Assembly: GCA_002189035.1 (NCBI GenBank)
Contig: NEEC01000017.1
Coordinates: forward strand, 2,170,001-2,234,000
From: Utricularia gibba
Taxonomy: Eukaryota; Streptophyta; Magnoliopsida; Lamiales; Lentibulariaceae
DNA length: 64,000 nt
Reading direction: 5' to 3'
The translations under genes were made by a program, and so were the position numbers. Shown one piece after another: positions 1-64,000 of the stretch. Position 1 is the stretch's first letter; every line of letters begins with the position of its first letter. Below the pieces are notes generated by a model. It ran no database searches and was not told the DNA's origin. It saw only the letters and a program-made list of their open reading frames with translations.

Positions 1-31
1 GCCGAAGTGGGTGTGATTTTACTGGTTTCTG

Positions 32-1827
32 CTATGGAGGTTTAGCTATATGCAGCTTCTTCCTCTCCTCCATTTCTGGGGTCCAAACGCAGTGACTTCT
101 GAGATTCTCTGGCATGGTATGGTAAACTTTCCACCACAAAGCATGTGCCGAATCGCTGGCGAAACGCTTGTTCTCAACCACATCTTTGTTGCAGTCGTGG
201 CTCCTTTCTCTGCACATCCATGGCTTGAATCCCAGATAGTGCACTGCGGAGACATCTCCAGGGATCACTTCATGCATCGAATCTGGCACAGGGTTGAAGT
301 CCTTGAGAAAGTTCAGCCTGCTGGGCCAGCGATGCCACCACATGAAGACTTCATTGAGGAAGCCCTGATCGCCGCCATTGTATGATCTCACACGGAGCGT
401 TCTTCTCTTCAGAGCCTTGAACATGCAGCTGGATGGCTCCACCAGCATCAGCCCTGAGTTGAATATGTGCCTGCTGTTCGCCACCGCGGAGAGCTCGGGG
501 TAGGCGAAGAGCTCGTCCATATTGCGGAGAATTAGGAAGTCGGAGTCGATGAAGATGAGCTTCTGGTACTCGGTGAGCTGCCATATGCGGAGCTTGCTGT
601 AGTTCCATTCGTTGTAGGACTCGGTGTTGGTGTCGGCGTAGGGGTTTCGTATCCGTTTTATCAGCTTGATATTCCATCCTGCTGCCTTGAGTCCATGGAG
701 GTGGTTGATGGAGATGGAAGCATCAGCTAGAAGCATCAGGTCCCTTGTTGTGTTTGACATGAGGATGCTCTGAGCTAAAACTATTGCTCCGCAGACGTAG
801 TCCTCTGATGAATGGAGGACTGTAACATATGCTTCTTTTGCCTTCTGAACAGGCCCTCTCTTCACTTCTTCCTCCCTGAAACAATATCAGCCTCTTCTTT
901 TTCTTCGTTCAAAGAAGATGCACCATTTTTACCTGGTTCTGGGAAGAGGGGTGCAAGTTGGCAAGAACCCACGGGCATATGAATCTTCTGCATCAGCCTA
1001 TTCAGATCGGGCCTGTAGACAAAGGTGCTGCCTTCCTGATACAGTAAGTCGTTGCATCTGAAGATCTCCAGCATGGGGCGGCATGATCCTGAAAAGATGG
1101 CAAATACGCCTCTTCTGTGCTTCCTCCCACTCTTTGCTAACAAGTTTGCTGCCGCTAGATTCACTTGCAGTCTGAGAACATGGTAGTAATCTCGACTGTT
1201 CGCATCCTCTGTTTTGGGACATGGGACATCAGCAACAACTGCATCCAAGTCAGTGTAGTCCTCAGTTCTTGGCAAGGGGATATTGGGGCATCTGGATGAA
1301 TCCCAGGGCAGGCTTTCATCGATCCATTCAGGGTACAAGTCTTTCCACTTCACATCCATGGACACCTGCTCAAAGTGTATGTTCACCACCTCCACATTTT
1401 CTCCAAGCTTGATGGGACCAAATGAGGCGCGTGCACCATGAATGACACCTATTTTCATTCTTCTTCTGTTCATCTTTTGCTGAATTACCTGGTACCATCC
1501 GGGGTTGCTTTGACATCCTGAGCTTGTCTTCATAACCGGGTGTCCATGGGGTTCCACCCTGTCGATCTGATGAACCGTTTCGTTGTAGAGAGTGGTGATC
1601 GACAGAAGGACAAGGGAGAAGATGATGACTACAGAGCCCCATAGGTTCTTTGTGCTCATTGGTTTTTCGTTGCCAGGGCTGTTTGGAGACTTCAATGCTC
1701 GGTGCTGATATGATATGATTTCAGTGTCCTCTTGTATTCCACACAGAGCATGTGAAGCAAAAGTTGGAGATCCCCCCTGTTTGGGAGTTAACATGCATGA
1801 TTCTGATCTCCTTGAAAGAAATTCCAT
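32..1827 (-). CDS. GUX/PGSIP-type GT8 xylan glucuronosyltransferase
   Basis: Family GT8 Golgi enzyme of the plant glycogenin-like/GUX group, which adds glucuronic acid side chains to xylan in secondary walls. Two exons are visible: 933-1827 and 32-864. They are joined across a 68-nt intron (donor at 932, acceptor AG at 866-865), which removes an in-frame stop and keeps phase; about 575 aa result. The N-terminal part has a cytosolic tail and one signal-anchor helix near residues 64-82, followed by the stem region with YPEWID and PVGSC, both typical of GUX. The catalytic half shows EAYVTVLHSS, NEWNYSKLRIWQLTEY, a metal-binding D-S-D near residue 405 (most relatives have D-A-D), NGGDQG and HYLGFKPW. 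The start at 1827 is the first ATG of the open frame. Which GUX paralogue it is (1/2/3 or the 4/5 type) cannot be told. The extreme C-terminus is shorter than in relatives. Confidence 0.87.
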
Positions 1828-2102
1828 AAACAGCAGAAGTACAAAGACAGATAGCTGCTGACTGCACTGCTTAACAGTTAATATCGATTTGTTAACTGAT
1901 TCATATACAAGATTTGGATTAATATCCCTTTAATTCTATTGATCTTCGCCGATGGAGCATCTGCGTGGGTTACTAAAATGAATGGATCAGACAAGCCATA
2001 CAGTTTATTGGTAACACAGCGCCAAAACCAAGCCCCCGTTACAGCTCATAATGCCACAAACAAGACTAGGGACAACCAGGAACGCAATTCCTAGACATGA
2101 AT

Positions 2103-3883
<1,781 letters not shown>

Positions 3884-5450
3884 ATGGAGCTGGAGTCTGC
3901 AAATCGAAAAATGGAGACGAGCAACAGCGAGGCGGTGTTTGAATCCCTAAACCTAAGCCCTCAGCTTTTCATCAATGAGGTCCGCAATGCCGTCGATGAT
4001 TTGATTGATGAAGCTTTCGCTTTCTTTCTCAAGTATGGGTCTCGCCTTCTCTTTCTCCGGTTTATGTTGGCCATTACTTTTTTCGCGCTTAGCCTTCCTG
4101 AATTGATGCAGAGAAGCTGCTAGGCTTCTTAAGATCGAGGGCGGCGAGCGATCTGCTGAATTGTCGAAGGTATTCTTTTCACATGAAGATTATTATCAGT
4201 CGATAATCTAAAATGAACTTTTTGATAGGGGGTCGACTACGTTCGTGATTTGGTTTCTCTGACGGTTGAGCAGAGAATGCAGAAATGGGAAGAATATTCT
4301 CTTCATTTTTGCTTCAGTGTGCCAGAGGGGTTCTCGCTGCCCAGAGAGGTAAGTTAGCATGTTTTTCTGATTGTTGTCTGGAGCATATCGTTTTGTTGTG
4401 TTTTATGATGCTTGCTTCGTTTGCTTTGTTTTAGAATGAGTTATCCACTGAGTATTTACCGCACCTGAATGCCCTTACTGATGAAGGGTTGGACGAAGAG
4501 CTGACTTCTTTGCGTGAGAAACTTGATAAGGTAACTAGGACCCTTCTTCAGACTGTTCAACTACGGTGAGCTGCTACAAATTATGAAAATGAGAGCGAGT
4601 CACAATGTATTAAAACTAGGCCTAGATATTGGCCTGCACTCTCATTCCTCATACAAATTAGCCCAACGGTGTGATTATCAATATTTGACATTCCCACTTA
4701 CTTTTTCTAGATCTTATAACTTTTGGTATAAAATATTCGCTTATGTTGCCCTGGTGAGGACATTAAGTTTCTGTGCACAGGTCGGAAGAGAAAATGCTGA
4801 GCTCAGAAAAGAACTTCATGCGAAGAAGAGACAGCTATTGCCATATAGTCAATCTGCGCTCTCTATTGATGAAGAGTTGCTGATGTATGAGAAAAGTGGT
4901 GCAAACGAAGCCTTCAAAGGTACAAGAACCTGAACCTTCTGAGCGCTAAGCATTACAAAACTAGTATAAATTCAATTATACTCGGCCTTGGCCTGGCTAA
5001 TGAATTCTTTTAAATATTGTTGTCGTGTTCAATGACCACTTGGATTTTGAGAATTAATGAGATTCCTACCACTCCTGGTTGTCATATTAGTTGAAAGTTA
5101 GATGCCATATGTTTCTGGTTGTTATGACATGCAGCTGGACTCCGTTCTTACCTACCGTCTAACTGTGATTTCTGAATATAGAGCTGACTACTCTGGCATT
5201 AGAACTTCATGCGAAAGTAGGGATTCTCAAGAGAAAAAGGATGGAAGAGATTCAATGTCACAGCAGTAAAATGCTGAACAACGAATCAACCGACATACTA
5301 AGATTACCATTCGGTGATGGTAAGCATGAAAAAAACACTGGAGCATCATCCCTTTCCTTGCTAAGCTCCTTCATCTCTGACTCCGTAGGTGGTTCTGGCT
5401 TCAAACTGCAAGAAGTTGAGCAGTTCCTGAGCGATATAGATCCATCATAG
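3884..5450 (+). CDS. MIS12: Kinetochore protein MIS12 homologue
   Basis: Subunit of the MIS12 complex that links CENP-C at the inner kinetochore to the outer microtubule-binding layer. Six exons fit GT-AG rules and phase: 3884-4032, 4112-4169, 4229-4348, 4435-4530, 4781-4919 and 5182-5450, giving 276 codons plus stop. The N-terminus reads SEAVFESLNLSPQLFINEV then VDDLIDEAFAFF, the Mis12 family signature; CFSVPEGFSLP and a coiled-coil LDEELTSLREKL follow. An in-frame ATG at 3911 aligns better with the Arabidopsis start as I remember it, so the true start may be 27 bases downstream. The exon 5-6 junction is the least certain, but it restores the ELTTLALELHAKVGILKRKR coiled coil without a stop. 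Confidence 0.85.
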
Positions 5451-6771
5451 CTTATTATTGCTCTTGGCTAGAAACCAAATCTGCTATAACTTGCTGATGT
5501 GTTCGATCTTTGAATCTTTCTCAAGGGAAGAATGAGCAGGCCCTCTAGGGAATTAGCAACCAGGTTCGTATCTTTGTAATCAAGTTGTGTATCTGAAAAT
5601 GTCAATCTGATTTGCGACATCATAAAATCCTTTGGGTAATATATTTTGTTAGATGATGACATAAGATTTTGTAAATTTTAATATGATATATTTTTTTATA
5701 TTCCTTTAATTATTGATATAATAGTATTCCGGGAGACAATGAATTTGTGTTGTGCCAATTAAAGTATATCATCTTTTAAATTAAAAATAAATAATTTTCT
5801 AAAAGTTACTAAATTAACGGTTATTTGGGCCAATCATTGTGGCCCGCCCATAAGGCCATGTGCTCTCAACATAATCCGGCCCAATAAGAAATCAAATCCT
5901 GGGGTTCATTGAAACTCATCCATAAGAATCTCACTTATTCCGAGGTCGAACGTGGGAAAAATTAATAATACAAAATATTCTTTTTTTAAAAAAAATCATA
6001 TAGAATGTACGGATATGTAATATTTTATTCTGTCCCGAAAATATTCTGAAAAGTCTGTATTATAAAGTATATCAATCTGATTTATTTTTAAAATAAAAAA
6101 GAAAAGTCAAAGGGGGTGTTATGTGATATTTTGGCATTGACCGATTCTTGTCCTAAACCTTAGGTTTAGATAATGACGAGTAAAAATCTGTAATAAGATA
6201 TTTGAAAATCTGGGGTTTACTCTTTCTCTTGATTGTGTCGTCTTTTGCTGTTATATAAATGTGCTGTTTATACTGAATTTTAATGGTTTTTTTTTTTAGT
6301 TTTTGTTTGTGGAGGGAGGTGTTGGACCAATGGAGGCACTAGTGGTGTACTGTTAGCGTCATCTTCTTCAGTGGTCTGGTTTTTATAGAATTGAGGGTGG
6401 ATATAAAAAGGTGGAATTTTTCCGGAGTGGGTTTGTTTTGTATTGGGCGAATTAGGCAGCATTCGATTAGAAAAAAAGGAGGAGCTCGCATGTATTGTTA
6501 AGCTATCTTCTCGGCTGCTGATTCATACCAAACTCGCATCTGCGGATCTAGTGACCAAAATACAACAAGCAGTGCCTCGAAAAGGTGGCCCTTTTACATG
6601 GTGTAATCGAAATCCTTACCCGCCATTAGAAATCGCTTTCCTTTTTTGGATCATTGTTGTTGTTCACCGACGACCCCCGTTCGCGTTCCCGCATTTGGAT
6701 TGCTTTCTGGGTTCGGTTGCTTGTGGATAATAGCGGTGTAAATCTGATCCCTGTCGGAAGAAAAGGGAGTA
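5451..6771. other. AT-rich intergenic spacer, MIS12 to hexokinase
   Basis: No convincing gene. It holds the MIS12 3' region, long A/T runs and two site II-like stretches near 5825-5885. The last ~300 bases before 6772 are less AT-rich and probably contain the hexokinase promoter and leader. Small open frames at 6280-6462 and 6443-6730 have no recognisable content. Confidence 0.6.
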
Positions 6772-9277
<2,506 letters not shown>

Positions 9278-10722
9278 AGGGTGTTTGGACAGAGTGGCTT
9301 GTAGTGCTTCTAGTAGTTTGATCCCAAGCTTGTCGATTGATTCTCCTGTATCTGTATTACTGACTCCGTTGGGGTGCAGATCAGTTATTATGGTGGTCTG
9401 TTGTCTATGCACAACAAAGCAATAAGGAGCAGTGTTACAGATGTATCTTGAATGCACCAATAAGCCTTTCTTTCTTTACAGACTTTCGATCTCAAATCAT
9501 GTGCATTCATTCATTCATCAACAGATAAAAGAACATGCTGACTCCTGAGTTTGTTTCAAAAATGCAGGAAATCATAAGAGGGAACTGAGGTATGAAATGA
9601 CAAACCAACCTCATCCCATCGCCGCCCACCATTCCCAAGTTGATTACAAACTTGGTTCTGATGAAATCTGAGTTGTCGTATCCAGAAAAAGAACTCATAC
9701 AAACTCAATGTCATCATATTACAGTCCTTGGAAACATGTGAGTATCATAGAATTTCACTGCTGTAGCGTATATGGTAGGCCGTATCCTTGCAAAGTGTGC
9801 ACACAACCAGCAGTTCAAAAACTAGGCAAGAGCAAGTCTGTATATTGTACATGGAAAAACGCAAATACAAACATAAAATAAAAATTGACTCCTCGACCAA
9901 AAACAAACTTAAAACTCAAACTTTCACCACGATCGAGTTCAACTCCACGAATGCAACAAGCACACACACACACACACGAAGAATTCTTGATCAAAACAGA
10001 CAACAATCGAAAGCCGAAACTCACCGTCGAAAATCTCTCAGAAGCGAGAAGACCGCCAACTCCAAACCCAATTAAACTTCAACGACATCACCGAACAATC
10101 AATCCCCTCTGAAACCCAAACAAACTAAAAGGCGGGTTCCCGGGGCACGAACAGAGAAAGCGCCGCTGACAAGTTTACGGGGTACGAGAACACTTGGTGC
10201 AGACTCTGAGAGGAAACTACGATGACACGGAGAAAGCAACAGTTTACAGGTAATATTTATACATTGGGTTTGCAACCATTCTAAAATAATATTTTAACTT
10301 TTTGTTATTGCATTTCTATTTCAGTATTTTCACAACGATAAGTTTTAGTACTCAATCTGCATCCATAATATCCGTTATTGGAATTAAAATTAGTCTAAGT
10401 TTTATATTATGTAGCCGTTCAGAATCAAACCACATTTCTGTCCCTGGAACAGTTTGAACAGTAGACTCACGACTAGTGCTGAGTAAAATTCAATCCACTC
10501 GTACTTGTGCAGGAAAAAGAATTTGGCAGACACAAGCCTTGCGTGCGTATGTATATATTGTCCTTACATAATAAACCGTTACAACAATTCTGGACTACTC
10601 TTGGGATGCCTGCTTGCCATGAAAAAAAGAAAAAAAAAACACTGACCTCCTCTGCGTCTTATTCCCTCTTACTGAAACATGCACGTCAAGAAACAAAGAC
10701 CCTATTGTGTTTCTGTGTTAGC
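9278..10722. other. Spacer with hexokinase 3' region; no supported gene
   Basis: Contains the 3' region of hexokinase and later the 3' region of the opposite-strand malic enzyme. On the minus strand a consensus-like splice donor (GTGAGT) occurs near 10024, with short open frames (9507-9698 and around 10070), but I could not assemble a protein. A transcribed non-coding or very small gene is possible. Confidence 0.4.
9961..9977. repeat. CA dinucleotide microsatellite
   Basis: Eight and a half perfect CA units in the spacer downstream of hexokinase, read directly. Confidence 0.9.
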
Positions 10723-14743
<4,021 letters not shown>

Positions 14744-15504
14744 GGTTGCCAAGGACAGAAAAAAGGAGACGGTTTTTGGCCCGTGAATCAGCGGAGCAAG
14801 GAGAAAATGAGAAGAGAGTGCGGGTTCCTTAAGAAGGGATCCCCCCACTTTCTCTCTCACGCCCTCTCGCTCCTAGGCGTAGCCTCAATTTGCTTTAAAC
14901 CAGTGAGTTAACAGAACCCATGGCTAATCTGAGGGCAACCAGCTAAGCTTTTTTGAACGAAAACGACATTGAAGTGGAATCCCAAATACGTGTTTGTGAG
15001 GCGGGAGTGCGTCCACACAGATGGGTGCCAACTACCAGCTCCGCCATAGCCAGAATAAATCAAAGGCATCATCGAGATCTCCGTCTACATCCACGTAATG
15101 TGAGTCACTCGCCCATGTGTTTGGATGGCTCACAGCTCTCGGATCCCCAGCCACCTCGTGGACCAGCGCTTCCGAGGTAATCACCTAACCCTAATTAATA
15201 CCTTCGGGGTTGGATAGATCGTGGGTTCATCGGGATCCACGACGGCCGGTGCATTGCCTCACAAAAAACAATTATTTAAAAAAAAAGATTTTCCAACGAA
15301 TACCTCTGACGTGGTCGAGGCGTGGGGTCCCACGTGAATCCAATTCCATGTCTGGTTTAAAACATCCAAACCTGATGAGGAAGCCACCACCGAGTAAAAA
15401 CAAATCCAACCAAAATAAACAAAAAAAAAACACCCCACGAGGGTATTATTTTAGAGAGTATAGTTATAATTAATTTTAATTTTATATTTCATGGGCAGAA
15501 TTAG
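14744..15504. other. Spacer upstream of malic enzyme and tRNA-Ser
   Basis: Probably holds the malic enzyme promoter (CT-rich just upstream of 14743) and the region before the tRNA. Open frames at 14953-15180 and 15210-15473 are short and low-complexity with no recognisable domains. A CCACGTG G-box-like site lies near 15330. Confidence 0.5.
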
Positions 15505-15586
15505 GTCGATATGTCCGAGTGGTTAAGGAGGTAGACTCGAAATCTACTGGGTTTTGCCCGCGCAGGTTCGAATCCTGCTGTCGACG
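15505..15586 (+). tRNA. tRNA-Ser (anticodon CGA)
   Basis: An 82-nt type II tRNA. The 7-bp acceptor stem pairs GTCGATA with TGTCGAC (one T-G pair), with discriminator G at 15586. The anticodon stem GTAGA/TCTAC encloses loop CTCGAAA, giving anticodon CGA, which reads UCG serine codons. There is a long variable arm, as serine tRNAs require, and the T loop/B box is GGTTCGAATCC. No intron. CCA is not encoded, as normal for eukaryotes. Confidence 0.96.
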
Positions 15587-15587
15587 G

Positions 15588-15592
15588 TTTTT
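15588..15592 (+). terminator. RNA polymerase III terminator of tRNA-Ser
   Basis: A TTTTT run begins two bases after the mature tRNA end, the usual Pol III stop signal. Confidence 0.8.
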
Positions 15593-16277
15593 ATGGTTTC
15601 TTACTTTTAAAATTTATAAATATTAAATTTAAACAATTGAATTTATTATAAAAAAATTAGTTAGAAAGCACAAGTAAAATAAAAAATAAATTAAATATGA
15701 TCTTAACACACGAATTTCATTTAATCGCACAAGGGAAGAAGGCCATCTCCATTGCGTGCCAAGGCTTATGACGATTGCTCTCTATGATTGACTGCCTGCC
15801 CGCCTGGTTTTGAGGCTTCCAAATTGATTCAAAGGTGAGCTGGTTCCATACCAGAATCTGGGCATGACTAACTAGGTGATTTCATTGATATGCATCAACA
15901 GAATCTGGGGATCAGAGCATGGATTTGTTTTTCGCCTTCTTAAGCTATGCACCAAGGCACTGCGCTCTTCTTTTGCCTGTTAAATGTTGCTCAAAAGCGT
16001 GCCTTGGATCACATGAAACTTATATCCTGGAGTTCGTACGAAATCCAAAAAAAAGCAGCTTTGAGTGTAACACCAGACGAAAAAGAAACAAAGGAATACT
16101 GGGGAAGAATCATTAGGCAACTGTCTCCTCCTCTATCTGAGGTTAATTCAGACAAAAGCATACAGGCCAATGTTCGAAGGTGAACTCAAGGTCATCTTAC
16201 TATATTTTTGAGCTGTATGTATTTCTTTTACATGGGACAACAAGAAAGCTGGATGATCAATGTACCATGATGCGGCA
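15593..16277. other. Spacer with an unrecognised 78-codon ORF
   Basis: An ORF at 15947-16183 (+) starts MHQGTALFFCLLNVAQKRAL and contains a charged stretch, TPDEKETKEYWGRII. I do not recognise it. A possible 5' exon donor lies near 15835 and an acceptor near 15901, so a small spliced gene is conceivable. It is also downstream of, and opposite to, GC5, so it may be meaningless. Confidence 0.25.
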
Positions 16278-19200
16278 TCAAGGAGATGAATGTAAGGTTT
16301 GAATCTGTAAGAAGATGACAATGGGAATTGAGATTAGGAAAAATAGAGTGAGTGCAGATTTGAAGCTGAAGAGGTAGCTAACCTTATTCACAAGCAAGCT
16401 GACTTGTTCTTTATACATTTCCTTGAGATCAACAATATCGTTCCGAAGTTCCTCCAACTGTTATACATAATCAAAGTTTTAAATGGCAGGAACTGACAGC
16501 AAGGATAGGAATCAGAGCTAGTTGCAGGCATTCAAATGAAAATGATCATATAGTGATTCCACGTTTTCCTCTAACTCAGAGATACAAGACCATCACTTCA
16601 ACGTTACCTCTTCATCACGTTCACCCATCAACTCAAGTGCAGCTGAGTGCCTACGTCTGAGTGCATCCAGTTCTGCTCTTATTCCGGGCAGCAAAGAAGC
16701 TTCGGTGCGCAATCGTTCACACTGCCAACACACATAGTTGATATAAGCACTAGCACCAGGTTGACAGCTATTCAATGGTATGTACAACAGTTATTTTGAG
16801 CAGTTCCTCAGACAAACAACAGAACAAAACAGAGAGAGGAACAAACATATTGAATAGAGCTCAAACCCAACCTCAGCAGTTATTTTGACCAGTTCCTCAG
16901 ACAGAGAATCACGAACGGATTCCAGAGAAGCCTACAGATGGCAAGCATGGGTTATATTGGTCTAAACATGGTTATAGGTGAGTAAATACCACATTCGTTT
17001 CATACCAATCTAGATGCGTAAGATGCTAGCTCCCCATCCTTTTGACGAAGTGCAGCTTCAAAGGTGTTGGATGTTAGGCTTTTGATATAATATGGGCTCA
17101 CAGCCTCATCATCGGTTCTAAACCCAGATGATTTCTCAGATGGATCCAGGGTAGTTTTCAAAAAATAACTTTCTTCCATACTGGACAAGCTCCTTGCGCT
17201 CAAGATTTTTCGAGTTACATTACCTGAGAAAATATCACAAGTGAAATAACAGATTAAATAAGAGCATTGATTCATTGTCACGCTTTTGGTGATACCATTT
17301 TCAGATGAAATCGATTTTTCCCCGGAAGTGGGGCTTGAATCAGGTACAGGAGAAGGTTGAACATGGAAATCCATTTCCTTTTCAGAGCGAGTAGCTTTTT
17401 CTCGTTCAAGTTCCTGGTTGGCATTGAAATTCAGAATAAAAAGTCAATACTAAAGAAAAGGTTCATGAAACCACCTGTTGTAATTGCTCTTGATGCATCC
17501 GCATTTCAACCAACTCCTCTTTGTGCTTTCTTCGGAGTTCCTTGATTTCATTTTCCAGCTGAAATGCACGACTTTCATGAGTTTCAGCTTCCTCCTTCAA
17601 AACAAGATACTCCTGGCGATTCTCTGATGCTCTCTGCCTTTCCTTCTCAAGGGATTTTGTTAACTGTGTCTGTTCAGCTCGAAGGCATGATATCTGTATA
17701 ATTTATTACCATAAGCTGGCAGTGAAAAAAAATAAAGAACTGAACACCCAATGTATAACTGAAAAAAAGGTAAGAACCTGAGCTTCAAGAACATTTATTC
17801 GAGATAAGGTTTGAGTCATTCTTTCATTATAGTAACGCTCTTTTTCCTCAGCAGCTGCAGCTCTTGCCTCAGCTTCCTGCATGGATTAAGAATGACTAAG
17901 TACTTTGGAAAGACAAAAATAAACCACGTAAAACATTATATCCAAAACCTGAAGCCTTGAGTTGAGGGTTCTTTCGACAGCAGCCCAAGCTTCTGCTTTC
18001 CTAGCAGTTGTTTCCTGGCAATAATAGGAAAACTCAATTATGAATCGGCATACATAACCTATTACATGAAAATTCACTTTTTTGAAAAGAACCTGAATTG
18101 CTTCAATTTGTCGTAGAAGAGGTCTGGTAGACTCAGGAACTTTGGTTATTAGCTCCTCAAACCTAAGCTCGCTTGCCTTCATAGAATTAAGTAGAAATCA
18201 CATGGGGGGGAAACAGAAAACACAGCAGCAAAAAAGCCATGGGGAATTACTTGGCATCGTTTTTGAAGTTCCTCAATATCTTTTAGAAGTGTGTCTTCCC
18301 TAAAAGCAGCCTGCTGTTCCTTTCTGCTGAGAGTCTGGCGTAGCTCTTCAAGAGTTTGAATTAGCATACCTTCCCTTTCTTGAACTTCTCTTAGACGACT
18401 TTCCAGTTCAGTTCTAGCTTCAGTGTCTGCACGTGCCTCAGCTAAAGCCTCAGCTTCTTTTGCAGCATTCAGAGCATTAACATAGTATTCTTTTTGTGCA
18501 GTGAGTTCAGCTTGATGTTTTTCAACAGTCTCCTGTAGCAACTTCTCAGTCGTTGCCTTGTCTCTTTTTATGCTATCTACTTTACTCTCTTCAACCTAGA
18601 ATCCATACGCCAATTAGACCAATGCTAGATAACAAATTTAAACAGATAAAACAATGTTGATGTCCAGGATATGAATGACAGGATGGTATGACTGATATGG
18701 AATAAAAATCTGGAAAATATCAGGGAGGCCCCCTTTGAAAAAGATAAGTGAATATAGTACTTATAACTCTGTCAAATATGAGGATCTTATAGATTCTACA
18801 CAAGAAAAAAAATGACATGATTCATCAACATAGCAGATGAAAAAAGGGGCGAGTGGCACCCATACATGCATTTAAAAACACAAAGACAACGCACCTGAAT
18901 CCTTGTAAGCAATCCTTTTTTCTCTTCCTCAAGCTCTCTGATCTAGCACACATAAAAAGCAAATGATAACTGGCTCATGTGAATTCAGCTCGAGCATGCA
19001 ACTCCAAAAGAGGGAGTGATTTCGTACCTGTGCTCTCAGTTTTCTCATTTGAGCTTCTTGAGCTGCTTGCTTTTTGATAGCTGTTCACCTGTATACGAGT
19101 AACACAAGCATGAGTTTTGGGCCAGCATGAAACTACTAAATATACTAAGGAATCACCAAGGTAACCTCTCTAGTAAATATATTGTTATTTTGAACTTTAT

Positions 19201-21945
19201 TTGCACCATTAATATCCATAGAATTAACAGAAAAGTACCCCAACTGTTGAGAAGTAAACAAGCACAGCTACTTTAAGCCAGTTTAGATGCATCCTCAAAC
19301 TAATTCCTCTACTCAAATAGAATATCGCACCTTCAGCCATCACTTGAGTAATTATTTCATCCTTTTCCTTCAGAAGGGCAGCCGCATCACTCTTTTTGTT
19401 CTGCTCTCTACGAAGTGTGTCTCTTTCCTTGGTAAGAGCATACACCTGAAATGTTGCAGTCATCACTATCACTTAGATTAAAATAAGGCACTCTAGGTGA
19501 CGCATGAAAATAATTAACAATAGCCAAATAAAAATACATATTAAAACTACATAAAAGAAAGTAAACCAGACCAAGTACCAAAATATAGATTACCTTCCTC
19601 TCAAGTGCAGCAACCTTTTGATTGAACTCCTCACGTAGAGATTCAATATCAGCTTCGGTTGTTTTCTTCTGGAAATCAATAATACTAGTTGCAAAAATGT
19701 GCACACTGGAAATCCAAAGTAATATCACATGCATATACAGATTTATCTTCCATTCAATCATATAAAGAAAAAAAAACTTGATTTCATAAACTTACAAACA
19801 AGACATTTACCGTTCAACAAAGAGAATCAAATACGAAGTCTAATGGGGTTGCATTAAAAAATGAGAAGACATGTAAGAAAAAGAATAGTAATACATAAAT
19901 CCCCTGCATTAAAATTAATCTCACTTTCTAGATAACACTGAATATCAATGTCAGTAACCAATTTCAAATGCTTTGTGTAAGGAAACATGACCTAAAATAC
20001 CAAAATGACAAGTAAAACACAGTTAACAGAATAACAGTGTGAACTGACCCTCAAATCATCAATCGTGGATTTAAACTGCTCGTTTTCATTCATAAGCTTT
20101 GCAATTTCATCAGCCTTGGCCTGGGTCAAGAAGACAATAAGGTTTGATTAACAGTTCCAGTGCATCAAACGCCTTGATAAATTTCTGTAACAGCTCAATA
20201 CAGATGTACTATGAAAATGTGTTTAAAACTTTAGAAAGACACCACGTCAACTCATCAATTCAAAAAAAACTTAAAAGGAAGGGTGGCAAATGAAAACCAA
20301 ATGGATCATCTTTCATGTTTTGCAGCTGTCTCAGAAGGGAATACCTTTTAATAACATTTCAGCCCTCTCAGAAGGAAATGTAGCACTAAAGATATGGGCC
20401 TTATTTTTCTCTTGTGATAAAATACATAGGAAAATTTCTATGACAAAATATTCAGAGTTTAAATAACATGCATGATTTTCAAAATTAAGTAAATAGTAAT
20501 CTTCCTCAATTTACCAAGTGCAGTCATATTAGCACTGTATAGTGCCGTTTCCCTCACAATTGAGCCTGCGTGGATGGAGAAATTAGCATAAATTCAATGA
20601 ATATGTACCTGAGCTTGTCTGGCTGCCCCCTGTAGTGCAGTTTCCATCATTTTCATTTCCTTCCTCAGTTTATCAAGTTCAGCCACAGAATCTGCATTAG
20701 ATGTGTGGCTTCCAGCACTTGCGCACTTGTCCCCAATGTTACTGCCTTCCTCCAGATATTGTTTTGTTTCTAGTGTGCCAGCTAAGGTATCAGATGGAGG
20801 CATCGTAGATGCTGCTTCTCCAGGTTCCACAACATTACTTTGCAAGTCAGGTAACATTTCAGAAGCAATATCCTTATGAGCCATGCCTTCATACTGGGTA
20901 TCTGGAGCAGATGAAGCTATGCTTCGTTCAGGAGCTTCAGGTGACTCTTCATGAGCTGGAAAAACTTCTTTGCAACTCTCCTTCTCAGCATTTTTAACTT
21001 CCAAGTTATCTGAAACAGTAGTAGAACCATCCATTTCCAATCTAGACTTACCAGGTTCCCCAGTAACGGATTCAGGTTCCACGAATTCCAAATTCCTTGG
21101 AGATACTTCCTCTGATCTTTTATCATAAGGATTGTTTTCTATAGATTCAGGCTGTTTTGGCTCTAGTAGTGGAGCATGCACTTCTGGTAGATCCTTGTCA
21201 AGAAGATTAGAAGGTTGCAATTTGATACCATCATCTTTTTGTTCGCTCTCATTAATCGAAATTAAGCTTGATACACCAGTCGCTCCACTTCCGTCTGTTG
21301 CAGAGTTATCCCCTGAATCATCACCAATTTCTTTTATGGCTTCTTCCTTTGCTACAGCAACACTTTCAATTTTCTCATTCTCGGGCTTTTCAACTGTGAG
21401 TGGAGATGAAGGTCTTGAGACGCTACCTTTTCCTGCAGTTTCAACACTTTCCCCACCTTTCTGCGCCATGAGGCCCATAATGGGCTCAAACAACACCTTA
21501 CTATCTGTTGAAGGCCATAATCCAGATGATGCTGCATTGAGATTAAACATACATCATTGTATGATCATAAGCCTACAGTACATACTTATTCCCACTTGGA
21601 TTGCAGTGCGACCCAAAGATACAGGAGGCAAATTTCTGAATGATGCAATAACATTCCAATATTTCTTTATCCCGAAAATGAAAAAAAAAAAAAAAAACAT
21701 ACATTATGTGATGAATGGCAGCCATTCACCGCCACAGAAGGCAAAATAAACCCAAAACTCCAAAAAGAGATAACCAATAATTTCATACCTTCATCGTCGC
21801 TAGCAACAGCATCTGACTTCTCCTCGAGTCCAAGAGCATTATCGAAGGTCTTCTCAATGTTCTTGACACTTTCACTGAATTTACTCACTGCCCCAGAAAG
21901 ATCAGGAAAGTTCCCGAGTGATACCTTCCCGCTAAACCACGCCAT
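16278..21945 (-). CDS. GC5: Golgin candidate 5 (TMF-like coiled-coil golgin)
   Basis: Long coiled-coil tether of the Golgi that binds Rab GTPases. Eighteen exons: 21789-21945, 20609-21531, 20049-20120, 19594-19668, 19331-19445, 19028-19088 (or 19080), 18895-18942, 18251-18595, 18093-18176, 17949-18014, 17778-17876, 17475-17693, 17296-17413, 17006-17223, 16872-16931, 16608-16721, 16383-16457 and 16278-16304. The N-terminus MAWFSGKVSLGNFPDLSGAV and the C-terminal MGERDEE...VDLKEMYKEQV match Arabidopsis GC5 (956 aa as I recall); this model gives 958 if one missing A is restored in exon 6. Exon 2 is acidic and low-complexity; exons 3-12 are heptad-rich coiled coil with STRPLLRQIEAIQ. As printed, exon 6 is out of frame with the usual acceptor (A run at 19071-19075). 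A downstream AG at 19082-19081 would restore frame. Confidence 0.93.
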
Positions 21946-22676
21946 ATTTTGAATCCAGAAACTTGATACAACATCAAATCAGCAATACCCACCAAAAGAA
22001 CCTGTCGCGTCAGAGTGGGGCGGGGCAGAAAAAAAAAAAAAAAAACTCATCAAAACCCAAGATCCACAAACCAGGAGATAGAAATTCTCCTTGATCCTGC
22101 TAATAGTATGCAAGAATCGCATGAATGATAAAACAAGCAATGCCGCATTCAAGTACTCGGGGGCAAAAGAAGACTAGAATAGAAGTGCGATATCATAAAC
22201 GTCAAACCTCCGATCGTCTGATCCAAAAGGGCAGGGCTACTCACACAGATCAAACTGAAAACTGGCACTAGCAATCCCGTCAAAGGACCAAATTACCAAC
22301 GTAGGCAAGAAATTCTGCGTACGGTGACCGAGCTTCTGCAGTGATCTGTCGTTGAATCCATCCGCAAAACCCTTTTATATTAACTTAAAAAGCATATATT
22401 AATCTTTTGTTAAAAGTATGGTACTTGAACATTTTAAATTACTAATATTTAAAAAAGTGTATCTTGAATAAAAATTATTAATTAATTAATTATCATTTAA
22501 AATATATCAATAAAAGCGTTATATTATTCCCCTTTCTATGCCATGGTTGCACCATTTCTATCACGCATGTGCAACTCCACAGTACAAAGAGGCTTGGAAA
22601 GGAGCCAAATCATAGAAGAGTACAGAGCTGCAATACACAAACAAGTGGAAAAAGAAGCTTCAGCCTTCAAGAGCTT
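21946..22676. other. GC5 upstream region and spacer
   Basis: Contains the GC5 leader and promoter, including a poly-A run near 22029-22043, then AT-rich DNA. An ORF at 22543-22800 (+) is the antisense of the last CURT1C exons and is not a gene. Confidence 0.6.
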
Positions 22677-24175
22677 CTACCCCAGAATATCAGACAAGGA
22701 CTTTCTGATCGCCACAAAGAGTTCTTCCCTGTATTCATTCCCACACAAGGCAACAATCAGTGTGATTCTAACTACACAGGTATTCGTTGTCCGGGAGTAA
22801 TCTTACCGGTTGGGCTTGAACAGGAGGTATCGATATGTAAACCACTGGCACAATCACAACAAAGGCTTCACATTAGAACGGTGAAGCTACTACTGTAGAA
22901 AAGGGGGAAAATGGATTCCAACTTACTGTAGAAAACAGTAATCCGATGAATTCGAACACATTAGGCACGATGGGAAGTTTGTCAATGGCCTGATGTAGGC
23001 AATGAGCTTGTTAGAAAGGTATTCCATCTGAGACTTATTGAAGAGTAAACAAGCTATGGTGAATTGAAGCCTTAATGGTCGCTTCTCAATGGAAGCTGTG
23101 TCCCTCGGCTATCAGAAGCTGTGCCTTTGTCATATATATATATGGTAAAGAAGCAGCAAAGTGTATAGGGAAGAAATGGATTACCAACGTCAGATTTACT
23201 GATGCCCACAAGGCCACTATACTTGAGAAACTTAAGCCAATAAGCGCAATGCGATCTTCAGATTTATCCCACTACAAAAAGAAAGACCGAACATGGGAGA
23301 ATGGATAAACAACAGCAGCACAGTTTGAACAAAATGGATTCAAATGCATCTGCTTGAGGAAGCAAGGACTCACAACATTTTGCACTGACTTAACAATTGA
23401 GGAAGTTTCAGAGCTTTCACCTGCTGCCTTTGCAATAATACTGTCCAAACGGGGCCCTACAAAAGCAGGATACTCGAAACATGAATATGTGGAAATATAA
23501 GGAAAAGACATGCCCAAGGTACTCTATAATAAACAGCTTCCATAGATGAATATTCATATAGCCAACTGCATGCTAGTCGACCTTTTCTGAAACATCATGT
23601 CTATCCTCATATTCCAACACACAGATGTGAAACTACATTTAAAAACTTGTGCTACAAGACAAATCCATGAATGCTCTACTAACTAAAATTTACATCAGTT
23701 AAAAATGCCCTGAAATACGGCAGGGAGTGAAATGAATCTGTGCGACATACTTTCTCTGTACGAGTAAGGCTCAAAAGCACAATACAAATTTGATCAATAA
23801 TCCCTCAGGAGAACAAAGCCGAGTTCATATCTCTCTAATTCTTGCAAGAAGTTCAGAGCTCCTATCACTTGACACCCAACTTTTCTCCCCTTATTCTCTC
23901 AAAAAAATTTATTCACCCATAAAAGGAAACAAACTCGTAAATTTTTCCTAACAAGCACTACTACAGCTACTTCGCTGATTCAATATCCAAACTTTCGGTT
24001 CACTTACAAAAAAGAAAAAAAAAACAAGAAGAATAGAAAGCTATTTAGGATTTCAAATTTAAAGCTAAAAACGTACTAGCCGTGGGTACTTTGAACTTAA
24101 GAACAGGCCCTGAATGCGTACTCCGTTGACCGCCGTGGGTGGAGGAGGAAGCAGCCTAGCCACCACTGAAGCCAT
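22677..24175 (-). CDS. CURT1C: CURVATURE THYLAKOID 1C-like protein
   Basis: Small thylakoid membrane protein that bends grana margins. It is made of six short exons and invisible as a long ORF. Exons 2-6 fit phase exactly: 23377-23456, 23185-23271, 22927-22989, 22807-22844 and 22677-22728. They encode SIVKSVQN, then WDKSEDRIALIGLSF (first helix with ALWAS), AIDKLPIVPNVFEFIGLLF, WFTYRYLLFKPN and finally EELFVAIRKSLSDILG before the stop. This matches CURT1C, including the distinctive KPNR. Exon 1 starts at 24175 (MASVVARLLPPP, transit-like). Its end is uncertain: a weak GTTCAA donor at 24096 keeps frame (about 138 aa in all), while the better GTACCC donor does not. An intermediate exon is possible. 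Confidence 0.85.
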
Positions 24176-24863
24176 GTGAATCTCCTGGGGTAGTGTATAA
24201 CTCACTCCTGCAAACCCCAAAATGGAAACGAATCCGATCTACTTAGCAGATCCCCTCCCACGGGAGAGAACAACCCAACTCGCTCTTGAACCACAGAAAC
24301 AGAGAGACCTAATCGATTCTTCCCTGGCAGTTTACCGTTAGTTTGCTATAATGATTTCTTTAAAAAAAAACACAAGTCTTGAACAAAGATGCAGACTTGG
24401 GTGGTCCGGAGCGGCCCATCTGGTAAACCGGCTCGGCCCATTACATCCATGCTTCGTGGCCTGTACAGAAAATGAGCTGGAGTCGGATCCGGCATCTACA
24501 GGCCCATAGTCCATTTTACTTAATTGAAATTAAAATTTTTAATTTAATGCTATAATTCGACAGCATATTCCTTATTTCCTAGGTAATTGATTATGGAGCA
24601 CATTTGGAAAATTTCATTAAATTGCATATTCATAATATATCATATTCTTCATTAAACAATATATAATACTTTCATTAATTTCATTCAAGATAGAATAAAT
24701 CTAATCATATATTATTAAATACAAAATTCGAAATTTGACATTTGGAATAACTAAAAATATCAAACTCTTATTATCATTTTTTTTAAAAAAAAAAAGACAT
24801 GATGATGGTCATGCATATAGTGTCGTAGAGGAACCCCTCCAGCAGTAGCAACATCCCTCTTGC
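24176..24863. other. Spacer upstream of CURT1C
   Basis: The first 350 bases carry several GGCCCA/GGCCCAT motifs (24413, 24437, 24502), consistent with a CURT1C promoter read leftwards. The rest is AT-rich with no gene. Confidence 0.5.
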
Positions 24864-25109
24864 TTACTCCTTCCCGACGGTTCCGGGACAAAAAGGCGGC
24901 GACCAACGGTCGGCGGCGACGATGCCGTTATTGTCTCCCGGCTGTGGATTCTGGTTATGGCAGTTGCTGGGAGCAGAACCGGGAATGGGCCCTTTAATCA
25001 AAGACCTCCTGAAGCCGATCTGGTCTGGAGCCATTCTGGCTTCCAGGGGTAGAGAGACCCACAGAAGGATGAGCGCCAGAGAAGCCAGAAAAGCACGAGA
25101 CGCAGCCAT
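24864..25109 (-). CDS. Small secreted peptide precursor, possibly IDA-like (copy 1)
   Basis: An intronless 81-codon gene. Residues 1-24 form a signal peptide (MAASRAFLASLALILLWVSL then PLEA). After a short basic stretch, GFRRSLIKG, comes GPIPGSAPSNCHN at residues 40-52. This resembles the PIPxSxPSxxHN core of IDA/IDL abscission peptides, although C replaces the usual R. Unlike classical IDA, a 29-residue tail follows the motif, ending in SPPFCPGTVGKE. The start at 25109 is preferred over the in-frame ATG at 25181 because a TATA box (25138-25144) lies between them, 28 bases upstream of 25109. Family assignment is inference; secretion is well supported. A diverged tandem copy lies 0.8 kb upstream. 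Confidence 0.6.
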   Translation of the reverse strand: MAASRAFLASLALILLWVSLPLEARMAPDQIGFRRSLIKGPIPGSAPSNCHNQNPQPGDNNGIVAADRWSPPFCPGTVGKE

Positions 25110-25136
25110 GCTCACTGCTACAAGCCTCCCTGAATC

Positions 25137-25175
25137 GTATATAAAGAGAGAGCTGGGAGTCCACAGTTTGCTTCT
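25137..25175 (-). promoter_or_regulatory. TATA box and conserved core promoter, peptide copy 1
   Basis: TAT-ATAA is followed (plus strand) by AGAGAGAGCTGGGAGT and TTTGCTTCT. The same ordered blocks occur at 25993-26030 upstream of the second copy, so the duplication included the promoter. The gene is read from the minus strand. Confidence 0.7.
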
Positions 25176-25750
25176 TAGCATCCAGAAATAGTAATTTTTG
25201 TAAATTCTGGATCCTAGTGTATTTTTATTGTGTGATTTAAATTACTTAGAATAGAATGGAACTTATTAATAAAATATATTTTCAGATTCGTCATTGTATT
25301 TAATTCAAATTACAAGTTTTAATTTAATTCAATCGAAGATGATTAATCCATAGGATAGTATATGATAGCTTCATCAAACAATATAGAGTATTTTATTTAT
25401 ATAGTGTATGTTAATTTTCCTAAGTTGACTATTTTATGGTACGTGTAATTTCTCTTTATTTATTTAATAAAATCGCTTTTCACCAATCGTATCTTCTACA
25501 TTTATTCACGTGCTCATATACTATTAGTCATAGTGTATGTTGATTTTCCAGAATTTTAATTGAATTAAAACTATTGAATCAATAATTTTAAAATACTGAA
25601 TACAATGGGAATAATTTTCAGTACTAATAATCAAACTCTTATTATTTTTTATTTTTAATAAACGAGATGATGCTGCTCAAGCAAATAGTATCCATAAGGA
25701 ACATTCCCCGCCGTTCACGATGCACACTCCGGCAACATCCTCCCTCCTGC

Positions 25751-25952
25751 TTACTTCTTCCCGGCGTTTTCGGGACACAGAGGCGGCGGCAGCGGACGGA
25801 TTTGGGGGCCCGGCCGTTGTGGTGTCCCGGATGTGGATGGCCCAAGCACTGGGAGCTGTAGTCGTCGTCTGGAACCATTCTGGCCTCGAGGGTGGAGAGA
25901 GGCACAGGAGGATGAGCACCAGAGCAGCCAGAAACGCACGGGAGGCGGCCAT
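25751..25952 (-). pseudogene. Tandem second copy of the small secreted peptide gene, frameshifted
   Basis: Starts MAASRAFLAALVLILL, nearly identical to copy 1, then leaves the shared frame inside CCACCC near 25889. The homologous LEARMVPD lies one frame over, and the shared C-terminal PPLCPENAGKK with its stop at 25751 lies in the third frame. The segment that codes the GPIPGSAPS motif in copy 1 is missing or unalignable. One extra C in each of two C runs (near 25889 and 25808) would give one open frame, so base-calling error cannot be excluded. In that frame the mature region would be different and Asp/Tyr/His-rich. It is called pseudogene provisionally. Confidence 0.55.
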
Positions 25953-25992
25953 GCTCCACCGCTAAATATCTGTCAAAAGACTCCGCGATTTG

Positions 25993-26030
25993 TATATAAA
26001 GAGAGAGCTGGGAGTGCACTATTTGCTTCT
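25993..26030 (-). promoter_or_regulatory. Conserved core promoter, peptide copy 2
   Basis: Same TATA plus AGAGAGAGCTGGGAGT and TTTGCTTCT order as copy 1, 41 bases upstream of the copy 2 ATG. Its conservation beside a disrupted coding region is notable. Confidence 0.65.
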
Positions 26031-27460
26031 TCAAACTCAGAAATGGTAATTTGGATAAATTAAGTGCGGATGGCTGTGTTTTTGGATGAATTAGAAATAT
26101 TGTTATGTGTCACGTATAATGAGAAAATTGGTTACCTATATTACAATTTTGTTAACTTAATGTGTAAAAGAATACATAATTGATATAATCCGTATATTTT
26201 TATTCATGATGTAAAATAAAATTAACTTTCATATTAGAATTAATTTTGAGATTGTAAAATTATTTTATGAAAGATGGATTTATGCTATATATTTAGTAGG
26301 TTAAATTATGAAAAGTAACAAATTACTTTTTTTTTTCCATTAACGAATCCCAATAATTTTATTGCATGCACAAAATGAATATGAAAATCAAAATAATTTG
26401 AAATAATAAATTGATGAAATGTAAAAATATAAAAATATTGTTAAGGTGTGTAAAATTGAATTATAATTTTTAATTAAATATGTATTTAAAAAATTGAATA
26501 TTTGTAAATTTAATGTCAAAATTTAAATTTTTTATTTGACTATCAAATATATAAAAATTAGATAAAATCAATTTAAATTCAAATAAGAGGCAAACCTCAT
26601 TGGCTTCTCCCTCACTATGAAAGCTAGAGGGATCGGAGGATTCAGCGAGCTACCGTCGACGTGTCGATCGATGTTCTACATGTCGTTCCGACGATCGTGT
26701 TTGTAGCGACTGCCGCCTGTTCTTCAGGTGCATCGGCTTTCTTTCTTTTCTTCTTCCTCTTCCTGTTCGACGAAATGCCGGATCCATCCTGAATTTTAAA
26801 GAAGAAGCTTCCCGAGGAAGCAAGGCTACACAGATGGGGAAATGAAAGGAACGGAACATGTTTGTACTGTTTTGGGGATTGTGTGATGTTAATTCTGGGT
26901 GGTATTAGTGTAACTAGGCATTCAAGGCAACAAGCGCTGTATCAGAAGCGAAACGGCATGCGCCACCACGTGAAACGACAAAACATTCAACAAAAGGAAA
27001 CATGTTGGGCCCACACATCCATGGAGGATCTCCTGGGTTCATTCAAATTTCAAAATTACCGTTTCATTGGCATTTTAAATTTCAATGATTTCTGTTAATC
27101 TCATCTTCCACGGGCAATTCCTTCATTTTGTTTTTGGGATTTTCTTCTTTCAATCCGTTGGTTATTGCTTTTTGCTCCACTCTCCGTCGGCTCCATGGTT
27201 GTGAAAACGACTCGTATCCTGAAGTTAAAGCTTCTTTCGACAGTTGCTTCCCGTTTGTTCCTGGAATCAACCCGCATAGTTTCTTGCTGTTCTCAATGAA
27301 AAAGATTGTTTCTTCGCCCTTTTTTAAATCGATTTCGAGTTAATCGCTCCACAGGGAAATTGGCTTGGCAGATCAGGGATAGTTTTTTAATTTTTTTTGT
27401 AAAAAAACTTGTCTTTCATCAGCACAGTTTGTGTTTCCCTTCTGGGTGGTTGGCGAGTCA
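26031..27460. other. AT-rich spacer before KIN-13B
   Basis: 26040-26600 is very AT-rich. 26600-26860 is GC-richer and on the minus strand could encode a Lys/Arg-rich tail (NRKRKKKRKKADAPEEQ) after an AG at about 26793, but no start or partner exon was found. 27100-27460 probably holds the KIN-13B promoter and leader. Confidence 0.45.
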
Positions 27461-30573
<3,113 letters not shown>

Positions 30574-30816
30574 TACTAACTGTTACAGGAACAAAGCAAA
30601 GAGCATCGTGGTCTTTGCCTAAACACACATGTGCCATGTTTAAATCACATACTGTTTGTTGGTTTGAGTCATGAACAGGAGATTGTACTGCTTCTCCATG
30701 AGTTGGAAACTGTCATTCTATCATGATTCTAAGTACAGGTTTCGGATGGAAGGCTACCGGAGCATCGCCGGTTGTTGATCGGATCAACAAACCCGGTTTC
30801 AGATGACTGAAAAAAA

Positions 30817-31798
30817 TCAATCTTTGGCATTGAAATGGTTGCCATTGTTGTTGTTGAACAAGCATCTTAGAGCTGTTTCGTAGCCTGTGAAAATGGCGCC
30901 GTTGACGACGAAGGCTCTGGCAACCGCTGTCCCCATCCCCCGCCACAGGACACTGTGCCCCTCTTCTTTCACGCTTCGCCGGAAACAATCAACGATGCCG
31001 GAGTACTTGCGCGAATTCGCCTGAATTCTAGTTTTGATCACGTCGAGTGGGTAGCAGCAGATCCAGCTAGCGACTCCGGCGAGTCCTCCAGCTAGAAGCA
31101 TTGTTCGGAAGGATTCTTGGCCGTCTTTTCGGCAACCAGGGTGAAGGGTTTCCCTCATATATTCGTAACTCCAGAAGTACACGCCGTGCGCAGGTGCATC
31201 TCGGAGAACGGTAACCGCTAATCCACGGTATATTCCTGTCACCCCTTCCGATCGGAAGATACTCCTAGCGACGGCGAACGGGCCTCTCAGACGGTCGCCG
31301 GGGGAGGCGATTGTGGTCTGCAACTGGAGGCGGATTTTCACGAGCTCCACGGGGCTGAGGACCAGGCTCTGTATCGCTCCAGTGCTGATCCCGCCCAGAA
31401 CAACGCCTCTGTACGACGGAGGATCGTCCGCCGACGTGGTGTCGTCGATTGCTCGCGACAAAACGGCGTATGTTTGGAATGCGATGGCGTTCTGAAATGT
31501 GAGAAATTCTCAGAATCCGCACGAGAAGAAACAACATTCATTCACCGGAAACAACAATCAAAACCTGGAAAGTCACAGAAGCCAGCGGCGCTGCCATTCC
31601 CCGGTACAGAGAAACCAGACCCTCGGTGGCCAAAACTTGACGGCCAATTGCGAACGCCGACCCACCGGTGGCGAACTGCTGCCGTATTCTCAGAGTATCA
31701 AGAGGGTATCCCGCGATAACCCCGGCACTACCTCCAAATCCACCGGCGAGAAACTCCTTTCCCCAGCTTGTGGCCAGAAACTCCGGCCAGAAATCCAT
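30817..31798 (-). CDS. BAC2: Mitochondrial basic amino acid carrier BAC2
   Basis: Inner-membrane carrier of arginine and related basic amino acids (mitochondrial carrier family). Two exons, 31565-31798 and 30817-31491, give 302 aa, the usual length. Three repeats each carry the carrier signature: GYPLDTLRIRQ, SPVELVKIRLQ and CYPLDVIKTRIQ. The matching YRGM and WRGMG motifs follow. The N-terminus MDFWPEFLATSWGKEF is the BAC2 signature. It is convergent with KIN-13B, 243 bp between stop codons. No defects. Confidence 0.95.
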
Positions 31799-32631
31799 CT
31801 CTTTCTTTTTTTCCCACAAACACCTTACAAAAAAATGCACAAAAAGCGATAATCTTTTTTATATATGAATCAATGGGAAAATATTCAGTCCGCGGATCTG
31901 ATTCAGAAAACATGAACCCAAGATTCTAAACATGGGCATTCATTTCCTATGGTTCTAATCTTTTTTAATAAAAAAATTAAATTAATTCTTTTTTCTTTAA
32001 CACATGAAAGTTGAGTTTACGAGGTTGGTATCCCTCGCACAATTACGATATAAAATAAAAAAAAAGATTATTACGAATTATGATTCCAGAATCTTCGTCA
32101 TCATCAGTTAAGCTGACGCTTTGGACTGTCTTTTTTTTTTTTAATAAATCTCTTGGACGTGTCTGTAATAAAAAGTAGGTTTCAGACACGTGACGAACTG
32201 AGCAAATTTTTCAGTTCCCAGAAATACCCATCATAGACAATGGTATATTACGGTTTTGCCCTCCCCCGTCCTTGGTTAGCGGGATGGGGATATATACGCC
32301 GCCTGCCCAGGTGGTACGTTAGTTAATTAGGCGACGCAATTTTTGGAAAAAAGACTATAAAAGGTGGTAATTACCTATAAATACCATACTATAAAATAAA
32401 AACTTACCAAAATGGAAACCATAAATTTAATGGCCTCATTATCGGGTTAGGGGCGTATTTGGAATAAATTTTCAATTAGTAAAAAATAATGTTTTTCATT
32501 TTAATATTTTTAATTTAATTAATCAAACACAAGAGCGACGCAGCAACTCGGCTCTTGTTCTTTTCCCTCCATGTCATCCCGCGGGGGTTCGTCGCCTTGT
32601 CCTCTCCAGCCGGCGGCGTCTTTGCGGTTCA

Positions 32632-32907
32632 ATGACCGTTGTTCTCGCCTTCCTCGTCACTTCGCGATCGCGTGCCGGAATCGATCATTTTCATTTTCGC
32701 ACAAAACCTGAAGTATCGCTGGATATAATCCTGGACAAGGATTTGTACTCCATTGAGTATGAATCCTTTATGGTGCCGATTAGGGCTCGGAATCGTCGAA
32801 TCTGGAAACGAGCTAGGGAAAGAGCAAGGCGTGGAGATGCGATTAGGTTGATGAAGTTTGGGAGATTGATGGGAAAATCGCTCTTTCCAGTTTCAGTTTC
32901 ATCATGA
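32632..32907 (+). CDS. Hypothetical 91-codon ORF, unrecognised
   Basis: MTVVLAFLVTSRSRAG then a basic C-terminal half (NRRIWKRARERARRGDAIR). An alternative ATG at 32571 opens a Ser/Arg-rich transit-like frame but stops before joining this one. I recognise no family. GC content is higher than in the flanking spacer, which is the only support for coding. Confidence 0.25.
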   Translation: MTVVLAFLVTSRSRAGIDHFHFRTKPEVSLDIILDKDLYSIEYESFMVPIRARNRRIWKRARERARRGDAIRLMKFGRLMGKSLFPVSVSS

Positions 32908-33144
32908 AAATGCTGTTTTTTTCCCTCTGCAATCTTGGTGTAATATGCGGAGTTGCCGCCGATGCAGGCGAAGGCGTGAGTGAATAACTAGGAAGTTTTG
33001 AAGTTTTTTATTATTATTTTATTGGATTCGTTTAAAATAAATGTGGGCGCTGGTGAGCCCATTTTTTATTTAATGTTTTAAATGCCCAATGTGTGTTCAC
33101 ACAAGGCCCGAAGAGAAGCAGCAGCCCAGTTAAGGAGGAGATCT

Positions 33145-33157
33145 TTCTAGAACGTTG
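33145..33157 (+). promoter_or_regulatory. Heat-shock element upstream of HSP70-14/15
   Basis: TTC-TA-GAA-CG-TTG: two perfect alternating nTTC/nGAA units plus a third with one mismatch, about 430 bases before the start codon and probably close to the transcription start. It fits a heat-inducible Hsp110. Confidence 0.5.
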
Positions 33158-33579
33158 GTCGATGCGCGATTCTCCTAGATGCATCTGGACCGTTTGACAG
33201 GCTACTTATACCGATTCCAAACCTTCCGTCTCTTGAATGAAACTATCGTGAAGCCCTTGCGTTCTCTCGTCGACACTCAGGTACTGATCAACTGTTTTGG
33301 GATTGGAGCGGTGATTTAGTCTCTTTGAGATCTGATCTTTTGTGGATTTTTTCCTTTGGTGTGTTAATGGATTCGGCTTTTTTTTTTCGTTTGGTTCTTC
33401 GGTGCATTATTTGGTTGGATTTAGATTTGGTTGTTTTGCGGTAGTCTGGCTGGAATCGATGATGCTCTGGATTCGTTTTTGTTTCTCGTCTTTTTGAATT
33501 AGTATTGATGCTTGGGGGTTTAATGCAGGTTGCTGCTTCCTTTGTTGAGTGAGTAGCAGGTGCTGAGTTAACCGGAAGC

Positions 33580-36500
33580 ATGAGCGTTGTTGGTTTTGAT
33601 TTTGGGAATGAGAGCGGTGTGGTTGCCGTTGCGCGGCAACGAGGGATCGATGTCGTGCTCAATGAAGAGTCGAAGCGGGAAACCCCGACGATTGTGTGCT
33701 TTGGAGACAAGCAACGGTTTCTTGGGACGGCTGGTGCGGCCTCCAGTCTGATGAACCCGAAAAACACAATATCCCAAGTAAAGAGGCTGATTGGACGACA
33801 GTTTAATGATCCTATTCTGCAGTCTGATCTGCAGTATTTGCCCTTCAAGGTTTCTGAAGGACCTGACGGTTATCCTCTGATACATGCTCATTACTTGGGG
33901 GAGTATAGATCGTTCACCCCCACTCAGGTTTTGGGCATGTTGTTCTCCAATTTGAAAGGCATTGCTGAAAAGAATCTAAGCGCTGCGGTTGTTGATTGCT
34001 GCATTGGTATACCTGTGTATTTCACTGACCTCCAAAGAAGAGCCGTTATAGATGCTGCAACGATTGCTGGCTTACAGCCACTTCGTCTTATTCACGAGAC
34101 AACTGCTACTGCTTTAGCTTATGGTATCTATAAGACTGACTTGCCTGAGAATGATCCTATGAATGTTGTTTTTGTGGACGTTGGGCATGCAAGCATGCAG
34201 GTTTGTATTTCTGAATTTAAGAAAGGTCAGCTGAAGATATTGGCACATGCGTTTGATCTGTCCCTTGGTGGAAGGGATTTTGATGATGTTCTTTTCCGGC
34301 ATTTTGCGTCGAAATTCAGGGAGGAGTATAAGATTGACGTATATCAAAATGCTAGGGCCTGCCTGAGGCTTCGTGCTGCCTGTGAAAAGTTGAAGAAGGT
34401 TTTAAGCGCAAATCCTAAGGCACCTCTGAGCATTGAGTGCTTGATGGACGAAAAGGATGTGAGAGGATTTATAAATAGAGAAGAGTTTGAGGAAATCAGC
34501 AGGCCCATTCTCGAGCGTGTGAGGAAACCTCTTGAGAGAGCAATTTCAGATGCCGGGCTCAGCATAGAGAACATCCATTCTGTAGAGGTTGTTGGCTCAG
34601 GTTCTCGAGTCCCAGCAATCATTAGGATTTTAACAGAATTCTTTGGAAAGGATCCTAGGCGTACTATGAATGCCAGTGAATGTGTTGCTAAAGGCTGCGC
34701 CCTACAATGTGCCATTCTTAGTCCCACATTCAAAGTGCGCGAATTCCAGGTAATCATCAGCTGTTAGCCATCACTTCACCTCATGGTTTTTGAGGCATTT
34801 TATGTCGGAATTTTGTCTGAACTTTTGCTGATTAAGTTATCCCGCTTTTCCTCTTTTTTTTTTTTTTGTTCTTTTTGTGTTTGGCATAGGTCACGGAGAG
34901 TTTCCCCTTTGGTATTGCTGTGTCCTGGAGCACTCCAGCCACGGATGTTCCTAATGGAGGAGAGGACACCCAAAAAACGTCTGTTGCATTCCCGAGGGGA
35001 AATCCTATTCCGAGTACGAAAGCTCTGACGTTGAATAGATCTGGAACTTTTAAGGTGGATATCCAATATGATGTTCACAGTGAAGTGCAAGCGCCTGCCA
35101 AAATTAGCACTTACACGGTAGCATTCTTGGATTGGTTTGCTGTTTACTGGACACCTCATATTTGACTTCCATTAACGATGCTTCGTCTTTTCAAAATGCA
35201 GATCGGGCCAGTCCACTCGACAAAGTCTGACAGGCCACCAGTGAGATTGAGATTGAAATTGAATCTACATGGAATTGTATCCGTCGAATCTGCAACTGTG
35301 AGCTTTCTTGAACTCACTTTTATAACTTCCAGTTGGATTTTCGCAGTTCAGTGAATATGCCCAAGATTCCTTGCGGTATCTGTATATTACAGCTATCTTC
35401 GCTGATAATGTTACATTTTTCTTTGCATATATATTTTTTTTATCAATTGGTCATGTTATACATAATTGTGATAATGGTGCAGTTGCTTGAGGAGGAGGAA
35501 GCAGGAGTCCCAATTGTCAAGGATGCGGATAAGGACTCTACCAAGATGGAGACTGATGAGGTTCCCGCCGAGTCTCCACTCCCAAAAACCGCTGAAATTG
35601 ATTTGAACGCACAGGATACAAAAACTGAAACCTCTGCAGCTGAAAATGGCGCTCCAGAGTCTGAGGAGAAGCCAGTTGTAATGGAAACAGAGCCAAAGGT
35701 TTGTTATATTCGTTTCACCGAGTTCCTTTTTTCCTCCTCAAAAAAAAAAAAAAAAAAAGATTCTAGAGTATTCACCATCTGATATGGTGATTTCTTCACT
35801 CCTGAAAATGTTTTGATTGTCCATGTGTCAGGTCGAGGCTCCCAAGAAAAAGGTTAAGAAAATTGATGTGCCTGTATCTGAAGTCGTATACGGGGCGCTT
35901 GCTCGTACGGACCTGCAAAAGGCCGTGGAAGAGGAATATAATATGGCTCTGCAGGATCGTGTGATGGAAGAAACAAAGGACAAAAAGAATGCTGTCGAGG
36001 CGTATGTGTATGACTTCAGGAACAAGGTACGCGTGTGTTTAGTTCGTCTTGTGGCAAGGCCATGCTACTCTTGATCGGCTAACCTTCTCGTTTTTTTTGT
36101 TTTCCTTTTCCAGCTTCATGACAAGTATACGGAGTTTGTGACTGACTCAGAGAGAGAGCAGTTTATAAGTAAACTGCAGGAAGTGGAGGATTGGCTATAT
36201 GAAGATGGGGAGGATGAAACAAAAGGTGTATACATGGCAAAACTGGAAGAGCTAAAGAAGGTTGCCTCATCGTTAACAGTTTCTTTTCTTCTACAGTGAA
36301 TTTCCACACTGGTTGACCGACTTCTTCCTCCTACAGGTGGGGGATCCCATTGAAGGGCGATACCGCGAACACATTGAGAGGGGACCCGTGATTGATCAAC
36401 TTGTTAACTGGATTAACAAGTACAAAGAAGCTGCAATGTCGAATGATCCAAATTTTGAACACATTGAGTTGGAAGAGAGGCAAAAGGTCAGTGAAATTTT

Positions 36501-37020
36501 CGATCCTGCGGCCTTTCATTAAAAGGCACCCACTGCCTATACTTGCATGGGTACTGCTGCTGCTTCGCGTGCCGGTCAACGTGACCTTAAATTCTCTTTC
36601 TTCCATGTTCTCATTGTGAAGGTTGTGAGTGCGTGTGTGGACGCTGAGGGTTGGTTGAGAGACCGGACGCGTCACCAGGATACCCTTCCGAAGCATGCGC
36701 CACCGGCCCTCCTCTCAGCCGACGTGAGGAAGAAAGCTGAGGCCTTGGACGCGTATGATGATATCTATCTAAATTTGTCTTGATTTGCTCGTATGCATAA
36801 TGTGCTTCCTCGTTGATATCTGAGATCACACTTGAGCAGGTTGTGCCGGCCAATAATGACGAAACCGAAACCTGCAAAACCAGTGGCACCAGCTCCCCCA
36901 CAAGGAGGCGAGCAACAACCAGAGCAGCCGAAGAGCGACGCGAAGACAGACGATGCGTCAACCCCTGGTGAAGCTGCTGATCCCATGGAGACAGATGATG
37001 CTCCTCCGAAGGCAGCGTAA
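33580..37020 (+). CDS. HSP70-14: Heat shock protein 70-14/15 (Hsp110/SSE type)
   Basis: Cytosolic/nuclear Hsp110 chaperone, a nucleotide-exchange factor for Hsp70. Nine coding exons: 33580-34749, 34890-35117, 35202-35297, 35483-35698, 35832-36026, 36114-36260, 36337-36486, 36622-36752 and 36840-37020, giving 837 aa. The single 390-codon first exon holds the ATPase domain (VVGFDFGNESGVVAVAR, LIHETTATALAYG, FVDVGHASMQV, GSGSRVPAI). The Hsp110-specific acidic insertion is exon 4 (LEEEEAG...METDEVP). The C-terminal helical part ends LCRPIMTKPKP and a disordered PMETDDAPP tail. The GC-rich tail and the phase-2 junction at 36752/36840 are consistent with the Arabidopsis protein as remembered. Confidence 0.95.
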
Positions 37021-37449
37021 GTTGGGGGGGATGACATATTTATTATACCTACGTCCTCGCTTATTCCATGCCAATTTGTTTTGCGTTCTGCTGCTGCCGC
37101 TGCTGCATCTGGAGTGTGTCCGTGTGTTTGTTGGACCATGTTTTGCCCATGGATCGTGTCGCTTTTTCGAACTTCGCTCACCCCTTGCACATCGGCGACT
37201 CCGGAGATCTGTTAGTCGGGTCTCTTTGTACCTTGATACTCCTCCCGGATTCTAAGAGTTTAGTGGTCTTTAGCAGCCAACTAAGGATTCATTCTTGTTT
37301 TTTGGCATTCTTTGCCCAAATCCTTTGCGTCATGTTCTTCTTCTCTCTACGTACACAGTGCTTAACAGCCGAAAGATCAGGCAGCATGCACTCAATCCAC
37401 AGGGAAAAGGAAGCGTTCAGCGGTGTGGCTGAAAGAAAATAAATGACCA
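37021..37449. other. Tail-to-tail spacer, HSP70-14/15 and CENP-C
   Basis: 429 bases shared by the 3' regions of two convergent genes. No coding content seen. Confidence 0.6.
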
Positions 37450-40400
37450 TCAACACCTGGCAGCCCAGTCAAGAAGCTCCCTCATCTCTGCTGACTCCGA
37501 GGGGATGTAGGGCTTCACCTTAAGAACGTTGTTTCCATTTGCCGGGGAGAGGCACCTCACGCCTATTAGCTTCAAGCCTGCGGTGGGAGAAAAGAAGACG
37601 ATGATTAAGTCGCAGCTGGTTTTTTTTTTTTTCCCCAAGAAGCAAAGGAAAAGAAGAAAATGATGATGGGTAGAGAGGCAGAGCACACTTACTGTCCTGT
37701 ACACGACCATACAGAAGCCTCTCCCCTCTCCAGTATTCGAGAGGTCTGGTCCTGATCCGTTTGCTTCTTCTCACGCCATTCTCAAATGACGTGCCGCGGT
37801 CTGTTCCATCGTACGGAGGTGAATGGGAGGGTTTGATTCTCATGGGAGGAGGAGCACGCAAAGTGGTAGCAAGGACACATTACACGCACCTGCAATACTC
37901 TTTCTCATGGGATGCGCCTTAGCGATGCGCTGTATTGCAGCTGCTGCTCCTTTTGAGGCGTGCAGCTTCTCCTGGTTCACCTGAAAGGAAACTGCGTCTT
38001 TAGAAGAAGAGAAGCACGTGGCAACGGCAGGTTTATCTTGTGGGGTAGTACTAGTAAGCATTACGAGCATGCACAAGACCTTTTTTGGTGAGCCAACATG
38101 ATTTTCCAGAGACGCGGCAACCTCTGCGAGTGCACCCGGATTTGGATTGTCTACTTCCCCTGCGAGACTTCTTCTTACGGGATGCGCTTTTGTAGTGCGC
38201 TTTGCTCCTCCTGCTCCTTTCGAAGAGACTAGCTTCCTCTTGCGCACCTATTACGATGAACGGTATAAAAAGTTCACACACATGAAGTATACCTAGCGCA
38301 GGTATGAAGGAGAGTGTATGAGGAATGAAGAAAACCTGTTTTTCTGAGTCAGTGTGATCTTCCTCAAATGTGCCATCCATCATGTGATCTTGGGGTACGC
38401 TTGCATTTTGGTTGTCCGTTCCACCAGCAAGACCTTTTCCCATGGGACGTGCTTCTGAAATGCGGTTTGGTTCTCGAGCTCTTTCCAAAGTGCGTGATTC
38501 CCCTTGACGCGCCTAATTTTATATACATGGAGTTCAAATGGAGATGAAGAGAACGTAAAATAAACAAGACAAGCAACGAAAGAGAAACCTGTTTTCCCGA
38601 GCCAGCGGGAGTATCCTGAATGGTAGCATTTTTTAGTGCGCTCGCATCCTGATTGTCTGTCACCGATGCACCTGAAGGAAAGCTGAAGCATGTCATACAT
38701 GCAAATCTCAAAACTAAACTGCCCTGAAAGGAAAATCTATGACAATGATACGCAAATGTATACAAGGGAAAGTCAGAGTGGAAGGATTGACAAAATGATG
38801 CTACATTATCATCACTGACAAGGATCAGCATGAGATGCAGAAACTCGATTTAAGTATGAAAATACATAGAGAGCGCATGTAAGATTGAAACCTCTGAACA
38901 ATTCTACAATAGCAGAGGATCAATACCGATGAAAAACACCAGGTGTACATTAAGTCTGTCAGTATGGAATAAGGAATCACAGTGGAAAGCCTTACGTTCA
39001 TGTGAAGTATCGTTGCCATTTAGTGCCTCGGAATTTATAACCAGTTTTTTATTTGGCTCGTCTCTGCATTTTTCAACTTGTAGACCTCTTTTTCCATCAA
39101 CCTGGCTTGAAACATCATGACCCCCTACAGCCATCTCTTCACCTAGAATCTGACTTGCATTTTCTGGGGCTCCAACCTCGGAGTATTTATCCAAGATGGT
39201 CAAAAGTAAGTTTTTCGGTACAAGATCTTGTTCCTGCAACTCGTCCATAGACTGAAGTGAAGGATCGCTTTGGGATGAAAATAGATCAACAACACCAGGA
39301 GAGAATGGATCCTTCTGAGAACTCTGTTTCTGAGATCTCTTCAATAATGATGCTATAGAAGAGAAGGGACTTTTAAGAGTAGGTGAAGTTGAAAGGGGAA
39401 TGCGACGCTGAGACAGTAATTTGGATCCCAAAGGTGATGACATGCCTCTCTTAGCTGCCAGTACCTTGTCCGTGGATGTTGAAACTTTGTCACTTTCTAA
39501 CAGCCGCATTACCTTATCAGCGGATGCTGCAATCTTGTCACTTTCAGGCAGATGATCCATGGATGAAGTGCCGTTCTTTCCAAAACTATTGTGTTCTGGG
39601 ATGGTTAAGCTCTTGTCACTTTCAGGTAGACGATCCATGGATGAAGTGCCGTTCTTTCCAAAACTACTGTGTTCTGGGATGGTTAAGCTCTCTAGATCAA
39701 GAGGCTTTATATTCAATTTCTCCTGCAAGAGATTCAAAGCTCCATCTCCATCTAAATCTTCATCATTGCAGGACAGTAGTTCACCCAATATATCACATAC
39801 TTCATTCTCTGTGACATTCCCTGTGGCAGCCACATAAACTTGCATGTATCAGAGAAACAAAAGAAACTCGCATGGTAAGTCATACATCAACTAAAAAGCA
39901 ACTCGCTAACCAGTCACTTTAGTATCTCCAAAATCCATAGCAAGTATAAAATCGGTAGTGTCCAGATTTTCTGGTCGGTCATCTTTGGAAGAGTTTGGAT
40001 TAGCCTGCTCTCCTCCTACTGGTGAGGGCGCCAACACATCATCATTTTGAGAAAAATATGCTGAATACCGATTCTTACTATTGTATGACTTCCTGCAATG
40101 AACTCATTTTTTAGGAAAATAAACACACAAACAGCTCAGAAGCATACAAGGAACACATCAGTTGATGAAACATAATATCAAAGAAGAGAAATGGAGAACC
40201 TCTGTATGTCCCATATTCCCAAAAAGTAAATGAGAAAAACATTAGAAGCAACACTTAACAGATGAGCATACAAGGAAAACTAACGCATTACCCCAGAAGG
40301 CCAGGCCTATGACGACGTGCCAGTGATGGCCTCTGTCGGTACAGCACATCAAAATCACCACCAACCTGTTTATGTATTTCCTTTCTAGCATCTGTTGGAA

Positions 40401-41291
40401 GTTGGTAAGAAATAAGCAATTGATCCAGTACAGCATTTGTTTTATACTCCATATAACTTGTAAGACAAAAAGAGAAACCAAGATGAATTACACTCCATCC
40501 TTTCGTATGCATCAAAGAACTCATCAGGATCATGAAGCAGATCAATATCCATCTTTTGTTCTCTCACATCAGGCTGTCTGTATATGTACATGAAAAGGAA
40601 AGTTGAGAAGTGCAGGCATGTATAGAAAAAACACTATAGAAAATCATGAGTGAGGCAGTCCACCTAACTTCAGCCTTCATAGAAAATGGAGCTCTACTAC
40701 GAGCGAGGGATAAACCTGGTCGTCGTTCTTGAGGCTTATCCTTGAATTTCACAGCGCCAGCATCTACCACACCTACAACACTTATAAGATCTGATCCTTC
40801 ATTCACTATTCTCTTTGCCTCATTCAGCAGCTTGCCAGGGCTCTGTATTTCCCTCTAACATGAAACAGTAAAACTAAAAAGATAAGCGTGAAAAATGAAA
40901 CTAACAGGGAAAATGGACTCTGGCGTACTCAACGCTTTGTCTAGGAGGCAGCCTCTTCCCATTTCAAGCAAAATCAAACGCGAAGCATGACTCATAAACA
41001 AAAAGTAATCAATAAAAAGTGAACTGAAGACCCTGAAACAAGTACACTGTCCCAATTGTCCACATACACGAACATCACATATCAGCACGAGATATCAACA
41101 AAACGTAGCTCACATTCCCTAAATAAAACTCAAAATCGAAGCGATCTTACCAGCGATTTCATGAATTGATGGATAGAATCCAAGTCCTTAGAGTCTACAG
41201 AAACCTGTTCGCCTGCGGACGCGATAACAGTGCGAGGGAAGAGTGCAGGACCCTGGAGCTCACTCAGCGGGTCGATGGTTTCTGTGCTCAT
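37450..41291 (-). CDS. CENPC: Centromere protein C (CENP-C)
   Basis: Inner-kinetochore scaffold that binds CENH3 nucleosomes and recruits MIS12. Twelve exons close to 756 aa: 41151-41291, 40669-40854, 40492-40573, 40292-40391, 39911-40092, 38996-39820, 38589-38671, 38336-38512, 38080-38247, 37890-37980, 37693-37800 and 37450-37577. N-terminal [32 protein letters not shown] and [17 protein letters not shown] are plant CENP-C signatures. Exon 11 carries the CENP-C motif ([20 protein letters not shown]) and exon 12 the terminal domain. Exon 6 contains a 26-residue tandem repeat; exons 8-10 repeat a basic unit ([11 protein letters not shown]-like). The exon 10/11 junction uses the AG at 37802-37801. 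An in-frame upstream codon at 41318 is less likely as start. Confidence 0.93.
39534..39689 (-). repeat. 78-bp perfect-length tandem repeat in CENP-C exon 6
   Basis: Two adjacent 78-bp units (39534-39611 and 39612-39689) differ at only a few positions and code SLTIPEH(S/N)SFGKNGTSS then MD(R/H)LPESDK. Shorter degenerate traces (LPESDK, LLESDK, ADKV, TDKV) continue for about 80 bases downstream in the gene. Confidence 0.95.
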
Positions 41292-44702
<3,411 letters not shown>

Positions 44703-45281
44703 TGACGAGAGAATCGACAGTGCTTGCAGATGGAAAATGCATCCTGTCCATTGCTTATTCAACGGACAGGAAAGAGATCCAATCCAACCACACAGCCAAT
44801 GCTTGCAAGCCCCTATTTTACTTGTTCTTGTATGTCTTCGTGATAGTAGGTTCTTTTTATTGCCTTTTGTTTTCGGAAAAATATTATTTTGCAGAATTTT
44901 TTAAATGTTTTGAATATAATAAAATGTATAAATTGTTTTCTACGAGTATAATTTGCCAATAAACTCAACTTCTAGGCAATGTTTGGATTCCATCTGATCG
45001 ATTAGGTATTGTAAAAGTAGTTAAGAACTGAGGTTACTTTTTCCAGTCGTAAATTTAATGAACTTCTTTTGTGATTCTTTATTCAAGAACAGTTACCGAC
45101 CGCCAATCATTCGGTTTGGACACGCGGAAAAGCTAGTCACTTTGGGAAGGGAAAAGAAAAAACAAAAAATACAAGGCTTTGTTGAATGTTGACGGGTGAG
45201 ACAGAAATTGGGAGGTGGTTTGCTTGTAAAGTTATAACCTGAGACTGTTTTCTTTCTGGGTATTTTTCCGGGAAGCCAAAG
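44703..45281. other. Spacer between RIO2 and VAS1
   Basis: RIO2 3' region (AT-rich, about 44830-45000) and VAS1 promoter/leader. No gene seen. Confidence 0.6.
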
Positions 45282-47626
45282 ATGGGTTCTTTGGAGATGA
45301 TTGCTAAAAGGGTTATGCTCACAGAGATGCCTGTCATGGTTCAGGTTCTTGATCGCGCAAAGGAGGATTTGTATTTTATCCTTATTTTTGTTTATATTTT
45401 CGAAGGTGTTTATGTGCTAATTCTTTGTCTAATCTTCAGATGCGCCAATTGCTTCAGGGGCTGAAGGATTGTGTCTCGTTATGTCAGGTTCTTTTACTTC
45501 ATTTCAATGTTTTGTTAACTGGGATGTTATTTAGTCTTGATTTCCTCGATTTTTGGGGGGTTCATTCATGGCTTTCTGTGGCTGCTTGATGTCTTCTATT
45601 TTAGTGGATTTTGTTAGCTGTTTATGTTATGAGTGAAGCATGGGCTTGGCTACTAGAAATTTGAGTTGTGGACCGCGTTCATTAACTGCAGTTAGTAATA
45701 GAAATAGAACTTCACTTTTTCATGTTAAAGGAGTTGGTCTTGTTCAGCAGCTGACAGGCGGGGTGCAGTTTCAATCTAATGAAAAATGCAGATTGGGTCC
45801 TTCAGTTATCCCGTTTCATTGTTAATCCCTTTCACTTTTATGTTCAGGGTGTTGTATACTGGCAACCACCAAAGGAAGCACTTGAAAAGGTACAGAAACT
45901 TGTGTGGGAGCCGTCGATCAGTAACTACGGTGCTGATGAAGGCCTCCCTGAGCTTAGGGAGTCTTTGCTGAAAAAGGTTCAATCTCCAATACTCTAGCTG
46001 TCAACCCAGATATCTTGCTGATGCAAAAGTTGCATCCCTGTAAATTTTTTGCCTGAGAAATTAGTGTTTTATTCGACTGGGAAGCTAAGTTTTTACTTTA
46101 TTTGTATCTCAGCTACGTCAAGAGAACAACTTGCACAAGTCCTCAGTAATGGTCACTGCTGGAGCAAATCAGGCACGTAACACGAAGCTTGAATTTGCTT
46201 CGATTTTCATTGCGGATTCATAGTGCATGACTCATGAACGGGTGGTCCTGCACATATTTCAATGAACTCTTGATGAAAAATATGGTTTTTGAACCTCTTG
46301 CCCTCATTCTAGTCACAATGCATAGATATTTCATGGAAGTTTCCCACAAGTTCAATGAATTGATGAGGCTAATAAAACCAAATTTCTTGCAGGCGTTTGT
46401 GAATATTGTTCTTGCGCTATGTGATGCAGGGGATTCTGTCATCATGTTTGCTCCATACTACTTCAACTCATACATGTCATTCCAGATGACTGGAGTCACC
46501 AATATTTTAGTCGGTCCAGGGGATCCAGACACCCTTTATCCAGATGCAGGTGGTCACAATCCAATCGTTATCGCTTGTCTCTGCAAGTGTTCTTCTTAAC
46601 CTTGTGGCTGCTTTTCTTCTGCTTTTCAGACTGGTTGGAGGCAACCTTGTTGAATACAAAACCAACCCCAAAGCTCGTTAGTGTTGTAAACCCCGGCAAT
46701 CCTTCTGGAACATACATCCCTCAGCCCCTTCTTCAGGTACCCTTTGCTTCCATGCTTCTTCACGCTGCATAACTACATGTCAAGTCATAACAAGTTGGAT
46801 TGCCTGTGGCAATTTTATATACGCAGAGAATATCAGACATATGCAGGAAGTCTGGTTGTTGGTTGGTTGTGGACAATACTTACGAGTCAGTAAAACTGCT
46901 TCATCTACCATTGCTGTTGTTTTCATCTCATCATCAAGCTAGAGAATTCACCTTTCCTGCAACAATCTTCTTTGCAGATACTTCATGTATGATGGCCGTG
47001 AGCACGTATGCATCGAAGGCGATCACATTGTCAACATATTCTCCTTTTCGAAAGCATATGGCATGATGGGGTGGCGAGTTGGATATGTAAGCACAACTCC
47101 TGCATTCACTTCAAGGCAACGAATTTCATCCTCATCTGATTCACCATTTTTCTGTTCATATTTCACCATCTAGATAGCTTACCCTTCAGAAGTGAAAGGT
47201 CTATCAGAAGGGCTCCTCAAAATTCAAGACAACATTCCCATATGCGCTTCAATCATCTCACAGCGCCTTGCGCTTCACTCCCTTGAAATGGGACCTGCAT
47301 GGGTTCGAGATCAGGTCAAGAACCTCGTGAAGAACCAGGAGCTTATTCTGGATGCATTATCACCGTTGGGTGACAAGGCCGTGAAGGGAGGAGAAGGATC
47401 CATTTACCTGTGGGCAAGGCTTCCAGAGGAGCATAAAGATGACTTTGAAGTTGTTCGTTGGTTGGCTAGCAAACATGGTGTGGCCTTGCTGCCGGGGAGC
47501 CCGAGCGGTTGCCCCGGCTTTGTGAGGATCTCCTACGGCGGGTTGCCGGAGGAGGAATGCCGTGTCGCCGCCGAGAGGCTCAAGAGAGGGCTGCAGCAGC
47601 TGGTAAGTGAAGGGTTGTCTCCATGA
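45282..47626 (+). CDS. VAS1: Aromatic aminotransferase VAS1/ISS1
   Basis: PLP-dependent transaminase that moves the amino group of methionine to indole-3-pyruvate, lowering auxin and ethylene precursors. Nine exons give 394 aa: 45282-45344, 45440-45487, 45848-45976, 46113-46172, 46393-46549, 46630-46736, 46827-46885, 46978-47086 and 47174-47626. QGVVYWQPPKEAL, MVTAGANQAFVN, VVNPGNPSGTY, VVDNTYEYFMYDG and the PLP lysine FSFSKAYGMMGWR are present. The intron after exon 4 starts GC (CAG/GCACGT); the nearby GT at 46177 would break the frame, so this is a GC-AG intron or a base error. It is convergent with MOT2. Confidence 0.94.
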
Positions 47627-47770
47627 TTCTACTGCACAAGACAATGTTTTGCTGGCAAAAGTGAAACAGTTGCTACACATTCGTTTAACTTCAAATGGTA
47701 CAGTTACAATACACTGGGAGAATGTGTATTATTTACTTATAACTGCAATGAAGACTTCCTCTGATGTCTG

Positions 47771-49228
47771 TCATGGGGTCGGAGTGGTTGCCTCTCCATC
47801 GATCGGTGTCGGCTGCCGGAAGGGGAAATCCACTTCCCGGAGTTGAAGAAGCAAGTACAGCAAAATCCCACAGACAAATCCCAAAGCGGCGCTCGAACCG
47901 GTCAGCGAAATGGCGGCGGATACGAGCATAACGAATGCATCTTCTTTGGTGTTCATGTCTCTTGCCGCGGCTGCCAGCTCGATTCCGGCGAATAAAAGTA
48001 GAACGCCGAGGATTCCCACGGGGAAGCTAGCCAGGATACCCGCGAACGAATTCCCGATGAGTAGTGCGAGAGTCAGCTTGGCCAAACCGAGAAAACCCAC
48101 CGACAAACCACTCCTGCCGCCGAACCGGTACTGCCCTGCTAAACCGCCGGCGCCATGGCAAACCGGCATCGCTCCAAACCAACAGCCCACGAGATTCATT
48201 ATACCGACGCTAATAGAAACTTCTGCGGCAGAGAGCTCCGTCCCCGGAAACAGATCATCGGAGAGCTTACACACTGCAATAACAGAATTCAACACGGAGA
48301 GGGGGATTTGGGGCACAGCTCCCCGCAAGAAGCCTACTTTGAAATCATCCCAAGTGATTTTGAGAACGTGGAATTTCGAGGGACCGAACTTTATGCCACT
48401 GGCAATGGATGGGTCTCGTATGAAACAAAGAATGAAGCCAAGCAAGAAAACGATAAGGGCCGAGGGAATTGCGGATAGAAATCTTCGCCGTCGCTGTACA
48501 CGTTGCTCTCTGAGAGGGATGGTTTCGGCGGCACAGCATGCTCCACCATCGCCAGCGCCGGTGGTCAAGACGAGGAAGACGAAGGAGGAAAGGGCGAGAA
48601 TAAGGCCGTCCAACCCCAGCCAGGGGCGTTGAACGGTAGTTTTTGAAGCAGATGTTGTGGTGAAATCCTGAATATACCGGATGTATTTGATGGCGGAGAA
48701 AGCAAATTGAAGACCCTGAAACGGAAAAATTGCAATCGTACCAGTAACGAACTCCAGATCCATTTAAGAATAAACATCACGCACCTGCGATAATTGAACG
48801 CCGCGGACGACCGAGCGAGGGAGGAATCGGTAGAGAAGGGTCATGAGGCCGGTGGCACCGAGGAGGAGGAGAACACCGGCGGTGGATATACCAGCAGCGG
48901 CGATCTGGGCCACCGTCAGATGAGGCGTCTCTGTGACAGCAACAGCGGCGATGGATTTCATAGGTTGTACAGGCATAGGCATGCCGAATATCGCGCCGGT
49001 GATGATGTTATAGATGCCGGTGAAAATGAGAGTGGTGGAGAGATCGAGATGGGAGACGAGACTGAGGGCTAAAACTATAGGGATGAAGGTCCCGAGATCT
49101 CCGACCGCACCGCTCATCTCTGAAAATAAGGAGCTCTTCAGACGGAAAGAGTTACCGATACGGTGGCCGCAATCATGGAGACGCCGCCTGAGGAGCGGAA
49201 CGGCGTTTTCTGGCGATCCTTCCGCCAT
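47771..49228 (-). CDS. MOT2: Molybdate transporter MOT2-like
   Basis: Member of the sulfate-transporter-like molybdate carriers; Arabidopsis MOT2 exports molybdate from the vacuole. Two exons, 48785-49228 and 47771-48715, give 462 aa. About ten hydrophobic helices; GAVGDLGTFIPIVLALS, GMPMPVQPMKSIAAVA, FRPSVVRGVQ-like LPRSVVRGVQLSQ and PVCHGAGGLAGQYRFGGR are family motifs. The ATG at 49228 is used because the codon before it in frame is GTG. The VAS1 stop lies only 144 bp away, tail to tail. Confidence 0.92.
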
Positions 49229-49735
49229 CACTCCCCGTCCCCTACTACTGCACGCAAAAGCAGCACGATACGACCTTAATATAACAAAAATGAGATATTT
49301 TTGCTAAACAAAAATAATTCTTATTTTTTTAATCCACGCGAAAATGAGATATTTTGCTTATTAAATATTAATAAATACATAACGGCAAAAAAAAAATCAA
49401 ATCTCGCTGGGAGGGGGACCGGACTCTCAATGGGCCGAACCGGATGGAGTTAAGTTCACATTATCCGGTTGGCTCGGCTCGGCACAGAGAGGTTCGAGTC
49501 ACCGTTATGAATCAAATCAAATGTTCAAGTGAATGATAACTAGAACCGGTATGTACTGCACTGCGACGGTTGACCCGGCCGGTTCAGCTAAAAAAATGAT
49601 GGGTTCACGGTTATTCCAGAGGACCGTACCGTACGAATAAACAACATGCTAACCGATACCTCCTCCACCCAAACGCATCACAAGCCTTTCTACCACTAAA
49701 CAGCCCCCAAGCTGCTTTCCCTTGTTTCTTCATCT
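49229..49735. other. Spacer between MOT2 start and NTT stop
   Basis: MOT2 promoter/leader (AT-rich near 49280-49400, GGGCC near 49433) and NTT 3' region. No gene. Confidence 0.6.
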
Positions 49736-51977
49736 TCATGCCTTCCTGGGAGCCAGAGGTGTGCTGGATGGCGAGTCGTCTCTGCTTGGGCGTAGCGCCG
49801 TCGAGAGATCGCCGTCTTCTCCGGGCGAAACCACCGGAATCTTCACACTGGCACGCTCCATTTCCCTTTCGAGCTCATCTTCTCGCCTGAGAGCTGTGAA
49901 CTGCCCATCTAGTGATCTGGCTGCCGCTAGCCAGGCAAGCACGATTGCCAGGAGAATGCCTCCGAGGTACGGAGTGGAGTTCGCCAGTGAGCCGAAGCTC
50001 AGGATCATGAACTGCTGTATCAGAGCACCTCCCGACTTTCCGAGCGGATTGCAGACGACATCGATGGCGGCTTTTCCCTTAACCTGAAACCGAGGAACAG
50101 TTATGACATTGACAAGGGGTGAGTAAGAATGTGGGAAGAAGAAGAAACCTTTGTGTCCTCATCCAGAGGAATGTAAGCCATCTCCTTGCAGGGATCGAAC
50201 AAGCTGTACTTCGAACTCTTGCTGAAAATATTCTGCAACGCTCCAACATAGACGGCGGCTAGAAGCGGAGTCATGCCGAACTTTGCAAGGCCAGGCGCTA
50301 GAGGATCACCAAACAGGATGAGGGAGAAGAAGCCGACTCCGGTGAGCAGCAGCACGGTAGGTGTGATCGTTGCAGCCACGCCCCATCCATATCTACCGAA
50401 GATCCATTGGCTCAGGAGCATCATGGTGAAAGTTGCTATGCCAGTAGCTGTCGAAAAGTCTCCCATGAAGGAGGAGTATTCGTTCGGTGTTGGGAACTGT
50501 TACATTGCAACCATCAAAAGATAAACGACGAATTCGTAGAAACGACTCCGATATCGATCAAGTAGAAGCCAGTCCGTTTACCTGTGCTTTGAGCTTTGAT
50601 TTCCATGTAACCTCAACAAGGTTGATGCTGATACCGTAGGCAACGACCAAAGTAGCAAGATCCCTGATGTACTTTGAGGATACCAAGAACTTCAAGCTCT
50701 CCATTGTCCCCATTTTCGGCTTCTCCTGGAGAAGGGAAAGCCTTTGAATCATTTGTACAACCAATGTAAGGGAGCGAGCAAATTGTTGTCCAAAGGATAA
50801 AGTACCTTCTTTTTGTAAGTGCGAGTCGGCAGAGGAACATTGCGGTTCACCCACCAATACAGGCCGCAAATGGCCAGCCCCATAACCACCACTATGCTCA
50901 TCATCGCCTTGAGTGAAAGGGCCCAGCCGTCGACTCCAGGTCCGAGATTTTGCCTCAACTGGGAGAAGTATTTCACAGTGCGACCGGAGAAGATAAGAGC
51001 AACATTGGCTCCTAGGCCAAAGAGAGGATAAAATGTCTTGGCCTCCTCAACTGTAGTGATCTGAGAAACGAACAGGATCCAATCATGGAGTATTCAGCAC
51101 ACAACTACCAAGAATAAGCTGATAACATAAGATAACGGCATATATCTCATTGTCTTAATCAAACACACAGTTTTTCTTAAACGAAAATGATGACTACCTG
51201 ATTGGCGAAGCCCCAGAAGAGGACAGAGATAACCACGCTACCCCAGAGCTCAGCCATGACATAGAACAAGCAAAAACTCCAGATCCTCATGATAGCAAGA
51301 GGTCCAAGAAACCTCGGACCAAGAGCATGCAACAGCTTGTCTGCAAGGGCTGTGGGGTGGAAATAGTGGCTAAGGGGATACAACACAAAGCCAAAAGCAC
51401 CAAAAAAGGCTATGAAAGGAACAATAACAGAGTAAAAAAGAGCCTGCTTGGACAACACATTGGCAAGCTTTGTGTACAAGAGCATAAACCCTATAGCCAT
51501 AGGCAAATTCACCCATGTCTTTAGGAAAGGAATGATTTCGGCACTGGAGCCTTTGGCTGTTACCACCAAAACATCCTTAGTGTCCCTGAGAATTGTGTAA
51601 TTGAAAAGGATGCAGAAAAACATCAGCCCAAGAGGCACAATTTTCTTCAAAGTCGCCTGCTCCACACCCAGAAACTTGGGCGACTCCTTTTCTACAAACA
51701 GAGGCTCCCCATCAGCTGACGCAGAAGCCGCAGCCTCCGCTCGACAAACAAGATTTCCGCTCTTTCTTCCCGGTAACCGAGGATTCGCAACAAAGTATTG
51801 AAATTTGGAAAACCCACCACGCGAAAGAGGATTTCTACCGAGGGTTGGCGATTTCAACAAAGAATTCAAAGGACTGTATCTGTTCCTCAATTCACATGGA
51901 GGCTGCGCAATGAAAGCGCGGGTTTTTGGGTTCGACGGCAAAGAGAAAAGCCCTCTTGACTGTAGAACGGCTTGCAT
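49736..51977 (-). CDS. NTT1: Plastidic ATP/ADP translocase (NTT/AATP)
   Basis: Imports ATP into plastids in exchange for ADP and phosphate. Five exons give 624 aa, the usual length: 51198-51977, 50806-51060, 50582-50725, 50149-50496 and 49736-50083. A Ser/Arg-rich transit peptide (about residues 1-79) precedes a twelve-helix carrier: FFCILFNYTILRDTKDVLVVT, FKVGFVLYPL-like GFVLYPLSHYF, ELWGSVVISVLFWGFANQ, YGISINLVEVTWKSKLKAQ and the conserved CNPLGKSGG. No defects. In Arabidopsis NTT1 also lies next to MOT2. Confidence 0.95.
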
Positions 51978-53292
51978 ATTGTACTATCCCCCTTCCCCCC
52001 TTCTCAATGTTCCTCTACCAGAAGATAGGCTGCAGCCAAATCCAAGGGAAGAAGAGAGGTGAGCGCTGATGATAAGATTTGGTTACGAAGCCAAGGAGAA
52101 AAAGGTTTCTAGCCTAGCAAGGCAACTCACAAAAACATCTTAAATATCACGAAAAGCAAAAGGAAAATGCTATAAAAATACAAGCAGGACAAATGCGATC
52201 TTGATTCTTCGTAGAAGGCAACGGTGAGCAAAACCTCCACGACATGATCTTCCAAAACCCTTCATCTACCATGAAATAAAAGAAAAATAATCCTACCCCA
52301 CCAACAGTGACAGTGAAGAATGTAGTTCAAGGAAGCCGGGCTGTTGAGAAAAAAATGGGATTTTTGTGAACCTAACGCAGCGGAAGGTTCGGGGGATCTC
52401 GTGAGGAAGATGGTGGCCTAAGACTCCTGCATTATTTGACCAAACAATTCAAATCAAGGTCGAACAATCAAAAAGCATGTGGGCAATTGCTGCATTCAAA
52501 CAACGTATTTCGTAGTCGGTGGTGGCAAAACTTGACCTTTTCCAGAGCTTCTTTCCAATACTAGGAGCATCTTATCCAAGCCAGTTGAAAACTGAAAAAC
52601 CCTAATGTTGTGTTTCATACTCAAATTTAAATATACTCTAAAATATCCTAATAGATATAGATATGATGTTTGATTGATAAATTTAATAATTGTTTTATTA
52701 AATTTTTATTATTTTTTTAAATAAATAAAAATAATGTAAAATAAAAATGTTACATGAACTACATAAAAAGCTTAAATTATATATTTTAAAATAAAGAAAT
52801 ATCAAATCTAAATCACAATTCACGATTCTTTATAAATAATCGATCAAGTTCCTGCTTTAAATAGATTTTTTTGGGAAATCGGAAAAGAATCTTAGGAATA
52901 TACGCTTTCAAATCCACGTGGAGCATGGTGATATTTGGAAAAATATCTGCCATCACCTAGGGAAAGGTGATGCTCTTTTTATTTTTACTATATATTATTG
53001 AATATCAATCCATTCCAGCCAATGTTTTTAAATTTGAATTAATTTTCTAAAATTTAATATTTTAAATTTTGTGTACAAAAAAATTTGATCATTTTTTTTT
53101 CCAAATTCGGGTATGTGCTTTGTCTAAAAACAGTAAGGATGCATATATAGTGGAGAGCCTGTCTCAGGCATAGAGAAGCCTGGGATGCGGCCCACGTGTC
53201 GCCGGATGCATCCTTTCAGGGACACGGCTACGTCTATAAAATGAGACCCCCTTTCCGACGACAGATCATCGAGCATCGGAGAGATTACGAGA
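51978..53292. other. Spacer between NTT and the LEA-like gene
   Basis: NTT leader then about 600 bases of AT-rich DNA without coding content. A CCACGTGG palindrome lies at about 52916. The promoter of the LEA-like gene occupies the last 130 bases. Confidence 0.6.
53193..53241 (+). promoter_or_regulatory. ABRE plus TATA promoter of the LEA-like gene
   Basis: CACGTGTC (ABRE/G-box) at 53193-53200 and TATAAAA at 53235-53241, 52 bases before the ATG, with CCGAC (DRE-like core) just downstream near 53256. This arrangement is typical of ABA- and dehydration-induced plant genes. Confidence 0.7.
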
Positions 53293-53907
53293 ATGGAAGG
53301 CCAATTCAACAGTGCACTCGATAATGCATCTTCCCAAGCCCAAGCCCAGGTTTCTTCTGATCAGTGTGTTTATTTCTTTATTTCGTTTATCTGTTTAAAT
53401 GGCTCCGGTGCTGTTGGATCGCAGGCCAGGAGAGGGCAAGAGGAGCTTCAAGGTCAGCAGCAACTCGCTCAACCCAGAATGCAGGAGTCCTCCAAGAGGT
53501 AATTCTGCGAGCCTTTAGAGTTCAGATCAGATTGTGAAAGTGCAGTGCATGTGCAATATTATTGGATTGCTTTTACGTTTGGCGTGATACTGAAGACGGG
53601 GACCCAAGTGAAGAGCATGGCTCAGGGCGCGGCCGATGTTGGGGTGGGTGCGGCGCAGGGAGCCATGAGCCTTGCTCGTGGCGCAGCTCAGGGAGTAGCG
53701 AACGTGGCTCAGGGGACGGCGGATCTGGCTCAGGGGGCGGCCACCGCAGTCAAGAGCACTCTTGGGATTGACAATGCAAGCAGTGGCAATAACGCAGCTG
53801 CCGGAGCGGGCGCCAATGTTTCGGATATTCAAAGGAACATGGCGGCGGGATCGACCAACCCGGCGGAGACGGGGAACCATCCAAGCAACCCGGCGCCCGG
53901 AGCTTGA
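53293..53907 (+). CDS. LEA-like alanine/glutamine-rich stress protein
   Basis: Small hydrophilic protein with repeats of the type AQGAADVG, AQGAMSLARG, AQGVANV, AQGTADLAQG: a degenerate 11-residue amphipathic repeat seen in LEA proteins. No cysteine, little aromatic content and a Gly/Asn/Pro tail. Exons 53293-53349 and 53425-53498 are clear. The last exon junction is uncertain: the acceptor at 53596 gives the wrong phase, whereas AG at 53614-53615 (exon 53616-53907) keeps frame and gives 140 aa. The ABRE/TATA promoter supports desiccation or ABA induction. Exact subfamily unknown. Confidence 0.7.
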
Positions 53908-55206
53908 GAAGCTGGAAGAATTTATCAGTTCTTCACAGTGGAATAAGTTGAGTTTCCATTAGAGGGAATGGAGTGATTGTACTTGAACCCAATACTCCAG
54001 TTTTAAATAAAATTTGTTAGTGATTAATTGAAAAAAAATGCTATTTTTTTGATAAATTACATATTAGTCCAATTTTATAAAATTGGATTTTTGTAGGGGA
54101 GGCCCAACTCAATTGACGTAAAGCGTGGGTGTGGCCCATTACGCCCATTTGGGGAATGGGGGTATTATCGTCTTTGCAGAACCCTAACAGTCCGAGGCTC
54201 TCGTCATCCGGACCTCAACCGACGTCTTCCAACCCAGTTAATAATAATACCGTGAATCCGTCACCCATGCGCACTCTCATCAGCGTCGCCAATTTGCCGT
54301 CTCCTGCACGAGCTACCTGTGCTGTGGCGGCGGTGCGCCCGTGGATTCGCATTGCTGTTTGTAGGAACTGTTTGAGTCGAGAAAGTTACGGAGGGAGGAG
54401 CGTCTGACGACGTCGTGTCGGTGGAGGAAATGGGTATTCTGCATTCTGCCGTTCGTTTTTTTTTTTTTTTCAGTTTTTTGTAGCTGCTCTCAACTGTACA
54501 TGCAACTAGGTGATGAACCGAGATTTTTCGAGAAGAAACCATGTTTTTTGGCTATCAAGAAATCCTGCTTCTGTTGCTTCTTTTAGTACACTCGGAAGAA
54601 TGGAGGTTCGCCGAGATAGAGCTTGAGTCGTACATGAAGGCTGTCACCCAGGGAGCCCTGCTTTATCCTCCAAATTCGGCTCAGAGGAGGAAGAAGCTCT
54701 GAGGAGAATCCGATCGGATCATTGATGGAGTGACGAGTAGAAGTAGACGGAAAGATACGGAAACGCCCACGAAACGGCGAAGCTGGCGTGTAAGAGAATG
54801 CTCCCACCAATCACATAGCATAGCCAATGGCAAGGTGAAACAGGCTCAGCATCCTTCTGTAACTACCACCGAATGCTGAATCTGCAGCAAACGATGGTAG
54901 CTCTGTATTCATAGCTGTGTAAGCTTATTCTCATTCTGTTTCTGGTTTTCTCTGATGATTTCATTCACTTAGAGCTCTGGAATTTAGGTGAGTTAGATCA
55001 TCGCCTTCCATCAAAAGTATAGGAGCCTTGACTGTGAATTTTGTCCATGGATGATGCTGTATCTGGTACTCTTCTCTTCCAGTTTCCAAGCTTCCTGTGT
55101 TTCTACTGTTCGTCTTTTTATCTGCCAATTGGATGTGCGGCTTGTGGCTGTTGTCGATGCAGTGCCAATTTATATCTCCAAACGTCGTCCACTCATTGCA
55201 ATCGCC
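53908..55206. other. Spacer with promoter-like elements upstream of TTM3
   Basis: Near 54131-54190 lie GGCCCAT and AACCCTAA (site II and telo-box), a pairing common in housekeeping promoters. GC-rich DNA with open frames follows to about 54420 (an ORF at 54129-54407, and after an AG at 54364 a frame ELFESRKLRREERL). No protein was recognised. A strong donor (GTGAGT) at 54988 and an acceptor ending at 55162 suggest a 5' exon spliced to the TTM3 exon. Confidence 0.4.
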
Positions 55207-55815
55207 ATGGAAGTGGAGGTAAAGCTTCGGCTCCGCTCCTCCGGCGACCACCACCGACTCTGCACCCTACTCTCGCCCCACCACCGTCGCACCATGCTCC
55301 AACAGAATCTTTTCTTCGACGGACCCAATTCCGAGCTCTCATCCAACCTCGCGGCCCTCCGCCTCCGATTCTACGACCTCGATACCCGCTGCGTCCTCTC
55401 CCTCAAATCCAAACCCCAGATCTCCGCCGGAATCAGCCGCATCGAGGAGCAGGAGGAGGATATCGACCCCATCTTAGGCCGCCAGTGCGCTGCCGAGCCG
55501 TGGCGGCTCACACAGATCGAATCCTCCGATATTATCAGAAGAGTGAAGGAGGAGTTCAATGTGGTTTCCGATAGCTTGATTTCTCTGGGAGGCTTCAGAA
55601 ACGTGAGAGGCGTCTATGAGTGGAATGGACTGAATTTGGAAGTTGACGAGACGCATTACAGTTTCGGGAGCTGCTACGAAATCGAGTGCGAGACTTCTGA
55701 GCCCGAGCCTGCCAAGAAACTGCTCGAAGAAATGCTTCGGAAGAATGGTATCGAGTACACGTACTCTTCGGCGTCCAAATTCGCGCTTTTCCGGGCCGGC
55801 AAGATGCCAGACTAA
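55207..55815 (+). CDS. TTM3: Triphosphate tunnel metalloenzyme TTM3-like (CYTH domain)
   Basis: CYTH-fold hydrolase that cleaves tripolyphosphate with divalent metal. A single coding exon of 202 codons begins MEVEVKLRL, which contains the diagnostic ExExK motif. Paired basic and acidic residues along the tunnel strands follow: LRLRFYD, CVLSLKSK, EEQEED, EVDETHYSFG and YEIECET. The open frame continues upstream to 55051, but the ExExK motif is expected at the extreme N-terminus, so 55207 is the start. Arabidopsis TTM3 is translated from a transcript that also encodes CDC26; I see no CDC26 ORF upstream here. Confidence 0.92.
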   Translation: MEVEVKLRLRSSGDHHRLCTLLSPHHRRTMLQQNLFFDGPNSELSSNLAALRLRFYDLDTRCVLSLKSKPQISAGISRIEEQEEDIDPILGRQCAAEPWRLTQIESSDIIRRVKEEFNVVSDSLISLGGFRNVRGVYEWNGLNLEVDETHYSFGSCYEIECETSEPEPAKKLLEEMLRKNGIEYTYSSASKFALFRAGKMPD

Positions 55816-56236
55816 GACCACGGCCGCCGCCAGCCTGAGCACCCATCTTTCAGGCCAGAGTGCAGCATTCAATAAGCAGCTTTGATATTTATCCCTGTAG
55901 TCACCGAACTCAAAGCGAAACCCGCCTGCAAACTCCGAACAAATAAGTACCAGACAGGGCCTAGAGAGGTAGGTACTAAATACTAATCCTCCTTCGCATC
56001 TTCTTCTTCTTCATGGCCGTTATCATCGTTGGAATTATTACCTTCCACCCGATCATCAGAAAAGCCAAGTGTTTGAATAACAAACAAGTTAACAACATGC
56101 TCTTCGTCCTCCTAGCCGTATAGAGACAATGATGGGGCTTTCCAGCGAATTCCCAACACGCAAGTATAAGAATTGGGCTAAGTCAAGGGATCATTAAAAC
56201 TAACCCTCGTGTTACCTATTGTATATAACTTGCAAT
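55816..56236. other. Tail-to-tail spacer, TTM3 and DLN/EAR gene
   Basis: 3' regions of two convergent genes; an acidic-codon stretch near 55990-56030 has no ORF. Nothing else seen. Confidence 0.55.
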
Positions 56237-58407
56237 CTAGCTCACTCCGCAGATGACTTCAGGACACCGTGCTTCATCTTCGAACGGGATGTTTAAGTCC
56301 GGAAGCATCGTTTTTGAACGGGATTCAGGAAGTGGTTGATGCGGTAGAAGGCCGGTGGGGGAGGCGATCTGCGGTGAAGGTGCTGACTTTTGATGAGATG
56401 CCTCGGCTGTCGATGGGGATTCTTGAGGATGAAGCGGCTGAAGTTGGGCCTGTGCAGGTGAAATAAAAACATTGATCTCGACGTGGAAATGCATCTGAAG
56501 AACTAGAGAGGGAGAGAATGAAATGGAAACATTTACCTTCATTCTCTTTAACTTTTCATTGATTTCCATTTGCTCCTCTACCCGCATCCGTTGCCTACTT
56601 ATCTCCTAGTCAAAAAGAACAAAGGAGCATTGAGAAGGCAGAGATCAGATATATCATAAAGCCAGAGCCTTGGGCACAAGTAGAAATATACCTTCTTTAA
56701 CTCTCTTCTTTCCTTGAGTAGCGAACTTTCTTCTTCTCTAAGCTCTGATAAGGTCTGCTGTAAACAATCAAACGAATGAAGACATACAACTCAAGTCAGT
56801 TTCACAGGAGTATCATCAACAAAACGATACACATGAATGCAACTGCCATGTTCACCTTTTTCCTTCTTGAACTCTTTGAGTTGGCCTTCGCACTCTCACC
56901 CTGTAGCACCAAGTCAGAAAAGGCAAAAGCTATTATGGAACTCTGATGCGAACATAAACAAGAACGCAAGTTAGGTATCTACCATGGGATGCGTTTACAG
57001 GAAGCAAACGAGAACTGAAACAAAGCAGGAGAATTGGATAAAGAGGGAGTCAAGATACAACAGCGACTGAACAATTCACCATTCAAAACCCAAGAAAATA
57101 TCTTGATGGGCACCCACACAGAAGATCATCTGCCCGATTAGAGGGCAGTCTTATGCAGAAGTTTTCACCAAACTCAAATGAAATGTAAACTCAAAAGCAA
57201 CCCAATATCAAGCAATAGTTGGAAAGATGCTGATTGATTATTGTACAACAAGTTCACACTCCACGCATTCAACTTCCCATTCCGCAGATTAGAAATTCAG
57301 AACCAGGTATTGACAACCATGTAATACATACCACACAGTCAATTAAAAAGACAAGGCGCATTAAAGGAGGGGATGAATAATAGTTCTAGGCATGTAGGTA
57401 GTGAAGCTGGCTGTCACCTCCTTTAAAAACGCAGCCAAACTAATTGTTTTCTACCGTTTTAAAAATACCCAACAAATTCGATGCAGATCGCTTTCTTTAT
57501 CGCCCGCGCATTCATGGGACAGCAATAAAGTGAAGAGTGATGGGGAGGAGGAAGGAAAACGACGTCCCGGAATCATATCGTCCGCCCAAACGGCGTCAAT
57601 GTACATGATTGGGACATCCGATCCAAAATGGATATAATGCGCAGCGATAACACAACACACAAGACTGTTGATTACCGAAAAGCGGGTAGCTGCTAAGTTA
57701 CGAAGAGTGTCGTGGGGACGTCAATAATACGCAACACAAAAAGCAAGGGTGGGAGAGGGCATATCGGTCAACGACTCACACCCAGAGTCACCGGAAGAAA
57801 CAAGAGATAAAACGATGACTACTGGCTGACAAGGAGAAAGAGGAGGAGGCAATTGGATGAAGGTCACGCGTGGCAGTAAAAATCCATATTGCCCGGGGGC
57901 AGAAAAGTCAATTGACTCCAGCAACCGAATCACAGCTGACACACAACACGTCCCCCTCTAAATAGGCCATTAATAAAAAGCGGAGAAGAGGAGTATAAAG
58001 AAAGCGTCCGACGCAAGCCAACGGCGGCAGGGTACAGACCGGCCGACGCGAGTTTCCGGCATAAAAGAGGTCAGACTGTGAGTGAGTTCACGAACCTGAG
58101 ATCTCGCGGAAGCGGCACCGGCGCTCGGCTCTTCGTAGCATCCCGCGCCTCCGCCAGATCCACCGCTGAACGACGTAGCTCCGCTCCAGTTGAGCGGCGT
58201 GGTGGGACTGGCTCTGTGCGTCTCCTTCTTCAGGTTTCCGAGTAGCGAGAGAGCTCGTGAACGACGCTGCCGCACGCTCCAGTCCAGCGGCAACCTCTTC
58301 CGAGGCGGCGGAGGAGCAGCGGCGGTTTGGAGGCGGACAAGTAGGTCGACGACGAGCCTATCGTCCGTCATGGCGGCGCTGACCCAATCCTCGTCGGCGC
58401 TGCACAT
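56237..58407 (-). CDS. Coiled-coil protein with C-terminal DLN (EAR-like) repression motif
   Basis: An uncharacterised plant protein of 234 aa. Exons: 58096-58407, 56856-56900, 56692-56757, 56537-56605 and 56237-56449; intron 1 is about 1.2 kb. The N-terminus MCSADEDWVSAAMTDD then VVDLLVRL is followed by TTPLNWSGATS. Exons 2-4 form a basic stretch (KSSRRKK) and a heptad coiled coil (LSELREEESSLLKERRELKK). The C-terminus is Pro/Ser-rich and ends with LPDLNIPFEDEA, matching the DLNxxP type of EAR motif that recruits TOPLESS co-repressors. No complete bZIP basic region is visible. A repressor role is inference. Exon 3 has a CAGCAG tandem acceptor (one optional Gln). Confidence 0.8.
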
Positions 58408-58988
58408 AATCGCGGTCGTCGTTTCGTGTTTTCCTGAAGATAGGAGAGAGAGAAAAAGACCTGAAAACTGACGAGTGGAGAGAAAAATGAAGCTGCGATG
58501 GCGGTGACAAAGAAAATCGGGAGACCGGCCTTTATATATATTTCCAAATATCTCTATTATTTTTTTTTTACAAAAATAAATATAAATAACAAAATTCGTC
58601 ATTTATTCAGAGCAGGACAGGCGCGCCTGCCCCTTCATTCACACTCACGCACACGACATGATTTTCCTTTTCTTTTTTTTGTTTTCATTTTTTAATTTCC
58701 TTTTTCTGTGTGTGATTACAACGTTTTCGCTATGTTGGGCCTACTGGGCCTGATACTATATAAGGATGACCGATGTCAGCCCAGACCTTCAATCAAGCAG
58801 TTATTTTGGCTGGTCTTGGAATCTCCGGAGTTCGATTCCTCAGCTATGCGATCTTGAAATTCCTTGCGGTTTGCGCATTGAGCCGATTCAGCCTAAGTTC
58901 ATTCTACTCACCTCTTGCCTTGGTTGTATTGCTGCTACATCTAGCGAGAACTAACTAAGCGTGGGTCTGAATCGTATTGATCACGGCA
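58408..58988. promoter_or_regulatory. Divergent promoter region, DLN gene / TGD3
   Basis: Two TGGGCC site II motifs (58735-58750) are followed by TATATAA at 58757-58763, pointing to TGD3 transcription from about 58790 and a leader of about 200 bases. The left part serves the DLN gene. Short open frames at 58766-58954 and 58773-58958 begin before the expected start of transcription. Confidence 0.5.
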
Positions 58989-61492
58989 ATGATTTCTACG
59001 GTGGCGCCTTTTCCCAACTTTCCGATCAATACTCGGAGCCGTCTTGGCAGGCGGAAGAATGGGTGTGGTTTGCGTTTCCAGGAATCTGTTCCTGCATATT
59101 CGGCTTCCGGAATTGGTGAGAAGAACGGGAGGCGGGAGCGAATAGTTGCCGCTGCATCTGTCGGAGCGACCGAGGGTTTTACGTCGCCCAAGTTTATAGT
59201 AAGCACATGCAAATTCAGATTTTTATGTTGTTTTCAATTCGAATGGTTCGACTACTGAAACCGTGGAGCGCTAGGACTAATCTGAATTTGATGTGAACTG
59301 AATGTGAATACTTGATTCTGGATGCAATGTGGGATGGATTTTTATGCCATGAATATGCGAGCGAAGCAAATTGTCATGGAATTGCATGCTCATAATCATT
59401 TTGCTACATCCTATGTTTACTTTCTACTTTTCCAGACCGAATTTCGAATACATGATATGGGAGGTTTGGGCTATAGGTTTCATGCTTTGTTTTACTGGAA
59501 ATTTTATTCAGGGTGGTAATGAGACGGAAAATACGAGCGAAGAGGAAGATTCGACGGATGGGTCTGATGTGCTGATTGAATGTCGAGATATACACAAATC
59601 CTTTGGTGAAAAGCATATCTTAAGGGGTGTCAGCTTCAAGGTGGCCGCTTTCTGGTTGTCTTTCTTTGCTTCTGTTATTATTGAAACAATGGGTGAAAAG
59701 GGTCATAAATTGTTTGGTAACCTGCAGTTTGTTATTCAACGTATCTTGCATATATTGAAGGGAACCAGTGCTGTGTTGTAGATTAGACATGGGGAGGCTC
59801 TTGGGATTATCGGGCCATCTGGGACGGGTAAATCAACCATCTTAAAGATCATGGCTGGGCTTCTTGCTCCAGACAAGGTATAATCTATCATTTTTCAACT
59901 CAGCATAATCTGACATGGAACTTCAGAACTTGCCTTGTTCTCTACATACTGACTGAAAATGCGAATGAGTAGGGGGAGGTGTTGATACGTGGTAAAAGAC
60001 GCCACGGTTTGATCAGTGACGAGGAGATTTCTGGTCTTAGAATTGGATTGGTATGGTCATGAAACTACGTGTGCAGTGGCACTATTTTTTTTTTCACACT
60101 TTTCTTTCTGGGTAACAGGTATTTCAGAGTGCTGCTCTTTTTGACTCATTGACAGTTAGAGAAAATGTTGGATTCTTGCTGTAAGATATATAAAGGACTT
60201 TCCTTCATTTAAGCCTTCTATATTTCCAAGATTTATTGTTGTCTAACCACTCTGTTGCAGGTATGAGAACTCGGATATGCATGAAGATCAAATTGCTGGG
60301 CTTGTAACTGAGACGTTAGCTGCTGTTGGCTTGAAGGTGTGTGTGCGTTTTTTTTTTTTTTTTTTTTTTGAAGAATGACTTCCCATATTTATGCGCTCCT
60401 TAACGTTGGCTGCGAGCTAGCATGCTATTAATTTAACCGTTTAAAGTTACGGTTTAATGCTATGATGACATGATGTCTTGATTTTTCACGAAGCATGTAA
60501 AACACCAAATAGATTATATACACTACATATTGTCCAAAATAACCTGGACAGTTCTTGATGTTGGAAGCCTCCTGGAACGTTTTCAAATCCCACATGGACT
60601 ATCTTACTTTAATTATTTTCTGTAGGGAATTGAGAACCGTTTACCTTCTGAACTGTCCGGTGGAATGAAAAAAAGAGTTGCTCTGGCCCGATCCATCATT
60701 TTTGATACATCGAAGGACATTCTAGAGCCAGAGGTCCGGAATTTATTCTTTCGTTCGTTATTTCCCCAGCAGGACCACAATTCAGGAGTTACCTTCCCTT
60801 ATTTCATCTTTTATTCACGGTTTTAGCTTCTTTAAATTTCATGACTTCTTAACATTCTTCCAAAGTTAAATCCATCCGATTTAACTGATACGACCTTATG
60901 CTTTTTTTGTGAACGGTGAAAATTGGTTGCCCGCTCATACCCATGTCTTTCACTGATACTAGCAGGTTCTTCTATATGATGAGCCGACAGCTGGTCTAGA
61001 TCCAATTGCTTCCACAGTTGTTGAAGATCTTATACGTTCTGTCCATATGAAAGGTGAGGATGCACTTGGGAAACCTGGGAAGATTGCATCGTATGTAGTT
61101 GTTACTCATCAACATAGCACAATCAGGAGGGCAGTTGACAGGTAGTACCTTTTATTCATTGGCCTGGGTTTCTCATATTTTTGCTGTGCCCCCACTCCCT
61201 GCATGATAAATCTTCACTGTGATCTGTTACGTTGGTTGTCTTTTTTGCTAGTTACATATTGTGAGAATAACGATTGTGCTGTTTTCATATGCGTAGACTA
61301 CTATTTCTGTATGAAGGAAAAGTCGTATGGCGAGGCATGACTAATGAATTCTCCTCCTCAACAAATCCAATTGTTCAGCAGGTAAACCTCATTGGGTGTG
61401 TTTAGAAATGCTTTTGGTTAATATTTTGTGTGTAAAATGAACCGTGCTTTCAGTTTGCATCTGGGAGCTTGGATGGACCGATTAAGTATTAG
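58989..61492 (+). CDS. TGD3: TGD3, ATPase of the chloroplast lipid importer
   Basis: ABC ATPase (ABCI13) of the TGD1-TGD2-TGD3 complex that moves lipid precursors from ER to thylakoid. Ten exons give 352 aa: 58989-59198, 59512-59640, 59782-59877, 59973-60050, 60119-60180, 60261-60336, 60626-60733, 60966-61141, 61297-61381 and 61454-61492. A transit peptide with [10 protein letters not shown] precedes an acidic linker ([14 protein letters not shown]). Walker [11 protein letters not shown]-loop [13 protein letters not shown], signature [14 protein letters not shown], Walker [14 protein letters not shown] and the switch histidine VVTHQH are intact. No membrane domain, as expected. Confidence 0.95.
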
Positions 61493-61910
61493 TTGGGGGA
61501 AAGCTTGTACTTTAGGACGATAGGCTTACAAAGCCAATGTACGATGGGCTTAATGCAAAGTAAGTAGCCAAGAAAACATTAGGTGCATGGTAAACGTTGG
61601 CGTCAAACGCAGCCAGGTTAGTTCTCTCCATTCCGCACAGCTGAACATTATGGTGGCAGAAGGGAACCAGGATTTCAGACATTTTGTGCACACAGGCATC
61701 TTCTCTGAGAGGCGTAGGAGAGGATATAGGTGGTCAGCGATGACACATTGAGTCTTAGGTATTGTAAACTATTATTCACTTCTGAAATATGTATGGTTAT
61801 ACTCATCAAAATTTGTGCAGTGAGAATTTGCGCGAAATCTATGTCAAAACATACTAAAAAGTGTGAGGGGGCATTGACCCCATTGGACATGTAGCAGCAA
61901 GACTTTGCTT
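61493..61910. other. Tail-to-tail spacer, TGD3 and CLAVATA2
   Basis: 418 bases of 3' regions from two convergent genes; nothing coding was recognised. Confidence 0.6.
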
Positions 61911-64000
61911 TTATGTCTGCAACATGTAGTTCCTGGTTCGTGTACAGAAAAAGGAGCCAACAACTATGGCAAAGAAACTAATGGATGCACTGAGGCAGAA
62001 AACTCCCGATGATAATGAATTGCTTTGAAGCTCATAATCTTCTATCATCTTCCCGCTGCATTCTCCAGTAGTGTTCTCCAAACACATCCCTGGATTTCCT
62101 ACGAGGGCGGTGGGGAACCTTGTGAACCCTTGCCCAATCGGAACTACACCTGAAAGGCAGTTAAATGACAGATTCAAGAGCACCAAGGTTCCAAGGCTCA
62201 GATTGTTGTCTTCAACAGGGCCAGAGAACAAATTGTGCGACAAATCAAGGAACCTAAGACTCTGCATCTTACTGAACTCCCCGGGAAGTCTTCCGGACAG
62301 AAAGTTGTAAGACAGGTTCAGGTACTCGAGGCCTGGCCATCTCAAAAGTCCTGGAGGTATTTCACCGAACATCGAGTTATCAGAGATATCAACTCCGATT
62401 ACAGTTGAGAGCTTGTAATTGAAGATCAGCTCATGTTCATCGGAGATGGTCACAGAAATCTGTATCTTTGAATCAGTAGAAGGGGGAAAGAGGCTAAATT
62501 CATGAGCTCCGGAAATGTGGTTTAAGTTCTGAGACACATCGAAGTTGGTTGCTGGCAAGTACCCGGTGAAGTTGTTGGCTGAAAGATCGATTGTTTGGAG
62601 GGATTCAAATGTGAAAAGCCAGCCAGGAACAGCCCCACTGAATTTGTTGTGTGAAAGAGAGAGTGACCGAAGTTTAGACCACTTCGTCACAGCGTCATTA
62701 AGGGTGCCTGAGAGATTGTTAAAGCTCAAATCCACAACCTCCAGAGACTTGCATCCTGCAAAGGTGAGAGGGATCTCCCCTGAAATCTGGTTGTTACTCA
62801 AGTCCAAGATTTGCAAACTATCCAGTGCATCAAGCTCCGGAGGAATCTCTGCCGACAGCTGGTTATTGTTCAGCTTCAACGCTAGCAACTGAAAGCAGCC
62901 AACAATTGTTGAAGGTACAGAGCCTGATAATGAGTTGTATGAAAGATCAATCACTTGAAGATAGTTCATATTTCCAATCCCCTCTGGTATCACGCCCGTC
63001 AGATGATTATTTGACAGAAGCAAAGCTTCTAGACTCTTCAACTCTGTCAAACCTGAAGGAATATCACCTGTAAGCTGGTTGTTTGACAGGTCAAGGAGCA
63101 GAAGGCCGGATTTTTCAGGCGCCCCAACAAATGCTCTCGGAATTCTTCCTGTCAGGTGATTGAAACTCAAATCCAAGCCCAGCAATGTCTCCGAGAGCAC
63201 CAATCTCGGAGAAATACCGTATTCTAGCTCATTTCTTGACAAGTTGAGCAACCTCAAGGAACCGCACCTAGAAATGCAAGATGGGATTCCTCCCATGATG
63301 GAGTTATTCGCCAGATTGAGCACCGAAAGATGCTCCGACGATGCCTGGAAACATGGTAGCGTTCCAGATAATGCATTGGATTCAAGGTTCAGATGCACCA
63401 GAGGCTGATGAAAGTCACCTAGAATCCCAGTGATAAGATTGTGGGATAAATCCAAGAAACGTAGCGATGTGCCAGCATACAAGCTCACCGGAATCTGCCC
63501 ATAAAAGCCATTGAATCCCAGATTCAGTCTCTGAAGCTTCCTCGAGAAATCGCCAATCCAAGTAGGCACTTGTCCAGTAAGCTTGTTATGACCAAGATCA
63601 AGGTCTGTCAACTCGTCAAGTTTCAATATGGGATGTGGGAATTCACCTCCTATTGCATTGTAACTGAGGTCCAAGATTCTGAGGTTCCTCAGCTGAGTGA
63701 AGCACGACGGAAGGGAGCCATTGAAGGCGTTGTGCGATAAAATTAGGGTTTCGAGAAGGGAAAGTGTGCAAAGAGAGTCCCCGGAAATAGGGCCAGACAA
63801 GGCGAAAGCAGTGAGATTAAGAGCAACCACCCGGTTGTTAAGCGGCGAGAGTGTGACGCCCGCCCATTCTGCGGCGTCGTCGTCACGGTTCCAGCTCGAT
63901 AACGTGTGCAGAGGGTCCTGTAGATGAGATTTGAAGCTCCGAAGTGCCGCCTTCTCGTCTGGGTGAAGGCGAAAGCCTCTCACGAGACCCGTCTCAGACA
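61911..64000 (-). CDS. CLV2: Receptor-like protein CLAVATA2 (5' end outside window)
   Basis: Leucine-rich-repeat receptor-like protein that pairs with CORYNE to perceive CLE peptides in the shoot meristem. The visible 690-plus codons are intronless and open to the right edge, so the signal peptide and start lie beyond 64000 (frame continues as SETGLVRGF). LRR N-cap region (DEKAALRSFKSHLQ, Cys-poor), then about 20 plant-type LRRs (DLSYNxxxGxxP). The island domain near ATNFDVSQNLNHISG and HELIFNYKLS is followed by more LRRs, a paired-Cys C-cap (GMCLEN...GECSG), one transmembrane helix and a short tail ending NYMLQT. There is no kinase domain. Motifs such as QPLVHLNLESNALSGTLPCF match CLV2. Lies beside TGD3, as in Arabidopsis. 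Confidence 0.92.
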   Translation of the reverse strand, partial: SETGLVRGFRLHPDEKAALRSFKSHLQDPLHTLSSWNRDDDAAEWAGVTLSPLNNRVVALNLTAFALSGPISGDSLCTLSLLETLILSHNAFNGSLPSCFTQLRNLRILDLSYNAIGGEFPHPILKLDELTDLDLGHNKLTGQVPTWIGDFSRKLQRLNLGFNGFYGQIPVSLYAGTSLRFLDLSHNLITGILGDFHQPLVHLNLESNALSGTLPCFQASSEHLSVLNLANNSIMGGIPSCISRCGSLRLLNLSRNELEYGISPRLVLSETLLGLDLSFNHLTGRIPRAFVGAPEKSGLLLLDLSNNQLTGDIPSGLTELKSLEALLLSNNHLTGVIPEGIGNMNYLQVIDLSYNSLSGSVPSTIVGCFQLLALKLNNNQLSAEIPPELDALDSLQILDLSNNQISGEIPLTFAGCKSLEVVDLSFNNLSGTLNDAVTKWSKLRSLSLSHNKFSGAVPGWLFTFESLQTIDLSANNFTGYLPATNFDVSQNLNHISGAHEFSLFPPSTDSKIQISVTISDEHELIFNYKLSTVIGVDISDNSMFGEIPPGLLRWPGLEYLNLSYNFLSGRLPGEFSKMQSLRFLDLSHNLFSGPVEDNNLSLGTLVLLNLSFNCLSGVVPIGQGFTRFPTALVGNPGMCLENTTGECSGKMIEDYELQSNSLSSGVFCLSASISFFAIVVGSFFCTRTRNYMLQT

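Follow-up and report, generated by a model that had tools for sequence, protein, structure and literature searches.

Two small adjacent genes in Utricularia gibba, lying in a window of 64,000 nucleotides (contig NEEC01000017.1, positions 2,170,001 to 2,234,000), raise the question of what kind of signalling peptide they encode and whether the pair has kept its delivery parts while exchanging its core, as a first-pass annotation had proposed. The features needed for an answer are the following, with positions counted within the window:

24512..26061, strand not assigned: whole tandem duplication, with units at ~24512-25206 and ~25292-26061 and ordered repeats D1-D7
24864..25109, minus strand: complete coding sequence of copy 1, an uninterrupted open reading frame of 81 aa, MAASRAFLASLALILLWVSLPLEARMAPDQIGFRRSLIKGPIPGSAPSNCHNQNPQPGDNNGIVAADRWSPPFCPGTVGKE
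25035..25109, minus strand: signal peptide region of copy 1, residues 1-24/25, with a hydrophobic 11-mer and an Arg after LEA
24954..24992, minus strand: IDA/CTNIP-like core of copy 1, GPIPGSAPSNCHN, residues 40-52, including the first Cys, C50
24867..24902, minus strand: C-terminal block SPPFCPGTVGKE of copy 1, with the second Cys, C74; common to copy 2 (repeat D3)
25115..25206, minus strand: putative core promoter block of copy 1, with TATATA ~34 nt 5' of the ATG (repeat D1; 72/92 identity to copy 2)
25751..25952, minus strand: homologous coding sequence of copy 2, 202 nt as assembled, read frame by frame as MAASRAFLAALVLILLCLSPP X EARMVPDDDYSSQCLGHPHPGHHNGRAP X IRPLPPPLCPENAGKK, where X is a lesion
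25970..26061, minus strand: putative core promoter block of copy 2 (repeat D1)

The two copies arose by a tandem duplication of an ordinary type (~700-890 bp), which includes a promoter block of 92 nt. Direct repeats occur in the same order in both units at a spacing of 722-887 bp, with both flanks included. The idea that the delivery parts alone were duplicated therefore fails, since the ordered repeats run from ~24512-25206 to 25292-26061 and take in the downstream flank. The best-kept parts are the GC-rich coding and core-promoter stretches. Searching the genome with the DNA and protein of copy 1 returned the two copies only.

Several elements of the initial description are borne out. Both genes lie on the minus strand, with copy 2 located 5' of copy 1, and copy 1 is an intact frame. 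The signal peptides are alike (MAASRAFLASLALILLWVSLP in copy 1, MAASRAFLAALVLILLCLSPP in copy 2), and both copies end in PP(F/L)CP...GK(E/K) followed by the same stop. The putative promoter block is 78% identical between the copies and contains a 24-nt identical run over CTCCCAGCTCTCTCTTTATATA, in the TATA region. Assuming 75% identity per site, such a run has P ~0.02, which gives modest support to a core promoter that is probably under constraint. The distance of the TATA box from the copy 1 ATG (~34 nt) implies a very short leader.

The copy 1 precursor has the anatomy of a putatively secreted signalling peptide, as had been suggested, with a signal peptide and an IDA-like core. Its N-terminal hydrophobic 11-mer has a mean of 2.8 on the Kyte-Doolittle scale, with a putative cleavage site behind it and R25 directly after the signal peptide. 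SAPS occupies residues 45-48, 23 residues separate the cysteines C50 and C74, and the core is followed by NCHN and a tail of 29 residues. No relevant Pfam family was matched by either copy.

The placement of copy 1 in the IDA/CTNIP superfamily is well supported by sequence comparison. The core GPIPGSAPSNCHN is identical to PIPPSAPSKRHN at 9 of 12 positions, a score equalled by none of 200,000 shuffles, and it is the sole match to PIPxSxPSxxHN in the genome. The best CTNIP and the best IDA reference were each equalled by 2 of 40,000 shuffles of copy 1, and AtIDA by 10 of 40,000, while the PIP, CEP, CLE, RGF and SCOOP cores scored at chance. PIP, CEP, CLE and SCOOP identities were set aside for want of core similarity. 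Since the IDA and CTNIP scores are equal, defining features must separate the two families.

Several of these features point towards the CTNIP/SCREW peptides (Arabidopsis CTNIP1-5; ligands of HSL3/NUT; PDB 9w1s_C and 9wum_B). The precursor is short (81 aa, within the <150 aa of this group) and begins with a signal peptide. A phmmer search of the PDB gave 9w1s_C as the second match for copy 1, with an E-value of 0.52 that is not significant alone; queries with the 9w1s_C peptide and with Arabidopsis HSL3 identified 9w1s and 9wum as HSL3 (AT5G25930) with CTNIP peptides. When copy 1 and CTNIP are aligned (APDQIGF-RRSLIKGPIPGSAPSNCHN / AADEIRFVFQALQRGPVSGSGPNGCTN), the first Cys and CxN are in register. 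The Cys after SAPSN takes the register of CTNIP GSGPNGC, with the second Cys further on, and the residues GP..GS.P..C.N, which correspond to a (K/R)GPxxGSxPxxCxN core, match 9w1s_C in register; the T, I and P of the CTNIP motif are not kept. The second Cys lies near the C-terminus with a Gly one residue on (CPG / CHG). Furthermore, adjacent gene pairs also occur, by locus number, among the Arabidopsis genes (AT1G06135/06137 and AT2G31335/31345).

In CTNIP4 activity and receptor binding depend on both cysteines, and confident CTNIPs carry two C-terminal cysteines spaced by 9-11 residues (PMC9191895). Copy 1 differs in having 23 residues in this interval, CHNQNP in place of CTNIP, and a longer tail (CPGTVGKE). 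A protein query with a canonical CTNIP found no match in the genome; the GCTN(x)P pattern matched about as often as its reversed control, and none of the frames read was a peptide precursor.

The receptor inventory of the genome bears on the same question. The HSL3 query found three loci at 47-55% identity, and in a maximum-likelihood tree three genes cluster with AtHSL3 (100/100) and one with AtHSL1 (100/98). The best match to the HAE and HSL2 queries was one and the same gene, identified as HSL1 (it scores 821 bits against HSL1 versus 701 against HAE). This HSL1 orthologue is 58% identical to HAE and 45% to HSL2, and the Arabidopsis values are 58% for HAE-HSL1 and 45% for HAE-HSL2 (PMC4627355); the equal values therefore indicate identity at the level of paralogues, not orthologues. 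Of the three receptor queries, those for HSL3 and HAE were checked against PDB sequences. No HAE or HSL2 orthologue was among the genome matches, and none of the genes clusters with HAE or HSL2 in the tree, in a genome that may be incomplete. With the same proviso, it is possible that the abscission ligand-receptor module (IDA, HAE/HSL2) has been lost, HSL1 and HSL3 being present. Two of the three HSL3-clade genes are near-identical duplicates on one contig, at 1.41 and 1.97 Mb.

Taken together, the locus is best read as a tandemly duplicated small secreted-peptide gene of the IDA/CTNIP superfamily, most likely encoding a divergent CTNIP/SCREW-type ligand of HSL3, a reading to which we give about an even chance. 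It is favoured because the first Cys and CxN stand in the CTNIP register and two C-terminal Cys codons persist in each copy, because three HSL3 genes and one HSL1 gene were found with no HAE/HSL2 or canonical IDA detected, and because the 9w1s_C match is a CTNIP peptide bound to HSL3. Against it stand the Cys spacing of 23, a CTNIP motif reduced to C-x-N, the equal scores of the IDA references, the E-value of that match, the empty Pfam search, and a copy 2 that matches neither family.

A mechanism can be modelled by analogy on CTNIP4-HSL3-BAK1. The precursor would enter the secretory pathway, with the signal peptide cut after LEA, and processing would release a C-terminal fragment that begins near KGPIPGSAP and carries both cysteines. 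This fragment is predicted to bind the LRR ectodomain of HSL3 in a Cys-dependent manner. HSL3 would then recruit a SERK/BAK1 co-receptor, leading to a Ca2+/MAPK/ROS output and a response in growth or to stress. Local duplication gave rise to copy 2, which kept the promoter, the signal peptide, both Cys codons and the C-terminus and lost ~14 codons that include GPIPGSAP. Its activity at the original receptor is probably altered or nil, or its specificity changed, because the GPIPGSAP half of the core is gone and neither family is matched by it in shuffle scores.

How far the second copy has diverged can be read from the alignment in homologous frames. The alignment first covers the signal peptide and EARM(A/V)PD; copy 1 then has ~14 extra codons (QIGFRRSLIKGPIPG...) around GPIPGSAP, and copy 2 continues with DDY.... 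Past the gap, the Cys, P.PG..NG and PP.CP...GK align again, with two Cys codons kept in each copy. The loss of the IDA-like core from copy 2 is thus confirmed, whereas the statement that the central region differs completely goes too far: beside the absent codons stand the Cys, PxPGxxNG, second Cys and C-terminus, all of which align. In sequence terms, the centre of copy 2 is shortened and diverged relative to copy 1, not unrelated to it.

Substitution rates between the two copies (NG86) were dN 0.11 and dS 0.31 in the signal-peptide part (dN/dS ~0.35), dN 0.59 and dS 0.35 in the remaining aligned part, where the alignment is partly uncertain, and dN ~0.22-0.23 and dS ~0.13-0.20 in the two well-aligned non-signal blocks. 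The contrast between the signal peptide and the whole remainder is borderline (Fisher P ~0.05), and P is 0.19 when only the well-aligned blocks are used. Small as these numbers are, they suggest constraint on the signal peptide and near-neutral or faster change elsewhere.

From the ATG to the homologous TAA, the 202 nt of copy 2 are out of frame as assembled, one base being short at each of two C runs, CCACCCTCGAGG and GGGCCCCCAAATCC. As a control, frame breaks were studied in four conserved genes, one in the window (threonine synthase) and three outside it that encode HSL3-type receptors. Adding a single base to a C or G run of 3-5 restored the frame at all six breaks. The error rate is ~0.033 per C/G run of at least 3, so that 0.30 errors are expected in copy 2, and two or more would occur with P ~0.036. 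Because the breaks in the conserved genes carry the same signature without exception, undercalling in C runs, as first suggested for copy 2, is likelier than pseudogenisation. Such errors can make short peptide genes of this assembly look like pseudogenes.

The threonine synthase frame (window 2336-3607, minus strand) stops early near 2350 at MFICPTLV*, and the conserved protein resumes in the next frame given one more base in the C4 run of TGCCCCAC, so that a housekeeping gene, too, apparently carries an assembly error. Each of the three HSL3-clade genes has one or two single-base frame breaks in C/G runs. A frame break at 48.76 kb in a MOT1-type molybdate transporter gene was also considered as a sequencing error and ruled out, the frame being split there by a short GT..AG intron of ~57 nt (window 48718-48785, minus strand).

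One rival applies to copy 2 alone and can be held together with the preferred explanation of copy 1. It holds that copy 2 is a true pseudogene, in which real 1-bp deletions in C runs and the loss of the core motif have left no product, and it is a tentative but substantial possibility. Two lesions per 202 nt are somewhat above the error rate, and dN is about equal to dS or higher outside the signal peptide. However, both lesions match the assembly-error signature exactly, the homologous frames contain no in-frame stop, the large indel is in frame, the signal peptide shows constraint, and the core promoter is kept.

Next comes the proposal that copy 1 is a divergent IDL (IDA-like) peptide, of the same type as the Cys-containing Solanaceae peptides annotated as IDA (SlycIDA6/7), and acts on an HAE/HSL-type receptor, which is unlikely. 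It has in its favour the 9/12 identity of PIPGSAPSNCHN to PIPPSAPSKRHN, together with a KG-PIPxSAPSxxHN core, a similar precursor length, and two traits of IDL/PIP precursors, namely the S(A/G)PS core and an Arg following the signal peptide. IDA and IDL peptides, the ligands of HAE/HSL2, have been defined (PMC4526919) by an S(G/A/V)PS core, an Arg after the signal peptide, (R/K)(R/K)HN and a tail no longer than 13 residues. Copy 1 shows the first two and departs from the others, with Asn-Cys for Lys-Arg (NCHN), Gly for the Pro at the Hyp position and a tail of 29 residues, where Arabidopsis IDLs have no more than 13. The peptide is also not Cys-poor, as its two Cys codons are kept in both copies, and no HAE/HSL2 orthologue was detected. 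The earlier label 'IDA-like' stands for the core; it is weakened by these departures and by a CTNIP/SCREW match that is as good. No canonical IDA core was detected in the genome by pattern and protein searches, the empty protein search proving little.

In the available parts of PMC6971993 and PMC12903503, the Cys-containing IDA-likes of Solanaceae (SlycIDA6, SlycIDA7 and StubIDA1) are of a PSCRSS type, and SlycIDA6 and SlycIDA7 (cores PIPPSAPSCRSS and PLPPSAPSCRSS) form a tandem pair on tomato chromosome 9. The same parts describe SlIDA8 as salt-induced in tomato and give a tomato IDA-family motif, GTPPSCPMAQFEIVDVVESFT, with PPSCP, without assigning it to a named gene. This motif matches SPPFCP of copy 1, a point for the IDL proposal that the lack of an assignment tempers. 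Compared by these printed motifs, the Solanaceae peptides resemble copy 1 in a PIPPSAPS core followed by a Cys, in a length of 91-92 aa, in their tandem pairing and in the PPSCP motif of the family; they differ in placing the Cys one residue earlier (SAPSC versus SAPSNC) and in having RSS, not HN. The PSCRSS members seem intermediate, and on this partial record we suspect that they and copy 1 form one group. The tomato-type pattern PxxxSxPSC had two matches in the U. gibba genome, both in short random frames.

The boundary between CTNIP and IDA-like peptides is blurred. Copy 1 combines an IDA-like core with a Cys in the CTNIP register and a lengthened Cys loop, in a plant that has HSL3 and no detected HAE/HSL2, and so offers a case for studying the receptor choice of hybrids. 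CTNIP peptides are poorly annotated, more than 40% of those reported by Rhodes et al. having lacked annotation.

It is improbable that the two genes are a neofunctionalised pair in which the promoter, signal peptide and Cys scaffold were kept and the receptor-binding core was swapped, making copy 2 (DDDYSSQCLGHPHPGHHNG) a new, perhaps tyrosine-sulphated, ligand. The core would have been replaced in frame on a conserved scaffold, and DDDY in copy 2 sets a Tyr next to acidic residues, as at sulphation sites of plant peptides. Against this, the difference is mostly a deletion, only two copies are compared, and the frame of copy 2 hinges on two putative bases. A weak similarity of copy 2 to RGF1 (867 of 40,000 shuffles) reflects His/Pro composition and is not significant after multiple tests, so that an RGF/GLV reading (DY...PGHHN) was dropped. 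A broader scenario, in which the IDA-HAE/HSL2 module was lost, HSL3 multiplied, and a duplicated HSL3 ligand with a replaced core gave different specificities for the HSL3 paralogues while promoter, signal peptide and Cys scaffold were kept, is likewise a long shot.

In precursor families of this kind, the signal and motif are generally kept and the remainder varies. The suggestion of a new family principle, keeping delivery parts and swapping the core, is not borne out by the signal-peptide contrast, which is borderline and based on two copies. The peptide pair is real, small and of a known type, with a probably fast-changing core, and its main interest lies in the hybrid IDA/CTNIP anatomy and the receptor inventory. 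That the frames are chance products of a GC-rich island with no gene is very improbable: signal-like hydrophobic starts are not rare in the window (23/311 ATG frames) and no Pfam family was matched, but the signal peptide, superfamily core, Cys pair and conserved TATA block occur together, and the signal peptide is constrained between the duplicates.

The window itself is plant nuclear genome, with kinesin, MOT1-type transporter, mitochondrial carrier, HSP70, LRR and PLP-enzyme genes. Near its end, at 61911-63998 on the minus strand, lies an LRR-rich open frame of 695 codons that ends in a hydrophobic C-terminal segment, lacks a kinase and resembles receptor-like proteins of the CLV2 type.
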